Source: an uncultured Armatimonadota bacterium (GTDB lineage Bacteria; Armatimonadota; Armatimonadia; Armatimonadales; Armatimonadaceae). Taken from it: 64,000 nucleotides of DNA. The translations under genes and the position numbers were made by a program. The stretch spans positions 1-64,000 of the forward strand of contig CAIVZM010000029.1 of NCBI GenBank assembly GCA_903910385.1. Reading direction: 5' to 3'. The notes beneath the pieces were generated by a model that saw nothing but the letters and a program-made list of their open reading frames with translations, searched no databases and was not told the DNA's origin. Positions within the stretch are counted from its first letter, which is position 1, and every line of letters begins with the position of its first letter. Of the stretch, positions 1-64,000 are shown piece by piece.

Positions 1-175
1 CAATGGTGACGGGAACTCCCGCCGCGCCCTTATCGCTGTCCAGCGAGTTTTTGACGATACCGCGAACAGTGTTCGAGACGGAACCGCCTCCGCCTCCTCC
101 TCCTCCCCCGCATCCCGCAAGAAGCCCAAGGGCGAGGAACGCCACAACCAGAAATAGATGTTTGACCAGTCTCAT
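1..175 (-). CDS. Lipoprotein, N-terminal part only (cut by window edge)
   Basis: Reading the minus strand from the ATG at 173-175 gives a basic start (MRLVKH), a hydrophobic stretch and a lipobox ending LLAGC at about residues 17-21, so the mature protein would be lipid-anchored at Cys21. Eight glycines follow the cysteine directly, a usual flexible tether, and then the start of a globular region (TVRGIVKNSLD). The frame is open to base 1, so the C-terminal part lies outside the window. The run VRGIVKNS...GAAGVPVTI resembles the start of a carboxypeptidase-regulatory or Ig-like beta domain, but too little is visible to name it. It lies downstream of the secreted protein ending at 283 on the same strand, with a gap of about 107 bases. 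Confidence 0.75.
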   Translation of the reverse strand, partial: MRLVKHLFLVVAFLALGLLAGCGGGGGGGGGSVSNTVRGIVKNSLDSDKGAAGVPVTI

Positions 176-282
176 AGAATTTTATCTGTGGCGCAATAAA
201 CTGCCGCCGCAAAACGATTTGATGGTGCGTCCGTCGCGAACATCCGATACAGGGAAGTCCGCGACAGATCGACGAAAGTGAT

Positions 283-3200
283 TTATTGAATGACCGTGAT
301 GACCCGGCGCATCTGGGCGTTTGCGCCCGTATCATCCCGAGCGGTAAGTGTTACCGAGTAAGGGCCGGGCGGTAATGCGGAAGCGTTCTCCGCTCGTCCG
401 TCCCAGTGAACTCGCTGTTGTCCCGCCGCCGTCGCTCTTCCTCCTGCAAGGCGGCGCATGACTTTGCCGCTCAGTGTTGCGACTTCAATCGTGACATCGG
501 CGGCGCGGGTGACCATGTAATTGAATGTAATACTGGAAGCGCCTGCCGCACGGGTGGTTACCGCGCTCAAGTTGGAAATCATCAACGGAAGCGAGGCGGC
601 GGAATCCGCCGCAATGGTAAACCGGCGGCTTTCGCCCGCCGTCGCATTGAAGCGATACGAGGAGCGTGAATGCAGGGACACTCGCTGACCTGTTTTCACA
701 TCCGTGAGAGTCAGATTAGTACGGTGTGGGACACTACCCATACCCCCCCATGTCAGCGATACCGGTCCATCTGTCGGCGCAGTAATTGCCACCGTCCAGG
801 TTTCGGAGGCGGAACCCGTCAGCGGGCGATAGTCGGCGACATATCGCCCGCCCGCCGTTTTGTCCCAATCATCATGGACGAATTCCGCCACGATACCGGG
901 AAGGATCGAGGGAGGGGATTCCCGGTCGAACCGGTTGTCAAAAGCGCGGGTTGCATCCGATGCGGCGCCGAACTCTGCTGTCGCAACCGTGACCGGGCTG
1001 CTGACAGCGCTAAGCGCTTCCGATTTCGCCCGCAGTTTCACCGTCCAGTCTGGTCGGGTGGCGGTGACTTTTGTCGCTCGTGTGGGAACCAGCGCGCTTC
1101 CCGTAGTGCGGGAGCGATTAGGCGCTTCCGGTCCGGGTAGGTAGAGCGTCACGCCACCCGGAACCAGAACGCGCAACCAGTAACCCTGCCATAATCCGCC
1201 GGAGAAAGCGTTCACCGTGGCATACTGTCCGGTAGTACGGTCAAATGCGAACGGTTGCGCCGCGATATAGTTTCGGTCAACCGCCGTTTGCCAGTCTACC
1301 AGACCATTTTGTAGATACTTGACCTGTATTTTCGTCAGGTCGATAGAGCCTTCAAAGGGTGATCCTACCAGATTCCATCCGAATGCGCAGGGAATGGCAA
1401 AATCTGTGTCCGTCACCGGAGGAGTCCCGGTAATTTTCACCGTGCGCGTTCCACTGCCATCGGGCGGAGCGATCTTGAGCCAGTACCCGCGTCCCGGTTG
1501 CAGGGGGGCGACGGAAGGTTGCCCGGCGACAAATGTTTCATATGTCGAGCGCGTCGTATCCCAGTAAGAAAGCAGAAAGTCTGTCGGCGGGAGGCTTAGG
1601 GCTTCCGAGATACTACTGGAGAGGGGGCGCACCGGCGGCGAAATCAGGTACGGGATCGTACTGGCGTCAAAATTCTGGGTCACCGTGATAACGCCAGCGC
1701 CTTTTGCGCCGTCGCGTAAAATGGCGTAGTACTGCCCCTGTCCGGTATTGAACCGCCAGCGTCTCGTATTCGCGCCGTCCGAGACCTCCACAACGCTTTT
1801 GCCTAAATCAGAATCGACCGCCGCGCTATACCCGCCATCGGATGAGCGGAAAACGCCGAACGCCGCGCCTTCGACCTTGCCGGTTTTGGAAACCACGTTT
1901 ACTGGTTCCAGTGTCGTATGGACGACCGACATATTCTTCGCGCCCAGTTTGAGCAGAAGGGCGCCCTGAAAATCGCCGTCAAACCCAACAGGGAGGTAAG
2001 TCCTCGCCGATTGGTCGCCTGCGGTGAATTCCATTGTCAGACGGGTGGCGTCAGAACCGGCGGCATTTGTGGTGCTGATCGAGAACCCGCCCTCGCCTTC
2101 CACGATATTTGTTTGTTCCGAACCGGAACCCAGACTGAGCGCTGAGTTATTATCGTCGAAGTAGGAAGCATAGGCGCGGTCATTGAGTAAGGTCTCATCG
2201 CCGCTTTTTTCGGTGCGATAATAGACCAGTGTCACGGAGGTTGTCTGTCGCCCGCTCACATCCCTTTGAGCGGGAATGACGAACGGAAATAATTTCGTGC
2301 CGGGCGAAACACTGGTATCCAGAACGTATTGCCTCTGGAACCAGTCGTTCCATGAAATATCCTCGACGCCATCAGGCAACAACGGCGCCGCCAGGGAACG
2401 AAGAACCGGAACGTTTCCGGCGATACTCGGTGTGGCATTGGGTTCGAATCGGGCGTAGTAGGCGGCGTTGAAGTCGCGGAAGAAGGACGGGTTTTCAATG
2501 TAAACCTTGAGCCAGGCGGCGCCGCTCATGCCGATACGCGCCCAGAGCATCTTGACGACAGTAAACTTGCCGTTTAACCCGCTCAGGTTCGCCTGAGAAG
2601 GCGGGAAAAACGTACTATTGCCCAGTGCAGGCTGATTCAGGAGATCATAAAACCGCAACAGGGAAAAAAGCGAGTTGGCGCTCGGGTCGTCAATCGCGTA
2701 CTTCTGGGCAAGTTCCGGGTCACGGACAAAGTCTCGCAAAATAACGCAGGAGACGGCGCGGGCAAACCCTTCTTCCCAGGCGTCGTACTGAAAGACGGCG
2801 GGACCATGGAAGGCGTGAACGACATTCAACAACAATGCTTGAAGGCTGGCGGTTTCCCGGACGAACAACGGCAACAGAATACGGTTGTTGGAAACATCGT
2901 ATACCCCGTATGCGAAGCGCTTCACTTCCGGAATTGTGGAATTTTCCAGATTTCCCGCGTTGACAATTTCGACTTCGCCGCTGACCGCCGGAGAACCATA
3001 AACCGCTTCGAGACGGGGATAAGCGTCATTCAGGAAGGTTTGCAAATACAGGGTGTCGTTGGCGGTAAACCCCGTAAAGCGGAAGGTCAGCTTCCCGCCG
3101 CCGACAGCGCGTCCCGATTTCCAGCCTGATTTGACCAGTCGCCCTGATTTCCGCGTCATTACCAGAGACGATAGCGGTACAACCGCGCCGCGCTTGATTA

Positions 3201-3477
3201 ATCCCGCTCTTTCCGCCGCCTGCAATTGCGCCGAAAATCCCTGCGCCTTTACGATGAATGCATTGTTGACCGCTTTGGTCACGGCATCCCTTGTCTCGGC
3301 GTCCGTGGCGCGGGAAGGGACATCCACAATCAATGCCGACTGCGGCCCGGAACTGATGGTTGCAAAGCGATCATTGACCAGATTCTGATACCGCGATTGC
3401 GCCTCAGCGACGGATGCGAAGGAGAAAAGAAACGTTGCCAGCGTCAGCGCGACGACCGCGCGACGAATAGTTATCAT
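283..3477 (-). CDS. Large secreted protein with a FlgD-like C-terminal domain
   Basis: 1064 residues. A signal peptide is clear (basic start, hydrophobic core, cleavage near AEAQS, residue 27). The middle has a segment with two close histidines and a following WEEG (about residues 215-235) that recalls a gluzincin peptidase fold, but the full HExxH motif is missing, so no activity is claimed. Residues about 630-780 carry two copies of a module with GWNLVG and GYWLK/GYWLR, common in secreted proteins that end in a sorting or adhesion domain. The last 90 residues look like the FlgD Ig-like domain (DVTIEVATLSGKV, then WDGRAENASALPPGPY). The product is probably exported, either surface-attached or released. 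A GAGGGG sequence lies 13 bases before the ATG. The biological role is unknown. Confidence 0.8.
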   Translation of the reverse strand: MITIRRAVVALTLATFLFSFASVAEAQSRYQNLVNDRFATISSGPQSALIVDVPSRATDAETRDAVTKAVNNAFIVKAQGFSAQLQAAERAGLIKRGAVVPLSSLVMTRKSGRLVKSGWKSGRAVGGGKLTFRFTGFTANDTLYLQTFLNDAYPRLEAVYGSPAVSGEVEIVNAGNLENSTIPEVKRFAYGVYDVSNNRILLPLFVRETASLQALLLNVVHAFHGPAVFQYDAWEEGFARAVSCVILRDFVRDPELAQKYAIDDPSANSLFSLLRFYDLLNQPALGNSTFFPPSQANLSGLNGKFTVVKMLWARIGMSGAAWLKVYIENPSFFRDFNAAYYARFEPNATPSIAGNVPVLRSLAAPLLPDGVEDISWNDWFQRQYVLDTSVSPGTKLFPFVIPAQRDVSGRQTTSVTLVYYRTEKSGDETLLNDRAYASYFDDNNSALSLGSGSEQTNIVEGEGGFSISTTNAAGSDATRLTMEFTAGDQSARTYLPVGFDGDFQGALLLKLGAKNMSVVHTTLEPVNVVSKTGKVEGAAFGVFRSSDGGYSAAVDSDLGKSVVEVSDGANTRRWRFNTGQGQYYAILRDGAKGAGVITVTQNFDASTIPYLISPPVRPLSSSISEALSLPPTDFLLSYWDTTRSTYETFVAGQPSVAPLQPGRGYWLKIAPPDGSGTRTVKITGTPPVTDTDFAIPCAFGWNLVGSPFEGSIDLTKIQVKYLQNGLVDWQTAVDRNYIAAQPFAFDRTTGQYATVNAFSGGLWQGYWLRVLVPGGVTLYLPGPEAPNRSRTTGSALVPTRATKVTATRPDWTVKLRAKSEALSAVSSPVTVATAEFGAASDATRAFDNRFDRESPPSILPGIVAEFVHDDWDKTAGGRYVADYRPLTGSASETWTVAITAPTDGPVSLTWGGMGSVPHRTNLTLTDVKTGQRVSLHSRSSYRFNATAGESRRFTIAADSAASLPLMISNLSAVTTRAAGASSITFNYMVTRAADVTIEVATLSGKVMRRLAGGRATAAGQQRVHWDGRAENASALPPGPYSVTLTARDDTGANAQMRRVITVIQ

Positions 3478-3636
3478 AAGCCGGAAATGCGCCCCTCAGA
3501 GTTCGGCGAAGCGCCCGATGGCGCTCGCCCTGCTAATAAGACTACCATATCGTCTCAGGGCTTCATCTTTCTCAGGGGGTTGCCTCAGAATCGGGCGAAC
3601 CGTCATCAACAGATATCATCAACCGGTGCGGTCGCG

Positions 3637-4590
3637 TCAATGGGCATGGTCGTGGTGGGAATGGAGATGGGGTTCCAGTTCGCAGTGAAGCCCTGCCTGA
3701 TCGCCGCGATGGCACAGACCGATGACTTCCGTCTGAATGGTCGCGTGACCGATGTTGAATTCATCGTGCAGTTTATCGCCGATGGTCTGGACAATGGACG
3801 TGCATTCGGGCAGAGTCGCATCGGCGGGCAGAGCGACATGGCAGGAAAGAAAATGCAGTCCATCGCCCACCGTCCAGATATGCAGGTCATGGACGTTCTG
3901 CACCATGGGGACGCTATGAATACTCGCAACCAGAGCGTCGACATCGATATCGCGGGGCGTATTTTCCAGAAGAATATCGGTCGCATCCCGCACGATGCCC
4001 CAGGCGGTATAGGCGATAAACGCCGCAATCAGGACGGAAACCAGAGGGTCGGCGTAACGCCATCCGGTAAAATGCACAATGACGCCCGCCACCGCCACCG
4101 CCAGACTGGAAAGGGCGTCGCCCGCCATATGCACATAAGCGGCGCGACTGTTCAGGCTATGCTTCGCATCTCCGGACAACGCCACGGCAATGACGGTATT
4201 CATCAGGACGGCGATCAAGGCGACCCAGATCATCATGTCGCTGGCGACCGGTTCCGGTTTGAGAAAACGCTGCCACGCCTCGATAGCGATAAACGCCGCT
4301 AAAACGACCAGCGTCACGGCATTGAACAGAGCGGTCAGAATGGCGACACGGTGGTAGCCGAACGTGCGTCGCGCCGTCGCCGGTCGCTGGGAAATCCAGA
4401 TCGCAAAGGCGGCAAGACCCAGCGCCACTGCATCGGAGAGGTTGTGTCCGGCATCCGAAATCAGGGCAAGCGAATGCGACCGCCATCCGGCGATTGCCTC
4501 GAACGCGACAAAAACCAGCGTTACCGCCAGCGAAATCCAGAGTTTCTGACCGCTGGTCGGTCCATGCGTATGCCCTGCGTGTCCTGCCAT
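3637..4590 (-). CDS. czcD: Cation diffusion facilitator (CzcD/ZitB type)
   Basis: 317 residues, the normal length for the CDF family. These inner-membrane antiporters export Zn2+, Co2+ or Cd2+ in exchange for protons. The membrane metal site is intact: Asp46, His49 and Asp53 in DAGHNLSD (TM2) and His154 with Asp158 in HMAGD (TM5). The N-terminus (GHAGHTHG) and C-terminus (HLHSHHDHAH) are histidine-rich, as in zinc-type members, and the C-terminal half has the cytoplasmic ferredoxin-like domain (VHDLHIWTVGDGLHFLSCHV). The HxxxD arrangement favours zinc. The ATG at 4590 has a GAGGA element 9 bases upstream. The gene appears monocistronic, and no metalloregulator gene is next to it. Confidence 0.92.
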   Translation of the reverse strand: MAGHAGHTHGPTSGQKLWISLAVTLVFVAFEAIAGWRSHSLALISDAGHNLSDAVALGLAAFAIWISQRPATARRTFGYHRVAILTALFNAVTLVVLAAFIAIEAWQRFLKPEPVASDMMIWVALIAVLMNTVIAVALSGDAKHSLNSRAAYVHMAGDALSSLAVAVAGVIVHFTGWRYADPLVSVLIAAFIAYTAWGIVRDATDILLENTPRDIDVDALVASIHSVPMVQNVHDLHIWTVGDGLHFLSCHVALPADATLPECTSIVQTIGDKLHDEFNIGHATIQTEVIGLCHRGDQAGLHCELEPHLHSHHDHAH

Positions 4591-4804
4591 TCCATCCGTT
4601 CCTCGTTACTATGAGTATATCCCTATCCCGTTTCCTTTACTTCACCACACTATCCGTATGGCGCTATTGGACAGAGCTTCCTGCTGGAAATCGGAAAGGG
4701 AAAACGTGTGACTGAATGGCGAACACCGAGGGGATGGAGAGTGAAACGGGGACGTTTCCGGGCGAAGATCGTCTGATATCCGCCCGGAAGGAAAGAGTGA
4801 CGGC

Positions 4805-6478
4805 TTATTTGACTTCCGTCGTCAGATGCGGCAGGTGACCGAGGAGCATATCGCGGACGCCCGAGACATAGGGCTTTATCAATTCCAGGTCTTTCTGGTA
4901 ATAGAGAGGAACCCACGGCGCGTCATCCACCACGATGCGTTCCGCCTTGCGGTAGAGTTCAGTGCGTTTGGCGAGATCGCTTTCGGCGTCCGCCTGAGCG
5001 CAAAGGGCGTCGAATGCCGGGTTGCTATAACTGGTGTAGTTTTCCGTGCCTTTGGTAGTCAGCAGAAGCGAGAGGAAGTTCTGCGGATCGAGGTAGTCGG
5101 CTGCCCAGCGCATATGGAACAGGTCCATTTTCTTCTGTTCGTTGAGCCGGAGGTACGCTCCCCATTCCATTTCGTTCAACTGGATATTGATTCCCACCGC
5201 ACCTAACTGTTCCTTGATAACCTCGGCGGTCTTACGCAGGTCGGGTTGCTGTTCACGGAAGTAGAGGGTGAGCGGGGGAAGCCCTTTGCCTTCCGGAAAT
5301 CCCGCTTCCGCCAGAAGCTTCTTCGATGCCTCCGGATCGTAGGGCAGTCCCTTGAATGTCGTGTCATAGGAGAAAATCCCCTTGGGAACGACGCCTTCCG
5401 CCTGTTGATTGACATCCATCAGGACATTCTTCACAATCGCCGTTTTATCGATTGCATGGGCGAACGCCTGACGAACGCGACGATCCTTGAAGGGGGCGTA
5501 GTTGGTCTGATTCATGCCGAGGTAGAACGTGGACGCCCGATCCCAGAGTTTGATCTGGTCTTTCAAAGCCGGGTTAGCGCTCTCGATCTCGTAATCGCCC
5601 TTCTCCAGAGTGATGTAATCGAGGTCGCCCGAATCGTAAAGGTTACGCGCCGTCTTGCTATCCAGAATGACAGGTCTCTCAATGGACTTTAGCTTTGGCG
5701 ATCCCGCCCAGTAGTCCGGGTTGGCATCCAGTACGACCTTGTCCTGACCGCGATACTCCCGCATTTTGAACGGTCCGCTTCCCACGGCGCTTTTGGCGGT
5801 GACGATATAAACTCCCGCCGCGTTTTTCTCGCCTTTTTCCACTTCCTCTTTGGGCAGCACATAGCCGGTGCCATAGGTCAATTTTCCGAGGAAGTAAGCG
5901 CGGGGCGCAACCAGCGTAATGGAGACCGTTTTCGGATCGATGACCTTGACGCCCGCCAGTTCGGTTGTCTTGCCGTCGTTGAGTTCCTTCGCTCCGACGA
6001 TATCGTCAAGGTAGTTGATAGCGACCGGCGAAGCGAGGCGCTTGTCGAGGGCGCGGGTCAGGGAATATTTCACATCTTCGGCGGTAATGGCTCGTCCGTT
6101 GTGGAACTTTACGCCGTCGCGAATGGTGAAGTTATATGTCTTTTTATCGGCGCTGAGTTTTGGTAGCTCCGCCGCAATAAGCGGCGTGACTTCATTCTTT
6201 TCGCTCCATCCGACCAGACCTTCATAGACGCTCTGTAACAAATCGATGGTCACGCCATCACGGACCATCGCAGGATCAAAGGTTGTAGGTTCGGCGGTCA
6301 ACGGATACTTGAGAACGCCCGGCGTTTTACTGCCTGCAGCGACGGCGGAACCGGTTGCGGCAGGCGATGCAGCAGTACCGCTCCCCGTATTGTTGCAACC
6401 GGCGGTAAAGGTCAGGGAAACAGCGGCGAACGTCAGAATGGAAAGTGCGACGCGACGGGAAACAAGAAAACTGCCCAA
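4805..6478 (-). CDS. Peptide/solute ABC transporter substrate-binding lipoprotein (SBP family 5)
   Basis: 557 residues, usual for the OppA/DppA cluster. The lipobox TAGC puts the lipidated cysteine at residue 28, followed by a short Ala/Gly/Thr linker. The family 5 signature is present (YPLTAEPTTFDPA, then FTIRDGVKFHNGRAITAEDVKYS, then VRQAFAHAIDK). It should bind oligopeptides, or possibly another ligand such as nickel or a sugar, and deliver it to an inner-membrane permease; no permease or ATPase genes are beside it. The best start is the TTG at 6476-6478, with GAGGGGAG about 10 bases upstream; no ATG in frame fits as well. A sigma-70-like promoter lies about 50-80 bases upstream (6530-6559). 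Confidence 0.9.
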   Translation of the reverse strand: MGSFLVSRRVALSILTFAAVSLTFTAGCNNTGSGTAASPAATGSAVAAGSKTPGVLKYPLTAEPTTFDPAMVRDGVTIDLLQSVYEGLVGWSEKNEVTPLIAAELPKLSADKKTYNFTIRDGVKFHNGRAITAEDVKYSLTRALDKRLASPVAINYLDDIVGAKELNDGKTTELAGVKVIDPKTVSITLVAPRAYFLGKLTYGTGYVLPKEEVEKGEKNAAGVYIVTAKSAVGSGPFKMREYRGQDKVVLDANPDYWAGSPKLKSIERPVILDSKTARNLYDSGDLDYITLEKGDYEIESANPALKDQIKLWDRASTFYLGMNQTNYAPFKDRRVRQAFAHAIDKTAIVKNVLMDVNQQAEGVVPKGIFSYDTTFKGLPYDPEASKKLLAEAGFPEGKGLPPLTLYFREQQPDLRKTAEVIKEQLGAVGINIQLNEMEWGAYLRLNEQKKMDLFHMRWAADYLDPQNFLSLLLTTKGTENYTSYSNPAFDALCAQADAESDLAKRTELYRKAERIVVDDAPWVPLYYQKDLELIKPYVSGVRDMLLGHLPHLTTEVK

Positions 6479-6529
6479 GTGCGGAAGGCTCCCCTCAGTA
6501 AAGTTTAATCAGGCCTTGGAAGATGACGG

Positions 6530-6559
6530 ATTATAGCGCTTCACGGGAGGGTAGAGCAA
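6530..6559 (-). promoter_or_regulatory. Promoter for the family 5 binding protein
   Basis: On the minus strand TTGCTC (6554-6559) and a perfect TATAAT (6530-6535) are separated by 18 bases. Transcription would start near 6523, leaving a leader of about 45 bases before the TTG start at 6478. Confidence 0.6.
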
Positions 6560-6651
6560 TAACGATTTGTTACGCACGCAATCTATCGAAGAAGAACCAC
6601 AGTCATTCTTATAAATAAGAAGTGCGCTCGTGCAGTGTTAACCGGGAAAAG

Positions 6652-7311
6652 TTAGCGGTGCATACCAGCGACAGCGTTCAACTGCTTCAGAATCTCCGTC
6701 GCTAAAATGGCGGCGGCAGGGTCGCTGGCGAAAAGGTCGGGGTGTAAGACACGGGCAAGCGTGCGACGCGCATTCAAAAGAGATTCACGAGGCATTTTTG
6801 CGGCGATACCCATCATATCGCTGGACGCCGTTCCGCGTCCCGATACGGGGCGATTCTGGGCGGCTTTCTGACCTGCGGCGAATCCCTCTTCGAAGGCTTC
6901 CCGTTCCGCCCGATCCTGCATCGCATCCGAAAGCGCGGCGTTGAGGCGGCGTTCAAAATCACGGGCGCGGGTTTCGGAGATATCCGCTTTTTCTTCCGCT
7001 TCGCGCACCGTCCGGCGTAATTCCCGCCGGACACGTTCGAGTTCGGTGATTCGCGCTTTGAGTTTTTCGACATCGCGGAAGTTGACTGGTCGAGTCTCTG
7101 GGCCGTCGCCGCGATTGCCGATCAGAGCGCGTAAGGCGGCGTCACGATAAAGCGTCGCACGGGAAATCCCCGCACGATCCGCGACATCCGCCATGGAAAA
7201 AGGAACGCGCGACTCTTCCAATTCGGAAATCGCCTGTACGACGGTAGCGCGTCGCTGTTCTGCGTCAGCAGGGCGGCGGCCCCGTCGTCGCTCTGGGGAA
7301 GATTTGTTCAT
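6652..7311 (-). CDS. HTH / coiled-coil protein with a J-domain-like HPD segment
   Basis: 219 residues with three regions. Residues about 37-60 form a helix-turn-helix of the TetR-like type (FSMADVADRAGISRATLYRD). Residues about 80-150 are a long charged coiled coil. Residues 177-216 look like helix II, the HPD loop and helix III of a DnaJ J domain: HPD at 190-192 (ARRTLARVLHPDLF), then an acidic and amphipathic helix ending EILKQLNAVAG. The N-terminal half resembles proteins of the DUF6262 type found with transposons, but no transposase genes are near. It lies 48 bases downstream of the small barrel-sandwich gene on the same strand, so the two are probably co-transcribed. A DNA-binding protein that recruits Hsp70 would fit, but this is speculation. 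Confidence 0.7.
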   Translation of the reverse strand: MNKSSPERRRGRRPADAEQRRATVVQAISELEESRVPFSMADVADRAGISRATLYRDAALRALIGNRGDGPETRPVNFRDVEKLKARITELERVRRELRRTVREAEEKADISETRARDFERRLNAALSDAMQDRAEREAFEEGFAAGQKAAQNRPVSGRGTASSDMMGIAAKMPRESLLNARRTLARVLHPDLFASDPAAAILATEILKQLNAVAGMHR

Positions 7312-7359
7312 CCGGGTTCATTTGCGGAAGGCTATGCGCCGGCTAAACAATAACGGAGA

Positions 7360-7614
7360 TTATCGTCGTCCGGCGGCGAAAGAATCGCGGCGTCCCGCCA
7401 CCTCGTTGAGATAGACCTTGACACGTCGCTCGTTTCCAGTTCCGGTAACAAGGAGGCGCACAATACCGTCATAGGGCGCAACCATCACGCGACGAAGGTC
7501 GCCATCGAGCCCGAGGACTTCTCCTTCGCGAACGGTCATGCCATCGGTGAGAATCGAAGCGTACAGCGGATGTAGCTCGAACGTCAATGTTTTGTCAGAC
7601 TTAGCAGAAATCAT
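7360..7614 (-). CDS. Small barrel-sandwich (biotinyl/lipoyl-like) protein
   Basis: 84 residues if started at the ATG 7612-7614, which has GAGGG five bases upstream; a longer frame to 7665 lacks such a site. The core (LYASILTDGMTVREGEVLGLDGDLRRVMVAPYD in outline) has the spacing of the barrel-sandwich hybrid fold seen in biotinyl and lipoyl carrier domains and in membrane-fusion proteins: a glycine-rich turn, an EGEVLG strand, and the VMVAPYDGIV strand where carriers have EAMKM. The modified lysine of true carriers is absent, so it is not a biotin or lipoate carrier. It has no signal peptide. It is first in a likely two-gene operon with the HTH/coiled-coil gene. Confidence 0.65.
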   Translation of the reverse strand: MISAKSDKTLTFELHPLYASILTDGMTVREGEVLGLDGDLRRVMVAPYDGIVRLLVTGTGNERRVKVYLNEVAGRRDSFAAGRR

Positions 7615-7932
7615 AGCGTCCCTCGACCATCCTCTTCTGCACTGTGGCAGATTTGGTTGTCGCACACGTACTCCTTCATTCTAAAGCACAAACACATGGG
7701 AAAAGCGTCCATCTTAAATCACGATGCATCAGCGAACCTTTTTCTACGCTGACTCGCCCACGTCTTTGGGCGTCCAAAAACTCTCTGGTTGCCTCATCGC
7801 AACGACATCCGCTTTATAAAACTAATGTTGCGGACAAAAAGTTCCGATGGATCATACCACGTTTTTCGCTGTATGCACGTTTTATCGGGGGAATAGTCGG
7901 GAGGAAAATGTAACAGATTGCGATACTTCTTC
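7615..7932. other. Intergenic stretch, no gene recognised
   Basis: This 318-base gap lies upstream of the small barrel-sandwich gene and downstream of the PHP gene, both on the minus strand. An open frame on the plus strand (7644-7913) has no recognisable domain, signal or ribosome-binding site. A TAGAAT near 7680 (minus strand) could be the -10 of the 7614-6652 operon. A short inverted repeat (CGCCC ... GGGCG) lies near 7757-7775. Confidence 0.4.
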
Positions 7933-9168
7933 TCAAACCGGGCGCACATAGATGGGGTTCGTAAAAAACCAGGGACGCGCTCCCAGACAGAGCGCTCCCA
8001 ACCGGAAGGGAATCTTATATCCTTCGATACGATACGCCCCCGGTTCCCGTGCCTCGAAGCGTAACGAACCCGTCCTGGATTCCGCGACAATATGCCCCTG
8101 ATGAAACAAACGGAGCAAAGTCCCCGGCGCGGCGGAGGCGCTCAGGGTGACGGCGGAACCGATACGGACGATGCTTTCTCCCATAATCGCGACCTCCGAC
8201 CCGCTTTTCGCGGTAAAGCGTACCGGGCGAGGGTCGCCAAAGCAATCGTAAGAAAAGTAGCATCGACCCCTGCGAAAGGCGTCATGGATTGCTGTCCGGA
8301 GATCGTTCCGGTTCTCCAATCCGGAAGGAAGAAGAACGTGCGTCGTAACTGCATAGAATGTGTCGGCATAGGAAGGAATCGCATATTTCTTCTTGCCGAT
8401 CTTCATCAGGGCATGAGCATCCAGAGCGCCGATACCGACGCTTGTCTTGCCGTCCGCCGTAAGGCTGTCCCAGCGGGCGAGGGCGGCATCCGGGCGCGTG
8501 ACCAACGCTTTGAGGGCGGCGCGTTGTCCGGCGAAAAATCCCAGGGGCAGTATCCACAGCGCCGAGAGAAGATTGATATGGCGACGGGCAATCGTACTGA
8601 GATTCAGGACTTCCAGGCCCTCGCAACCCTGCGCCTCCCATTCACGCCAGGGGTGTTTGACATCGAAGGGCAGGGAAATCAGGGGCAGGCCGCCGTGCGC
8701 GATCACTTCATCGATGACTTCCTGCGGCGGACGCCCCTTTTCCGGCTCCCATTGCGGCGGCATCTCCAGCGCCAGCAGGAAGGCTCCCGCTTCTACGGTC
8801 ACTTCAGTCCCGATGAGCAACAGCGGGCGCGTCGGATATTTCTCTTCCCAGTTGTCGCGCAGGGGACGTTGCGTATTGTGATCGGTCAGTAAGACAAAAT
8901 CGACGCCCGATTCGCACGCCGCCGCCATGACTGTGGGAATATCGCCGCCGCCGTCCGAATAGGTCGAATGGACATGGATCGCGCCCGCCCAATCGCGCCA
9001 TTCGCGCCGATCCGGCTGCGACTGGTCGGTTTCTGCACCGTCATCGCCGCCGGTCGCCTGCCGTGCGGCGGGCGACCACAAAAAGCGTCCTGCGATTGCA
9101 TCGAAAAACCCGGAGGCGAAAAGAACCGACCCCGCAATGCGGAGTTTTGTAGACAGGGAAGAAGCCAT
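7933..9168 (-). CDS. PHP-domain metal-dependent phosphoesterase, membrane-anchored
   Basis: 411 residues. A hydrophobic segment at about residues 9-27 suggests an N-terminal membrane anchor. The PHP metal-binding motifs follow: His65-x-His67 in IHVHSTYSDGGG with Asp72, TDHN at about 95-98, and GTEVTVEAG further on. PHP proteins hydrolyse phosphoester bonds using two or three metal ions; members with this layout are mostly uncharacterised. A C-terminal beta-rich region (about 320-400) reads like a small Ig-like or jelly-roll domain (GSAVTLSASAAPGTLLRLF). The gene lies 52 bases downstream of the DUF3592-like membrane protein on the same strand, so they probably form an operon. The substrate is unknown. 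Confidence 0.8.
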   Translation of the reverse strand: MASSLSTKLRIAGSVLFASGFFDAIAGRFLWSPAARQATGGDDGAETDQSQPDRREWRDWAGAIHVHSTYSDGGGDIPTVMAAACESGVDFVLLTDHNTQRPLRDNWEEKYPTRPLLLIGTEVTVEAGAFLLALEMPPQWEPEKGRPPQEVIDEVIAHGGLPLISLPFDVKHPWREWEAQGCEGLEVLNLSTIARRHINLLSALWILPLGFFAGQRAALKALVTRPDAALARWDSLTADGKTSVGIGALDAHALMKIGKKKYAIPSYADTFYAVTTHVLLPSGLENRNDLRTAIHDAFRRGRCYFSYDCFGDPRPVRFTAKSGSEVAIMGESIVRIGSAVTLSASAAPGTLLRLFHQGHIVAESRTGSLRFEAREPGAYRIEGYKIPFRLGALCLGARPWFFTNPIYVRPV

Positions 9169-9220
9169 ACGGGGGATATTCTACCGCGAACAGGTCAGCG
9201 CTGGATATTCTAAAGGCGTC

Positions 9221-9760
9221 TCAGTAACTTTCGCGGAGCATGATTCGCTCCAGAAAACCCGCAATAATATACCCGAGTGTCAGGGTGACGAACGCCCAGA
9301 TAAGCCATCCGCTCAACAGACCGCTTCCCTGCCCGATATTGCGACCGCCATTCGCCTGATCGATACCGCTGATAACCGGGTAGGTCTTTTCGTAGCGGAT
9401 CGGAACCGGCATTCCCACCGTGAAACTATTGAGTGAGTCATTGGATACCTGTACCGTTCCCGCATATTTCACGGTATCACCGGCGCCGGAGGGCTTGTTC
9501 GCCAGAAGGAGCGGAACATACGGCCCCTGAAATTCATAATCGACAAGGCTGTTGCGCTCGCCGGTCTTGAAAATGTTGCGCGTCATCTCGGTGTAGGTCT
9601 TTGTCACCACACCCTGCGCTTTTCCGGTTGCGCTGCCATAGATAAACATGGGAGGAAATAGCTGTGCGCGAGGAATGCCTGTGGGCGGCGCCGCCAGAGA
9701 CAAAAGCAAAATGGCGATGCCAATGCCAATAATAAACCGGACGAAACTTTTAACCGTCAT
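9221..9760 (-). CDS. DUF3592-like membrane protein
   Basis: 179 residues. One transmembrane helix lies at the N-terminus (about 7-24) and a second near the C-terminus (about 150-172). Between them is an extracytoplasmic beta-rich domain with the pattern VSNDSLNSF...VPIRYEKTYPVISGI, which is how DUF3592 proteins end their domain before the second helix. The function of this family is not established. It precedes the PHP phosphoesterase gene and is likely co-transcribed with it. Family assignment rests on topology and this motif only. Confidence 0.6.
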   Translation of the reverse strand: MTVKSFVRFIIGIGIAILLLSLAAPPTGIPRAQLFPPMFIYGSATGKAQGVVTKTYTEMTRNIFKTGERNSLVDYEFQGPYVPLLLANKPSGAGDTVKYAGTVQVSNDSLNSFTVGMPVPIRYEKTYPVISGIDQANGGRNIGQGSGLLSGWLIWAFVTLTLGYIIAGFLERIMLRESY

Positions 9761-9892
9761 CTGTCAACGCCCCCTTGAACGCAACCTGCTATCGTGGCGC
9801 GAAGGATCGCCTGCTGAATTTCTCGACTATACACGCTTTTACGGTGTTCCGTAAAGCGTCCAAAAAAATTAGTGTGAAGCGGAAAGCCTGTT

Positions 9893-9922
9893 TTGACGGT
9901 GATGCTCCGTTTTGCGTATCAT
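9893..9922 (+). promoter_or_regulatory. Promoter placing the transcript start at the AUG of the MBL hydrolase
   Basis: TTGACG (9893-9898) and TATCAT (9917-9922) are separated by 18 bases. The ATG at 9931 begins 8 bases after the -10 box, so the mRNA would have no leader or only one or two bases. There is no Shine-Dalgarno sequence in front of this ATG, which agrees with leaderless translation. Confidence 0.6.
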
Positions 9923-9930
9923 AAAGATCA

Positions 9931-10755
9931 ATGAGCGAGGAATTTACCGTTTATTGCCTGGCTTCGGGCTCCTCTGGGAATGCCATACTGGTAACTGCCG
10001 CAGATGCTTCTCTGCTTGTGGATGCCGGATTGGGCGTTCGGACGCTCAAACGTCTTCTGGAAGCGCGGGGAGTCGCCCCGTCTTCTCTCAGCGGAATTTT
10101 GCTGACCCATGAGCATATCGATCATGTTAAGGGAGCGATTCCCTTCGCCCGGAAATATAACGTCCCGCTCGTGGGAACGTCTGGGACGCTGCAAACGCTT
10201 TTCGCTCAGGAAAACAGGGACGCCCCGCACCGGATTCTGGAAGCGGGGGACGAGGGAGGCATCGGCGCGTTCGGCGTCCGTTCCGTTCCGATCAGGCATG
10301 ATGCCGCTGACCCGACCGGCTTCCGCGTTTCTTTTGGCAGTTGTTCGCTGGCGTATGCGACGGATACGGGGATTGTCACGCCGGAATTCCGTGAGGCGTG
10401 CCGGGGGACATCGTTAATCGTCATCGAATCGAACCATGATGTTCATAAAGTGCAGTTCGGACCGTATCCGGAATCGTTGAAGGCGCGTATTCTCGCGCAG
10501 AACGGGCATTTATCCAACAGCGATGCCTGTGACCTGATTCTCTCGCATACCGAGGAGCATGGTCCTGTCTGTGTCTGGCTATCTCATCTTTCGGAAGTCA
10601 ATAATACGCCGCGTATGGCGCTGAATTACTGGAAGAAACGTTTTCGCGCCGAAGGGCACAAGACTTCCCCTGCCGCCGTCGAAGTCGCTCTGCGCGATGT
10701 CCCTTCGCTGGTGTACCGCACACATTCTCAGTCTGTCCAACTGGCGTTATTTTAA
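9931..10755 (+). CDS. MBL-fold metallo-hydrolase (YycJ/WalJ-like)
   Basis: 274 residues. The start VYCLASGSSGNAILV is typical of the YycJ/WalJ branch of metallo-beta-lactamase-fold proteins. The dinuclear metal motif THEHIDH is at residues 59-65, followed by a later Asp (YATDTG) and His. Members have been linked to cell-wall and DNA processing in Firmicutes, and some act as 5' exonucleases; the substrate here is not known. No signal peptide, so it is cytoplasmic. It stands alone, with its own promoter just upstream and glycogen phosphorylase 125 bases downstream. Confidence 0.85.
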   Translation: MSEEFTVYCLASGSSGNAILVTAADASLLVDAGLGVRTLKRLLEARGVAPSSLSGILLTHEHIDHVKGAIPFARKYNVPLVGTSGTLQTLFAQENRDAPHRILEAGDEGGIGAFGVRSVPIRHDAADPTGFRVSFGSCSLAYATDTGIVTPEFREACRGTSLIVIESNHDVHKVQFGPYPESLKARILAQNGHLSNSDACDLILSHTEEHGPVCVWLSHLSEVNNTPRMALNYWKKRFRAEGHKTSPAAVEVALRDVPSLVYRTHSQSVQLALF

Positions 10756-10880
10756 CGGGAGCAAACCTTTCCGTACTTTTACGAATTCAAGTTTATGACT
10801 TCAAGTTCGGGTATACTTTGCATGCCGCGAGGGAGCGGGATGGCTTAACCTAAATAAGCCGAAAGGAAGTTAACCGCGTT

Positions 10881-13451
10881 ATGCCGCGAATTTTACATAC
10901 CTATACTGTCACGCCTTCCCTGCCGGAAAACCTGTCACCGCTGCACGAACTGGCTTATAACCTGCGCTGGTCGTGGGATCATGCGACCCGTCATCTATTC
11001 ATCGAATTGGACCCAGAACTCTGGGTCGAATCCAACCATAACCCGGCGAAACTGCTTAGTCTCCTGCCGCAATCGCGTCTGAACGAATTATCGCAGGATT
11101 CTGCGTTTCTTTCCCGGCTTGCATCGGTTTACGGTGAGTTTCGTCGCTACATGGATGATCCCCTGTGGTGGCAACGCACCTATGGCGCGGAGTTTCCGGC
11201 GGATTTTCGTATCGCCTATTTCTCCGCTGAGTTTGGCATTGCCGAAAGCCTTCCGATTTATTCGGGTGGGTTGGGCGTTCTGGCGGGAGATCACCTGAAG
11301 GCGGCCTCTGACCTGGGGTTACCGCTGGTGGGCGTCGGGTTTCTCTACCAGAAGGGCTATTTCCGGCAAGCTCTCAATGCAGACGGCTGGCAAATGGAAA
11401 ATTACCCGACGACGGATTTTTACTCTTTGCCAATTGAATCGGTTCCGGGTGAGGATGGCGCTCCGTTCCTGATTGCGGTTACCTTCCCCGGTCGGCAGGT
11501 CTGGGCGCGAATCTGGAAGGCGCAGGTTGGACGGATAGCCCTGTATCTCCTGGACACGAATCAGGCGGAAAATTCTGAGGCGGATCGGTATATCGCAGGA
11601 AACCTCTACGGCGGCGATAATGAGACCCGGATTCAGCAGGAAATCGTCCTTGGCATCGGCGGCATTCACGCTCTGGCAGCGATGAATATCCATCCGGCCG
11701 TTTGCCATATGAATGAAGGACACTCCGCATTCCTCGCCCTCGAACGGATTCGCCGTTTGATTGTGGAAAAGGGTTTGTCCTTCTCGGATGCCAGTGAGGC
11801 GGCGGCGGCGGGCAACCTGTTCACGACGCATACGCCGGTTCCGGCAGGCTTCGACCTGTTCCCCTACGATCTAATGACGAAATACTTTACGCAATACGCC
11901 AGCGAGGCTCTGGGCATCCGTTTCGAGGAACTGATGGATCGCGGAAGGCGCAATCAGGGAGACGCTGACGAGAAGTTCAATATGGCGGTTCTGGCGTTCC
12001 GTCATGCGCGTTATGTCAATGGCGTCTCCAAACTGCATGGGGTCGTCTCACGACAGATGGCGCAAGCCTCATTCCCCGATCTGCCACTGGACGAAGTCCC
12101 GGTCGGTAGTGTCACCAATGGCATCCATACCGCTTCTTTCACCTCCAGTGAAATGGCGGATTTGCTGACACGCCATCTGGGCGAACTCTCTGCGGAAAAT
12201 ATCGCTGACCCCGATTACTGGGCGAAAGCGGATGCTATTCCTGACGCCGCTTTATGGGATACGCATTGTCTGCGCCGCCACAAAATGGTGGAGTGGGCGC
12301 GAGAGTATCAGGTTTCCCGTGTTGTCAAGCGCGGCGGTTCCGAGCAGGAAATCGACGACGCCCGCAATATCCTGAATCCCGATATCCTGACCGTCGGTTT
12401 TGCACGGCGTTTCGCGACCTACAAACGCGGCGATCTGCTGTTGCGCGATGGCGAACGTTTGTTACGTATGCTCAATCATGCGGAGCGACCGGTGCAATTT
12501 GTCTTCGCCGGAAAGGCGCACCCCAAAGATGATGCGGGAAAACAACTGATTCAGCACATCGTGCATTTTGCGCGACAGGACTCCGCCCGTCGCCGTCTGG
12601 TATTCCTCGAAGATTATGACATTGATATGGCGCGGTATCTCACGCAGGGCGTAGATGTCTGGCTCAATAATCCGCGTCGCCCGATGGAAGCGTCGGGAAC
12701 CTCCGGCATGAAAGTGATCCCGAATGGCGGTCTGAACTTCTCCGTTCTCGATGGCTGGTGGGCGGAAGGCTATGATCCTTCCGTCGGCTGGGAAATCGGG
12801 CGCGGCGAGGAATATGACGATCTCGGATATCAAGACTATGTGGAAGCGCAGGATATCTATGAGACTCTGGAACGAAGCATCGCGCCCCTCTTTTATGATC
12901 GGGACGCCGATGGATTGCCTAAGGGTTGGATCGCTAAAATGAAGGCGTCCATGAAGAAACTCGCTCCTGTCTATACGACCGAACGTATGGTACGCGAGTA
13001 CGCGGAGACGTACTATGTTCCCGCCGCCCGCCGTGCAAAGCGGGTGGACGAAAACGATTACGCGCTTGCCCGTGCACTGGTCGAATGGAAGCGTAAACTG
13101 CGCTCCCGCTGGCACAACGTCAAAATCCTCTCGGTGAACGTCGCAAACGATAAACTTCGCGCCGGAGATTCCGCTCCCGTGGAGGCATTGGTACAATTAG
13201 GCTCCCTGACACCTTCGGATGTCTCGGTGCAGTTGTATGTGGGGCCGGTGGATGCGGATCGTAATCTGATACAAGCTCAACCGATTCCGATGAATCAGGA
13301 TAGTTCTCATGGCAATGAAGGCGGCGTCTACCGTTTCGTCAGCAACCTGCCATCGGAACGGAGCGGGCGACTGGGCTTCTCGGTGCGCGTGATGCCTCAC
13401 AATGAGGATGCCATCCTTCCGCATGAACTGCCTCTCGTCCTCTGGGAATAG
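10881..13451 (+). CDS. glgP: Alpha-glucan (glycogen) phosphorylase, GT35
   Basis: 856 residues, matching the bacterial and archaeal TIGR02094 type, which has an extra N-terminal segment (LHELAYNLRWSWDHATRHLF) and is not the maltodextrin phosphorylase type. It releases glucose 1-phosphate from glycogen or starch using pyridoxal phosphate. The cofactor lysine lies in GTSGMKVIPNGG, and the following FSVLDGWWAEGYD is conserved in the family. The glycine-rich substrate loop (SGGLGVLAGDHLKAASDLG) is intact. The start ATG is preceded by AAAGGAAG 11 bases upstream. A TATACT at 10812-10817 may be its -10 box, but no good -35 is visible. No other glycogen gene is nearby. Confidence 0.95.
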   Translation: MPRILHTYTVTPSLPENLSPLHELAYNLRWSWDHATRHLFIELDPELWVESNHNPAKLLSLLPQSRLNELSQDSAFLSRLASVYGEFRRYMDDPLWWQRTYGAEFPADFRIAYFSAEFGIAESLPIYSGGLGVLAGDHLKAASDLGLPLVGVGFLYQKGYFRQALNADGWQMENYPTTDFYSLPIESVPGEDGAPFLIAVTFPGRQVWARIWKAQVGRIALYLLDTNQAENSEADRYIAGNLYGGDNETRIQQEIVLGIGGIHALAAMNIHPAVCHMNEGHSAFLALERIRRLIVEKGLSFSDASEAAAAGNLFTTHTPVPAGFDLFPYDLMTKYFTQYASEALGIRFEELMDRGRRNQGDADEKFNMAVLAFRHARYVNGVSKLHGVVSRQMAQASFPDLPLDEVPVGSVTNGIHTASFTSSEMADLLTRHLGELSAENIADPDYWAKADAIPDAALWDTHCLRRHKMVEWAREYQVSRVVKRGGSEQEIDDARNILNPDILTVGFARRFATYKRGDLLLRDGERLLRMLNHAERPVQFVFAGKAHPKDDAGKQLIQHIVHFARQDSARRRLVFLEDYDIDMARYLTQGVDVWLNNPRRPMEASGTSGMKVIPNGGLNFSVLDGWWAEGYDPSVGWEIGRGEEYDDLGYQDYVEAQDIYETLERSIAPLFYDRDADGLPKGWIAKMKASMKKLAPVYTTERMVREYAETYYVPAARRAKRVDENDYALARALVEWKRKLRSRWHNVKILSVNVANDKLRAGDSAPVEALVQLGSLTPSDVSVQLYVGPVDADRNLIQAQPIPMNQDSSHGNEGGVYRFVSNLPSERSGRLGFSVRVMPHNEDAILPHELPLVLWE

Positions 13452-13686
13452 GCATCACTAACTAACGGTAATGTATGGATAGCGCATCGAATCCATTCTT
13501 AAAGATGGACTCAGACTTCCCGTTTGTGTCTATCTTTCTTGCTGATCTGGCGCGAGTCGGATCATATACAGTGACGAGCTTGTTTTGCCCTTCCCTGTCT
13601 GGCTATGAGGATGACAGGATAAAGGTGACGGGATTGATTGTCGCGATGGATACCATGTAACCCCGGCTAACAGAGTGTGATACGGT

Positions 13687-14703
13687 GTGGAAATAATGAT
13701 GACATCAGGAGAAAAGAAAGTCGTCGCTGTCATGGGCGCTGGCTCGTGGGGGACGGCGCTGGGATTGTTGCTGGCGGCGGGAGGCCATGAGACGCGTCTC
13801 TGGGATCGGACGCCGCCCTTCGCCGCCGTTCTTGCGTCCGACCGCGAGAACCGGCGCTATCTTCCGGGGTTCCCCTTTCCGAAAAATATACTGCCGACAG
13901 CGGTCGCAGCGGTCGCTGTCGGCGGTGCGGATTGCGTTGTAATCGCCGTTCCTTCTCACGGGGTGCGAAGCGTCCTCGCCGAAGTCGCCAAACGCCTCAA
14001 GCCCGGCGCTGATATCGTCCTTGCGGCGAAAGGCATGGACTCTTCGGGGTTGTTTCCTTCGGAAATCGCAACGGAAATACTGGGCGATTCGTTTCCGATT
14101 ACTGCTCTTTCCGGCCCTAACCTTGCGGTGGAGGTAGCCCGAGGGGTTCCGACCGCCGCGGTCGCCGCCTCGCCGGATGCGGATGCTACGGAGCGTATCG
14201 TCGATCTTTTTAGTCGTCCCGCATTCCGCGTGTATACGGGCAGTGACCGCATGGGCGTGGAAATCGGCGGCGCGGTGAAGAACGTGCTGGCTATTGCGGC
14301 GGGTGTCTCCGATGGACTGGGTTACGGCGATAATACAAAGGCGGCGCTACTGACAAGAGGGTTAGCGGAAATGGCGCGACTGGGAGTCGCCAGCGGCGCG
14401 AATGTGGAAACCTTTTACGGATTGGCGGGAGTGGGGGATTTGATGGCGACCGCCGCATCTCGTCTTTCCCGTAACTGGCGTGTCGGCGAGGGTATTGCCA
14501 AAGGGGAGCCACTGCAGACTATTCTGGCGCGTCTTGGGCAGGTAGCGGAAGGCGTTCCGACAGCAAAAGCCCTGGTGGCGGTAGCGGAAGCGCGAGGAGT
14601 GGAAATGCCGGTTTGTAGCGTCGTCGCCTCGCTACTCTTTACCGGAGAATCACCAATCGCGGCGGTGGCGGCTCTGCTGAACCGCTCCCGCAAGGGAGAA
14701 TAA
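13687..14703 (+). CDS. gpsA: Glycerol-3-phosphate dehydrogenase [NAD(P)+]
   Basis: About 338 residues. It reduces dihydroxyacetone phosphate to sn-glycerol 3-phosphate for phospholipid synthesis. The Rossmann dinucleotide motif GAGSWGTALG is near the N-terminus; the central LSGPNLAVEVARGVPTA and the C-terminal GGAVKNVLAIAAGVSDGLGYGDNTKAALLTRG include the catalytic lysine of the family. The start is uncertain: GTG at 13687, ATG at 13696 and ATG at 13699 are all in frame, and none has a strong ribosome-binding site. The 235 bases before it hold no recognised gene. It is followed at once by a long hairpin. Confidence 0.95.
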   Translation: MEIMMTSGEKKVVAVMGAGSWGTALGLLLAAGGHETRLWDRTPPFAAVLASDRENRRYLPGFPFPKNILPTAVAAVAVGGADCVVIAVPSHGVRSVLAEVAKRLKPGADIVLAAKGMDSSGLFPSEIATEILGDSFPITALSGPNLAVEVARGVPTAAVAASPDADATERIVDLFSRPAFRVYTGSDRMGVEIGGAVKNVLAIAAGVSDGLGYGDNTKAALLTRGLAEMARLGVASGANVETFYGLAGVGDLMATAASRLSRNWRVGEGIAKGEPLQTILARLGQVAEGVPTAKALVAVAEARGVEMPVCSVVASLLFTGESPIAAVAALLNRSRKGE

Positions 14704-14706
14704 GCG

Positions 14707-14760
14707 GAAAAGCCCTCCTGTCCTCTTCGATCACGATCGAAGAGGACAGGAGGGCTTTTC
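14707..14760. terminator. Long perfect hairpin between convergent genes
   Basis: Two 26-base arms (14707-14732 and 14735-14760) are perfectly complementary, begin with GAAAAGCCC and end with GGGCTTTTC, so each strand has a U-rich tail: a bidirectional terminator. It starts three bases after the gpsA stop. Its middle contains the TGA stop (14731-14733) of the minus-strand small gene. Confidence 0.9.
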
Positions 14761-14990
14761 TGAAGTTTTGGAAGGATCTGCTGTAATCTTCAGACCGATT
14801 TTTATGGTCGGTGAGTTGTCGCCAATGTGTGCGATAATACGCAGTACATAGCGGGAGATTGTCCCTGCGCCGCCTGTTTTCGCTCGACTGTATCGATAGC
14901 GAACGCTCCCCATACTCCCACAATTGCGCCCATACTCGCCGTAACGACCAGAATCTTCAGGTTCCTCCACAAACTTATTTTTCGTTTCAT
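14731..14990 (-). pseudogene. Small membrane-anchored protein, split by a one-base frameshift
   Basis: From the ATG at 14988-14990 the first frame gives a basic start and one transmembrane helix (KILVVTASMGAIVGVWGAF) up to ...AIDTVERK. The next frame continues with a plausible beta-rich extracytoplasmic part (TISRYVLRIIAHIGDNSPTI, ending PSCPLRS) and stops at 14731. The two parts join if one base is added to the TTTT run at 14877-14880 (AAAA in the mRNA). The product would then be 86 residues. Uncorrected, the first frame gives 62 residues and ends near 14802. The cause may be a homopolymer sequencing error, a true mutation, or -1 slippage on the four A's. No family is recognised. Confidence 0.45.
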
Positions 14991-15066
14991 GTGTGCGTCT
15001 CTTGTTCTCTATCCGTCGTGCATACCTTACCGCCGCCTCTGCACAAAGGTTTCGCCCCAGAAACGC

Positions 15067-15101
15067 AAAAAAGACAACCTCTCCCCTGAGGAGATGTTGT
15101 C
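15067..15101 (-). terminator. Rho-independent hairpin in the leader of the small gene
   Basis: On the minus strand the arms GACAAC-a-TCTCC and GGAGA-g-GTTGTC enclose a 5-base loop and are followed by TTTTTT. It lies about 30 bases after the predicted start of a minus-strand transcript and before the small gene at 14990, so it could be an attenuator or the end of a very short RNA. Confidence 0.65.
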
Positions 15102-15136
15102 CCTATTAAATCTTCCTATATTCGATTAACAGATAC

Positions 15137-15166
15137 ATTATATCACTTTTGGAGGCTGATTCGCAA
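15137..15166 (-). promoter_or_regulatory. Minus-strand promoter with overlapping palindrome
   Basis: TTGCGA (15161-15166), an 18-base spacer and a perfect TATAAT (15137-15142). The -35 box lies within the inverted repeat ATTCG-CAAA-CGAAT (15159-15172), a possible operator. Transcription would start near 15130 and meet the hairpin at 15067-15101. The rest of the AT-rich gap 14991-15371 holds no recognised gene. Confidence 0.6.
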
Positions 15167-15338
15167 ACGAATTTGCTAAATCTTAATTATTGAAAAATCT
15201 GGAAAATTCATCTGTGAAAGAATATAAAGTGGAATAAGATGATTAATTTGGAGTGTACAGGCAGTGTTTGAGAGGTTTAAAAGTTGCAAATAAGTCTCGT
15301 AAATATTTGAGATAGGGAAGAAAGCCTGAGGGAAGAAG

Positions 15339-15365
15339 TTGACATAGTTGACAAGGCGGTAGAAT
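15339..15365 (+). promoter_or_regulatory. Promoter of the NlpC/P60 operon
   Basis: TTGACA at 15339-15344 (and a second copy at 15348-15353), with TAGAAT at 15360-15365 after a short 15-base spacer. The ATG at 15372 follows the -10 box by 6 bases, again suggesting a leaderless mRNA. An AAGGCGG 12 bases before the ATG is a distant alternative ribosome-binding site. Confidence 0.45.
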
Positions 15366-15371
15366 AAGCCT

Positions 15372-16208
15372 ATGAGCCAATCATCCATATATTCCGTCGT
15401 GCATAATGTCATTCATTTACAGGCTAAGCCTGGTAACGATGCCGAACGCGTCTCGCAGGCGCGTATGGGACAGAAGTTGACGGAAATCCGTATCGAAAAT
15501 GGCTGGATATGGGCGGAAGGTGAGGATGCTTATCGCGGATGGGCGGACTTACGCTGGCTAAGACCAGTCCGGGAAGCGTCTACGCTGACCTGTATCTCAA
15601 CGCCATTCGCTGACGTGCGCCAGAAGCCCGATAATGATTCACGTCTATTGGCGCGTCTCTCGGTTCTTTCCGGGGTAATGATGGAGAACGAAACGGACGG
15701 CGAATGGACGCGCATTACTCTCGCCGACGAAACGGAACAGGGATGGGTGAAAACGCAATCCCTCGCGCCTCTAACGCTGCCGGAATCGGAGAACCTCGGA
15801 GCGACCGCCGCAAGATGGGGGACGGAGTTTTCTGGAACGCCGTATCTCTGGGGAGGATCATCGAGCTTTGGGTTGGATTGTTCGGGGTTTGTGCAACTCT
15901 GCTACCTGATTTGCGGTATCACTTTACGGCGCGATGCGGATATTCAGCGCAACGACCCCCGGTTTTTTCCGGTAGAGCGGAACCAGTTACAACCCGGCGA
16001 CCTGGTTTTCTTTGGAAAGCCCGACAGGATCACCCATGTCGGAATGCATCTTGAAGGAAACGCTTTTATCCATGCGGCGGGAGGGGCGGGGGTTATTATC
16101 ACTGAATGGGGAGATGATCGCTATTCGCCGGGATATGTGGACGCCCGCCGTCTGGATATCGACCGTATCGCTGAACCCGTTACCCGGTTTGAAGCCGAGG
16201 ATAGATAA
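15372..16208 (+). CDS. NlpC/P60 peptidase with SH3-like domains
   Basis: 278 residues. Two bacterial SH3-like domains (about 5-65 and 70-133) precede an NlpC/P60 papain-like domain (about 145-270). The catalytic Cys170 (LDCSGFVQ), His222 (THVGMH) and third polar residue His234 (FIHAAGG) are present. The layout is that of YkfC-type gamma-D-glutamyl-L-diamino acid endopeptidases, which cut peptidoglycan stem peptides. No signal peptide or anchor is visible, so it probably acts in the cytoplasm on recycled muropeptides, as YkfC does. It is first in a tight three-gene operon: ygfZ follows after 8 bases and an anchored protein after that. Confidence 0.9.
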   Translation: MSQSSIYSVVHNVIHLQAKPGNDAERVSQARMGQKLTEIRIENGWIWAEGEDAYRGWADLRWLRPVREASTLTCISTPFADVRQKPDNDSRLLARLSVLSGVMMENETDGEWTRITLADETEQGWVKTQSLAPLTLPESENLGATAARWGTEFSGTPYLWGGSSSFGLDCSGFVQLCYLICGITLRRDADIQRNDPRFFPVERNQLQPGDLVFFGKPDRITHVGMHLEGNAFIHAAGGAGVIITEWGDDRYSPGYVDARRLDIDRIAEPVTRFEAEDR

Positions 16209-16216
16209 ATTACGAA

Positions 16217-17203
16217 ATGAGTGAAACGCTTATGGCTCCTGCCGTTTTCGCCGTCGAACGCTCCACACGTGGACGCCTTCGTCTGACCGGACATGAACGC
16301 CAGTCTTTTTTGCAGGGCATGATCACCAACGATGTGGCGAACCTGACGCCGGGAACCGGTTGTTACGCCTTCCTGCTGGATGCCACCGGACATATCCTGA
16401 ACGATATGCGGGTTCTGGCGACGGAAGAATACCTGCTTCTGGATCTGGAACCGGAACAGGCGTCGTTCGTTGCGGAGACGCTCGATAAATATCTCATTAT
16501 GGAGAAGTGTAAAATCGAGGATGTCACAGCGGCTACGGCGCAGGTCTTTGTCGGGGGAAATCGCGCCTCCGAAATGCTCATCCGCGCCGGAGTGACAGTG
16601 GAAGATAGCTGGTTGGAAGGGCGCAACCGGATGCATGGCGATCTGCTCTTCGCCGCGACGCACCTTCTTTCCGTTCCCGGATTCGATATTTATGGATCGC
16701 CGCAGGCGGTCACCGCTTTTATCGATGAGTTACGCTCCTCGGCGGAAACTGCATCGGTGACGGTAGCGTCCGCCGATCCGGAGTTATTGACGGCGTTGCG
16801 CGTTGAGGCGGGCGTTCCTTTGTTCGGCGTCGATTTCGATAGCCGTGTCCTCGCGCCCGAGACCGGGCAGACATCGCGGGCGATCTCTTATAAAAAGGGT
16901 TGCTATGTCGGGCAGGAGATTGTCGCACGAATCGACGCTCGCGGTCATACTAACCGTACTTTCGCCGGGTTTATTCTGCGCGATGGTGGCGCCGCTCCTG
17001 CGCCGGAAGCTGTTGTGACGCTGGAAGATGGCAAAGAAATCGGAAGAATTACCTCCGGCGCATGGTCACCGAAGATGAACATGGCAATCGCACTGGGTTA
17101 TGTTCGCATGGAACAGGCCGCTTCCGGAACCGCCGTTCTGGTGGGAGGTCGGGCGGCGGAAGTGTCCGAACTGCCCTTCGTCCGTCCTGAAGAGGGCGAA
17201 TAA
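16217..17203 (+). CDS. ygfZ: YgfZ/GcvT-family folate-binding protein
   Basis: 328 residues. Proteins of the COG0354 family use tetrahydrofolate in the assembly or repair of iron-sulfur clusters. The signature K-G-C-Y-V-G-Q-E is intact at residues 227-234, with Cys229 the conserved cysteine. The N-terminal GcvT-like part (LTGHERQSFLQGMITNDV) and the C-terminal barrel are both present. It is cytoplasmic. It lies 8 bases after the NlpC/P60 gene and 5 bases before an anchored protein, so all three are likely co-transcribed; no other iron-sulfur gene is next to it. Confidence 0.92.
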   Translation: MSETLMAPAVFAVERSTRGRLRLTGHERQSFLQGMITNDVANLTPGTGCYAFLLDATGHILNDMRVLATEEYLLLDLEPEQASFVAETLDKYLIMEKCKIEDVTAATAQVFVGGNRASEMLIRAGVTVEDSWLEGRNRMHGDLLFAATHLLSVPGFDIYGSPQAVTAFIDELRSSAETASVTVASADPELLTALRVEAGVPLFGVDFDSRVLAPETGQTSRAISYKKGCYVGQEIVARIDARGHTNRTFAGFILRDGGAAPAPEAVVTLEDGKEIGRITSGAWSPKMNMAIALGYVRMEQAASGTAVLVGGRAAEVSELPFVRPEEGE

Positions 17204-17208
17204 ACTCC

Positions 17209-17715
17209 ATGAAAATAACATTCTTGCCACGAATCGCTCTGATCCTGGCGCTGGCGCTGGTGGGCGGCGGCGCTTATCTGATAGCGATTCGCTGGCAGGA
17301 TGTTTCTTTCGGCGGATATGAAGTGCGGCGTAACCGCCTCACGGGCATCGCGCAGGTCAAAATTGGTGAGGTCTGGACGGATTATCAGGACGACCCCTAC
17401 TCCGAGGCGATCCCACAGGAACGTTTGCAGGATATCCGCCTGACAAATGTCGCCTGGGGCGCGGATGGTCTGCTATGCGTTCGCGCTGAGAATCGGTCGG
17501 AGACGCCGGTCCGAGGACGCGTCGCTTTCCACATCATTCGCCGTAAGTCCACCGATATGCGTATGCTTCCAGACCGTACCTTGCGAGTGACTATCGATAT
17601 CGCGCCCAAAGCGACGATCCCTCTATTGATTCGCACTAACCTGCCGACGCCAGACCCGAAGCGCCTGCGCACCACCGTGGAACTGCAACCGGTCTCCTAC
17701 AGCGGTATGGATTGA
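17209..17715 (+). CDS. Membrane-anchored protein with a beta-rich extracytoplasmic domain
   Basis: 168 residues. An N-terminal hydrophobic segment (about 7-27) is an anchor or uncleaved signal. The rest is predicted beta strands; VAWGADGLLCVRAENRSETPVRGRVAFHI is the kind of strand pair found in FxLYD-like domains that stabilise extracellular proteins. No enzyme motif is visible and no family is named with confidence. It is last in the operon with the NlpC/P60 and ygfZ genes, starting 5 bases after the ygfZ stop. It ends 5 bases before the end of the convergent GH2 gene, with no terminator between. Confidence 0.6.
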   Translation: MKITFLPRIALILALALVGGGAYLIAIRWQDVSFGGYEVRRNRLTGIAQVKIGEVWTDYQDDPYSEAIPQERLQDIRLTNVAWGADGLLCVRAENRSETPVRGRVAFHIIRRKSTDMRMLPDRTLRVTIDIAPKATIPLLIRTNLPTPDPKRLRTTVELQPVSYSGMD

Positions 17716-17720
17716 ATCGC

Positions 17721-20360
17721 CTAACGCCATCGCAGGCGCAGTCGGGCTTTTAGCGCTTCCGCTGTCATGTCCGTCCGTAAGTTCGTCACCGTGATAGTTC
17801 GTGTTTGTCCGGGCGCCAGATGGAAGAAGTTGTCTGTGAAGCGCGGTTGCCCTTCCACATCCTCACACTGTAACCAGACATAACGGGCGAAGCGGGCGGC
17901 GGAGATGGTTATTTCCGCCGTTCCTGTTTTCAGCGGTCTGGTACTGTTGACAGAGAACGAAAATGCCGGGTCTGGCAGACGAATATCCTTCGGTTCCGCC
18001 AGCAGTTGGAAATTTTCCGCCATCAACGCGCCACTGACGTGAAAAGCGGCATAGATAAAGGCGTCGCGGGAGTCCGATGCATCCATTGTCAGGATTGCGC
18101 CGGAGGCGGCATTAGCGGGAGCGGTCGCTTCCATTTCCATTCGTGACAGTTCCTCGCCGTCGAATGTCAGGAGTCGCAGGGTAAGGATGCCCGGAACCGA
18201 TTCCAGAGTATCGTTCACCAGATGTGCGGAAACCGTTTCTCCCTCGCGGAACAGTGACAGCAATAACGGCGCATAGAAGCGCTTTGTCGCATAATAGGCC
18301 GCCTTCGGTTCGCCGAGGGAATCCACGACCGCCCAGGAATGAGTGGGCCAGCAGTCATTCAATTGCCAGAAAAGGGTTCCCCAGCACCGCCCCTTGAGCC
18401 GTCGCCAGTGTTCGACGCCGAATTGCAGGGCATCCGCCTGATTGCACTGACCATAGTAGATCAAATCTTCAAAGGTCTGCGGATCGGGGTAGTGCATCCT
18501 GATGTACGCGAGGTACTTGTCCGCGCCTTTGCGCGTTTTATCATGCCAGTGGAAGACCGGAGAATCGGCGCGTTTATCTTCCGGCGCCATGCAGGAATCC
18601 CAGGTGGCGGGACTGGCGGGGGCCGCGAATCCGAACTCAGAGGAGAACCGCGTTTTCGACAGGGCGTAGTTCGTCCAGTCGCCGGTGCTTTCGGGCGTTT
18701 TGGCGTGCCAGACATTCCAGTAGTGCGAATCGCCGTAGTTTTCGTTCTGTGAGTTTCCCTCACCCGCATCACCGTAGGGCGAGTTGGGCAAGTAGGGCGT
18801 CGTCGCGTCTTCCTTGGCAAGGACTTCGGGTAATACTTCGTGGATCAAACGGTCGCCAAAGAATTCGGTCGCCTGCAATGCGCCGTTCCATCGTCCCTGA
18901 AATAGTTCGAGATTTTCATTGCCGCCGCACCAGAGCGCCAGACAGGGCTGATGGCGAAGTCGTCGGACAGCGATTATCGCTTCCTGACGAATCTGTTCGC
19001 AGAATTCCGGAAGATCATCGGGATAGGAGGAGCAGGCGAAAGGAAAGTCCTGCCAGACCAGAATGCCGAAGCGGTTACAGAGGGAATAGAATTCCTCCGT
19101 CTCGTAGTAGCCGCCGCCCCAGACCCGAAGCATGTTGAAGCCAGCATCCCGCGCCTGCTCCAACCGGCGACGCAAGGTTTTAGGCGAAATGGTGGCAGGG
19201 AAGCAATGATCGGGAATCCAGTTCGCGCCTTTCATGAAGGTGTCCTTCCCGTTGATACGGAAAAGCATTCCTTCGCCCTTCCCGTCGCTGTCCGGTTCTC
19301 GAATCAGTTCGATTTTCCGAAACCCGACCACATGATGCGTCTTATACAGATACGGCTTTATCTTTATGTTGTCTGCGTTCGCATTCGGGGATTGCTCCAA
19401 AGAGAGAGTGAGACGGTAAAGCGGCTGCTCGCTGGGGCTGGCATCGTCTTGAACATCCGGAACGCCCACATTCCATTCCCGCACGGCGGAAGCGGGCAAG
19501 GTGAATCGTAGCGTGATCCGCTGGTTGGGTTTATCCTCTACTGGGATTTGCCCTTCCACGGTTCGTTTGATATTATCCGCCCAGACGTACCAGTTCCATG
19601 GGAAAAGGTCTGCACGGAAAATTAGCCCTGTTGTCGGGGCGTACTGCTGAATTTCCGCCGAGACGGTAATTTCGATTTCGTCATCGTCCGTTGGACGGTG
19701 CTCCCAGCGCCAGTCAGTTATTTCCGCGACGGGAATGGTTTCCAGTTCGACGCGTTGCCAGATACCGCAGGAAATGAGTTCCGGCCCCCAGTCCCACCCG
19801 AACATATATTGAGGCTTGCGAACAAAGGCGCGAGGACCGAAATTGAAGTAGGCCATCTTGCCCCGCGTACTGGTTCCATCCCCCAGATACGCCTCCGCCC
19901 GCTTCAGGCCGATGCGCAAAGCGGAATCGAACTCCACACGCAATTCATTGTCGCCTTCGCGTATAGCCTCTGTCACATCAAAGCGATGCGGAATGAAGAA
20001 GTTCTCCGTCGCCCCGATGCGGATACCGTTCAGAAAAACCCGGCAGATCGTATCCAACCCGTGAAAGTGCAGGAAATGCTTGCCCTGTTCTCCTCGCGCC
20101 GCAAAACGTTTTGCATCCACGACAAAAGTCGTGCGGTAGGTCCAGTCGGTTTCATCCACCCATGCGCATCCCCGTTCATTCATGCGGTAGAAGGGGTCGC
20201 CAATGACGCCGTTCCGCATCAGGTCTTCGTGGACATGACCGGGGACCTGCGCGGGCAACCAGAGCTTTTCGCCGCCCTGGGGCAGGTTGAAATCACGCTC
20301 TGCGGGGAGTCGTTCGGCAAATTGCCAGGGCGAATCGATAGTGGATATAATCGTGTGCAT
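17721..20360 (-). CDS. Glycoside hydrolase family 2, beta-mannosidase type
   Basis: 879 residues, the usual length of GH2 beta-mannosidases. Order: sugar-binding jelly-roll domain (about 1-200, with WTYRTTF and LHFHGLDT), Ig-like domain, TIM barrel (about 350-650), then two C-terminal beta domains. The retaining catalytic pair is visible: acid/base Glu482 in WCGGNEN and nucleophile Glu575 in FSSEFGF. The motif WDWGPEL is typical of beta-mannosidases, which release terminal beta-linked mannose from mannan or glycan fragments. No signal peptide is seen, so it probably acts on imported oligosaccharides. It is divergent from the ADP-ribosylglycohydrolase gene at 20448. Confidence 0.9.
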   Translation of the reverse strand: MHTIISTIDSPWQFAERLPAERDFNLPQGGEKLWLPAQVPGHVHEDLMRNGVIGDPFYRMNERGCAWVDETDWTYRTTFVVDAKRFAARGEQGKHFLHFHGLDTICRVFLNGIRIGATENFFIPHRFDVTEAIREGDNELRVEFDSALRIGLKRAEAYLGDGTSTRGKMAYFNFGPRAFVRKPQYMFGWDWGPELISCGIWQRVELETIPVAEITDWRWEHRPTDDDEIEITVSAEIQQYAPTTGLIFRADLFPWNWYVWADNIKRTVEGQIPVEDKPNQRITLRFTLPASAVREWNVGVPDVQDDASPSEQPLYRLTLSLEQSPNANADNIKIKPYLYKTHHVVGFRKIELIREPDSDGKGEGMLFRINGKDTFMKGANWIPDHCFPATISPKTLRRRLEQARDAGFNMLRVWGGGYYETEEFYSLCNRFGILVWQDFPFACSSYPDDLPEFCEQIRQEAIIAVRRLRHQPCLALWCGGNENLELFQGRWNGALQATEFFGDRLIHEVLPEVLAKEDATTPYLPNSPYGDAGEGNSQNENYGDSHYWNVWHAKTPESTGDWTNYALSKTRFSSEFGFAAPASPATWDSCMAPEDKRADSPVFHWHDKTRKGADKYLAYIRMHYPDPQTFEDLIYYGQCNQADALQFGVEHWRRLKGRCWGTLFWQLNDCWPTHSWAVVDSLGEPKAAYYATKRFYAPLLLSLFREGETVSAHLVNDTLESVPGILTLRLLTFDGEELSRMEMEATAPANAASGAILTMDASDSRDAFIYAAFHVSGALMAENFQLLAEPKDIRLPDPAFSFSVNSTRPLKTGTAEITISAARFARYVWLQCEDVEGQPRFTDNFFHLAPGQTRTITVTNLRTDMTAEALKARLRLRWR

Positions 20361-20447
20361 ACTCCGTTACATTCAGGGAAAGCGGCACATTTTCCTCTAC
20401 GCCCGCTTGCTATCGATACGACGCTCTCCATTTGAAAGGAATAAACT

Positions 20448-21233
20448 ATGCTGGGCGCAATTGCAGGAGACATCATCGGATCACCCTACGAGCATTTCCC
20501 TATCAAACACGAGGATTTCCCGCTGTTCAGTAGCGCCTCCCGGTTCACGGACGATACCGTGATGACTATAGCGACCGCCCAGGCTTTGATGGGAGATGGC
20601 GATTATGCCGGGAACTACCGTCGGTTTTTTCATCTCTATCCCAACGCCGGTTACGGCAAGTCGTTCATCCAGTGGGCGAAATCACAGAGCCGGGAACCGT
20701 ACAACAGTTATGGCAATGGTTCGGCGATGCGCGTCGGCCCCATCGGTTTTGCCTTCGATACACTGGAAGAAACGCTTGCCGAAGCCCGCCGCTCCGCTGA
20801 GGTGACACACAATCATGAGGAGGGAATCAAGGGGGCGCAGTGCATCGCAGCCGCCCAGTTTCTGGCGCGTACCGGCGTAGACCAGAGCGCGATACGCAAG
20901 TACGTCACCGCCGCCTTCAAATACGATTTGAGTATGCCCTACGCTCAACTACAGGCGGGTTATTCTTTTGATGTGACGTGTCAGGGGACGGTTCCCGCCG
21001 CCCTGTGCGCTTTTCTGGAAAGTTCCGACTGGGAAGACGCCATTCGTAAGGCGGTCGCCCTCGGCGGTGACAGCGACACACTGGCATCGATTGTCGGCGC
21101 CATTGCCGACGCCTTCTATGGCGGCGTCCCGGCAACTCTCGCGGAGGAGACGCACAGGCGTCTGGACGCCCAACTCTGTGAGGTTGTCGCCGAATTCGAT
21201 AGTTACCGGGTGAACCGCGCTTTAAAGACGTAG
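20448..21233 (+). CDS. ADP-ribosylglycohydrolase family protein
   Basis: 261 residues. The family (DraG/ARH-like) removes ADP-ribose from proteins or small molecules using a dinuclear metal centre. Metal ligands are visible at FTDDTVM (Asp35-Asp36) near the N-terminus and in the C-terminal GGDSDTLASIVGAIADA, and the N-terminal GAIAGDIIGSPYE is typical. The ATG at 20448 has AAAGGA seven bases upstream. There is no dinitrogenase reductase or partner DraT gene nearby, so this is probably one of the many general members. Its last 12 bases overlap the end of the convergent tyrS gene. Confidence 0.92.
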   Translation: MLGAIAGDIIGSPYEHFPIKHEDFPLFSSASRFTDDTVMTIATAQALMGDGDYAGNYRRFFHLYPNAGYGKSFIQWAKSQSREPYNSYGNGSAMRVGPIGFAFDTLEETLAEARRSAEVTHNHEEGIKGAQCIAAAQFLARTGVDQSAIRKYVTAAFKYDLSMPYAQLQAGYSFDVTCQGTVPAALCAFLESSDWEDAIRKAVALGGDSDTLASIVGAIADAFYGGVPATLAEETHRRLDAQLCEVVAEFDSYRVNRALKT

Positions 21234-22457
21234 ACGGGCGAAATTCCGTCTGCCGACCTGAAATTGCGCTCCTTCAGTGATAGTAACTTCCGATTTCGGA
21301 TCCTTCACCTGTTCGCCGTTCAAGCGGACTCCACCTTGTTCGATCAGGCGTTTCGCTTCACCGTTGGAAGGCGCGAAATTGCACAGGCGGACCAGTGCAA
21401 TGATGCCGATAGGGTTCTCCGTCACGGTGATTTCGGGAGCGTCCGCCGGAAACTCTCCCGCACTATGGACTCGCTTCCATTCAGCGGAAGTCGCTGCCGC
21501 CGCTTCCGCGCCGTGGTAAATGGTGACAATCTCCGTCGCAAGTCGGTGTTTCGCTTCCATGGGGTTGGCGACAGTCGTCAGCAAGTTCTTGAACTCCGGT
21601 TCAGGAACATCGGTGCAAAGGAGGAAGTACTCGTGCATCTGTTCATCGCCGATGCTCATCGCTTTACTGTACTGCGAGAGGGGCGCCTCATTGATGCCAA
21701 TATAGTTGCCCAGTGATTTGGACATCTTCTTCTGCCCGTCAAGACCGACGAGCAGAGGCATGAACATCCCGATTTGCGGTTCCTGTCCGAGGTTTTCCTG
21801 CAAATCGCGCCCGGCGAGAATATTGAAGGTCTGGTCTTGCCCGCCCATTTCGATATCCGCTTCGATGGCGACGGAGTCATACGCCTGTGCCAGAGGGTAC
21901 AGAAGTTCATGCAGGGAGATTGGCTGGCTGGCATCCCAGCGCTTGCGGAAATCTTCGCGGGTCAGGACTTGCGCGACGGTCATCTTGCTAGTCAGGCGCA
22001 CCAGATCCGCGAAGGAAAGTTTCCCGAGCCATTCGCCATTGAATCGCACCACGGTCTTTGTACGATCCAGAATCTGCGCCAATTGATCCACATAAGTGGA
22101 AGCGTTCGCCTTGATTTCCTCTTCGGAGAGCATCGGGCGTGTGGCGGAACGACCGGACGGGTCACCGATGAGGGTAGTATAGTCACCGATGATAATCACG
22201 ACCGTATGCCCCAGATCCTGAAACTGACGAATCTTGCGTAGTACAACAGCGAACCCCAGATGGATATCGGGCGCTGTCGGGTCGAGGCCCAGCTTGACAA
22301 TCAGCGGCTTCCCAGTCTTCGCAGACTTTTGTAACTTGCTTTTCAGGCCGCCTTCGGGCGCCACGCTATGCGCCCCTCGCATCAGGAGCGCTACCTGCTC
22401 ATCGATTGACAAATTCAGAGAAATAGGAGTTGACATACCAGAAGTGAAGTATATCAT
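21222..22457 (-). CDS. tyrS: Tyrosyl-tRNA synthetase
   Basis: 411 residues, class Ic. It charges tRNA-Tyr. The HIGH-type signature reads HLGF (residues 66-69) and the KMSKS loop is intact at 244-248. The C-terminal 65 residues form an S4-like RNA-binding domain (RLIEQGGVRLNGEQV). The sequence is closer to the TyrZ-type branch than to E. coli TyrS, judged by the HLGF variant and the SLHELLYPLAQAYDSV region. The upstream ATG at 22455-22457 is preferred over the ATG seven codons later because GAGGGG lies 5 bases before it. No T-box-like leader is seen. It is convergent with the ADP-ribosylglycohydrolase gene. Confidence 0.95.
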   Translation of the reverse strand: MIYFTSGMSTPISLNLSIDEQVALLMRGAHSVAPEGGLKSKLQKSAKTGKPLIVKLGLDPTAPDIHLGFAVVLRKIRQFQDLGHTVVIIIGDYTTLIGDPSGRSATRPMLSEEEIKANASTYVDQLAQILDRTKTVVRFNGEWLGKLSFADLVRLTSKMTVAQVLTREDFRKRWDASQPISLHELLYPLAQAYDSVAIEADIEMGGQDQTFNILAGRDLQENLGQEPQIGMFMPLLVGLDGQKKMSKSLGNYIGINEAPLSQYSKAMSIGDEQMHEYFLLCTDVPEPEFKNLLTTVANPMEAKHRLATEIVTIYHGAEAAAATSAEWKRVHSAGEFPADAPEITVTENPIGIIALVRLCNFAPSNGEAKRLIEQGGVRLNGEQVKDPKSEVTITEGAQFQVGRRNFARLRL

Positions 22458-22538
22458 TCAAGCCCCTCGCCTGATTACTGAAGGCTCGCCGACGGATGCA
22501 AAATTTAATATGGATTTAACCTGCTCCAGTCGGGGTTC

Positions 22539-22547
22539 TGCTATAAT
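22539..22547 (+). promoter_or_regulatory. Extended -10 promoter of the DUF1559 pseudopilin
   Basis: TGcTATAAT (TG at 22539-22540, hexamer 22542-22547), an extended -10 element that does not need a good -35 box. The leader to the ATG at 22646 would be about 90 bases long. Confidence 0.5.
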
Positions 22548-22645
22548 CTTTGGCGGAGCGGTCGCTTCAAAGCCTCTCCTCTATAAAGTGTAACATCTCG
22601 TTTTTCCTATGCCGTTTCGCCTTCGGGCGTTGAAAAGAAAACTCT

Positions 22646-23515
22646 ATGAATCCTTTAATCCCTCAGCGGACGTTCGCTTCTCAAAAATGCTCCGCCTTTA
22701 CGCTCATTGAGCTTCTCGTTGTTATCGCTATTATCGCCATTCTTGCCGCAATCCTGTTTCCTGTTTTTGCACAGGCTCGGGAATCTGCACGACAAACCTC
22801 TTGCCTTTCCAATGGTAAGCAGATTGGTCTTGCCGCACTCATGTATGCGCAGGACTACGATGAAAAGTGGGTCATTGTTGGAGGTGAAAACTCCAATACG
22901 CTTCTCGATGGCAAGAAGTCGAACGGGGAACCGTTCAATGGTTGGTCGCTTCTGTTACAGCCTTACACGAAGAACCGTCAGATGTTTCGTTGCCCATCCA
23001 TGCCGACCGTATTCAGCGGCAGTGGCGGTTGTGCAAGTTTCAATGGTCAGCAGATGACCAACTCCTATTCCTATAACTGGTTCCTGGGTTCGGATGCGTC
23101 CTACGGCTCCCCCGGAGATGGCGATTATGGAACATCGCCCGATGGCTCGGTCAACTGGACGACGCCCCGCTCGCTGGCGGAAATCAACAAGCCATCCAAC
23201 GTTATCGCGTTCCTGCATTCCAATAGCGTACCGCCATACGGCTCCACCTGGGGATGCACTTATGTGACAATCGAAACCCCGGACTTTATCAACAAAATCC
23301 GAATGCGCGTCGTGCATAAGGATGGCGACAACTTTACATTCGCGGATGGTCATAGCAAGTGGTTCCAGATCAAGGATGGAGATAGCGCTACGACCCTGCG
23401 ACAGACCTACACCCGCTCCAGCCGCGGCATCTGGATGATCCCGCAGTTCGAACCAGGCAACACCGCTTCCGGTCTGGGCTATATCCAGTGGAACGACCCG
23501 CCAGGCGAAAACTAA
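22646..23515 (+). CDS. Prepilin-type DUF1559 protein
   Basis: 289 residues. The type IV prepilin signal is clear: [19 protein letters not shown] beginning at Phe18 with Glu22 (the conserved Glu5 of the mature pseudopilin), directly followed by FPVFAQARE. Prepilin peptidase would cut before Phe18. The C-terminus has the H-X9-DG motif of DUF1559 ([12 protein letters not shown]). DUF1559 proteins are numerous in Planctomycetes and Armatimonadota; they are thought to be minor pseudopilins or surface proteins, but their role is not proven. No pilus assembly gene is nearby. A terminator follows at 23554. Confidence 0.9.
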
Positions 23516-23553
23516 ACCGCCGCTCCCGCGACGTGTTTACGGACGGCACAAAA

Positions 23554-23590
23554 GCGCGTCCCGCTGAAAATGCGGGGCGCGTCTATTTAA
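23554..23590 (+). terminator. Terminator after the DUF1559 gene
   Basis: GCGCGTCCCGC (23554-23564) pairs with GCGGGGCGCG (23572-23581, one G-U pair), loop of 7 bases, followed by TCTATTT. The following 220 bases to the next start hold nothing recognised. Confidence 0.7.
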
Positions 23591-23807
23591 AATGCCCGTT
23601 TCGATACTTGCCTCTACCTGACGCACATTAGCGGGCGCTCATGTCTTTCAAAGGCGAAGTGAAGGAAATCTGCATCGAAGTGTCTGACTAATGCTCCGAT
23701 CCAGTCGAAAACTCGATTGAAACTGTTCCGTTCCCGAATACGGCATATACACCGGAAATCGGGATATGCAACAGATTCGCAACCGCTGAATGATAAGGAT
23801 GAACCCG

Positions 23808-24371
23808 ATGTCTCAGACAACCCCTTCCACTATCGTGGATGAAATTATTGCACACTTCGAAGAGCGTGGGGACGGCGCCTATTTCGGCGAAGCGGTGACG
23901 CAGACGCAACATGCCCTGCAGGCGGCGCAACTGGCGACTGAAGAAAACGCTCCCGAAACCCTTGTAGCCGCCGCTCTTCTGCACGATATAGGCCATCTTC
24001 TGCCCGGACAGGATGAAGAGATGGCGGATGTCGGAAAGGATGGACGCCATGAGGATGAAGGCGATGTCTACCTTTCCCGGTGGTTTGGCGATGCCGTCAC
24101 CGAACCGGTGCGTCTGCATGTCGCTGCAAAGCGGTATTTGTGCGCGGTGGAGTCCGTCTACTACGATGCTCTCTCCGATGCATCCAAAAAAAGCCTTGCG
24201 TTACAGGGCGGCCCGATGACGGCTCAGGAAGTTCAGGAGTTTGAGAAGAATCCGCACTTTGCGAACGCCGTTCGTCTGCGCCGATGGGATGATGCCGCCA
24301 AGCGTGCAAACTGGGAAGTTCCCGGCGTCCAGACTTACCGTCCGCTTATTGCCCGCTTGCTCGCCGCTTAA
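23808..24371 (+). CDS. phnZ: PhnZ-like mixed-valent diiron HD-domain oxygenase
   Basis: 187 residues from the ATG at 23808, which has AAGGA eight bases upstream; the earlier in-frame ATGs have none. It belongs to the HD-domain oxygenases of phosphonate degradation (TIGR03276). PhnZ oxidatively cleaves 2-amino-1-hydroxyethylphosphonate to glycine and phosphate. The residues that matter in PhnZ are at nearly the same positions here: Tyr25, Glu28, His35, His59-Asp60 and His63 (LLHDIGH), His81, His104, Lys108 and Asp161. The family segment LQGGPM is also present. The partner hydroxylase PhnY is not in the window, so the true substrate may be a related phosphonate. A secreted phosphoesterase gene begins 23 bases downstream. 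Confidence 0.85.
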   Translation: MSQTTPSTIVDEIIAHFEERGDGAYFGEAVTQTQHALQAAQLATEENAPETLVAAALLHDIGHLLPGQDEEMADVGKDGRHEDEGDVYLSRWFGDAVTEPVRLHVAAKRYLCAVESVYYDALSDASKKSLALQGGPMTAQEVQEFEKNPHFANAVRLRRWDDAAKRANWEVPGVQTYRPLIARLLAA

Positions 24372-24394
24372 AAGCTGAAATAGGTCATTCTGCC

Positions 24395-27007
24395 ATGAAA
24401 AAGTCCCTTCTCCGGTTTGCCTTACTCGGAACATCCGCGTCTTTAGTGACTGTGTTTGCTGTCACGGGGCTTGCGCTCAATATCGGATGGCGTCAGGCGC
24501 GGAGCAAGGACACCGTCGGGATGACGGGCGATAATGCGGCGATAGTGGCGACAGGACAACGCGTCCAACCTGCCGGAGATATTCTGACCTATGGCGGTCG
24601 TCCCGTGGATATGGCATTGTCGCCACAGGGAGAAAGCGTCTATATCAAAGATGATAAAGGCGTCACGGTAGCGCAGACGATGTCCTGGAAGGTGCGGCAG
24701 CGTCTTTCCTTCCCCGAAGACGGCGGCGGATCGCTGCATGGCATTCGTGTCAGCAAGGACGGCAAGCGCGTCTGGGCGAGCGGCGCCGGTAAGACGGTCT
24801 GGGAAATGAATGTCGGCGAAGACGGCGCATTGACCATCGCTCGTGGTATCGCTCTGCCGGGACCGGGCGGGAAAGGCGCGAGCTACCCCTGCGGAATCGC
24901 AGCAAATGCGGACGAATCCCGTCTGTATGTCTGTCTCAGTCGTAACAATACGCTGGCGGAAATCGAAATCGCTTCCGGCAAAATCATCCGCGAAATTCCT
25001 GTCGGGGTTGCGCCCTATGCGGTCACGCTTTCGCCAAAAGGCGATATCGCTTATGTTTCGGTCTGGGGTGGGCGTCCTCCGGTAAAAGGCGAAAGGGAAG
25101 CGGATTCTTCGGGGACGCCTACACGGGTGGACGAGCGGGGCGTCGCGCTTCGTGGTGGCGTTTCTTTTATCGATCTGACAGTGGGGAAGTCCATCGCTCT
25201 CACGGAAACCGGACGACATGCAGGAGCGCTTGCGCTATCGCTGGATGGAAAAAGTCTGTATGTCGCTAATGCCAATGACGATACGGTCAGCATCGTAAAC
25301 GCCGCGAGCCATCGTATCCTGAAGACCTTTACGGTGCGGCAGGATACCGTTCTGCCGTATGGTAGCCAACCCAATGCGCTGGCTCTATCGACGGATGGAG
25401 CAATGCTTTATATCGCCTGTGGCGGAAACAATGCGGTCGCTTCGCTCAATCTGGTGGCGGGAAAAATTCAGGGATGGATACCTGCCGGGTGGTATCCCGG
25501 AGCGCTTCTGATAAAAGAGGGAACGCTCTATATCGCCAGTACCAAAGGATTCGGTTCTCGCGGAGAGCCTGCCAATAAAGATACGAAAGGGATGAACGTC
25601 TACCAGTATCTGGGCGTCCTGCAACGGATGAATACGCCTTCTGATAGGGAATACGCCGCGTTAACGGCGCAGGCTCTGGCGGACTCCCGTATGGTCGACG
25701 CGCAACGCGATAGAGAAAAGCGGCGATTGGATGCGGTTCATGTTCCTGTGCCGGAACGCGTCGGGGAACCTTCGTCCATCAAGCGAATCGTGTATATCAT
25801 CAAGGAAAACCGTACCTACGACCAGGTTTTCGGCGATTTGAAGCAGGGGGATGGCGATCCGTCGCTGTGCCTGTACGGGCGTAAAATCACGCCCAATCAT
25901 CACGCTCTCGCCGAACAGTTCGTTCTTCTGGACAACTTTTACTGTAATGGCGTCCTTTCCGCCGACGGTCATTCCTGGGCGACGGAAGGCAACAACACCG
26001 ACCATCTGGAAAAAGCGTTTGGCGGATTCACGCGTTCGTACACGTTCGGCGATGATGCCCTGACGTACTCCTCGACCGGTTTTCTCTGGGACAAAATCCT
26101 CGATAAGGGACTGTCCTTCCGTAATTATGGCGAAATGGATTACACCGATGAAAAACCCGATGTCAGTTACGCCGCCATTCTCAAGGATTGGCAGGATAAG
26201 ACCGGGAAAATCACCTTCACCCATAAAATCGGTATCGAACGCCTGAAAAAGCATTCCTCGCCCGATGCGCCCGGCTGGAATATGGATATCCCGGATGTCG
26301 TTCGTGCGGATGTTTTTCTACGAGACCTCAAGAAATGGGAAAAATCGGGCGAATTACCCAACCTGACCATACTCTATCTGCCGAACGACCATACGACGGG
26401 GACGACGCCGGGCGATCCGACACCGCAAGCCTATCTTGCCGATAACGATCTTGCGCTCGGTCGCGTTGTCGAAGGAGTGACCCGAAGTAGATTCTGGAAA
26501 GATACCTGTATCTTCGTGGTGGAGGATGACCCGCAGGCGGGATTCGATCATGTGGACGGACACCGCTCCCTCTGTCTGGTCATCAGCCCTTACACCCGGC
26601 GCGGAGTCGTCATCAGCGATTTTTACAATCAGACTTCGGTTTTGCATACCATCGGGCGCATTCTGGGCGTTTCTGCGATGAATCAGCAGGATGCCGCAGC
26701 GCCTCTGATGACTTCCTGTTTTCAAAAGACGCCGGATTTGACCCCGTTTGTCGCCTTACCAAACACCGTTCCGCTCGGTCAACCCAACCCGAAGCAAAAC
26801 GCTCTTGCCCCACTCGCTCGCTCATTTGCTTTTCGTAGCGCCGCCATGGACTTTAGCGGTCCGGATCGCGCCGATGAAGATCATCTGAACCGCATACTCT
26901 GGGCTGACGCAAAAGGAGGCTCCGCGTATCCGAAAAATCTGGCAGGCGCGCATGGTTCCGGTCTCGCCCGGCGTGGTCTTAGAATCGACAGTAATGGCGA
27001 CGATTGA
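24395..27007 (+). CDS. Secreted YncE-like beta-propeller / phosphoesterase fusion
   Basis: 870 residues. The N-terminal hydrophobic stretch (about 5-28) is a signal or anchor. Residues about 50-410 form a seven-bladed YVTN/YncE-type beta propeller with repeated SLYVANANDDTVSIVN-like blades. Residues about 455-800 are a phosphoesterase of the phospholipase C/acid phosphatase type (PF04185): KENRTYDQVFGD, FYCNGVLSADGHSWATEG, LPNDHTTGT, and EDDPQAGFDHVDGHR, which carry the metal and nucleophile residues. The tail ending NRILWADAKG is typical of this fused family. Substrate is unknown, but release of phosphate outside the cytoplasmic membrane is likely. It lies 23 bases after the PhnZ-like gene, and the two are probably one transcript. 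Confidence 0.88.
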   Translation: MKKSLLRFALLGTSASLVTVFAVTGLALNIGWRQARSKDTVGMTGDNAAIVATGQRVQPAGDILTYGGRPVDMALSPQGESVYIKDDKGVTVAQTMSWKVRQRLSFPEDGGGSLHGIRVSKDGKRVWASGAGKTVWEMNVGEDGALTIARGIALPGPGGKGASYPCGIAANADESRLYVCLSRNNTLAEIEIASGKIIREIPVGVAPYAVTLSPKGDIAYVSVWGGRPPVKGEREADSSGTPTRVDERGVALRGGVSFIDLTVGKSIALTETGRHAGALALSLDGKSLYVANANDDTVSIVNAASHRILKTFTVRQDTVLPYGSQPNALALSTDGAMLYIACGGNNAVASLNLVAGKIQGWIPAGWYPGALLIKEGTLYIASTKGFGSRGEPANKDTKGMNVYQYLGVLQRMNTPSDREYAALTAQALADSRMVDAQRDREKRRLDAVHVPVPERVGEPSSIKRIVYIIKENRTYDQVFGDLKQGDGDPSLCLYGRKITPNHHALAEQFVLLDNFYCNGVLSADGHSWATEGNNTDHLEKAFGGFTRSYTFGDDALTYSSTGFLWDKILDKGLSFRNYGEMDYTDEKPDVSYAAILKDWQDKTGKITFTHKIGIERLKKHSSPDAPGWNMDIPDVVRADVFLRDLKKWEKSGELPNLTILYLPNDHTTGTTPGDPTPQAYLADNDLALGRVVEGVTRSRFWKDTCIFVVEDDPQAGFDHVDGHRSLCLVISPYTRRGVVISDFYNQTSVLHTIGRILGVSAMNQQDAAAPLMTSCFQKTPDLTPFVALPNTVPLGQPNPKQNALAPLARSFAFRSAAMDFSGPDRADEDHLNRILWADAKGGSAYPKNLAGAHGSGLARRGLRIDSNGDD

Positions 27008-27187
27008 TTCGACTGTGAAAGCGGCCTGAATCGACGGCGCCAGGGTCAGCGGTAAAAACTGATCGCCGAAAGGAAATACGCATCGTTCTACGGTAATTTG
27101 TCCTGACACAGTCAATCGGGCAGGAATGCGCCTCCGCCGTAACGAATGTCCCTGCAATTGTCTCTGTTACAGGGTTATAAACCGCTA

Positions 27188-28003
27188 ATGCACTTTTCAC
27201 GTTCACAGACCGTCGCCCGCTTGGTCACTACCTGCGCGTTCTTTATTTTTCTGACTTACTGCCTTGTTCTTACGTCTACGGCGAACGCCCGCCCGCCGAA
27301 GCGGATTCTGGTCGTCACCGTGACGAAGGGTTTCCGGCACGATTCCATTCCTATGGCGGAAGCCGTGATCGGCGCTCTGGGATTGGGCGGAGGCTGGGAA
27401 ACGGACTTCGCACGAACGGACGAAGATATCGCCCAGAAAATGACCGCCGATGCGCTGAAAAAATACGATGGGGTGGTCTTTGCCAATACGACCGGCGATC
27501 TGCCCTTGCCCGACCGTGCGGCGTTTCTGGCATGGTTACGCTCGGGTAAGGCGTTTATCGGTGTGCATTCGGCGACCGATACCTTTCACGGGTGGCAGGA
27601 GTACTTGAGTTTTCTGGGCGGAGAATTTCTGACCCATGGTCCGCAGGTGGAAGTGTCCTGTATCAACGACGACCCGACGCACCCGGCGACACGGGAAAAA
27701 GAGTGGGGCCTCACCCGGAACGTCTACGATGAAATCTACCAGCTGAAGGGATTCGATCCGGCTCGCGTCCACAGTCTTTTGCGTCTGGATAAACACCCGA
27801 ATAATAAAACGCCCGGCAATTATCCCATCTCCTGGACGCGTGTTGAAGGCAAAGGTCGCGTATTCTATACTTCCCTTGGGCATCGGCAAGAAGTATGGAC
27901 ATCTTCCTGGTATCAGGTTCATGTGCGCGGCGGCATTCGCTGGGCGCTCGGTCTGGAAAAAGGGAACGATACTCCCGGTCTTTCGCCTTCTCTAACGCGT
28001 TAA
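27188..28003 (+). CDS. Secreted ThuA-like protein
   Basis: 271 residues from the ATG at 27188, chosen because it starts a good signal peptide (basic start, hydrophobic core, cut near TANARPP). The mature part is a ThuA-like domain (PF06283), related to class I glutamine amidotransferases but lacking their catalytic cysteine: RILVVTVTKGFRHDSIP, YDGVVFANTTGDL, GKAFIGVHSATDTFHGW. ThuA was linked to trehalose use in Sinorhizobium; secreted members in Armatimonadota and Planctomycetes stand near sugar oxidoreductases, as here (two Gfo/Idh/MocA genes downstream). A role in uptake or modification of plant sugars is an inference. The 180 bases before it hold nothing supported. Confidence 0.85.
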   Translation: MHFSRSQTVARLVTTCAFFIFLTYCLVLTSTANARPPKRILVVTVTKGFRHDSIPMAEAVIGALGLGGGWETDFARTDEDIAQKMTADALKKYDGVVFANTTGDLPLPDRAAFLAWLRSGKAFIGVHSATDTFHGWQEYLSFLGGEFLTHGPQVEVSCINDDPTHPATREKEWGLTRNVYDEIYQLKGFDPARVHSLLRLDKHPNNKTPGNYPISWTRVEGKGRVFYTSLGHRQEVWTSSWYQVHVRGGIRWALGLEKGNDTPGLSPSLTR

Positions 28004-28054
28004 TTTTGCTGAAACGCTTGCGCGGCAACGTTTAAGGCGACATACTGCGTAAAA

Positions 28055-28078
28055 GCAGTGACGCCACTGCGTCTTTTT
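28055..28078 (+). terminator. Terminator after the ThuA-like gene
   Basis: GCAGTG-ACGC-CACTGC (28055-28070) followed by GTCTTTTT. A second pairing with an upstream ACTGC (28043-28048 region) is possible. Confidence 0.7.
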
Positions 28079-28142
28079 CATTTTCAAACCTTAGTAACAA
28101 CGCATCCGGCACATAGTCCGGATTAGGATTCGAACGATATCC

Positions 28143-29438
28143 ATGGCTATCCACGACGAAAATTCTCTGTCCCGACGTGAACTTCTGGGGCGTGGTTCCG
28201 CGCTCGCTCTGGGATTGATGCTCGGAAGCGCTTCCGGTCTCCATGCCGAAGAACTGCATCCGGCGACCAACGAAGCGGATGATGCGATCCCGGCGACTCC
28301 CGTCGGTTGCGCTGTCATCGGTTTAGGCGAACAAGGGCGCAATATACTGACCTATCTGGCGTATGTCAAGGGCGCAAATGTCCTTTATGTCTGCGATAAC
28401 TACCCGGCATCGCACAAAAAGGCGCTGGAACTCGCTCCGAAAGCGACAGCGGTCACAGAATACAAAAAGGTTCTTGAGGACAAAAATGTGCAGGCTGTCT
28501 GGGTCACGACCCCCACTCACCTGCATAAACAGATTGTTCTCGATGCGATTGCGGCAGGTAAGCATGTCCATTGCGAGGCGCCGTTGGCGTCCACTATCGA
28601 GGATGCCCGCGCCATCGCCCGTGCGGGCATTGCTGCGATGCCGAAACAGATTTTCCACGCTGGACTGCCTTCGCGCACCAATCCGCAACATGACCATGTC
28701 CTGAAATTTGTGCGCACCGGAGCCCTGGGAAGCGTCGCCTCCGCCAAAGCGGGCTGGAATAAGAAAACGTCCTGGCGTCGCACCGCTCCCAATGACGCCC
28801 GTCAGAGCGCTCTCAACTGGCGTCTCGCAAAAGCGACCAGTACGGGTATCGTCGGGGAGATTGGCATCCACTCCTTCGATGTCGCGAACTGGTTCCTCAA
28901 GGCGCAACCGGTGGCGGTGACCGGATTCGGTAATATCCTCGCCTGGAAGGACGGGCGCGAAGTCGCCGACACCGTCCAGTGCGTTGTCGAGTATCCCGGC
29001 GGGATTCCATTCAATTACGATGCGACCCTCGCCAATTCTTTCAACGGTCAGTTTGAGATTTTTCAGGGTGGGGACGCCGCTGTATTGATGCGCGAACTCC
29101 GCGCCTGGATGTTCAAGGAAGCGGACGCCCCGGCGCTCGGTTGGGAAGTGTACGCCTATAAGGAAAAAGTCGGCGATGAGACCGGGATCGCTCTGGTCGC
29201 GGATGCCTCCAAACTGCTCAAAGACGGTAAAGAGCCTTCCAAAAACCGCGAAGTCGCTCCGACACAGACGCCGACTTACTGGATGTGCCAGAAGTTTGTG
29301 GATGCCATACGAACAGGTAAACCTACCGACTCCGGGCCAAAAGAAGGTTATGATGCGACTGTGACCGCTATTACAGCCAATCAGGCAATTGTGAGTAATG
29401 GTCGGGTAGCGTTCACGAAAGAAATGTTTACGATTTAG
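28143..29438 (+). CDS. Tat-exported Gfo/Idh/MocA protein lacking the EKP lysine
   Basis: 431 residues. A twin-arginine signal (LSRRELLGRGSALALGLMLG, residues 9-28) points to folded export. The Rossmann part begins GCAVIGLGEQGRNIL (about residue 53) and the C-terminal alpha/beta domain follows. Active members have Glu-Lys-Pro after the KHV strand; here it reads HCEAPLA, so the lysine that holds substrate and hydride geometry is replaced by alanine. The second conserved site (GEIGIHSFDVANWF) keeps the aspartate and histidine positions. It may be inactive or work with the next gene (29490), which keeps the lysine. The spacing is 51 bases. Confidence 0.88.
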   Translation: MAIHDENSLSRRELLGRGSALALGLMLGSASGLHAEELHPATNEADDAIPATPVGCAVIGLGEQGRNILTYLAYVKGANVLYVCDNYPASHKKALELAPKATAVTEYKKVLEDKNVQAVWVTTPTHLHKQIVLDAIAAGKHVHCEAPLASTIEDARAIARAGIAAMPKQIFHAGLPSRTNPQHDHVLKFVRTGALGSVASAKAGWNKKTSWRRTAPNDARQSALNWRLAKATSTGIVGEIGIHSFDVANWFLKAQPVAVTGFGNILAWKDGREVADTVQCVVEYPGGIPFNYDATLANSFNGQFEIFQGGDAAVLMRELRAWMFKEADAPALGWEVYAYKEKVGDETGIALVADASKLLKDGKEPSKNREVAPTQTPTYWMCQKFVDAIRTGKPTDSGPKEGYDATVTAITANQAIVSNGRVAFTKEMFTI

Positions 29439-29489
29439 CCTTTATTCCGTGAGTTTGATCACGGAACGAAAAACGAAAGGGATTTAGCG

Positions 29490-30986
29490 ATGGCGCAGGA
29501 AAAAGACGGTATGCTCAACACGACCGTAAAGACCAATGTGGAAGCGACGGAAACGACCGCTCAGGAAAATGGGGGTGTTTCTCGCAGGGATTTGTTTAAG
29601 GCGGCGGCGACAGTCGCTGTCGGCGCGGCGGTGATTACCGCCGCCACGGAGCAAAAAGCGGAAGCCGCCGGATATAAGACCGTAAGCGGTATCGAAGTGC
29701 CGGTAGCCGATGTCAAGAAGATGGCAATGGGGCCGTATCCGAAACCCCCGGTCATTGCGACAGGACGCGCTATCGGGGCGAATGACCGCATCAATATTGC
29801 ATTCGTGGGCGTCGGTGGTATGGGCGGAGCGCATGTGCACCACTTCGCCGATGATGCCGCCAACCGCAACACGCGCATTGTCGGTATCTGCGATGTCAAC
29901 CAGAAACGCCGTGAAGCCAACAAAGCGTATGCCATCTCCAAAGGCGCGGCGGATGCTACGTGCAAGGTCACCAAGGACTACCGCGAACTTCTTGCCGACA
30001 AGAGCGTAGACTGTATTCTGATCGCCACCCCGGAACACTGGCACGGTCAAATTGCCGCCCATGCGATGGAGGCCGGAAAGCACGTCTACATTCAAAAGCC
30101 GATGACGCGCTATCTGGACGAAGCGTTTCAGGTCCATGATATCGCGGTGCGTACCAAGCGTGTGGTGCAGATTGGCTCACAGGGTTGCTCGGACTACCGC
30201 TTCCATGCGGCGGGCAAGGCAATTCGGGAGGGTCGGATCGGATCTCGTGTTATGGGGCAGGGGTCTTATACCCGTAATTCCGCCAACGGCGAATGGAACT
30301 ACGGTATCGATGGCGGTTTGAGCCCGGAAAACTTCGACTGGGATTTGTGGCTCGGTTCGTCTCCGTATCGACCGTTCGATCCCAAGACCCCTGCGGCAGG
30401 CGATGGCGAACAACGCAAGCGTGATGACGCCAAGGCGCGTTATGCTCGCTACCGTAAGTACACCGATTACTCGGCAGGTATTCTGAGCGACCTGATGCCG
30501 CACAAACTGCATCCGTTCCTGCTGGCATCCGGCAATCCGGAGTATCCGACCCGTGTCTCCGCTATTGGAACGCAACTTAGCGATGACCGGGAAGTGCCGG
30601 ATACGGTTCAGGTAATCGCCGAATTCCCCTCGAAATGGTCCATGTTGTTCGTCGGATCGACGGTCAATGAGCAGGGCTTGCAGGATATGTTCCGTGGCTA
30701 CAAGGCGTCCATCTACTTCGGCAACACCGTCGAACTGCGCCCCGAGCGCTGGGCTTCCGAGGAAGTGGAAGGGGCGGATATCCCGTTGGACGGTCCGACC
30801 GGCGAACCGCATGAGCGTCACGAGATCAACTGGCTGGATGCCATTCGCGGTAAAGTGGCGCAACCCAACGCCAATATCGACCTCGCCACCAAGGTTCAGA
30901 CCATCATCAGCCTCGCCGAGATGTCCATCCGCACCAACCGCGCCATGCTCTTCGACGAAAAGACCCGCAAAGTCACAGCGGGGTAG
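29490..30986 (+). CDS. Tat-exported Gfo/Idh/MocA oxidoreductase
   Basis: 498 residues. A twin-arginine signal lies at about residues 30-55 (VSRRDLFKAAATVAVGAAV), after an unusually long charged N-terminus. The NAD(P)-binding motif INIAFVGVGGMGGAHVHHF is at about 105, and the catalytic-lysine motif reads IQKPM (Lys kept). The family oxidises or reduces sugar and inositol hydroxyls; exported members often carry their cofactor bound, as in glucose-fructose oxidoreductase. The C-terminal residues SIRTNRAMLFDEKTRK are notable because degenerate copies of the DNA encoding them recur downstream (31788-31863 and 32443-32492). An AAAGGGAT site lies just before the ATG. It is co-directional with the 28143 gene. 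Confidence 0.9.
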   Translation: MAQEKDGMLNTTVKTNVEATETTAQENGGVSRRDLFKAAATVAVGAAVITAATEQKAEAAGYKTVSGIEVPVADVKKMAMGPYPKPPVIATGRAIGANDRINIAFVGVGGMGGAHVHHFADDAANRNTRIVGICDVNQKRREANKAYAISKGAADATCKVTKDYRELLADKSVDCILIATPEHWHGQIAAHAMEAGKHVYIQKPMTRYLDEAFQVHDIAVRTKRVVQIGSQGCSDYRFHAAGKAIREGRIGSRVMGQGSYTRNSANGEWNYGIDGGLSPENFDWDLWLGSSPYRPFDPKTPAAGDGEQRKRDDAKARYARYRKYTDYSAGILSDLMPHKLHPFLLASGNPEYPTRVSAIGTQLSDDREVPDTVQVIAEFPSKWSMLFVGSTVNEQGLQDMFRGYKASIYFGNTVELRPERWASEEVEGADIPLDGPTGEPHERHEINWLDAIRGKVAQPNANIDLATKVQTIISLAEMSIRTNRAMLFDEKTRKVTAG

Positions 30987-31033
30987 GCGTTGGGCCTCTT
31001 GCGCTCCGCGCAAGGTGGGTGTTCGGTGTTAGA

Positions 31034-31080
31034 GTTTTGTCTCCCCTTCCCCCCATTAATAGGGGGAAGGGGGACAAAAC
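31034..31080. terminator. Strong inverted repeat after the oxidoreductase gene
   Basis: Arms of 20 bases (GTTTTGTC, then a run CCCCTTCCCCC, and the complement GGGGGAAGGGG ending GACAAAAC) enclose a loop CATTAATA. It reads as a bidirectional terminator. A second small palindrome CTTGCGC-TCC-GCGCAAG is just upstream (30998-31014). Confidence 0.75.
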
Positions 31081-31110
31081 ACGTTTACCATTAGCACTAC
31101 ATAACGGCGG

Positions 31111-31116
31111 TATAAT
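31111..31116 (+). promoter_or_regulatory. TATAAT six bases before an AUG
   Basis: A perfect TATAAT at 31111-31116 is followed after TCGTTA by the ATG at 31123. Transcription would begin at or one base from the A of the start codon. There is no Shine-Dalgarno sequence, supporting a leaderless mRNA. Confidence 0.55.
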
Positions 31117-31122
31117 TCGTTA

Positions 31123-31644
31123 ATGAAACGAACCGCGACAAAGCAAATCTCGCTGAGGAAATTTGTTAGATTTATGTGGTCAACGCTTCTTATCGGCTTG
31201 ATTGGCGGCGTTCTCATTCTGGTTTTCTATGGCGGGGCCATATTTTCCGCCTATGACTCCAAAACCAAATGGCAAGAGTTTAATAGTTTAAGGTCATTTA
31301 GTAACCTGCGGGATTTGACAACGGCTTTGCAAATGTACTCAAACGAATATGATGGTAAATTGCCGCCTGTGCAGAATTCTTTGCAATTGAGGAATATTTT
31401 AAACGTCGGCTGGCTGCGCGACAGAGAAGCATGGACATTACCGGGAACGGCGGAAATGTATATCCCGAATGCTTCATTATCCTTTAGGACGTTTGAAAGC
31501 CTTCCCGAAAAAACTATTTTCTTTGTCGAACCGCGCCCTTTCTATAATTCGCAACGAAAAGCAAGTCTAAAGTCGGGAAGAGTTAAATCTATCTCCGATG
31601 ATGAACTGCGAAAAATAATGCCCTCCGCGTTCAGCAACAACTGA
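31123..31644 (+). CDS. Pseudopilin-like membrane protein without a prepilin cleavage site
   Basis: 173 residues. A transmembrane helix at about 19-42 (WSTLLIGLIGGVLILVFYGG) is preceded by a longer basic segment. The next part, FSNLRDLTTALQMYSNEYDGKLPP, is very like the region after the helix in DUF1559 and type II secretion pseudopilins (SNLKQIGLALQMYANDYDGRLPP in many), but there is no GFTLIE-type cleavage site. The H-X9-DG C-terminal motif of DUF1559 is also missing. It is therefore a derived or truncated pseudopilin relative. It is AT-richer than its neighbours, stands alone behind a leaderless-type promoter, and is followed by a degenerate copy of the 3' end of the upstream oxidoreductase gene. 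Confidence 0.65.
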   Translation: MKRTATKQISLRKFVRFMWSTLLIGLIGGVLILVFYGGAIFSAYDSKTKWQEFNSLRSFSNLRDLTTALQMYSNEYDGKLPPVQNSLQLRNILNVGWLRDREAWTLPGTAEMYIPNASLSFRTFESLPEKTIFFVEPRPFYNSQRKASLKSGRVKSISDDELRKIMPSAFSNN

Positions 31645-31787
31645 AGACGTGGAATTCAATCAATATTATACAACTGAATGCTTCGTGAAGTTTTCTGGCG
31701 GTTCCTTTTAGTTTTCTTGCTCTTCTAAACTTTTCTCGGCTACTACGCCAAATTTCCCGGCAGGTCAAAATATTTTCCCGGCAAGCA

Positions 31788-31863
31788 GAGATTCTTGCCA
31801 GGCGAACCGGGTCATGCTCTTCGACGAAAAAACCCAAAACCCCGATTATTGGAGAGCGGAATA
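31788..31863 (+). repeat. Degenerate copy 2 of the 3' end of the oxidoreductase gene
   Basis: Starting near GAGAT (31788) and most clear in CATGCTCTTCGACGAAAA (about 31813-31830), this stretch matches the coding DNA at 30920-30986. The 18-base core is identical and flanking positions match more loosely (GAGAT...AACCG...). In the plus frame it reads NRVMLFDEKT, as in the parent gene. The 226-base gap 31645-31870 that holds it also has two TTTCCCGGCA repeats but no gene. Confidence 0.7.
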
Positions 31864-31870
31864 AACGGAA

Positions 31871-32416
31871 ATGTCCACAGTGAACGCCAACCCGGTCGTG
31901 AAATTGCAATTAAGCCTCCTGGATTTCGACATAGAGAAATGGCGACATCACATCACTGATTGCGAACGGTTGGGCATACGCTTTCATTCGCTGGCGGAAT
32001 TAGGCGATAACGAAGCGAACCGGAAACGTATGTATGAACTCAACAAGGAATGCTCCGCTGACATACCCGGACGCGGGTCTTTCTATTCCTACGAAGAATA
32101 TTGCGTACAGCGGTTTGACGTAAATTCCTTCCTGGCTTCCGGGGTCATTCTTGCGGTGCAGGGTGATGTTTGGGTGGGGATGGCATCGGTTTCACACCGT
32201 CCGGGGGCGGATTATGCGTTCAACGAGATGACGGGCGTTGTTCGTTCGCATCGTCGACTCGGCATTGCGACCAGCGCCAAGGCGATTTCTCTCCAGTTTG
32301 CCAAATCACTGGGCGTGTCTTCTATCCGCACCGTCCATGCCGCCGCGAATCTTGTGGCTATCGCGATGAACCGACGTTTGGGTTATACTGACCTTCCGAA
32401 GGAAAACGCGTGGTGA
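31871..32416 (+). CDS. GNAT-family N-acetyltransferase
   Basis: 181 residues. The C-terminal half is typical of the GNAT fold: NEMTGVVRSHRRLGIATSAKAISLQFAKSLG includes the acetyl-CoA-binding R/QxxGxG/A loop (RRLGIA), and IRTVHAAANLVAIAMNRRLGY is the common ending of GNATs that modify small molecules or peptides. The N-terminal segment (ERLGIRFHSLAEL) recalls mycothiol-synthase-like members. Substrate unknown. It is bracketed by two degenerate copies of the oxidoreductase 3' end (31788-31863 before, 32443-32492 after), which suggests it came in as a cassette. No terminator or clear ribosome-binding site was found. Confidence 0.8.
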   Translation: MSTVNANPVVKLQLSLLDFDIEKWRHHITDCERLGIRFHSLAELGDNEANRKRMYELNKECSADIPGRGSFYSYEEYCVQRFDVNSFLASGVILAVQGDVWVGMASVSHRPGADYAFNEMTGVVRSHRRLGIATSAKAISLQFAKSLGVSSIRTVHAAANLVAIAMNRRLGYTDLPKENAW

Positions 32417-32442
32417 CGTTTTCTGGCGATTCCCTCAGTAAG

Positions 32443-32492
32443 AACCGGGTATTCTCTTCAACGAAAAGACTCGCAAAGTCACGACGGAGTAA
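32443..32492 (+). repeat. Degenerate copy 3 of the 3' end of the oxidoreductase gene
   Basis: AACCGGGT at 32443-32450, then TTCTCTTCAACGAAAAGACTCGCAAAGTCAC, matches the parent 3' end (30936-30986) across its stop codon with few changes. It shares AACCGGGT with copy 2, not with the parent (AACCGCGC). Just before it, GTTTTCTGGCGATTCC (from about 32418) also resembles sequence before copy 2 (GTTTTCTGGCGGTTCC, from about 31690). Confidence 0.7.
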
Positions 32493-32534
32493 TTCGAGAG
32501 GCTAAAGCGGGAAACGGCGCAATAATTAGAGTGA

Positions 32535-33584
32535 TTATCGGGCTGTTTCCGGTTTGTCGCTTTCAGAATCGAAAATGTCCGTCGCCGGGTAGTGCGATGA
32601 CCAGGCGAACCAGTAAGTGAAGCGATAAGGATACGGTTTCAGATCGGCGACTCCCGGTACGAGCGCAACGCCGTCCGAGGCTCGCCAGCATTGTCCTTGT
32701 ACGCCCTGAATCGTTGCGCCGAATAAACGCTCCCCGGAAACCGGCGCATTGCCCTCAGGAGATACCCACACGGCGACGGCGCCGCTTCGGGGATTGCGAT
32801 AGAGAAGAAGACGCCTGTCGTTTACTGTGGCGCTGAGCAGGGGCGTCCGTAGAAGCGTGGAAAGACGGAACGCCCGAGCCCGGGAACCAAATGTAATTCC
32901 CACCACTTTTTCTTTGGGCGGTAAGCGTAAGTCCTGATAGGGCGGCGGATAATAACCGAATTGTCGGGGATCATGGCGGTAGTCCGCAAAACGATCAAAT
33001 GGTACATCCTCAACGCCATTGACGGATAGAACAATCGTCTCCGGATGTTCACGCTTCCATACATCCCACCGAACCCGCACGATAGACCCGGTAAAGGGTT
33101 TGAGATGCGTCCCTTTGCACTGACCTGACAACGCCTCGCCGGTCAGGTGCGACCAGAGACTGCCCGTCTCCTGATCCCGTAGCGTTTGCGCGTTCCGCCA
33201 GAGCCAACCGGATACCGCGAAAGTGAATGTGCCGTCCGCAGTTCGCCTGTCATACGCTACCGCCGAATCGCACAGGCTACAGTAAGCGATGACGACCGGC
33301 ATTCCCGCCAGCGTGTCGTTCACCGCTTCATGCGCTTCCAGAAGACCGAGCGCATAGGCATGAGCGGTTCTTGCTTTGGCGCATCCGATCACCAGCGAAT
33401 CCGGCGCGATGCGGGCGTGTTCCGCAGAGACAAAGTGAGGCGTCAGAACTGCGGGAAATGACCCTTCCGGTTGTCCTTCGCGTAACTCCAATGCCGGGAT
33501 TTTTACTTCCTGAATGAGTTTTTGCGGCGTGGCGAAAACGAGTGCGGTCATCAAAAGCGCAAGCGAGAGGATAAATTTTAGCAT
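32535..33584 (-). CDS. DUF3179-domain secreted protein
   Basis: 349 residues. A signal peptide (KFILSLALLMTALVFATP) precedes a DUF3179 domain. Its signature is present: VVIAYCSLCDSAVAYDRR (two conserved cysteines), FAVSGWLWRNAQTLRDQETGSLWSHLTGEALSG. The function of this family is unknown; the CxxC pair and frequent secretion suggest a redox or metal-binding role outside the cytoplasm, but this is inference. The stop is 8 bases from the end of the HepT frame on the same strand, and a long gap separates it from the GNAT gene. Confidence 0.85.
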   Translation of the reverse strand: MLKFILSLALLMTALVFATPQKLIQEVKIPALELREGQPEGSFPAVLTPHFVSAEHARIAPDSLVIGCAKARTAHAYALGLLEAHEAVNDTLAGMPVVIAYCSLCDSAVAYDRRTADGTFTFAVSGWLWRNAQTLRDQETGSLWSHLTGEALSGQCKGTHLKPFTGSIVRVRWDVWKREHPETIVLSVNGVEDVPFDRFADYRHDPRQFGYYPPPYQDLRLPPKEKVVGITFGSRARAFRLSTLLRTPLLSATVNDRRLLLYRNPRSGAVAVWVSPEGNAPVSGERLFGATIQGVQGQCWRASDGVALVPGVADLKPYPYRFTYWFAWSSHYPATDIFDSESDKPETAR

Positions 33585-33591
33585 CCCTGAC

Positions 33592-33935
33592 TCAATCCGT
33601 CCCCGACGCTACGATCTCCTGCATCTGGAGCGCCAGCTCGGGAGCTTTATTTGTCGCAACATCCCAGACGATTTCATCATCTACGCCGAAATATCCGTGA
33701 ATAAGACGGTCGCGCATTCCGGCGATAAGCCGCCACTGCACATCCGGGTGTTTCGCTCGCAATGATTCGGGAATTTGCTTCACTGCCTCGCCGATAATCT
33801 CCCTACTGCGGGCGAAGGCGCGTTTGAGCGTCTCATCGGCAAGAAAGGCATCCCGATTCGTCGTCTGCGCCGTTTGGGAAAGATACTCGGCTTCAAAATG
33901 ATGTGACTCAAATACTCACGCGGCGAGAGAGGCAT
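33592..33935 (-). pseudogene. hepT: HepT toxin gene, interrupted by a one-base frameshift
   Basis: The frame starts at ATG 33933-33935 with [13 protein letters not shown], overlapping the mntA stop by 20 bases as is usual for this module. After about 13 codons it shifts; the HepT body continues one frame away: [18 protein letters not shown], then [13 protein letters not shown], then [13 protein letters not shown]. Adding one base to the AAAA run at 33895-33898 joins the parts into 114 residues, the normal HepT length. The toxin motif R-X4-H-X-Y (RDRLIHGY) is intact; its tyrosine is the residue AMPylated by the antitoxin. Without the correction only a late GTG could start the body. Sequencing error or true inactivation are both possible. 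Confidence 0.8.
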
Positions 33936-34239
33936 ATTCCACTTCACGTAAGATATGCGAGCCGATAAACGAGCTAAGGGATTCCGGGGTCAGTAGGTCA
34001 ACGCGGCGACCTAAAATCTCCTCCAAAAAGAACGCCAGCCCCATATAGTTATCGAAAGTCTTGCCGCCGGGAGAAAATTCCACCAATAAGTCAACATCGC
34101 TTTGTGGTGTCGGCGCATCACGGAGCAAGGAACCGAAGAGGCCAATACGGGCGACGCCGAACCCTTGCAACGCGGCGGCGTGTCGCTGTAATTGGCGCAT
34201 TGTTTCTTCTCGCGTCTGAACTATCATCCTCGTCGCCAT
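33916..34239 (-). CDS. mntA: MntA-like nucleotidyltransferase antitoxin
   Basis: 107 residues. The minimal nucleotidyltransferase motif G-S-X10-D-X-D is intact (GSLLRDAPTPQSDVDLL), followed by the strand FLEEILGRRVDLLTPESL that carries the third carboxylate. In the MntA/HepT system this enzyme AMPylates the HepT tyrosine and so neutralises the toxin. Its stop codon overlaps the start of the hepT frame, showing translational coupling. Because hepT is frameshifted, it may now have nothing to neutralise. It is divergent from the SBP gene at 34331, with a 91-base gap. Confidence 0.88.
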   Translation of the reverse strand: MATRMIVQTREETMRQLQRHAAALQGFGVARIGLFGSLLRDAPTPQSDVDLLVEFSPGGKTFDNYMGLAFFLEEILGRRVDLLTPESLSSFIGSHILREVEYASLAA

Positions 34240-34330
34240 TATACCTGATTGACCCTATCCGCTTCGCTTTGATACAATCAGGTGAAACGATGTTTTCTCA
34301 TCAAGGGAGAAACGAGGAGGGTTTCCTGTA

Positions 34331-35719
34331 GTGACACAACCGATGACACGACGAACGTTGCTTGCCGCATTCGCTGCCCTGTCTTTAACGACCGGGCTTA
34401 TGACGGCTGGCTGTAATAATGCACCGACGGAAGTGACGGCGACGCCGCCGCCGCCGGGGGCTAATGCATCCCCGGATGCCAGTAAGCCTGTTGCATCGGG
34501 CGATAAACTGGTGATCGCCTGGGCGGAATGGGAGCCCGCGAAACAACTGGAAAAACTGGCGGCGGACTTCACCAAAGAAACGAACATACCGGTCGAGGTT
34601 CAGCAGATTCCGTGGGGCGACTTCGAAAACAAGATCAAGCTTTCCTGGAGCGGTCAGGATCCATCCTATGACCTGATCGTCGGCGATTCGCAGTGGCTTG
34701 GTAAGGGCGCGACGGAAAGTCACTACGTGGAACTGACCGACTGGGCGAAAACCAATGTGCCGATGGACGATCTGGCAAAGACCGCTGTCGCCAGCTATGG
34801 TGAGTATCCCGCCGGTTCCGGCAAACTCTGGGCGCTTCCCTGCATGAGCGATGCGACCGTCTTCGCTTACCGCAAAGACCTGTTCGACGATGCGAAGAAC
34901 AAGGCGGACTTTAAGGCGAAGTATAATCGCGAACTCGCCGCGCCCAAAACATGGGCGGAATTTCGAGACCTCGCCGAGTTCTTTACCCAACCGGATAAAA
35001 AGCTCTATGGCGCGGCGCTTTTCTACTCCAAGGAGTACGATGGCGCGACCATGGGATTCGATCAGGTGCTCTGGTCGTATGGCGGCAAGCTTTCCGACGG
35101 CAAAAAGGTGGAAGGCGTTATCAATTCGCCGGAAGCGGTGAAAGCCCTTCAGTTCTACGTGGACTTGAAGAAGTTCACGCCGCCCGGTTCCGAAAACTAC
35201 TACTTCTCGGAATGTCTTCGTGACTTTCAGGAGGGTAAAGTGGCGATGGCGCAGAACTGGTTCGCCTTCCTGCCTGATCTGACCAACAAATCGAAAAACA
35301 AGTTCGCCGATCAGACCGGTTACTTCCCGGTTCCGGCAGGGCCGTCAGGTCAGTTCGTTTCTCTGGGCGGGCAGGGCATTTCGATTTCGGCGTATTCCAA
35401 GCAGCAGGAGAACGCCAAGAAATTCTTGGCATGGTTCAGCAAAGAGGACACGCAGAAGAAGTGGGTCGAACTGGGCGGTCTGACCGCGAACAACAAGGTC
35501 GCCGCCACCGACGCCTTCAAGAAAGCGACGCCGTATAACGAAACGTTCACGGCGTCCGTTCCTTACCTGAAGGACTTCTACAACAGCCCGAACTACTCCG
35601 AACTGTTGACTGTGACGCAGAAGGAACTCAACGAGGCCATCGCCGGAAGCAAAACGCCGAAAGCCGCCCTCGATGAAATCGCCAAACAACATCAGAGCAT
35701 CATGGACGCTGCCAAGTAG
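34331..35719 (+). CDS. Sugar-type ABC transporter substrate-binding lipoprotein (SBP family 1)
   Basis: 462 residues. The GTG at 34331 has GAGGAGG ten bases upstream and is preferred to the ATG at 34343. The signal has twin arginines (MTRRTLL) and a lipobox LMTAGC. The mature protein shows the family 1 pattern (WAEWEPAKQLEKLAADFTKETNIPVEVQQIPWGDFENKIKLS, then YDLIVGDSQWLGKGATE, and later PAGPSGQFVSLGGQGISISAYS). It probably binds a mono- or oligosaccharide; no permease or ATPase gene is beside it. It lies between the two decayed toxin-antitoxin modules. A clear terminator follows. Confidence 0.92.
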   Translation: MTQPMTRRTLLAAFAALSLTTGLMTAGCNNAPTEVTATPPPPGANASPDASKPVASGDKLVIAWAEWEPAKQLEKLAADFTKETNIPVEVQQIPWGDFENKIKLSWSGQDPSYDLIVGDSQWLGKGATESHYVELTDWAKTNVPMDDLAKTAVASYGEYPAGSGKLWALPCMSDATVFAYRKDLFDDAKNKADFKAKYNRELAAPKTWAEFRDLAEFFTQPDKKLYGAALFYSKEYDGATMGFDQVLWSYGGKLSDGKKVEGVINSPEAVKALQFYVDLKKFTPPGSENYYFSECLRDFQEGKVAMAQNWFAFLPDLTNKSKNKFADQTGYFPVPAGPSGQFVSLGGQGISISAYSKQQENAKKFLAWFSKEDTQKKWVELGGLTANNKVAATDAFKKATPYNETFTASVPYLKDFYNSPNYSELLTVTQKELNEAIAGSKTPKAALDEIAKQHQSIMDAAK

Positions 35720-35737
35720 CGTCTGCCTTATACCTGA

Positions 35738-35776
35738 ACGCCCCGGCGATTTTTTATCTCCGGGGCGTTTGTTTTT
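35738..35776 (+). terminator. Terminator after the SBP gene
   Basis: ACGCCCCGG (35738-35746) pairs with CCGGGGCGT (35760-35768), followed by TTGTTTTT. Its T-rich tail also lies where the -35 of the antitoxin promoter would be; a TATAAT follows at 35790-35795. Confidence 0.85.
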
Positions 35777-35814
35777 GGCGGTAGAGCATTATAATTCGGT
35801 CAGAGGAAACAAAA

Positions 35815-36060
35815 ATGACAGGCGATAAAGTGTGGAATGAATTTCGGGCGCTTCCCCTGGAATCACAGAAGCAGGTAGCGGACTTCATTGCGTTTCTGCA
35901 ACAGCGTCGCCTGCGTGTAAAGACCAGACCTGGTAAAGCGAGGACACAACTGCACGAAGAGGCATTTGTAGGAATGTAGGCTGGTCGAGAGGATATGGCG
36001 GATAGCGTCGCCTATGTGAAAAATCTTCGAGCGATGGAGTGGGCGCGTCATCGTGGATGA
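35815..36060 (+). pseudogene. DUF2281/VapB-like antitoxin with an in-frame amber codon
   Basis: The ATG at 35815 has AGAGGA seven bases upstream and a TATAAT at 35790-35795. The frame reads MTGDKVWNEFRALPLESQKQ, VADFIAFLQQRR, ending EEAFVGM, then a TAG at 35977-35979, and continues in the same frame AGREDMADSVAYVKNLRAMEWARH to a TGA at 36058. In this antitoxin family the position after FxGM is tryptophan (GMW.DREDM.DS), so TGG has most likely become TAG. The intact protein would be 81 residues; as it stands it ends after 54. The N-terminal half is normally involved in DNA binding and dimerisation, and the lost C-terminal part binds the toxin. Confidence 0.8.
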
Positions 36061-36310
36061 TACGATTCTTATTGATTCCGACGTACTCATTGAGCCGTAC
36101 TCATTGAGCCGTACTCATTGAGCCGTACTCATTGAGCCGTACTCATTGAGCCGTACTCATTGAGCCGTACTCATTGACATGGGGCATGGAATCGCTGAGG
36201 CGATAACCTGTCTGAAAATCCACGAAGCGGAAACGGAAATACCGCCAATCGAATCCGCTCTGATAAGCGCGGCGGGCATACCGCCGGACCGAACTGGCCC
36301 ACTTTCCTGA
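36053..36310 (+). pseudogene. VapC-like PIN toxin fragment broken by a 14-bp tandem repeat
   Basis: A GTG at 36053-36055, overlapping the antitoxin stop, starts VDDTILIDSDVLIE, the beginning of a PIN-domain toxin with its first catalytic aspartate. From GTACTC (36083) the DNA repeats a 14-base unit six times plus a part, so the frame meets TGA at 36119-36121. After the repeat the original frame resumes as VLIDMGHGIAEAITCLKIHE and ends at 36310. The repeat thus expanded the codons for D-V-L-I-D. The remaining three quarters of the PIN domain are not recognisable, so the toxin is dead regardless of repeat number. Confidence 0.75.
36083..36177 (+). repeat. 14-bp tandem repeat, six copies plus a partial one
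   Basis: The unit GTACTCATTGAGCC occurs at 36083, 36097, 36111, 36125, 36139 and 36153 without any change, and a partial seventh copy (GTACTCATTGA) starts at 36167. The identity of all copies points to recent slippage expansion. The unit length is not a multiple of three, and every three units include an in-frame TGA. Confidence 0.97.
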
Positions 36311-36375
36311 CTTTCGCCGAACGATACTTCACTCCGCGAACAGGCTCCGCCGTAGCGGGGAAATAACCACGTCAA

Positions 36376-36424
36376 TAAAAATCGGGCGCTCCTCCCTGAA
36401 AACAATTCCGGAGAAACGCCCGAT
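36376..36424 (-). terminator. Terminator downstream of tRNA-Lys
   Basis: On the minus strand ATCGGGCG (36417-36424) pairs with CGCCCGAT (36381-36388) and is followed by a T run (36376-36380). It lies about 50 bases after the tRNA 3' end. Confidence 0.8.
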
Positions 36425-36476
36425 TCTGTAGATGAATCCTTGATCTGAAACGCGAGGCTTTCGACCAGGAAAGAAA

Positions 36477-36549
36477 TGAGTCGGCTGGGACTCGAACCCA
36501 GGACCCACGCCTTAAAAGGGCGTTGCTCTACCAACTGAGCTACCAACTC
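36477..36549 (-). tRNA. tRNA-Lys (anticodon UUU)
   Basis: A complete 73-base cloverleaf on the minus strand: acceptor GAGTTGG/CCGACTC (one G-U pair), D stem GCTC/GAGC, anticodon stem ACGCC/GGCGT with loop CTTTTAA (anticodon TTT), variable loop of 5, T stem CTGGG/CCCAG with TTCGAGT, discriminator A. The CCA end is not encoded. A terminator follows at 36376-36424. Confidence 0.97.
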
Positions 36550-36637
36550 AGGAGGGAAGGAAAGTCCGCTCCGGAAAAATTATATCATGGTTCGCCCCAT
36601 CGTCAACGGCGATTAACGGACGGGGCGAACAGACTTT

Positions 36638-38494
36638 TCAGGAGGTCGGAATCCAGATGCGCATCGAGCCTGCCTCGCGGTTCGCCCAGGCGTAATAGGG
36701 AATCGCTGTCAGTGCGGCGGATGTCGCCGGGGCGTCATACGAACCCGGAGCGGCGTACAGATCGTCGGTCAGCTGCGCCACCGAGATGGCTTGCCCCGTT
36801 AGGATAGTGACCCCTCCTAACAGGTCTGCGTGATATTCCGCGGTCAGGGGAGTATCGGTGGCAAGGCGGAGGTTACGGATATCCGAATCCGAATGATCGA
36901 CCTGTTCGAGGCAGTAGACAATGGGGCCTCTGGCAAGGGCGGTAAGACCGTAATCCACGGTCGCATAAGGATGCGAGACGAAGCGGCGAACGGGCATCGG
37001 AAGAACAAGATGGATCTCCGCCGCTCCGCCTGTCAGGGGGACGGGTGTGTAAGACCCCGGAGTGACCGGACTACCGTTCAGGGTTGCGCCTTCCGCCCAG
37101 GCGGGAATGCGCAGATGAAGCGTCTTCGTCTCTGCGGATGCGCCGGATACTGTGATTCTGATCGTGTCCTGCCAGGGGTATTCCGTTTGCTGGGTAATAA
37201 TCGCGCCGTCGATATGCGCTTCGCCGTTCGCGTAAAGATGAACGAAAATGCCTTCCTCACTGAGCGTGTAAAAGTACCCGGTCAACTGCGCCAGCGTCCG
37301 GGCGACATTGGGCGGGCAGCAAGCGCAACCGAACCACTCCTTGCGTCGATGGGAGCCATCGTTTTCCAGTGGGTTCTGGTAGAAATACTCCTTCTGATCC
37401 AGAGAGATGCCAGGAAGGACAGCATTGATGAGCGTCCACTCCATCAGATCGGCGTATTTCGCTTCGCCGGTCAGTAGGAGCAGGCGATAGTTCCACATAA
37501 CGGAGGCGATAGCGGCGCAGGTTTCGGTATAGGCGCGGTCGTTGGTGAGTTCGTAGTCACGCCCAAATGCTTCGCCTTCATAGCGACTGCCTGCGCCGCC
37601 CGTAATATACATCCGACGTTTGGTGAAACTGGCATACTGTTTATCCAGCGCTTCGCGTAAGGCGGGTTCGCCTCGTTCCAGAACGGCATCGGTCGCGCCG
37701 GTGGAAAGATACAGCATACGGACGGCGTGACCGGTCACTTCATCCAGTTCACGGAAGGGGACATGGTCTTGCAGATAACGGCGATCATCCCAGGTTCCGC
37801 CGGTGATATTTTTGGGATTGCCGCCGCGCGCATCGATCATGCGTTGCGCCAGAGTCAGGTAATTCGTCTCGCCGGTGGCGCGGTATAGTTCGACCAGCGC
37901 CATTTCCGCTTCCGGGTGCCCGCAGGCGGACAGGCGACCTTCCGGACCGAACACACGATAAATCTCATCGGCGAAACGGCGGGCAATATTCAGAAGCGAT
38001 TCCTCGCCTGTGGCGCGATAGTGCGCGACCGCCGCTTGAAACAGATGTCCGGCGCAATACAGTTCATGCATGTCGCGAACATTCGTCCAGCGCTCGGCGG
38101 CCTTTTCGAACATGAAATAGGTGTTCAGATAGCCATCGGGCTGTTGCGCGTCCCCGATTTCCTTGATGATGTCGTTCACCATCGTACGAAGCTCTTCATC
38201 GTCCGGGTTCGTCCCCAGCGCCCAGGATGCCGCTTCAAGCCATTTGTAAATATCGGAATCGTTGAAAAAGATACCTTCGAAAGGGGCGTCCACTTTTCCC
38301 GCCGCCCGCTGGAAGTTGCGTATGCGATTGGTGGTGATGCAATGCTGATATTGCGAAGGAATCGTGTCGGTTCGGTTACGTTCTATGCGCGGTCGCCAGA
38401 AGGAATCACTCAGGCGTACGGCGTCGACCGGAACCGGTCGCTGTCGGGCGTGTGGGCTATTGGTCGTATCGGCAATGACCAGGGAATTCGGCAT
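36638..38494 (-). CDS. Glycoside hydrolase family 127, beta-L-arabinofuranosidase type
   Basis: 618 residues from the ATG at 38492-38494, which has AAGG about ten bases upstream; a longer frame to 38512 is less supported. The (alpha/alpha)6 barrel of the former DUF1680 family is evident (GYLNTYFMFEKAAERW, MHELYCAGHLFQAAVAHYRATG). The zinc-bound catalytic cysteine region reads EWFGCACCPPNVARTL, and the conserved glutamate lies in AYTETCAAIASVMWNYRLL. GH127 enzymes release L-arabinofuranose from plant arabinans and glycoproteins. It has no signal peptide, so it would act on imported sugars. It begins about 90 bases beyond the tRNA-Lys on the same strand. Confidence 0.92.
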   Translation of the reverse strand: MPNSLVIADTTNSPHARQRPVPVDAVRLSDSFWRPRIERNRTDTIPSQYQHCITTNRIRNFQRAAGKVDAPFEGIFFNDSDIYKWLEAASWALGTNPDDEELRTMVNDIIKEIGDAQQPDGYLNTYFMFEKAAERWTNVRDMHELYCAGHLFQAAVAHYRATGEESLLNIARRFADEIYRVFGPEGRLSACGHPEAEMALVELYRATGETNYLTLAQRMIDARGGNPKNITGGTWDDRRYLQDHVPFRELDEVTGHAVRMLYLSTGATDAVLERGEPALREALDKQYASFTKRRMYITGGAGSRYEGEAFGRDYELTNDRAYTETCAAIASVMWNYRLLLLTGEAKYADLMEWTLINAVLPGISLDQKEYFYQNPLENDGSHRRKEWFGCACCPPNVARTLAQLTGYFYTLSEEGIFVHLYANGEAHIDGAIITQQTEYPWQDTIRITVSGASAETKTLHLRIPAWAEGATLNGSPVTPGSYTPVPLTGGAAEIHLVLPMPVRRFVSHPYATVDYGLTALARGPIVYCLEQVDHSDSDIRNLRLATDTPLTAEYHADLLGGVTILTGQAISVAQLTDDLYAAPGSYDAPATSAALTAIPYYAWANREAGSMRIWIPTS

Positions 38495-38642
38495 GGAAAA
38501 GCGCCTTATCATGAATGGAGTTGTCTATACTGTGTCATATTCCGTCGCCGTCGTCAATAGCTTGCTTTCTGTGGCGGGTGCGGAGCCATTTGTGGGTTCG
38601 CTGTCAGTCGGTGTGTTGGAAACAACGGGGAATTATGAGGAT

Positions 38643-38680
38643 AAGACAGCGTCTCGCGACCCTGCGAGGACGCCTGTCTT
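38643..38680. terminator. Hairpin between the thioredoxin-like and GH127 genes
   Basis: AAGACAG (38643-38649) pairs with CTGTCTT (38674-38680), with inner pairs GTC..GAC and CGC..GCG. It lies 45 bases after the stop of the 38726-39190 gene and probably ends that transcript, though the T run is weak. Confidence 0.6.
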
Positions 38681-38725
38681 TAGATTCGGCTGCGTTGGTA
38701 CACTTGCTGCCTATGACCTACCCGG

Positions 38726-39190
38726 TCAGGCGGTGACCGCTTCGGGTTCCATCAGCTTCTTGAGGCTGCCATCGATCATTTTTAACCCGGCATCGCCTGC
38801 GGCGCGGCTTCGCATCTTGCCTTCGCTGTCAAACAGGAAGTAGGCAGGCCAGAGGCCGCCGGTCTGATAGCGTTCGCCCAGAGTGTGGTCATTATCTACA
38901 GCGCACGGTTCGGTCATGTTAAATTGCGCCATCGTTTCCCGGACGCGGGCTACATCCAACTCATCTTCAGCACGGGGCATATGAATGGCGATGACTTTCA
39001 AACCTTTCGGGCTGTATTCCGATTTCCACTGCTCCAGAGTCGGCATATTGTTCTTGCAAATGTAGCAGGAAACAGACCAGAAATGAATTAGCGTCGGCGA
39101 GCCGATCAGTTCTTCCCGCGATGTTTCCCCGTTCAGCCATTCGGTGGCGCCGTCGAGTTCCGGCAGTTCCGTTCCAATTCGTAAAGGCAT
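38726..39190 (-). CDS. Cytoplasmic TlpA/ResA-like thioredoxin protein
   Basis: 154 residues. A thioredoxin fold of the redoxin type with the active pair Cys42-x-x-Cys45 (SCYICKNNMPTL) after LIHFWSV, and a cis-proline region LWPAYFLFDSEGK. No signal peptide or anchor is visible, so unlike TlpA it would work in the cytoplasm, perhaps reducing the peroxiredoxin encoded just upstream on the same strand. The start has GAGGGAG six bases before it. A long-range pairing (39214-39225 with 39272-39283) lies in the 119-base gap between the two genes. Confidence 0.88.
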   Translation of the reverse strand: MPLRIGTELPELDGATEWLNGETSREELIGSPTLIHFWSVSCYICKNNMPTLEQWKSEYSPKGLKVIAIHMPRAEDELDVARVRETMAQFNMTEPCAVDNDHTLGERYQTGGLWPAYFLFDSEGKMRSRAAGDAGLKMIDGSLKKLMEPEAVTA

Positions 39191-39213
39191 TATTTCTCCC
39201 TCAAAAATGGTGA

Positions 39214-39283
39214 CAGGCGGCGGGTAATCCGGATGCGAAGGAATGAGTTTCCCTCTGCCACCTTTCGAAAAACCTGCCGCCTG
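39214..39283 (-). other. Long-range inverted repeat between peroxiredoxin and thioredoxin-like genes
   Basis: CAGGCGGCGGGT (39214-39225) is complementary to ACCTGCCGCCTG (39272-39283) with one G-U pair. It would form a 12-bp stem with a 46-base loop in the leader of the thioredoxin-like gene. It may be an attenuator or an mRNA processing or stability element. Confidence 0.5.
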
Positions 39284-39309
39284 ATAGATTTCGCTTTTTC
39301 TAAATGCGC

Positions 39310-39870
39310 TTATTCGCCGGGCTTGAGAGTCTTCTGACCGGGCTTCCAGTCGGAGGGGCAGAGGCCGCCGGACTGCAACGCCTGAAGGATGCGCAGAGTC
39401 TCATCCACGGAACGACCCACATTCAGGCTGTTGATGGTGGAATACTGGAGAACGCCGTCCGGGTCGATAATGAACAGGCCGCGAAGAGCGATACCTTCGC
39501 CGTCGATGAGGACGCCGTAATCGGCGGCGATCTGGTGGGTCATGTCGGAAATAATTCCGAACTTGACGCCTTCGATGCCGTTATCCTTGCGCGAGGTTCG
39601 CAACCAGGCGCGATGCGAATAGACAGAGTCCGTGGAAGCTCCGATAATCTCGGCTCCCAGTTCCTGAAACTCTTCGTAGCGGTCGGAAAGCGCGGTGATT
39701 TCGGTGGGGCAGACGAAAGTGAAGTCCAGCGGATACCAGAAGAAAATGACCCATTTGCCCTGGTGATCGCTCAGTGCGGTGCGGGAAACAGGACCGGCGG
39801 GAGCATCAGAAGCATAGGCGATAGGGGCGGAAAAGGAAGGGGCGGGTTGCCCTACTTTGGCGAGACTCAT
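39310..39870 (-). CDS. ahpC: 2-Cys peroxiredoxin (AhpC/Prx1 type)
   Basis: 186 residues from the ATG at 39868-39870 (MSLAKVGQ); an upstream in-frame start would add 25 residues with no family match. Peroxidatic Cys54 lies in FTFVCPTE and resolving Cys171 in GGLCPSDWKPG, the typical 2-Cys layout. It reduces hydrogen peroxide and organic or peroxynitrite oxidants. The conserved STDSVYSHRAWL is present. A strong promoter with an internal palindrome precedes it (39964-39992), suggesting regulation, probably by a redox-sensing repressor not encoded here. The thioredoxin-like protein downstream could be its reductant. Confidence 0.95.
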   Translation of the reverse strand: MSLAKVGQPAPSFSAPIAYASDAPAGPVSRTALSDHQGKWVIFFWYPLDFTFVCPTEITALSDRYEEFQELGAEIIGASTDSVYSHRAWLRTSRKDNGIEGVKFGIISDMTHQIAADYGVLIDGEGIALRGLFIIDPDGVLQYSTINSLNVGRSVDETLRILQALQSGGLCPSDWKPGQKTLKPGE

Positions 39871-39963
39871 AGGTTCGGTATTCCTGACATATTCTGACGT
39901 TTTAGGCGAAGCGGGTTGGTATTGCGTTCTCTTATTGAGAATCATTCCCGCTTTTGCCGTGAG

Positions 39964-39992
39964 AGTGTATCCTGACAGGTAAACGCTGTCAA
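39964..39992 (-). promoter_or_regulatory. ahpC promoter with a palindromic operator
   Basis: TTGACA (39987-39992), 17-base spacer, TACACT (39964-39969) on the minus strand. Between the boxes and overlapping the -35 lies TGACAG-gtaaacg-CTGTCA (39973-39991), a perfect 6-bp-arm palindrome. The remaining gap 39871-40200 holds this promoter, the one for the plus gene and no further gene. Confidence 0.8.
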
Positions 39993-40124
39993 GAGTCGAT
40001 ATGATGCAACTATTTTACTGTCCGGGGTTCAAAAATGGTGTCATTTACCAATTCTATCGTGATTCCCACATAAAATAGAAAAGCGGCAAAAACAATACAG
40101 GTCGGCGCTAAACGCTTCATAGGG

Positions 40125-40130
40125 TATAAT
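40125..40130 (+). promoter_or_regulatory. TATAAT and leader hairpin of the propeller protein gene
   Basis: TATAAT at 40125-40130 without a good -35. The leader of about 65 bases has a hairpin GCGCCG...CGGCGC (40140-40145 with 40156-40161) and GAGG five bases before the ATG at 40201. Confidence 0.5.
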
Positions 40131-40200
40131 CTTCTACGGCGCCGGTTATATATCAGCGGCGCTACAGGGGTTTATCTCCTTAGAAGAATCTGAGGGAACT

Positions 40201-42366
40201 ATGCCGTCTCTTTTTCGTCGCTCCGTCGCGCTCGCCGCTGTTTGCGCCGCCGCGTCTACCGCTTTCGCTCAGGTTAATGTCCTGACCCATCATAATGATA
40301 ACGCTCGTTCCGGGACAAACCAGAAAGAAACCCTTCTTTCCCCTGCCAGCGTCAATCCGAATGATTTCGGACTTCTTTTTACCCGCGCCATCGACGGTGA
40401 AGTCTACGCACAACCGCTGTATGTTTCCGGTCTGGATTTTCCTGTGGTTGGTAAGGTTAACGTGGTTTTCGTAGCGACCATGCGAAACTCCGTTTATGCG
40501 TTTGAGTCTGATGATCCCGATATGACCGCCCCACTCTGGCAGGTGAATCTCGGGCCTTCTATTCCGGTCGGGGAAGTGCAATGGATTTCCGATATTTCTC
40601 GTGAGGTGGGAATCCTTTCCACGCCAGTCATCGATCTCAAGACGCAGACGATGTATGTCGTTTCTCGGACAAAGAAGAATCAGGGGCAGGACGATTTCGG
40701 CAGTTATGAGCAAAAGCTGCACGCTATCGATATCCTGACCGGGAAAGAACGTCCGAATAGCCCGGTTGTCATTACGGCGCAGGTTCCGGGTTCGGGCGAT
40801 GGTTCTGTCGGAGGCGTCCTCGACTTCAACCCGAAAAAACATAATCAACGTTCCGCTCTGGCGCTGGTGAATGGTTATGTTGTCATCTGCTGGGCGTCGC
40901 ATAACGATATCGGACCGTACCACGGATGGATGATGAGCTACGATGCGAAGACTCTGAAACAAAAAAGCGTCTTCTGCACCACTCCCAACGGTGGATTGGG
41001 CGGCATTTGGATGTCGGGTTCCGCACCTGCCGTGGATGAGGAAAATAACCTCTATGTCATGACCGGAAACGGCACGTTCGACGCCAATACGGGCGGAAAC
41101 AACTATGGCGAATCGATCCTGAAAATCAAACTGGGGGATGATGGCTCGCTGACACTGAAAGATTGGTTCACGCCGCATAACGCGGATCAGTTGAATGCCT
41201 GGGATGCAGACCTCGGCTCAGCGGGCGTCTTTGTGGTGCCGAAAACCAAAAGCGTCGCTGCGGGCGGCAAAGAAAGCGTTCTGTACCTCCTGGATCGCAA
41301 CAAGATGGGTAACTTCAATGCGGCGGGGGATACGCAAATCTCTCAGCGTTTTCAGGCGGGCAACGGTCATATTCATGGGACGCCAATTTACTGGGAAGGT
41401 CCGAACGGACCGACTATGTACATTTGGAGCGAGTATGATTACCTGAAGGCGTATCGCTTCAATGGGACAACGTTCGATGGCGCAGATCCGATTTCCAAAA
41501 GCGTCGCCCGAGTGCCGGATGGCATGCCGGGAGCGTTCCTGTCTCTTTCGTCCAATGGCGCTAAAGCCAGGACAGGAATTATCTGGGCGAACCACCCCCG
41601 CATCGGCAATGCCAACAATGCGGTGGTTCCCGGCATATTACGCGCTTACGATGCGACCGATTTGAACAAGGAACTCTGGAACAGTGAAATGCAACCGGCG
41701 CGTGATCGCATTAATACCCACGCGAAATTCACCCCACCGACCGTCGCGAACGGAAAAGTATACCTGCCTACGTTCTCCAATTCTCTGCTGGTCTATGGTC
41801 TCTTCAAGGCCCTGCCGCCTACCGGTCTAAACGCTGGAGGCGATAAGGTAGCGCGATTCAAAAGCGATGCCGGCTTCACCGGGGGACTGACACAAAAAAC
41901 GACATCTGCTATCGATGTTTCCGGAGTGCCGAATCCTGCTCCGCAGGATGTCTACCAGACTTGTCGCATGGGCGACTGTCGGTATATCGTTACCGGTCTG
42001 ACGCCCGGAGGGGACTATACCCTTCGTCTCCATTTCGCTCATATCAGTCTGGAGCAACCGGCATCGAATGTCGAAATGCGGATCACTGTCAACGGGGTGG
42101 TCGCTATCGATAAGTTCAGTCCGCTCAAGGAAGCGGGAGCGCGAAACAAAGCCGTCATTAAGACGGTTGGCGCTACGGCAGATGCATCAGGCAATATCAC
42201 CGTGTTATTCCGCCGATTACCGGGACTCGGAAGCGCCGCTGGTTCGGTAAACGCCGCCGCTGTCAACGCGAACGCCGCCGCTATCCGCGCCGCTGCCACT
42301 CTTCCCATCGGAAGTAATCGCGGAGCGTATGTCAACGGTATCGAAGTCGTTCGTGGAAAACCATGA
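40201..42366 (+). CDS. Secreted PQQ-like beta-propeller protein with a malectin-like C-terminus
   Basis: 721 residues. A signal peptide (cut near AFAQVNV) precedes a beta-propeller with blades like VNVVFVATMRNSVYAFESDD, TPVIDLKTQTMYVVSRTKK, LYVMTGNGTF and KAYRFNGTTFD, which fits PQQ-dependent-dehydrogenase-like or related repeats. Residues about 545-715 look like a malectin-like carbohydrate-binding domain (TLRLHFAHISLEQPASNVEMRITVNGVV, with the end RGAYVNGIEVV). No catalytic site was found. It may bind glycans on the cell surface or be secreted. The stop overlaps the start of the HAF-repeat gene by 4 bases (ATGA), so the two are translationally coupled. Confidence 0.75.
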   Translation: MPSLFRRSVALAAVCAAASTAFAQVNVLTHHNDNARSGTNQKETLLSPASVNPNDFGLLFTRAIDGEVYAQPLYVSGLDFPVVGKVNVVFVATMRNSVYAFESDDPDMTAPLWQVNLGPSIPVGEVQWISDISREVGILSTPVIDLKTQTMYVVSRTKKNQGQDDFGSYEQKLHAIDILTGKERPNSPVVITAQVPGSGDGSVGGVLDFNPKKHNQRSALALVNGYVVICWASHNDIGPYHGWMMSYDAKTLKQKSVFCTTPNGGLGGIWMSGSAPAVDEENNLYVMTGNGTFDANTGGNNYGESILKIKLGDDGSLTLKDWFTPHNADQLNAWDADLGSAGVFVVPKTKSVAAGGKESVLYLLDRNKMGNFNAAGDTQISQRFQAGNGHIHGTPIYWEGPNGPTMYIWSEYDYLKAYRFNGTTFDGADPISKSVARVPDGMPGAFLSLSSNGAKARTGIIWANHPRIGNANNAVVPGILRAYDATDLNKELWNSEMQPARDRINTHAKFTPPTVANGKVYLPTFSNSLLVYGLFKALPPTGLNAGGDKVARFKSDAGFTGGLTQKTTSAIDVSGVPNPAPQDVYQTCRMGDCRYIVTGLTPGGDYTLRLHFAHISLEQPASNVEMRITVNGVVAIDKFSPLKEAGARNKAVIKTVGATADASGNITVLFRRLPGLGSAAGSVNAAAVNANAAAIRAAATLPIGSNRGAYVNGIEVVRGKP

Positions 42367-43436
42367 AAGGGTTTGTCGGGTGGTGGAGCATGAGGGCGCA
42401 GGCAGGAGGGGTTTTCGCCTTTGCGGCGTCTACGCTGATCGCCTTTGCGCCCGCTCTGCAAACGCTCGATAAGCCTGTGACCTATGCTGTCTCCGACCTC
42501 GGTCCGTTGCCGTCTCGTGTAGACGTGAATTTCCAACTGGCCGAGGATGGGACAGTGGTCGGGTGTTACCGGACTGACGAGGGACGAACGCGAGCCGCCG
42601 TCTGGCGCCAGAAGCAGCGAGTCGATCTGGAATCGCCTCCGGGTTTTCATGAGGGAATCGCTACCGGGATGACAGAGTCCGGGGAAATCGTCGGTTTCGT
42701 TTTCGATGCATCTGATGACCGGAAGCGCCATGCGGTTCTCTGGCGGAGCGGAAAGCCCGAATTCCTCGATGCTGAGAAATCCTTAAACGTTGATAACGGC
42801 GAGAATACGGTCGCGCTCGGCGCCTCCCGAAAGATCGTCGTCGGTCAAAGTCAAACATCGGATGGTAAAGCGGAAGCCGTTTTCTGGCGTAATGGGGTAC
42901 GCGCCGCCCTCGGCGTTTTAGAAAAAGGGGACTCCAGCGCCGCAACGGATGTGAATGAACGAGGCAATATCGTGGGATATTCTAACCTCGTCCCGCATGG
43001 CAAAAACCGCGCCTTCCTACGGGAGAATGGCAAGATGACTGAACTTCAACCGATATCCGGCGGCGACACCGCTCAGGCGTGGGCATTGAATAACATAGGG
43101 CAGGCGGTAGGGTGGTCAGATGCCTCCGGGGAAGGGTTGCATGCCACGTTGTGGCGCAATGGCAAGCCGGTTGATCTGGGAACTCTGGGAGATGAACCCT
43201 CCGCCGCGTATGATATTGCCGATAACGGCGATATTGTCGGCGGGTCTTCGGTCAACGAACGCACCTATCATGCCTTTCTCTACCGGAATGGCAAGATGAT
43301 TGATCTCAATTCCCTGTTGCCTAAAGATTCCGGCTGGACTCTGCGTCAGGCTCAGAGTATCAATAATCGGAGAGAAATTGTCGGAATAGGCTCCCATAAT
43401 CGGGAGCGTCGCGCCTTCCTGCTGACTCCGCAGTAA
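42363..43436 (+). CDS. HAF-repeat extracellular protein
   Basis: 357 residues. After an N-terminal hydrophobic segment (about 15-33) it contains about seven copies of the HAF repeat (TIGR02913): a VG..., then A-(V/F)-(L/W)-R/W-x-G unit, for example VVGCYRT...AAVW, VGFVFD...AVLWRSG, VVGQSQ...AVFWRNG, VGYSNL...AFLREN, VGWSDA...ATLWRNG, VGGSSV...AFLYRNG, VGIGSH...AFLL. The repeats are thought to form a propeller or solenoid on secreted proteins of unknown function. It starts inside the stop of the propeller protein gene (ATGA overlap). The 306 bases after it hold no gene but end in the mutM promoter. Confidence 0.82.
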   Translation: MKGFVGWWSMRAQAGGVFAFAASTLIAFAPALQTLDKPVTYAVSDLGPLPSRVDVNFQLAEDGTVVGCYRTDEGRTRAAVWRQKQRVDLESPPGFHEGIATGMTESGEIVGFVFDASDDRKRHAVLWRSGKPEFLDAEKSLNVDNGENTVALGASRKIVVGQSQTSDGKAEAVFWRNGVRAALGVLEKGDSSAATDVNERGNIVGYSNLVPHGKNRAFLRENGKMTELQPISGGDTAQAWALNNIGQAVGWSDASGEGLHATLWRNGKPVDLGTLGDEPSAAYDIADNGDIVGGSSVNERTYHAFLYRNGKMIDLNSLLPKDSGWTLRQAQSINNRREIVGIGSHNRERRAFLLTPQ

Positions 43437-43642
43437 ATATGGCTTTGATAAGAGCGTTGAGAAGCGAAGGGAATGCCCGAACCGGACGGCGCACAAAAAA
43501 TACAACGTATAGGTTCCGACATCCCTCTAATGATTGACCGGTCTATAGACGATATTTCCTCCCGTGGCTCAGGGGAAAGCGAATCGATAGGTTCGTCCCA
43601 GAAATTGAGATAGAGTTCACCACATCAATAAATTAATTTTCC

Positions 43643-43671
43643 TTGACGAGTTGAAGGCATCACGGTACAAT
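43643..43671 (+). promoter_or_regulatory. mutM promoter
   Basis: TTGACG (43643-43648), exactly 17 bases, TACAAT (43666-43671). It sits in an AT-rich stretch, about 70 bases before the mutM start. Confidence 0.75.
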
Positions 43672-43742
43672 AGTCCCGTTTTGTTGGGGGATGGACTCAG
43701 GTCAATCTTTGCCTGACAGGACACTATTAAGGATTGAAAAAC

Positions 43743-44675
43743 GTGCCGGAACTGCCGGAGGTCGAAACGTTACGTCGGGGTCTGGAAAAAAAAATCCAGG
43801 GACGATGTATCGTTAATACACAAATCACGAACGCAAAAATTCTAAAGGGGCAGAACGAAGAAGCGTTTTGTGAGCGGATATATAATCGACGTATCGGAAA
43901 CATTGACCGACGCGGCAAATACCTTCTGGCGACGCTGGAAAACGGCGTAGGAAATTTAACAACCACTAACCCAGACATGGCCGATGAGCCTGATTCCGCC
44001 CAGAACGCCAACGAACTGGATCATGCCCCCGTTTTCCTCTGTATTCATCTGAAAATGCGTGGTAATTTACGGGTGCAAGAGGCGAATGAACCGATCAGCC
44101 CGTATCATTGCCTCTCTCTCCGCTTCGATGATGGGAAAGAATTGCGTTACCATGATATGTGGACCTGGGGGGAAGTACGCGCCCTGACAGGCAAAGAGGT
44201 GGAAGCGATTCCGGGTCTGGCGAGTATGGGGCCGGAGCCGCTGGAAGTGGGATGGGATGGAACTGTGCTTTCCAGTAGTATCGGAAAGCGGCAAGGGCCT
44301 ATCAAGCCTGTTTTGCTGGATCAGAAAGTAGTGGCGGGCGTCGGGAACATTTATGCTGATGAAGCGTTGTTCCGGGCAGGTATCCACCCGGAGCGGTCGG
44401 CGGGAACGCTGACTGCCGGAGAACTGGATCGACTGGCGACACAAATTCGCGCTGTATTGAATGCGGCGGTCGCGGACGGCGGTTCTATGGGCGACTATGT
44501 GGATGAGGCGGGAAGCGCGGGACGCTTCGAACCAAAAGTTTATGACCGGGGCGGGAACCCCTGCTCGATATGCGGTGCGACGCTGGTAAAAATCCGGCTT
44601 GGCGGGCGCGGGACGGCGTTCTGTCCGACGTGCCAGCCCAAAAACGGCAGTGCCGTGGTAGTAGAAAAAATCTGA
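43743..44675 (+). CDS. mutM: Formamidopyrimidine-DNA glycosylase
   Basis: 310 residues from the GTG at 43743. This start is decided by chemistry: the enzyme needs an N-terminal proline (after removal of fMet), and the frame reads (V/M)PELPEVETL directly from this GTG; AAGGA lies nine bases before it. It removes 8-oxoguanine and formamidopyrimidines from DNA and cuts the strand. The zinc finger is at the C-terminus (CSICGATL...CPTC), and the helix-two-turn-helix motif VVAGVGNIYADEALFRAGIHP is present. An insertion of about 25 residues (NLTTTNPDMADEPD...NELDHAPV) lies in the N-terminal domain before HLKMRGNLRV. It is the only gene of base-excision repair in the window. Confidence 0.95.
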   Translation: MPELPEVETLRRGLEKKIQGRCIVNTQITNAKILKGQNEEAFCERIYNRRIGNIDRRGKYLLATLENGVGNLTTTNPDMADEPDSAQNANELDHAPVFLCIHLKMRGNLRVQEANEPISPYHCLSLRFDDGKELRYHDMWTWGEVRALTGKEVEAIPGLASMGPEPLEVGWDGTVLSSSIGKRQGPIKPVLLDQKVVAGVGNIYADEALFRAGIHPERSAGTLTAGELDRLATQIRAVLNAAVADGGSMGDYVDEAGSAGRFEPKVYDRGGNPCSICGATLVKIRLGGRGTAFCPTCQPKNGSAVVVEKI

Positions 44676-44746
44676 AAGAAATATACACGATGAACAAGAG
44701 CGGGTTGGGGAAAGCGGCCCGCGCTTTGAGGAGCATTCATTAGCTT

Positions 44747-46456
44747 ATGTCCGACGAAACGACTGGCGCGACGACAACCGCAGAAGCGGAACCGGTATCG
44801 GTTCCCCCTGTAGAGACGTCCGCCCCTGTAGAGGTTGCCCAGACTAATGGCCTCGCGTCCGCTCCGGCGGCGGAGAGCGCCGCCCCGGTGACGGAATTGA
44901 CCGCCCCGGTTGCGGAGGCTTCCGTGCCTGAACCGGAACTGACCATGGAAGATTATCTGGAGCAGATGCCCCCGCTTGATGAGATCGAGGTCCCCGGCGC
45001 GGATTCGGAACCCCGACGTGGCGGCGGGCGTGGACGTGGGCGTCGCAATAACGACGACGACGCGGACAGTCTGCGGGCGGGGCAACTTGTCACCGGAACT
45101 GTCGTTCACATCGACTCCGAAGGCGTGCTGGTAGATGTCGGGATGAAGTCGGAGGGGTTGATTCGCCCCAACGAACTCTCCCGCGAACCTGTCCAGAACA
45201 TGGAAGATGTGGTCAAGGTCGGCGATAAGGTCGATGTGATCGTTCTTGATCCGGAAGGAAAAGACGGTAACGTTCTCCTTTCCAAAAAGCGTGCCGACTT
45301 CGAACGCGCCTGGGACAAGGTTCAGGAAGCTTTGGTGGATGGTCGCATCCTGAGCGCTATGGTTGATGACCGCGTTCGTGGCGGTCTGGTGGTCAACCTT
45401 GGTATTCGCGGTTTTGTCCCGGCTTCTCATGTCGGTAATGGCAAAATCAAAAATATCGAGAAATATGTCGGTCAGAGCATCCCGCTGAAGGTTCTGGAAG
45501 TGGATCGGGCGAACCGCAAAGTCGTCCTCTCCCACAAGCTCGCCACCGAAGAAGAGCGAGAACGCGAAAAGAAAGAAACGCTTGGCGCTCTTGGGGAAGG
45601 GCAGGTACGTACGGGAACTGTTCGGCGTGTCGCCGATTACGGCGCCTTCGTTGACCTCGGCGGCATCGACGGTTTGCTGCACGTTTCCGAAATGTCCTGG
45701 ACTCGTGTCAAGCATCCTTCCGATGTTCTCAAAGTCGGCGATCAGATTCAGGTCATGATCTTGCGCCTGAGTCTTGATCAGGGACGTATCAGCCTTGGTA
45801 TGCGCCAGATTCTGCCCGACCCGTGGCAGGAAGCGGCGGCGAAATATCAGGTCGGCGATACGGTGGAAGGTGAAGTCACTCGTCTGGTTCCGTTTGGAGC
45901 CTTTGTCCTGCTGGAAGGTGGGATTGAGGGGATTATCCCGAACAGTGAACTGGCGCACCGACGTATCGCCAAGCCCGCCGATGTTGTGGATCAGGGTCAG
46001 CAGGTACAGGTGAAGGTCATCGATGTTCGTCCTGATGAACGTCGTATGACTTTGTCCCTTCGCGCACTTCAACCGCGTGAAGCGGATACAGGTTACCGTG
46101 ACCGACCGGAACGCACCGGGCCTCCTGCGCCGGGTGGCGCGACTCCTCCTCCTCCAGCGGCGGATGATGCCAGCGGTGGACGACGTGAGAAGCGCGGCGA
46201 TCGCCGTGGTGGCGGCGGTCGGCGTGAAGACGATGACTTCCGACAGTACATGGGGCGTGGCGATAGCGGTGGTGGCGGCGGCATGACCATCGGGGATATG
46301 TTCCCTGAACTGATGAGCGCCAGCCGAGGTACGGGTAAGAAAGAAAAGCGTCGTCGTCCGGTGGAAGAAGATGATGACGATCTTTCCAACCTGGATTTCG
46401 ATGTTGAGGAAACCACGGAAGAACCTGCTACCACGGAGACAGCAGAGCAGGAATAA
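44747..46456 (+). CDS. rpsA: Ribosomal protein S1 with acidic N-terminal and RGG-like C-terminal extensions
   Basis: 569 residues. Four S1 (OB-fold) RNA-binding domains are clear, at about residues 110-180, 200-270, 285-355 and 370-440 (GQLVTGTVVHI..., GRILSAMVDDR..., GQVRTGTVRRVADYGAFVDL..., GDTVEGEVTRLVPFGAFVLL...). It helps translate structured mRNA and leaderless or weakly SD-dependent mRNA may depend on it differently. The first 105 residues are Ala/Pro/Val/Glu-rich with a short Gly/Arg/Asp stretch. The C-terminus is an unusual Gly-Arg-rich region (GGRREKRGDRRGGGGRR) followed by a conserved-looking MTIGDMFPELM and an acidic tail. Ends at a strong terminator. Confidence 0.92.
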   Translation: MSDETTGATTTAEAEPVSVPPVETSAPVEVAQTNGLASAPAAESAAPVTELTAPVAEASVPEPELTMEDYLEQMPPLDEIEVPGADSEPRRGGGRGRGRRNNDDDADSLRAGQLVTGTVVHIDSEGVLVDVGMKSEGLIRPNELSREPVQNMEDVVKVGDKVDVIVLDPEGKDGNVLLSKKRADFERAWDKVQEALVDGRILSAMVDDRVRGGLVVNLGIRGFVPASHVGNGKIKNIEKYVGQSIPLKVLEVDRANRKVVLSHKLATEEEREREKKETLGALGEGQVRTGTVRRVADYGAFVDLGGIDGLLHVSEMSWTRVKHPSDVLKVGDQIQVMILRLSLDQGRISLGMRQILPDPWQEAAAKYQVGDTVEGEVTRLVPFGAFVLLEGGIEGIIPNSELAHRRIAKPADVVDQGQQVQVKVIDVRPDERRMTLSLRALQPREADTGYRDRPERTGPPAPGGATPPPPAADDASGGRREKRGDRRGGGGRREDDDFRQYMGRGDSGGGGGMTIGDMFPELMSASRGTGKKEKRRRPVEEDDDDLSNLDFDVEETTEEPATTETAEQE

Positions 46457-46528
46457 CGCCTTTTTCTGATGGTTTTCACAGGTTGAGAAAGCGTAAACGT
46501 ATAGTGGCGTTTGCCATAACGATAACGC

Positions 46529-46577
46529 AAAGGGGCGAAGGGGTGACAGTAATATGTCGCTCCTTCGCCCCTTTTTA
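46529..46577 (+). terminator. rpsA terminator
   Basis: AAAGGGGCGAAGG (46529-46541) pairs with CCTTCGCCCCTTT (46562-46574), followed by a T run (46572-46576). An in-frame ATG of the next gene lies inside it (46554), which argues for a later start. Confidence 0.92.
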
Positions 46578-46613
46578 TTGCAGACGAACTGTCTCGGGAG
46601 ATATAACACGGGC

Positions 46614-47459
46614 ATGAGTATGGCGGAAAACCCGTCGCAACGACCTCTGGTCGTTCTTCGGCCACAACGCGGCAAAGCGTCCCTGAACTTGCTGGAAATC
46701 TGGCAGTTCCGTGACCTTTTAACAACGCTGGCGCAACGAGATATCAAACTCCGTTATCGTCAGACGGCGCTGGGCGCGATATGGGTGGTTTTCCAACCCT
46801 TGTTGGCGGCTGGTATCTTCTCCCTCGTTTTTGGGGCGATTGGCAAATTTCCCAGTGATGGGCTTCCGTACTTCCTCTTCGCCTTCGCCGGTCAACTCGG
46901 ATGGGGAGCATTCGCCAATACCCTGACTAAGAGTGGCAACTGTCTGGTGCAGAACTCCGCTCTTGTCTCCAAAGTCTTTTTTCCTCGGCTTATACTGCCG
47001 TTCTCCACCATTTTTTCGACATTACTGGATTTTGGCGTCGGTCTGGTCGTCATGATTTTCCTGCTGGCGATCAATGGAATCAATCCCGGTCTCGCTATTC
47101 TGGCCACTCCGTTGTGGCTTCTGGCGTTAATGGCGCTGGGATTGGGTCTTGGGCTGTTCGCTGCCGCATTGACGGTCTCTTATCGTGATGTACAGTACAT
47201 TCTTCCGGTATTGATTCCGCTGATGATGTATGCGACCCCGGTCGCCTACTCCCTCTCCGCCGCTCCGCCGAAATTAGCCGTCATTCTCGCCGCCAATCCG
47301 ATTGCACCCCTGATCGAAGGGTTGCGTTGGTCATTGACCGGGCGTGGGACGCTCAACTGGCTTTATGTGGCGTATGCTGTAGCGTTCACTTTAGTCATCC
47401 TGTTTCTGGGGATGGTGTATTTCCGGAATATGGAACGGAGATTCGCCGATGTCATCTAA
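46614..47459 (+). CDS. ABC-2 type permease for polysaccharide export
   Basis: 281 residues from the ATG at 46614; an earlier ATG at 46554 lies inside the rpsA terminator and is unlikely. Six transmembrane segments and the motif LAQRDIKLRYRQTALGAIWVVFQPLL are typical of Wzm/TagG-type permeases, which move undecaprenyl-linked O-antigen or wall polymers across the inner membrane. It pairs with the ATPase gene that starts 11 bases before its stop. The C-terminal VPLIEGLRW-like and YFRNMERRFADVI ends also fit. With the downstream pyruvyl transferase and glycosyltransferase it forms a small polysaccharide export locus. Confidence 0.9.
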   Translation: MSMAENPSQRPLVVLRPQRGKASLNLLEIWQFRDLLTTLAQRDIKLRYRQTALGAIWVVFQPLLAAGIFSLVFGAIGKFPSDGLPYFLFAFAGQLGWGAFANTLTKSGNCLVQNSALVSKVFFPRLILPFSTIFSTLLDFGVGLVVMIFLLAINGINPGLAILATPLWLLALMALGLGLGLFAAALTVSYRDVQYILPVLIPLMMYATPVAYSLSAAPPKLAVILAANPIAPLIEGLRWSLTGRGTLNWLYVAYAVAFTLVILFLGMVYFRNMERRFADVI

Positions 47460-48693
47460 AGCGAATCTGGCGCTCAGTATCGACCATTTATCCAAATCGT
47501 ACGCAATCGCTCGGAACTCCGAGAGCCACACGACTCTGGCGGAGGCGCTGGCGGCGCGTTTGCGAAATCCTCTGCCCCGTCAGGAGAAGGAAATCTTCTG
47601 GGCATTAGAGGATATCTCCTTCGATGTCGGCTACGGTGAAGTGGTTGGATTGATTGGGCGCAATGGGGCGGGCAAAAGCACCCTTTTGAAAGTCATCAGC
47701 CGGATTACTGAACCCACGGACGGTGAAGTGCGTCTGTACGGACGCGTTGGTAGCCTGCTGGAGGTGGGGACGGGCTTTCACCCGGAATTGACCGGGAGAG
47801 AGAATATCTTCCTGAATGGCGCTATTCTCGGAATGCGGCGGCGAGAAATCGAACGCCATTTCGATGCGATCGTCGATTTCGCCGGTGTCGAAAAGTTTCT
47901 GGAAACGCCGGTCAAACGGTATTCTTCCGGGATGTATGTCCGATTGGCGTTCGCTGTTGCAGCGCATCTGGAACCTGAAATTTTGATCGTAGATGAAGTT
48001 CTGGCGGTCGGCGACGCTGATTTTCAACGGAAATGCCTGGACAAAATGCAGGATGTCGCGACACAGGGACGTACCGTGCTTTTCGTCAGTCATAATCTGG
48101 GAATCTTGCAACGTCTCTGTCAGCGGGGCATTCTCCTGCAAAATCATCGGGTGGGATTGGATGCGCCGATTCAGGAAGCGGTGGGCGAATACCTTCGCAC
48201 GATGGAGCAGTCCGCATCCGTTGACCTCTCCAACCGGCAGGATCGGCGCGGCGCGGGTCTTGTGCGCCTGAAATCGGTCGAGGTTTCTACCGGAGGCGAA
48301 ATGCCCTCGCTGACCTTGACTACCGGCGGCCCGGCGCGATTCGTCTTTGGTCTGTCGGGAATGGCGCCGGGAATCTCGTTACTGTTCAGTCTCTATGATA
48401 ATCACGGGCAGGCGATTGCCGGATTCAGTAGCGCAATTCCGGGACCGCAGGACGGCCGCGATGTGACCTTGAATGATACGTTTGTCTGCGAGATAGATTC
48501 CTTTCTGCTGATTCCCGGTCGTTATCGGCTGAATGTGGCGGTGATGTCTGGAAGCGCGATGCAGGATCATGTGGAGGCCGCCGCCATTTTCGATGTTGAA
48601 CCCGGTCAGATCGAAGGTCGTCTGGTCGATGTCAATCGGGTCTATGGGGTAGTCTCTTTGCCCCACCGATGGATTGCGCCGGGGAATAAATAG
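47449..48693 (+). CDS. ABC transporter ATP-binding subunit with Wzt-like C-terminal domain
   Basis: 414 residues. Walker A GRNGAGKST is at residues 70-78, the signature YSSGMYVRLAFA near 160, Walker B ILIVDEVLAVGD near 185, and the H-loop VSHN near 215. Residues about 260-405 form an extra beta-sandwich like the Wzt C-terminal domain that recognises the capped end of an O-antigen chain. It therefore likely energises export of a chain with a specific terminal modification, maybe the pyruvylated sugar made by the next gene's product. Its start overlaps the permease stop by 11 bases; the next gene starts one base after its stop. Confidence 0.92.
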   Translation: MSSKANLALSIDHLSKSYAIARNSESHTTLAEALAARLRNPLPRQEKEIFWALEDISFDVGYGEVVGLIGRNGAGKSTLLKVISRITEPTDGEVRLYGRVGSLLEVGTGFHPELTGRENIFLNGAILGMRRREIERHFDAIVDFAGVEKFLETPVKRYSSGMYVRLAFAVAAHLEPEILIVDEVLAVGDADFQRKCLDKMQDVATQGRTVLFVSHNLGILQRLCQRGILLQNHRVGLDAPIQEAVGEYLRTMEQSASVDLSNRQDRRGAGLVRLKSVEVSTGGEMPSLTLTTGGPARFVFGLSGMAPGISLLFSLYDNHGQAIAGFSSAIPGPQDGRDVTLNDTFVCEIDSFLLIPGRYRLNVAVMSGSAMQDHVEAAAIFDVEPGQIEGRLVDVNRVYGVVSLPHRWIAPGNK

Positions 48694-48694
48694 C

Positions 48695-49783
48695 ATGAGT
48701 TTTATCGGTCATCAGGTGCATCAGTTCCGATGGAATCTGCCTCTGATTCAGGAACGTACGGCGTTGCCCCGTTCCCGTCCCCGCGCCGCCTATATCGGGT
48801 GGCATGGCAACGGCAATCTCGGAGACGATGCCATGTTTCGGGCGGCAAGTCAATTATTGCCGGGGCATTCACTGGCTACCTTTCAGTTGCCGCAGCGGGA
48901 ACGGTATTTGCGAAATTTCGGACTCTCCGGCGGCAGGTTTTTCGATGCCGTTATTCTGGGCGGCGGCACTTTGATCAATCCGCTCTGGATGGATTTCATT
49001 CGGGAGGCGATAGACGGTGGAGCGCCGCTGTATACGCTGGGGACCGGCGTCGGAAGTTGCGGCTTCGAGCAACCGGACGGCATAGAAATTAAGGGATGGA
49101 AAGAGATGCTGTCCCGATTCAAGCGGGTTGGCGTCCGGGGACCGCGTTCCCGACAATCGTTGCAGGAGATTGGCGTCCAATCGGAGATCATTGGTGATCT
49201 TGCCTTAACATTGACGCAAGAGACGGTTCCGGAACGATCTGATCCCCCGCGTCTCGCTCTGAATATCGCTCTGGCGGAAGGAACGGATTACGATGCGCCT
49301 GAAAACGCTTTCTTGCAGGAAGCGGAGGCGGTAACGCGTGATTTTATATCCCGAGGTTGGGAGGTCGTTCCGTTTGCGATGACCCCTGCCGATGTGGCGC
49401 CGGTGACCCGGTTCCTTAAAGAAATCGGGCGACCCGATCAAACGACGCCGGTTCTGAGTTCAGCGGAGCAGTTCTTCGCTCTTGTCGGTCCCTGCGTTTT
49501 CACGATGGCGGTGCGTCTGCACGGCGCGATTCTGTCGACCTGTGTCGGCGTCCCGCCGCTGATGCTGGGGTATCGTGACAAGTGTCTGGATTTTATGGAA
49601 TCTATCGGTATGCCGGAATGGCATGTAGGTTTGAGCGAGGCTCAACCGGGAGAGATAACCGACCGCGCACAGGCGCTGGCGCAAATCGCTCCCCGCTTGC
49701 GTCATGAGACTCTGGGACGGGCGAAGACGTTACAGAAGCGGATCAAGGCGTACGCCGCTGAGAGTTTCGCTCCATCTTCCTGA
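48695..49783 (+). CDS. Polysaccharide pyruvyl transferase family protein (CsaB-like)
   Basis: 362 residues from the ATG at 48695; a TTG at 48674 in the same frame lies inside the upstream gene and is not needed. The pattern AAYIGWHGNGNLGDDAMFRAA with later YTLGTGVGS and GPRSRQSLQEIG is that of the polysaccharide pyruvyl transferase family (PF04230), which attaches ketal-linked pyruvate from phosphoenolpyruvate to sugars. In Bacillus, CsaB-type pyruvylation makes the wall polymer that anchors S-layer proteins. The near-contact with the ABC genes supports a role in finishing the exported glycan. No SLH-domain protein is in the window. Confidence 0.88.
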   Translation: MSFIGHQVHQFRWNLPLIQERTALPRSRPRAAYIGWHGNGNLGDDAMFRAASQLLPGHSLATFQLPQRERYLRNFGLSGGRFFDAVILGGGTLINPLWMDFIREAIDGGAPLYTLGTGVGSCGFEQPDGIEIKGWKEMLSRFKRVGVRGPRSRQSLQEIGVQSEIIGDLALTLTQETVPERSDPPRLALNIALAEGTDYDAPENAFLQEAEAVTRDFISRGWEVVPFAMTPADVAPVTRFLKEIGRPDQTTPVLSSAEQFFALVGPCVFTMAVRLHGAILSTCVGVPPLMLGYRDKCLDFMESIGMPEWHVGLSEAQPGEITDRAQALAQIAPRLRHETLGRAKTLQKRIKAYAAESFAPSS

Positions 49784-49851
49784 AGACGCTGGCAAATATT
49801 GGATGTATTTCGCGCCCCTTACGATATGCTCTATCGATTAGGTAACTTGTT

Positions 49852-50799
49852 TTGAAGTGCTCTATATTAATCAGTACATATAACCGGGCGACGCATCTTC
49901 GCGAAACTCTGGCGTCTCTTGGTCGCGTTCAGGTTCCGCAGGGAATACAGGCGGAAGCGGTCATCATCGATAATCGCTCAACCGATGAAACGCCGGAGGT
50001 GATCCATAACGCACACTCCCCGGTGATGCCTATACGATACCTGTATGAGCCTCGCCCCGGCAAGTCCCACGCTCTGAACCGAGCGCTGGCGGCGACACAG
50101 AGCGATATCCTGCTTTTTACCGATGATGATCTACGTTTTCCAACGGACTGGATCGAGCGAATGTGCCTTCCGATACGACAGGGCGGGTTTCATGGGGTCG
50201 TCGGCGGAGTCAAAACAGCTCCTCATTTGATTCGTCCGGAGATAGACGCCTTCTGTTACGAACTGCTCGCTGATACCGGGAATTTCGATCCTAAAAACCC
50301 CACGCAAATGGTCGGGGCGAATATGGCGATTGCACGGGAAGTGTTTTCCCGGATACCGGCATTCGACCCGGAACTCGGTCCGGCGGGACATGGTTCGGGT
50401 GAGGAAGGGATTTTGACGTTACAGTTTCTGTGTGCAGGTTTTCGTCTCGCTACAGCGCTGAATGTCACGGTAGAGCATCATTTTGAGAAATTTCGATTAC
50501 AGCGCAAGAGTTTTGTTGCGCTTGCGGATAAAGTAGGGCGCTCCACTGCGTATGTGTTGTATCACTGGGATCATTATGGCATGACAAAAGCGCCCGCCCG
50601 GCTGATGCGTGAACGTCTTTGCTATCTGCAGTGGCGATTGCATAATGCGGGCGAAAGTCGTCGGGAATTTGGCATCCATCCGACCGAAATGAACTTTCTG
50701 GTAGAGATTGCCAAGTACCGGCAGTGGAAAATCGAATCCTCCCGGCCGCGTAACTATGAGAAGCATGGACTGGTCAAGATCAACGGAATCAAATCCTGA
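49852..50799 (+). CDS. Glycosyltransferase family 2
   Basis: 315 residues. TTG at 49852 is the probable start, with AGG nine bases upstream; no ATG lies close. The GT-A fold is clear: CSILISTYNRATHLRETLASL at the N-terminus, VIIDNRSTDETPEVI, and the DxD-type metal motif LLFTDDDLRF near residues 86-95, followed by GVVGGVKT and MAIAREVF. It transfers a sugar from a nucleotide donor, very likely to the polysaccharide exported by the genes upstream. No transmembrane helix is seen. coaE begins 14 bases after its stop, so it may share that transcript. Confidence 0.92.
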   Translation: MKCSILISTYNRATHLRETLASLGRVQVPQGIQAEAVIIDNRSTDETPEVIHNAHSPVMPIRYLYEPRPGKSHALNRALAATQSDILLFTDDDLRFPTDWIERMCLPIRQGGFHGVVGGVKTAPHLIRPEIDAFCYELLADTGNFDPKNPTQMVGANMAIAREVFSRIPAFDPELGPAGHGSGEEGILTLQFLCAGFRLATALNVTVEHHFEKFRLQRKSFVALADKVGRSTAYVLYHWDHYGMTKAPARLMRERLCYLQWRLHNAGESRREFGIHPTEMNFLVEIAKYRQWKIESSRPRNYEKHGLVKINGIKS

Positions 50800-50813
50800 A
50801 GAAAGCGTGGGGC

Positions 50814-51455
50814 GTGAAAGTTATTGGCGTCACCGGAGGAATCGCCTCCGGTAAAAGTACGGTGATGCGAATGTTTGCTGCTCGGGGCGCATCCCTATTT
50901 TCCGCAGATGAAGACGCCCGCGCCGTTTTAAGCGCCGATTCGCCGATTCTTGAGCAAGTTTTCTCTCTCTTTCCCTCGGTCAGGCGGGAAGATGGAACGC
51001 TGGATCGCGCCGGTCTCGCCACGATTATCTTCGCCAATCCCGCGGACCGTGAGCGACTGGAAGCGCTGACCCATCCGGCGATCTTTGAGCGAATGCAATT
51101 GGTCATCACCCGAAAGCGTAAAGAAATGTCGGATGATCCTCACGATTGCCCTGTCGTATTCTATGAAGTGCCGCTCCTCTTCGAAAAGAAACGGGAAGGG
51201 CTTTTCGACGCCATCATCGCCGTTTATGCTCCCCCGGAAATCCTCGCGCAGCGATTGCAGGCGCGGGAAAAAGTGGCAGGGCGACCCCCGCTGACTGAAC
51301 AGGAGATCGCTCAGAGGCTCGCAGCCCAGTTGCCCGTCGAGGAAAAAGCCCGACGCGCCGATTTTGTCATCCGAACCGATGTTCCCTTAAGCGACACCGA
51401 AGCCGCCGTTGATCGAATATTTAAACAACTCACTCAAACGGAAGCTCTGGAATGA
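50814..51455 (+). CDS. coaE: Dephospho-CoA kinase
   Basis: 213 residues, normal length, with a GTG start at 50814. It carries out the last step of coenzyme A synthesis, phosphorylating the 3'-OH of dephospho-CoA. The P-loop GGIASGKST (residues 8-16) and the lid segment GRPPLTEQEIAQRLAAQLPVEEKARRADFVI are present. The ATGA-type overlap with the next gene (51452) shows translational coupling to a PAP2-like protein, an uncommon neighbour. It sits downstream of the polysaccharide locus in the same direction. Confidence 0.96.
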   Translation: MKVIGVTGGIASGKSTVMRMFAARGASLFSADEDARAVLSADSPILEQVFSLFPSVRREDGTLDRAGLATIIFANPADRERLEALTHPAIFERMQLVITRKRKEMSDDPHDCPVVFYEVPLLFEKKREGLFDAIIAVYAPPEILAQRLQAREKVAGRPPLTEQEIAQRLAAQLPVEEKARRADFVIRTDVPLSDTEAAVDRIFKQLTQTEALE

Positions 51456-51919
51456 TTTCAAAACCACTCGCTGTTTTTATTTGTGGCGTCCTAAACCCTA
51501 TCTTTTCCGTCTTGATTCTGGAAGAGGTATTGCTGGCGCCATCATTGAACCGCTGGCTTCACACGATCATTTTCTGGGGAAAGACGTTGCTGGCGCTCGG
51601 TAGCGCAGTTGGTCTGGCAGAACTGAGTAAGGCGAAAGAATTCTGGCCAGGACATCCGTTTTTCCCAAGCGGTCACACTACCTTTGCAGTCTCTGCTGCA
51701 ACCTGTTTGATTCTACAGCGGGGAAAGAGATGGGCATGGCTCACCGTTCCGATGGCCTTTATGATGATGTTTTATCTGGTGGTCGGTAAATTCCATACAT
51801 GGGATGAGGTTGCCGGAGGAACCATTCTGGGTATCAGTTTTCCGATTATGGTGTGGAAATTGTTTCCTTCTCAACCCATATCCCCCACAACGGGCGATTT
51901 AATCGACTCTGTTGAGTAA
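51452..51919 (+). CDS. PAP2-like membrane protein, incomplete catalytic motifs
   Basis: 155 residues with about four transmembrane segments. It has the second PAP2 phosphatase motif FPSGHTTFA (PSGH) and a version of the third (VVGKFHTWDEVAGG) in which the usual SR before the histidine is missing and the following Asp position is Glu. The first motif (KxxxxxxRP) is not recognised. PAP2 proteins remove phosphate from lipid phosphates such as undecaprenyl pyrophosphate. Because key residues differ, activity here is uncertain. It overlaps coaE by 4 bases and runs 21 bases into the end of the convergent GNAT gene. Confidence 0.75.
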   Translation: MISKPLAVFICGVLNPIFSVLILEEVLLAPSLNRWLHTIIFWGKTLLALGSAVGLAELSKAKEFWPGHPFFPSGHTTFAVSAATCLILQRGKRWAWLTVPMAFMMMFYLVVGKFHTWDEVAGGTILGISFPIMVWKLFPSQPISPTTGDLIDSVE

Positions 51920-52462
51920 CTCGGAATCGTACCTTGTAAAAAGCCCGACCACATTATCGATTTGGTACAGCGCCGCTTGCCAGCTCCCCATATCGCGGAC
52001 GCCCTGGAGAGTGAATCCGTGCGATTGGTAGAAGGAATGTAGGCTCGGTCGAGTATTGTCGCAGTCCAGACGTAGAAAGCGCCGGTTTCTGCGTCTGGTT
52101 TCCGCTACCGCCCATGAGATTAAGGCGCTTGCAACGCCCCGACCGGCTACCGAGCGGCGGATTGCCAGTTTATGCAAAAACAGCGACTCTCCCTCCACAG
52201 CATCCGGCCAGAAGAGGAAGTCTTCTTCCTGTAACAGCATGACGCCTGTCGCTCTATCGCCTTGCCATGCCAGATATAGCTCGCCACGTTCCGCCGGAGC
52301 GCGAAATCGCTCCGCCGTAATCTCTGATACCTGCCAGAGAGGAATGCCGCGTTCGGACAGCCAGCGTGCCGCTTCCTGTAGAACATCTGCTGCTATCGCC
52401 GATTGCTCCAGTCTGGCTTGAGCGATCATCAACGGGGCGCTATTCAGGAAAGCGTCGCCCAC
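51899..52462 (-). CDS. GNAT-family N-acetyltransferase
   Basis: 187 residues. The GNAT fold is visible: LHKLAIRRSVAGRGVASALISWA contains the acetyl-CoA-binding R-x-x-G-x-G/A loop, and FLRLDCDNTRPSLHSFYQSHGF is the characteristic late strand-helix with the aspartate/asparagine. The likely start ATG at 52460-52462 overlaps the upstream NIL-domain gene by 19 bases, so they are probably translated together. Substrate unknown. Its end overlaps the convergent PAP2-like gene by 21 bases. The domain is complete. Confidence 0.85.
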   Translation of the reverse strand: MGDAFLNSAPLMIAQARLEQSAIAADVLQEAARWLSERGIPLWQVSEITAERFRAPAERGELYLAWQGDRATGVMLLQEEDFLFWPDAVEGESLFLHKLAIRRSVAGRGVASALISWAVAETRRRNRRFLRLDCDNTRPSLHSFYQSHGFTLQGVRDMGSWQAALYQIDNVVGLFTRYDSELLNRVD

Positions 52463-52707
52463 TCATCTGTACCGTCCATGCCGACAAAGTTCGTCTCTAT
52501 GCCCTCGGAACGCGCCCATTCGAGTCCCTGAGCGATTTTATCCTCGGGGCCGGTCAACTCCAGCACGGTAAATCCGCCGGTGCGAATGTCTATGCTCGCA
52601 CGGCGGATCGAAAATTTCAGCCCAAAATCATGCGCCAGACGCCAGACAATCGGCTTCGTCACTTCTTGCAGAGGGAAATTCAATTGCACCCGGATTGTTT
52701 CGTCCAT
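52444..52707 (-). CDS. Stand-alone NIL-domain protein
   Basis: 87 residues made almost entirely of one NIL domain (PF09383): VQLNFPLQEVTKPIVWRLAHDFGLKFSIRRASID, then GGFTVLELTGPEDKIAQGLEWARSEGI. NIL domains occur at the C-terminus of the methionine importer ATPase MetN, where they sense methionine, and in ferredoxin-like proteins linked to sulfur amino acid synthesis. A free-standing NIL protein may sense or carry a sulfur compound, but its role is not established. It is upstream of and overlaps the GNAT gene by 19 bases. It is divergent from the ChaN-like gene at 52788. Confidence 0.85.
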   Translation of the reverse strand: MDETIRVQLNFPLQEVTKPIVWRLAHDFGLKFSIRRASIDIRTGGFTVLELTGPEDKIAQGLEWARSEGIETNFVGMDGTDEWATLS

Positions 52708-52773
52708 GCACCTATTGTATCAGAAGGCAAGGTATCAGAAAGCGCCAGAGGGAAATAACAGGGTTCGGATTCT

Positions 52774-52781
52774 GGTATAAC
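52774..52781 (+). promoter_or_regulatory. Extended -10 promoter six bases before an AUG
   Basis: TGgTATAAC (TG at about 52773-52774, hexamer 52776-52781) is followed by AGTGAC and the ATG at 52788. The spacing predicts a leaderless transcript; no Shine-Dalgarno sequence is present. Confidence 0.55.
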
Positions 52782-52787
52782 AGTGAC

Positions 52788-53705
52788 ATGATTTTCAATA
52801 TCCGTCGATGGGTCGGCCTCGGTTCATTTATCGCTCTTATGTCTTTCCTATCTCCTGTTCTGGCGCAATCTTCTTCCGAATGGAAGGTGATAGACACTCG
52901 CGCCGGAAAGGAAATCCGGTGGCGGGATTTGCCGGGGCGTCTGAAAAACGCGAATGCGATCTTTGTGGGAGAACAGCACGATGACCCTGAGACGCACAAA
53001 GCGGAAGCGATCCTATTGGCGGATATGCATCAAAAAGTCGGCGACAAATTGACGCTGGCTATGGAGATGTTTGAGCGTGACGGACAGTCCGGCCTGAACG
53101 ATTATCTGTCGGGCAAGATCGACGAATCGGCTTTTGTCAAATCGGTACGGGTCTGGCCCAATTACACCACCGATTATCGCCCGATGATCGAGTTTGCAAA
53201 AGCGAACAAAATCCCGGTACTCGCTTCCAATGCCCCGCAGAAGATCGTTCGCAAAGTAGGGCAAGGGGGATTGATGGCTTCCCTTGCCAGTTTATCGTCG
53301 GAGGAGAAAACGCAGGTCGCTTCTTTCATCCTCGCGCCCGAATCTGATGAGTATTCGAAGCGGTTCGGCGGAATCATTAGCGCCGGTCATGGCGATGGCG
53401 AACAAATGGAACCCACCATGATCCGCCGCTTCTATGAAGCGCAACGCCTCCGGGATGACACCATGGGAGAGACCGTCGCCCGAGCATTGCGTGACGGGCG
53501 AACGGTCTTTCATGTCAACGGCAGTTTTCATAGCGATGCCGCACTGGGAACAGCGTCTTCCGTTCTCTGGCGCGAACCGCTTCTCACTCGCCTCGCCATC
53601 GTCAAAATCGTCCCCTATAAAGACAAGATTGACTGGGCGTCTCTGCGTCAGGAGGCCGATTACCTCATTTTCGTACCAGACCGACGCCCGGAAAAGGCGA
53701 AATGA
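52788..53705 (+). CDS. ChaN-like secreted protein (Tiki/TraB-related heme-binding family)
   Basis: 305 residues from the ATG at 52788; a longer frame to 52695 would run through the promoter. A signal peptide (cut near VLAQSS) precedes a ChaN-like domain (DUF399): IFVGEQHDDPETHKAEAILL (the conserved GExH), then LAMEMFERDGQSGLNDYLSG, and the later HVNGSFHSDAALG. ChaN of Campylobacter jejuni binds heme in iron uptake, while related Tiki-type proteins are metalloproteases; the GExH residues fit the second idea as well. So iron uptake or peptidase activity are both possible. It lies divergent to the NIL gene and convergent to mfd. Confidence 0.82.
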   Translation: MIFNIRRWVGLGSFIALMSFLSPVLAQSSSEWKVIDTRAGKEIRWRDLPGRLKNANAIFVGEQHDDPETHKAEAILLADMHQKVGDKLTLAMEMFERDGQSGLNDYLSGKIDESAFVKSVRVWPNYTTDYRPMIEFAKANKIPVLASNAPQKIVRKVGQGGLMASLASLSSEEKTQVASFILAPESDEYSKRFGGIISAGHGDGEQMEPTMIRRFYEAQRLRDDTMGETVARALRDGRTVFHVNGSFHSDAALGTASSVLWREPLLTRLAIVKIVPYKDKIDWASLRQEADYLIFVPDRRPEKAK

Positions 53706-53737
53706 GTTCCCGTACCGAACCCTGTGGGAGCCTTCAT

Positions 53738-56700
53738 TTAGCGCCGCTCGGATAGAGGAGGGCGTGGGGGAGCGTTTTTCCCATGGCGCCCGGTGACGCT
53801 ACTGCCCCGTTCCGGGGTTGGCGGTGCCGGTTCCTTCATCGCTTTATCCAGAATCTCCAGCATTTCTTCGATGGTCTGTAACAACCGGGCAGGGTTAGTC
53901 AGATTCAGTGTGACCCGCTCCGGCGTGAAGTTGTGCCGCTGTTGCTTGAAGGCGAAAGTTAGCGGTTTGATCGCGTGCGCCGGAAGTTTGACGCTGCGCT
54001 TGAACTGTATATTGACTCTAGGAAGCTCGGCGCCAATGCTTTCGATGCCGATTTCCTGACAGCGCAGGCGGAGACGGATCAGAGAAAGCGCATTCCACAG
54101 AGGAGTGGGAGGATCGCCGAAGCGGTCTTCGAACTCTTCCTGAAGCAGGGAGACGCCTTCGCGGTCACGCACCGCCGCCAGCTTCTTGTACATCAGGATA
54201 CGTTGCGGCTCCGAAGGAATGTACTCTTCCGGAATGGTCGCGGTGATCGGCAGGTCAACCGTCGGGAGCGGAATATCTTCCTTCTCCGGTTCTTCGCCCT
54301 TCATCTCACGAATAGTCGATTCGAGCAATTGCATGTACAGGTCAAGACCGACCGCCATGACCATACCGGATTGCTCCGCGCCCAGTATGTTTCCCGATCC
54401 GCGCAGTTCCAGATCGCGCAGGGCGATTTTATACCCGCTGCCCAGATCGGAGAATTCGCGGACAGCTCCCAATCTCTGCTCCGCAATCGTGGAAAGGGAC
54501 TTGTTTTTCTTGTAGAGCAGGATAGCGTACGCCTGCGTTTTGGCGCGTCCGACACGACCCCGCAACTGGTATAACTGACCCAGACCGAATTTATCTGCAT
54601 TGTCGATGATGATCGTATTGGCGTTCGGGATATCCAGCCCGGATTCGACAATGGTCGTGCTGACCAGCACGTCGAACTTCTTCAGATAGAAGTCCACCAT
54701 CGTCTCTTCCAGTTCATCTTCGTGCATCTGCCCATGCCCGATCCTGAATGTCGCAGTAGGGACGATGCGGCGCAGATGGTCGGCGACATGATAAATGCTA
54801 TCGACACGGTTATGGACGAAGAATATCTGACCTCCCCGGTCGATTTCCCGTAAAATCGCCTCACGTATCAACTGGTCGTCGTACTCTTTGATCAGCGTTT
54901 TGACTGGCGTTCTGCCTTCAGGCGGGTCATTGATCAGCGAAAGGTCACGTATGCCCGACAGACTCATCTGCAAAGTGCGTGGGATAGGGGTCGCCGACAT
55001 GGAAAGTACATCGACGGTCTTACGTAACTGCTTGAGCCGTTCCTTGTGAGTGACGCCGAACCGTTGCTCCTCGTCCACAATGACCAGACCGAGGTCTTTG
55101 AATTGCACATCTTTGGAAAGCAGACGGTGGGTGGCAATGACGATATCAACAGCGCCATCGCGCAGATCGGAAAGCGTCTTGTTCTGCTCCCGGGTCGAGC
55201 GGAAGCGCGAAAGCTGATCGACTTTCAGAGGAAATGCCGCCATACGCTCCGTGAAAGTCTGATAGTGCTGAGCGCAAAGAACGGTCGTCGGACATAGAAC
55301 CGCCACCTGACGACCCTCCGAGGCGACCTTGAACGCCGCCCGCATCGCCACTTCCGTCTTTCCGAAACCGACATCGCCGCAGATAAGCCTGTCCATCGGG
55401 CGCGGCGCTTCCAGATCACGCTTGACATCGCGGATTGCGGCGTCCTGATCCGGCGTTTCGATATAAGGGAAGGCATCCTCCATTTCACGTTGCCACGGAG
55501 TATCCTCGCTATAAGCGTGGCCCGGGGTGGACTGGCGGGCGGCGTAAAGTTCGATAAGGTCCTTTGCTATTTCCTTGACCTGCCGTTGCGCCTTGGCTGT
55601 CGTCCGGGCCCATTCGTTTCCCCCGAGCTTGTTGACCTGCGGCCTTCCTGCCTCGGAACCGATGTACTTCTGTACCCGATCCACCTGGTCAACCGGGACA
55701 TACAGTTTATCGTTGCCCTCGTACTCGACCTGCAGGTACTCTTTCTGGATGCCCTGAACCGTCATCTTTGTCAGTCCGCGATACACGCCAATGCCATGGT
55801 TGATATGGACGACATAATCGCCTTCTTTCACATCCAGCAGGGAAGTAATGCGCATGCCTTCGCGGAATTCCCGCCGCTTCATCTTTTTCCACTTGTCCGC
55901 CGCAGAACCGATAATCTCGTTATCGGTAAGGACGAGCAAGCGGGCGTCCGGAATTTTGAATCCGGACTTGAGTGAGCCATTCACCAGAGCGACTCCGCTT
56001 CCGCCCTTGAGAAGCGTTTCCAGAGGAACTTCGGGAATCTGTCGATCCTGCAAGACGCCGCGAACGCGCGGGGCTTGCAGAGAAACCACGACGATACGGA
56101 CTTTATTGCGCGAATAGGTGATCAACGCTTCCGCCATCGGGCCGGGTTGTCCGGCGAAAGTTTCGGCGGGCGTCGCGCCGGTCATCAGTTGTTCATCGGC
56201 GCGTGTCCACGGAAGGGTACGCGCAAGAAGCTCCAGAAGCAAGGTGGGGCGATTCGCTCGCGCCTGCTTCATACCCGCTTCAAAGGGTATCCACAAATCA
56301 TCTGTTACGGGCAGTATTTCGCCACGTTCCGCCCGTCCGCGCAAATTCGTGACGATCTGTTCCATGTCCCGGTCTGCGTGAGAATGCATCTGGGCGGGCT
56401 CGTCAAAAACTATCAGGCAATCATCGGGCAGATAATCCAGAGCGGTGACGGCGTCCGGGTGCAACAGGGGTAAATATCGCTCGACGCCCGGAAAGTAGGC
56501 AGCCTGTCCGAGGCGCACGATATCCGCCTCACCGGAATCGCGTAAGCGCTCGATACGCTCCGGCGTCTCTTTCGCCAGTTGCATTTCCGCCTGACGCGCC
56601 ACCGCCCGTTGCTTCAGTTCATTAGCGGCGCGCGCCATGCTTTCTCTGGTGAAGAACGGCTCATGGGCGGCGGCGATGTGAACGATATCGATTTTTTCTT

Positions 56701-57370
56701 CGGAACGCTGGGAGTCTGGATCGAAGTAGCGGACACTTTCTACATCGTCTCCGAACAGATCGACACGGACGGGACGGTCGCTGTCCGCCGGGAAAACATC
56801 CAGAATATCGCCGCGCCGTGCGAAGGAACCGGGAATCATCACCTGATCCGTTCGACGGTAACCGAAGGCGTTCAATCGGGCGGCGGCGGCATCCGGGTTC
56901 AGCGTCTCGCCCGCTTTGATCGTCAGGCGACGGTTCTTCAGCGTTTCCAGGCGCGGCGTCTTCTGTAGCAGAGCGGGCGCGACCGCCACAAGAGCGCCCA
57001 GAGGTTCGCCTTGCGCTAACGAGATCAGGGTCGCAATGCGACGTCCTGCCCGACTGACATCTCGTTCGGATTCCTCATCATCTAGCAATAAAGGGAGCGA
57101 CGACGGGAGAAGGCGAACGGGACGATCTTCTGGAAGATAGAGCGCTAGGTCTGAGGCGATACGATCCATCTGCTCTTCGTTGTAGGTCAATACGATCAGA
57201 GGGCGATCCAGATCGCGGGCAAGTTTCGCCAGTAACCAGCCCTTCGCAGCGATCGGAGTCCCTTCCAGCAGGACGGCGCGTGATCCCCGGCTCAGACTTT
57301 CTTTAGCCTGTTCCAGGGTCTTCCAACCGTCCGCCAGCGATGCCAGCGGCCCCAATGTCGTCGAACTCAT
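53738..57370 (-). CDS. mfd: Transcription-repair coupling factor
   Basis: 1210 residues from the ATG at 57368-57370, which has GGGAGGG eleven bases upstream; a GTG eight codons earlier is also possible. Mfd removes RNA polymerase stalled at DNA damage and recruits UvrABC. Order: UvrB-homology region (about 30-330), a CarD-like RNAP-interacting domain (about 490-560, [17 protein letters not shown]), two RecA-like translocase domains with motif [15 protein letters not shown] and motif [13 protein letters not shown], the TRG motif region, and the C-terminal TRCF domain (about 1030-1150). No truncation is seen. An extended -10 promoter lies at 57419-57427. Confidence 0.97.
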
Positions 57371-57418
57371 ATCGTGCGATACCCTCCCGCTCACAAAAAG
57401 GTTGCGCTGAACCTTCCC

Positions 57419-57427
57419 ATTATATCA
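57419..57427 (-). promoter_or_regulatory. mfd promoter, extended -10
   Basis: TGaTATAAT on the minus strand (hexamer 57419-57424, TG at 57426-57427), 48 bases upstream of the preferred mfd start. No convincing -35 box is present, as is common with extended -10 elements. Confidence 0.55.
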
Positions 57428-57558
57428 GCGGCTTAATTCATTTTCCGTTGTCCCATGAATTTGAAGAAATGGATATTATCTGTTGCAGGTATCGCCCTGT
57501 TAATGCCGTTATTGACCGAGTGTCCGGAGCGAAGGGGATAGCTTTTTAAAGCGGAAAC

Positions 57559-58206
57559 TTACAGCAGTAACAGCATCACGATGAAGTGACAGGCGGATGC
57601 CGCCAGAACAAAGACGTGCCACAGATCGTGTGCGTCGAAGACGCCGGGCTTGAGGTGAGGGCGGTTCGTGACGCAAAAGAACGCCCCGATAGTGTACAGG
57701 ATCGAACCTGCCGCCAGCCAGAATAACGCCCCGAACGATAGGGATTTCACCAGAGGCTCAATCGCGATCAGGGCGACCCAGCCAACGGCGAAGTAGAACA
57801 GCATCTGCAACCAGTCCGGCGTGCGATGCTTCAAAAGAATGTCCCCGATGATACCCACAATCGCCATGCCCCAGACAATCCCGAAAAGCGTCCAACCCCA
57901 GCCCGATGGCAGAGCGAGCCAGCACAATGGGGTATAAGTGCCGGCGATCAGGCAGTAAATCGCCGCACGGTCAAAGGCATAGAGTGCGGTTTCCGTACGG
58001 GGGCTGACACGAAGTGAGTGGTACAGGGAACTGGCAATGAAAAGCAGAATCAGCGTCACGCCATAAATAGCGAACGATGTAACATGCCAGGGACGACCCT
58101 GAGCCAGAATCAGCAACGTTATCAGGCCAACGAGCGCCAATACTGCCCCGATGGCATGTGAGATCCCGCTGAACGGGTCTTTAAACCGAAAGGTCTTAAT
58201 TTTCAA
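57559..58206 (-). CDS. Hemolysin III / YqfA-type membrane protein
   Basis: 215 residues with seven predicted transmembrane helices, as in the PAQR/hemolysin III family. The family motif is visible: DPFSGISHAIGAVLALVGL near the N-terminus (the conserved His), FIASSLYHSLRVSPR in the middle with His, and the C-terminal FDAHDLWHVFVLAASACHFIVMLL with two His. Together they form the metal-binding site found in this superfamily. In bacteria its job is unclear; links to stress and fatty acids are reported, and hemolysis is not expected from the name alone. It is monocistronic on the minus strand. Confidence 0.9.
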   Translation of the reverse strand: MKIKTFRFKDPFSGISHAIGAVLALVGLITLLILAQGRPWHVTSFAIYGVTLILLFIASSLYHSLRVSPRTETALYAFDRAAIYCLIAGTYTPLCWLALPSGWGWTLFGIVWGMAIVGIIGDILLKHRTPDWLQMLFYFAVGWVALIAIEPLVKSLSFGALFWLAAGSILYTIGAFFCVTNRPHLKPGVFDAHDLWHVFVLAASACHFIVMLLLL

Positions 58207-58275
58207 CCACTATCCGTTCTTTTCTTGCGTCGTTCCGTGTGTCCTGTTGAGAATTTCGCCTCTGCAAATATTCTT

Positions 58276-58312
58276 TTGACGCTATTATTGTGACATTCTT
58301 CTATGTTACAAT
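58276..58312 (+). promoter_or_regulatory. Promoter region of the esterase gene
   Basis: TTGACG (58276-58281), 17 bases, TTCTAT (58299-58304); an alternative extended -10 TGtTACAAT lies at 58304-58312. The leader of about 85-95 bases ends in AAAAGGAG eight bases before the ATG at 58401. Confidence 0.5.
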
Positions 58313-58400
58313 CGTTCCATACTTTTTGCCCTCATCCGTCGAGACGGTGACAGTAACACTTACGGTGAGACAACGACAGTACACTTAAAAGGAGTGTGTA

Positions 58401-59147
58401 ATGCCATTCTGTGATTTTCATTATTTCAGCAAGAAGCTGGGAATTCAGAGCGCCGCTTATGTTCTACTGCCAGAGGTTGGGGAACCACCCTTTCCCACCC
58501 TGTACCTGCTTCATGGTTACTCGGACGATCATACAGTATGGCACCGACGCACGCGTATTGAGGCGTATGTGGCGAACCTGCCTCTGATCGTTGTCATGCC
58601 GCATGGCGGTCATAGTTTTTACTGCGATGCAGTGGAAGGATACCCCTATGCAAGCGCAATAGGCGAGGAACTGCCAGAAATTATCGAGCGTAACTTTCCC
58701 GCGCAGAAAGATCGGGGAGGTCGTTGCCTTGCGGGACTTTCCATGGGCGGCTACGGCGCTTTCAAACTGGCGCTGACATACCCGGATCGTTTCGCCGCCG
58801 CCGTCAGCCATTCCGGGGCTCTGGCATTCGGACATTATCCCTACACCTGGGACGGGAATGCCTACCGCCCGGAGCAACAACGAATCCTCGGTCAGGGCTA
58901 TATCGGCGGACCGAATGATTTGTTCGCTCAGGCGGAAAAAGTGGACCCAGACCTGCTTCCCGCGCTACGATTCGATTGCGGAACCGAGGACTTCCTTTAC
59001 AAGGATAACGTCGCTTACCGGGATCATCTGGAGAGCGCAAAAATTCCGCATGAATACGCAGAATTTCCCGGTCAACACAACTGGGACTACTGGGATGAGC
59101 ACATTCAGGAATCGCTGGAGTTCTTTCAGCGAAAAATGAATTTCTAA
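58401..59147 (+). CDS. Esterase D-like alpha/beta hydrolase
   Basis: 248 residues. It is of the putative tributyrin esterase (EstA)/esterase D type. The nucleophile serine is in GLSMGGYGAFK (about residue 114) and the oxyanion region in LLHGYSDDH. The catalytic acid lies in FDCGTEDFLYKDN, and the histidine in FPGQHNWDYWDEHI. Such enzymes cleave short-chain acyl esters or S-formylglutathione; without a formaldehyde pathway nearby apart from the alcohol dehydrogenase 178 bases downstream, an ester role is more likely. There is no signal peptide. Strong AAAAGGAG ribosome-binding site. Confidence 0.88.
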   Translation: MPFCDFHYFSKKLGIQSAAYVLLPEVGEPPFPTLYLLHGYSDDHTVWHRRTRIEAYVANLPLIVVMPHGGHSFYCDAVEGYPYASAIGEELPEIIERNFPAQKDRGGRCLAGLSMGGYGAFKLALTYPDRFAAAVSHSGALAFGHYPYTWDGNAYRPEQQRILGQGYIGGPNDLFAQAEKVDPDLLPALRFDCGTEDFLYKDNVAYRDHLESAKIPHEYAEFPGQHNWDYWDEHIQESLEFFQRKMNF

Positions 59148-59325
59148 AGATACTACGACTGCGGAAGGGGCGACGGATGCATGTGTCGCCCTGGACTCTA
59201 TTTATCCCTATCGTATTCCCCGGCACGCTTGCACGGATATCTTAGAGGAATTTCATGCCTTTTCGCGTAACGTGACTTTCGCCAACGAACGGCGGTAACG
59301 CCGATTTTATGGGGAGAGATTCGCT

Positions 59326-60453
59326 ATGTCGTATGAAGGTAAGGCCGCTATTCTGAGCGAGGCGGGCAAAGATGCCGAGATCGTCGATATTACCATTGAT
59401 AATCCGGGACCGAACGAAGTTCTGGTGAAGCTGGTGGCTTCCGGGGTATGCCACACGGATTTGACCGTCAAAGTCCTGAACGGGAACGGGATGAAATTCC
59501 CGATTGTGCTCGGACATGAAGGCGCAGGCATCGTCGAAGCAGTAGGGGAGGGCGTAACGCACCTGAAGCCGGGCGACCCGGTAGTTATCGCCTATCGCGC
59601 CCCCTGCGAAGTCTGCCCCGCCTGTCGGCGTGGCGACCCCCGACACTGCTACGCCGCATTGCGTCCCGGTCTGCGTATTCGCCGTAAGTCCGATGGCGCT
59701 TACTGCTCGCAGGTCTTGCGATGCGGAACCTTCGCAACGCGCACAGTCGTTCATGCCAAAGCAGCGATCAAGATGCCGGAAGAAATGCCGCTGGAAAAGG
59801 CGTGCCTGATCGCCTGCGGCGTGGTGACCGGTGTCGGCGCGACGATGAACACGACGAAGGTATGGCCGGGCGCTTCGGTCGCGGTCGTCGGCTGTGGCGG
59901 CGTCGGTCTGTCGGTGATTCAGGGCGCGAAAATTGCGCATGCGAAGCAAATCATTGCCGTCGACATCAACGACACCAAGTTACAATGGGCGCGGGATTTC
60001 GGCGCGACACACACGGTCAACGCTCGCGAAGTAGGCGGCGACCCGGTAGCCACGGTTCGAAATCTGGTCACCGATCAGTGGCCGGGCTATGAGGGCGGCG
60101 TCGACTTCGCTTTTGAGGCGACGGGGCGCATGGCATGTATCGAACAGGCGGTCCGTATGGTCAACTATAACGGAACGGCAGTTACTATCGGCTTTCCGGC
60201 TTCCACGGATGAAGTGACGTTGAGTGTCGGCAATATCGACACCGGCGTTTACTGGAACAAGGTCAATCTGACCGTCTCCCACTGCGGCGATGCGCTTCCC
60301 TCAACGGACTTCCCCTTGCTGGCGCAACTCTACCTGCAGGGACAGTTAGACCTGGATCGCATGGTGACGCAGGAAATCGAACTGGGCGATGTCGAAGCCG
60401 CTTTCCACATGATGGAAGCGGGCAATGTCATCCGCTCCGTCATCCGTTATTAA
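59326..60453 (+). CDS. Zinc-dependent alcohol dehydrogenase, class III-like
   Basis: 375 residues. Medium-chain dehydrogenase with two zinc sites: catalytic ligands Cys42 and His64 (GHEGAG) with a third Cys in CLIACGVVTGVG, and four structural cysteines Cys94, Cys97, Cys100 and Cys108 (CEVCPACRRGDPRHC). The NAD-binding motif VAVVGCGGVGLSVIQ is present. The sequence is of the type called formaldehyde or mycothiol/alcohol dehydrogenase in databases, but a specific substrate cannot be assigned; the upstream esterase D-like gene makes S-formylglutathione chemistry a possible alternative. It has GGGGAGAG nine bases before the ATG. A terminator follows at 60471. Confidence 0.93.
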   Translation: MSYEGKAAILSEAGKDAEIVDITIDNPGPNEVLVKLVASGVCHTDLTVKVLNGNGMKFPIVLGHEGAGIVEAVGEGVTHLKPGDPVVIAYRAPCEVCPACRRGDPRHCYAALRPGLRIRRKSDGAYCSQVLRCGTFATRTVVHAKAAIKMPEEMPLEKACLIACGVVTGVGATMNTTKVWPGASVAVVGCGGVGLSVIQGAKIAHAKQIIAVDINDTKLQWARDFGATHTVNAREVGGDPVATVRNLVTDQWPGYEGGVDFAFEATGRMACIEQAVRMVNYNGTAVTIGFPASTDEVTLSVGNIDTGVYWNKVNLTVSHCGDALPSTDFPLLAQLYLQGQLDLDRMVTQEIELGDVEAAFHMMEAGNVIRSVIRY

Positions 60454-60470
60454 CTCCTCTATTCCGGTGA

Positions 60471-60505
60471 AAAACGGACGAAAAGTATCTCTTTCCGTCC
60501 GTTTT
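60471..60505 (+). terminator. Terminator after the alcohol dehydrogenase gene
   Basis: AAAACGGACGAAAAG (60471-60485) pairs with CTTTCCGTCCGTTTT (60491-60505), one mismatch, loop TATCT. The 3' arm is U-rich at its end. Confidence 0.9.
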
Positions 60506-60574
60506 AGAAAATATTAAGATGGTTGAGGGGATTCCGTCCTTGGAATTAGGCGAAGTCGCCTTCGAACGGAACTA

Positions 60575-60604
60575 TTGACAGGCTGGCAGGGATCAGGGTA
60601 AACT
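60575..60604 (+). promoter_or_regulatory. Promoter of the ankyrin-protein gene
   Basis: Perfect TTGACA (60575-60580), 18-base spacer, TAAACT (60599-60604). Transcription would begin near 60611, giving a leader of about 137 bases. Confidence 0.8.
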
Positions 60605-60610
60605 AAAGTT

Positions 60611-60747
60611 GGCTTTGCAGGAAGCCGCCTGTCCGTGGAAAGGACTTGAGTCCCCCTGTATGGTTTGCAACGCTTCAGGTTCATTTTTGAACCTCCTTTG
60701 CGCCCGATTCTGACGGACACCGGGCATGTCATCGAAGGAGGTTTTTC
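60611..60747 (+). ncRNA. Structured mRNA leader, possible riboswitch or translational switch
   Basis: Within the leader, GGCTT/AAGCC (60611-60626) and a GGAC-TTGA-GTCC hairpin (60642-60653) are local stems. TGTCCGT (60630-60636) pairs with ACGGACA (60713-60719) to close a larger fold. AGGTTCA (60677-60683) pairs with TGAACCT (60688-60694). The last stem shares bases with AACCTCCTT (60690-60698), which is exactly complementary to the ribosome-binding site AAGGAGGTT (60735-60743) six bases before the ATG. Two exclusive states, anti-SD bound or free, are therefore possible. No known riboswitch consensus was recognised. Confidence 0.6.
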
Positions 60748-62007
60748 ATGACTACTCGTCACCTTCCCGTTCGTCCTAACTTCGACCAGCTCAAGCGGCA
60801 GGCGAAGGAACTACTGGATGCTATCCGCCGGGGCGATCCTGAGGCGCAAACGGAATTTTCCGCCCACTATCCCCGACCCCTTGACCCTGCTGAAGCGCGT
60901 CTGGTTCATGCGCAACTGGCTCTGGCGCGGAGTTATGGCGTTCGCTCCTGGCTACGGCTCAAACTCGCCTGCCAGATGACCGAAGCGATATGGAGCGATG
61001 ATGCCGCCACCGTTCTCAAACTGGTACAGGATCATCCAAATCTCTTGCAGGAAGATGCCCGGGGCGTCGCCGGGAACTGGGGGCCGCCGATGTCCTATGC
61101 GGCCAATGTCGGGCGGAACAATATTGTCCAGATGTTGCGAGATCGTGGCGCAGAGGATGTACAGTACGCTTTTGAACGCGCCTGCCTGCAGGGAAAACTG
61201 GATACGGCGCGGTTATTGCACCGCATGGGGGGAGCCCCGATGCGTGGTTCTATCATGGGGCCATGCGAAACGCTGAGCGGGGAAGGGCTTGCCCTGTTAC
61301 TGGAACTCGGCGCGGAACTCGGCGCGGAACTCTGCGATGCCGAAGGCGACCGAAGCGCTCCTATCGGCCTCATATTACAGACATACTGCCGTAAACCGCA
61401 AGGGAAACATCGCTGTCTGCAAATCCTGGTCGAGCATGGCGTTTCCCTGCCCGACACTGCTCCGATGGCTCTGCATCAGGGGCGAATCGATCTCCTTGAG
61501 CGTCTCCTCACCCATAACCCTGACCTTCTGAACCAGACTTTTTCTCATGAAGAAATTTACCCACTGGAACTGGGATGTAGTGCCGATCATTCTCTTGCGC
61601 TCCATGGAACTCCTGTGGCGGGAGGGACACTGCTCCACCTTGCGGTAGAATTCGACGAAATCGAAATTGCCAACTGGTTGCTGGAGCAGGGAGCGGATGT
61701 CGATGCAAGGGCGGCGTTGGATGCCGATGGTTTCGGTGGACACACCGCCCTCTTTGGTTGTGTCGTTTCTCAGGCATACGTGGCGAACAGTCGGCGGGAT
61801 GATAGTTTTGCACGTCTGCTTCTGGATTGGGGCGCCGATACCCAGGTAGTCGCCTCTCTACGGAAACGCCTGCGGTTTGTCCCTGATGAGACGGAACGAA
61901 TCTACCGTGATGTCACCCCGCTGATCTGGGGACGCCGATTCCAGAATCAGGATTGGATCAATCCTTCGGTGATGGCGTTGCTGGAGGAGAGAACTGGTAA
62001 CGCCTGA
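60748..62007 (+). CDS. Ankyrin-repeat protein with an N-terminal RPNFDQLKxQAKELL helix pair
   Basis: 419 residues. The first 75 residues (LPVRPNFDQLKRQAKELLDAIRRGDPEAQTEF) are a recognisable helical module that precedes ankyrin repeats in proteins of several soil phyla. Five or more ankyrin repeats follow (for example GPPMSYAANVGRNNIVQMLRDRGA, then GGTLLHLAVEFDEIEIANWLLEQGADV and a repeat with GHTALFGCV). It probably binds other proteins in the cytoplasm; no enzyme motif is seen. It has a strong promoter and a long leader that can pair with its own ribosome-binding site. It ends 6 bases before the convergent priA end. Confidence 0.88.
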   Translation: MTTRHLPVRPNFDQLKRQAKELLDAIRRGDPEAQTEFSAHYPRPLDPAEARLVHAQLALARSYGVRSWLRLKLACQMTEAIWSDDAATVLKLVQDHPNLLQEDARGVAGNWGPPMSYAANVGRNNIVQMLRDRGAEDVQYAFERACLQGKLDTARLLHRMGGAPMRGSIMGPCETLSGEGLALLLELGAELGAELCDAEGDRSAPIGLILQTYCRKPQGKHRCLQILVEHGVSLPDTAPMALHQGRIDLLERLLTHNPDLLNQTFSHEEIYPLELGCSADHSLALHGTPVAGGTLLHLAVEFDEIEIANWLLEQGADVDARAALDADGFGGHTALFGCVVSQAYVANSRRDDSFARLLLDWGADTQVVASLRKRLRFVPDETERIYRDVTPLIWGRRFQNQDWINPSVMALLEERTGNA

Positions 62008-62013
62008 ACCCGG

Positions 62014-64000
62014 TTAAAGAAGGCTCATAGGATCAATATCGACAGTCAACCCGATGCGGTCTGTCTGGGAAAGTTGCGCCATGGCGGCGCGGAGCCGTGC
62101 GCGGAGCAAATCTGTGTCCGGAGCCTTGATGAGTAGATGCCATCGATACTTGCCGCGCAGGCGCGACAGGGGACAGGCAGCAGGGCCGAGGACAGTCAGG
62201 CCATCATCGCCCATTTTGGGGCCATCCAGAATCGAGTAACTCCCGCCCAGTACGGAGGCGAGGGCGCGGACGCGCCCTTCCGCATCACGAGGGTTTTCAT
62301 CCTGTGAGACGACATTTGCCAGACGGGTGAAGGGGGGATAGGAAAGTTCACGGCGGTTGAGGATTTCACGTCGGTAAAACGTTTCGTAATCGTGATTGGC
62401 GGCGGCGGCGACGCTCTCATGCTCCGGGTTGAACGTCTGAACAATGACATGACCGGGTTTGCGCCCACGTCCCGCTCGCCCGGAAACCTGCGTCAGCAGT
62501 TGAAAGGCGCGTTCACTGGCGCGGAAATCGGGCATATTCAGCGCCGTATCCGCGGAGATAACCCCGACCAGAGTGACGCCTGCGAAGTCCAGCCCTTTAG
62601 CGACCATTTGCGTACCGATCAGAATATCCGCCTCACCGGAACGAAAAGTACGGAGCATTTTCAGGTGGGCGTCTTTTTGTTGCGTCGTATCCCGATCCAT
62701 ACGGATCACGCGGGCTTCCGGGAAAAGAGCGCGAACTTCTATTTCCACCTTTTCGGTACCGATTCCGAATGGTCGGATGCGGTCTCCGGCGCATTGCGGG
62801 CAGACGCTCGGGGCTTTACGCTCATAGGCGCAATGGTGGCAGACAAGTCGGGCGCTTGCCTGATGAAAAGTCAGGGAGACATCGCAGTGCGGGCAACGCG
62901 TCGTATAGCCGCAGTCCCGGCAGAGGAGGAACATCGCAAAGCCGCGCCGGTTGAGGAAAAGAATGGTCTGCTCGCCTTTTGCCAGACGGTCGGCAATCGC
63001 TTCGCGCAGAGATTCCGCGAAAAGCTGGGGCGAAGCTCCCTTTTTCCGGTAACCCTCTCGTAAATCCACAATTTCCACCGAGGGAAGGGGACGGTTGAGC
63101 GCCCGTTGACGCAGCGGTAAAAAGCCCCATTCGCCGGATTCCGCTTTATAAAACGATTCCATCGCCGGAGTAGCGGAACCCAGAAGAACGGTAGCCCCGG
63201 TCGCTCGCGCCCGGGCAATGGCGACATCGCGGGCATGGTAACGCGGTGAGGGTTGATCCTGTTTGTAGGAACTTTCATGTTCCTCGTCCACGACGATCAG
63301 TCCCACATTATCCAGAGGCGCGAAGACGGCGGATCGGGCGCCGACCACGACATCCGCTTCGCCGCGTCCGATCCGTTGCCACTCGTCGCGCCGTTCCCCT
63401 TCGGACAGAGCGGAATGGAGCACCGCCACCCGATCACCGATCCGGGCGCGGAAGTTATCGACCACCTGCGCGGTCAGAGCGATTTCCGGGACAAGAACCA
63501 GCGCCGACCGTTTGCGCCGCCGTGTCTCCGCAATCGCCCGAAGGTAGACTTCCGTTTTGCCCGATCCGGTGACGCCATACAGCAAAGCGGTGTTCGCCTG
63601 TTGCGTATCCAGTCGCTTCTTAATTTCTGCAACGGCGTTTTCCTGTTCTCCGGTGGGCATCGGAGGGACAGCGGCTCCGGCGACAAAGCGGAATGGTCTG
63701 CGGCGTGTCTCAATAATCGTCACCTCGATAACGCCGTCCGCTTCTAACTTCTTGAGCGCCGCCGGGGATGCTTCCGAAAGCGCCAGAATCTCCGCCACCG
63801 GAAGCGGGCCGCCACCCGATTCGATCAAGGTCTTGATCATCCGCGCCTGTGCCGGTGCTTTTTCCTGCCGCTTCGTCACTTCCGCTTCCGCATCGTCCCA
63901 GTTCGGAATTAGCCGCGCCGCCCGAACCCGGCGTGCGCCGATCTTCGGTGGTTCTACCCGCCATTCGTCCCGTAATAATCCGCGCTTCCGTAACAGCGAA
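62014..64000 (-). CDS. priA: Primosomal protein N' (PriA helicase), N-terminal end outside the window
   Basis: At least 662 residues; the frame is open to base 64000, and the upstream part (RKRGLLRDEWRVEPPKIGAR in outline) still matches PriA, so the GTG at 63877-63879 is not the true start. PriA reloads the replisome at stalled forks. Helicase motif I reads YGVTGSGKTEVY and motif II VVDEEHESSYK. Two zinc sites are present: CRDCGYTTRCPHC, then CHHCAYERKAPSVCPQC. The C-terminal domain is complete. It is convergent with the ankyrin gene. Confidence 0.97.
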   Translation of the reverse strand, partial: SLLRKRGLLRDEWRVEPPKIGARRVRAARLIPNWDDAEAEVTKRQEKAPAQARMIKTLIESGGGPLPVAEILALSEASPAALKKLEADGVIEVTIIETRRRPFRFVAGAAVPPMPTGEQENAVAEIKKRLDTQQANTALLYGVTGSGKTEVYLRAIAETRRRKRSALVLVPEIALTAQVVDNFRARIGDRVAVLHSALSEGERRDEWQRIGRGEADVVVGARSAVFAPLDNVGLIVVDEEHESSYKQDQPSPRYHARDVAIARARATGATVLLGSATPAMESFYKAESGEWGFLPLRQRALNRPLPSVEIVDLREGYRKKGASPQLFAESLREAIADRLAKGEQTILFLNRRGFAMFLLCRDCGYTTRCPHCDVSLTFHQASARLVCHHCAYERKAPSVCPQCAGDRIRPFGIGTEKVEIEVRALFPEARVIRMDRDTTQQKDAHLKMLRTFRSGEADILIGTQMVAKGLDFAGVTLVGVISADTALNMPDFRASERAFQLLTQVSGRAGRGRKPGHVIVQTFNPEHESVAAAANHDYETFYRREILNRRELSYPPFTRLANVVSQDENPRDAEGRVRALASVLGGSYSILDGPKMGDDGLTVLGPAACPLSRLRGKYRWHLLIKAPDTDLLRARLRAAMAQLSQTDRIGLTVDIDPMSLL

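Follow-up and report, generated by a model that had tools for sequence, protein, structure and literature searches.

A pseudoknotted leader RNA predicted to cover the ribosome-binding site of genes that share an N-terminal domain in Armatimonadota and other phyla

Introduction

Ribosomal proteins repress their own synthesis by binding their leaders, SAM-II and preQ1-II are translational riboswitches in which a pseudoknotted aptamer captures the Shine-Dalgarno (SD) sequence, and in the yjdF-type riboswitches one RNA class is tied to one gene family. Here, we describe a leader RNA from an uncultured Armatimonadota bacterium (contig CAIVZM010000029.1, positions 1 to 64,000; this stretch of 64,000 nucleotides is referred to as the window), where a first-pass annotation had marked the region before an ankyrin gene as having the layout of a translational riboswitch or a temperature switch. 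As with the ribosomal-protein leaders, a structured 5' leader stands only before the genes of one protein family and its predicted fold can mask the translation start, but the partner is not ribosomal and autogenous binding is putative. Like SAM-II and preQ1-II, the element has conserved core bases and a pseudoknot core joined directly to SD sequestration, whereas it has no Rfam match, has its helices in another order and did not turn up ahead of genes for biosynthesis or transport. The coupling of a single RNA class to a single protein family is shared with the yjdF type, but there is no Rfam match in sequence or structure, and what is coupled to the RNA is an N-terminal domain (N-domain) fused to several effector domains.

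Materials and methods

Leaders of 26 genes were aligned using MAFFT without structural guidance (alignment A1). A covariance model holding only helices P1, P3 and P5 (R1) was run over 291 Armatimonadota genomes, and 100 distinct matches were aligned to it (alignment A2). The E-values of custom models are rough, and draft and metagenome-assembled genomes supplied many of the homologues. The sample from other phyla consisted of plasmid records only. For the SD helix (P6), the 18 nt before P5 were paired in each copy with the sequence that runs from P5 up to the start codon. A second model (R2) was used for the alternative leader architecture, variant II.

Promoter and transcript start

The intergenic gap before the ankyrin gene measures 295 nt. 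At 59326-60453, upstream of the leader, lies an alcohol-dehydrogenase-like gene, and a terminator-like hairpin (~60472-60505) separates the two. The gap holds one good promoter, as had been noted beforehand: a sigma-70-type sequence on the forward strand (60575-60604), with TTGACA at 60575-60580, an 18-nt spacer and TAAACT at 60599-60604, matching the consensus at 10 of 12 positions. Transcription is predicted to start at ~60611, which is the 5' edge of the element and not downstream of 60700, where a start would by the earlier reasoning have spoken against a regulatory leader. Among 99 homologues, -10-like hexamers cluster at -10 to -6 and -35-like hexamers at -34 to -29 from the first base of the model; since the position of the promoter is fixed just 5' of P1, the element is predicted to form the 5' end of the mRNA. 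The leader between promoter and start codon carries its SD sequence in a conserved helix.

Architecture of the leader

All leader features lie on the forward strand. P1 is a hairpin, GGCUU-(UGCAGG)-AAGCC, at 60611-60626 (60611-60615 with 60622-60626), in which 4 of 5 pairs have two-sided changes and 84% of cells are paired in 100 homologues. Its loop contains CAGG (60618-60621), the 5' strand of the pseudoknot PK1, which pairs with CCUG at 60655-60658; all four pairs covary, 86% of cells are paired, and the variants include CUGG/CCAG, GGGG/CCCC and CAGU/ACUG. P2 is a long-range stem of 7 pairs between UGUCCGU (60630-60636) and ACGGACA (60713-60719), the latter inside the P5 loop, with 98.5% of its cells paired and covariation in 5 of 6 modelled pairs. 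A joining strand, GGAAA (60637-60641, consensus GG[A/G]AA), whose columns are invariant or nearly so, connects P2 to P3, a GGAC-UUGA-GUCC hairpin at 60642-60653 (60642-60645 with 60650-60653) with 99.7% of cells paired and covariation in 4 of 4 pairs. P5, formed by GCCCG (60702-60706) and CGGGC (60721-60725), crosses P2 and has 97% of cells paired, with all 5 pairs covarying.

Two further pairings concern the ribosome-binding site. The hairpin P4, AGGUUCA-UUUU-UGAACCU at 60677-60694 (60677-60683 with 60688-60694, 7 pairs), is an anti-anti-SD, the alternative partner of the anti-SD strand AACCUCCUU at 60690-60698. This strand is the exact complement of the SD segment AAGGAGGUU at 60735-60743, with which it forms the 9 pairs of P6, a helix that covaries. 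P2, P3, P4 and the exact complementarity to the ribosome-binding site had all been proposed in the first-pass annotation and were recovered here, P2 and P3 being conserved with compensatory changes in about 100 homologues. P1, PK1 and P5 were absent from that account.

The leader had been said to fit no known riboswitch consensus, which agrees with Rfam 15: even at E <= 5, no match was obtained for the window leader, 14 homologous loci, the loci from other phyla or variant II, and relaxed thresholds returned chance matches only, mostly on the upstream terminator. Nothing relevant was found in the literature on riboswitches or structured RNAs with ankyrin or glyoxalase, and no further copies of the element were found in the window's own genome.

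Covariation among homologous leaders

The folding energy of the window leader is unexceptional against shuffled sequence (z = -0.98). Single-sequence folding was set aside as proof of the structure, which was sought in homologues instead. Besides the window's own genome, 21 genomes of the phylum proved to contain an orthologue of the ankyrin gene, and most of the full-length ones have a strikingly similar leader. In A1, 92.6% of pairs across P1, PK1, P2, P3 and P5 were standard in the 26 leaders, and two-sided changes occurred in 15 of 24 pairs, which none of 500 shuffles equalled; with the helices slid, 32-40% of pairs were standard.

The R1 scan of the 291 genomes listed 118 matches, with up to 8 in one genome; they are spread over 75 genomes and 44 of 156 genera. 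Standard pairs made up 93.5% of the pair cells in A2, compared with 31-40% when the helices were slid out of register (100 copies). Two-sided changes affected 22 of 24 pairs, a result that 0 of 500 shuffles reached, and 313 cells were compensatory against a shuffled mean of 85. For P1, P3 and P5 these counts favour the model, since R1 guided the A2 alignment. A1 is free of such bias, and the covariation of P2 and PK1, which lie outside R1, is not built in. The search for covariation in orthologous leaders, proposed at the outset as a check, was positive, and the secondary structure of this cis-regulatory leader is supported by covariation. We regard it as highly probable, on comparative grounds, that the leader is a conserved structured RNA controlling translation.

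This pattern also bears on a structured leader that would need no ligand and would set a constant low level of translation or of mRNA stability. Such a leader would suit an element at the 5' end of the transcript with an SD paired in much of the nested ensemble, but the 5' core lies far from the SD and is much more conserved than a passive stem needs, and two crossing helices covary across phyla, which makes this explanation unlikely.

Masking of the ribosome-binding site

Duplexes of P6 had a mean energy of -13.7 kcal/mol with their own partners and -9.5 kcal/mol with swapped ones, and the own partner was better in 89 of 97 copies; examples are ACCUUUGUGCG/CGCAUGGAGGU and UCGACCUUUGUUG/CAACGGAGGUUGA. 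As the anti-SD just 5' of P5 pairs with the SD just 3' of it, P6 is an extension of P5. By this comparison P6 is a conserved SD-masking helix, and P5 is, in the predicted fold, locked to P2 by the pseudoknot.

Nested folds of the window leader, calculated without pseudoknot energies, gave -48.7 kcal/mol for P2 with P4 and -47.7 kcal/mol for P5 with P6; the two states are within 1 kcal/mol, which is what a switch needs. Of the 13 leaders of the closest orthologues, nearly all, about 12, were predicted to form P4. As a family-wide feature the anti-anti-SD was ruled out (mean z -0.32 over 99 leaders), and the competition between anti-SD and anti-anti-SD that had been proposed for this leader therefore stands for the window and these closest orthologues, but not for the family. 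A ribosome-binding site that is always open, which would have been at odds with regulation, is not what the folds predict: in the nested fold of the window leader, P6 pairs the SD with a probability of 0.33 at 37 C and 0.51 at 55 C.

The same values weigh on the temperature switch. An RNA thermometer would likewise have a helix that masks the SD, but P6 is strong (-17.6 kcal/mol as a duplex), its predicted probability increases between 20 and 55 C, and within the nested-fold ensemble, with pseudoknots left out, the SD did not open and its helix did not melt over this range. Sequence conservation, moreover, lies in the core and not in a weak SD helix. The suggested temperature switch is thus unsupported, and we consider a thermometer very improbable.

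The N-terminal domain downstream

The gene behind the leader (60748-62007, forward strand) encodes a protein of 419 aa with a basic N-terminal domain and ankyrin repeats; the N-domain is encoded by 60748-60987 (~residues 1-80, four predicted helices). Genes following the element share the same first ~78 residues (LPxRPxLxxLKxQAKxLL...LxDAQLxxAREYGFxSWxxLKxxVE) whatever comes after them, and the C-terminal parts vary, with ankyrin in 63 of 77 and AHSA1, TIGR03067, DUF1835 or no match in the others. The first description, regulation of an ankyrin protein, puts the link in the wrong place: the constant partner of the RNA is the N-domain, not the repeats.

An N-domain profile found 139 genes among the matches listed for the same 291 genomes, and 114 of them have an R1 match directly upstream. 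Seen from the RNA, 114 of the 118 listed R1 matches directly precede an N-domain gene found independently by the protein profile and one more (L141) precedes a divergent N-domain, which brings the count to 115 of 118. The other three are two 5'-half matches, one of which has no gene downstream, and one weak match before a trigger-factor-like gene. Among the 25 listed N-domain genes without a genome-scan match, 8 have a weaker or cut-off element, 7 have the second architecture and 10 have none detected, some of these 10 sitting at contig ends. The weakest elements (L163, L164 and L180) scored 19-21 bits.

Several individual loci deserve mention. One genome (G080; family f9, genus g58) carries eight copies, including L052, L070, L075, L093, L110, L134, L141 and L146, each ahead of its own N-domain paralogue, a lineage-specific expansion. 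At L142:2122-2236 (reverse strand), promoter-like sequence and the 5' portion of the element (P1, GUCCGCGGGAAGGGCUGAGUCC) occur without an N-domain gene, ~250 nt upstream of a threonyl-tRNA-synthetase-like frame; this 5'-half match may be a remnant or an unrelated leader. In genus g87, L163:2088-2164 and L164:462-538 have, ahead of their N-domain genes, a shortened element with the conserved core ACCUGCGGAAAGGGUUGAACCCGCC and without a recognisable SD helix, which makes it a reduced variant. N-domain genes without a detectable element in family f9 (L024, L033, L034 and L168) are apparent losses and useful natural controls.

No Pfam or NCBIfam model exists for the ~78-aa N-domain, which has a weak likeness to Glyoxalase_8. 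Its predicted structure has four helices at fair confidence (pLDDT 84.5); no relative was found in the PDB by fold or profile. Per 100 residues, the N-domain has a net charge of +3.1 and the remainder of these proteins one of -4.1; the N-domain value exceeds the other in 113 of 113 proteins. K/R is near-invariant at positions 16 and 20, and position 61 is mostly R. The AxxxGFxSWxxLK stretch recalls what we take to be helix-turn-helix (HTH) motifs. The domain, which many bacterial ankyrin and VOC proteins have in common, deserves a family model of its own.

The strict association with one protein domain points to autogenous control rather than to a small-molecule riboswitch. In a true riboswitch, the P1/PK1/P2/P3/P5 core would bind a small molecule or ion and close (or open) P6, and the cell would answer this ligand, which might be a toxic compound or a signal, with the N-domain proteins. 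The compact double-pseudoknot core with nearly invariant unpaired and joining bases resembles known aptamers, SD sequestration is attached directly to it, the element is found in several phyla, a single genome having as many as 8 copies, and the VOC/glyoxalase and AHSA1 partner domains would suit such a role. Among the 118 listed matches, however, none clearly precedes a transporter, an enzyme or another gene without the N-domain, where several gene families of one pathway might be expected, and the effector domains, mostly ankyrin repeats, have no evident common metabolic theme. Several gene families are not strictly required of a riboswitch, as some classes control a single one. We hold a ligand-binding core to be the serious rival, though less likely than autogenous control. 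Of the riboswitch layout proposed at first, the conserved leader controlling access to the ribosome-binding site is strongly supported, while a strict riboswitch with a small-molecule ligand is a candidate reading.

Other phyla and a second architecture

The element and the N-domain were also found together in Gemmatimonadota, Alpha- and Betaproteobacteria and Actinomycetota. All seven plasmid-borne non-VOC N-domain loci have the element immediately ahead of the gene (33-61 bits); their plasmid-class replicons belong to Methylosinus, Variovorax, Burkholderia (two), Nonomuraea and Gemmatirosa (two). Two-sided changes recur in Variovorax (CAAG/CUUG in PK1 and C-G for U-A in P2) and in Gemmatirosa (UCGG/CCGA in PK1). 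Using blastn, the only convincing distant matches to the Burkholderia leader were the Variovorax and Methylosinus leaders. Viral contigs searched with two core patterns and phages searched for the N-domain yielded nothing. That the element stands before genes with the same N-domain in at least four phyla makes it very likely to be a genuine element of translational control.

N-domain-VOC/glyoxalase genes have a different leader of ~60-80 nt (variant II), GUAGG-GCGC-hairpin-GGGC..GCCC-CCUAC...GUAG.GCGCC-AUG, with the pattern GUAGGGCGC...CCUAC...GUAGUGCGCC-AUG and no evident SD. It was found in 7 of 7 Armatimonadota N-domain-VOC genes (L166, L167, L170, L171, L174, L175 and L177), which are exactly the strong matches of R2, and on Alphaproteobacterial plasmids (L183, L184, L185, L188, L189 and L190; hosts Bosea, Phyllobacterium, Rhizobium and Sinorhizobium). 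In Rhizobium johnstonii 3841, the VOC gene with the variant II leader is RL_RS31485 on pRL11. One of three weak R2 matches coincides with a variant I element (G199), which hints at homology of the two leader types. The strand completing P1 seems to adjoin the start codon, and variant II may tentatively be seen as a strand-permuted relative; its helix-level covariation is weak, as the outer helix and P3 hardly vary, so the structure is likewise tentative.

Discussion

Taken from sequence comparison, the leader is a previously uncatalogued, pseudoknotted class able to cover the ribosome-binding site. It would form a compact 5' fold, with P1 and its loop pseudoknot PK1, P2 enclosing P3 and P5 crossing P2, followed by P6. 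When the P2-P5 pseudoknot core is stabilised, P6 would close and translation would be off; when it is not, the anti-SD would be released, in the window also captured by P4, and the gene translated. The folded core is probably the OFF state, an assignment of OFF and ON made from geometry only.

Autogenous binding of the N-domain to a new class of leader offers what we judge the best explanation, with a probability of roughly 0.55, because the RNA has been retained while effector domains were exchanged, and no complete element was found without an N-domain. The basic, HTH-like N-domain would bind the folded leader and repress its own synthesis, by analogy with ribosomal proteins. Its basic charge is only suggestive of leader binding, and for the N-domain as the trigger, which we consider the likeliest one, we see about even chances. 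The main weakness of autogenous control is that a 5' gene end inherited while 3' domains are swapped could mimic the linkage at least in part; in addition, some metabolite riboswitches (yjdF) also precede a single gene family, no annotated or solved nucleic-acid-binding relative of the N-domain was found, and 10 of the 139 listed N-domain genes of the phylum show no element.

It is conceivable, if somewhat speculative, that a cassette unknown until now, made up of promoter, double-pseudoknot leader and RNA-binding N-domain, has spread through at least four phyla in fusion with ankyrin, VOC, AHSA1 and TIGR03067, in two RNA architectures of which the second is apparently compact or strand-permuted, and might provide each fusion with ready-made autogenous translational control.

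A well-supported RNA class in several phyla, absent from Rfam and the searched literature, adds a new regulatory RNA fold and offers the first clue to the function of an N-terminal domain that is common in bacterial ankyrin and VOC proteins but lacks annotation. Should the N-domain not bind, the RNA would count as an orphan riboswitch, and its ligand would show to what the N-domain proteins respond; if the N-domain does bind RNA, leader and domain would together make up a portable, self-contained translational repressor module.
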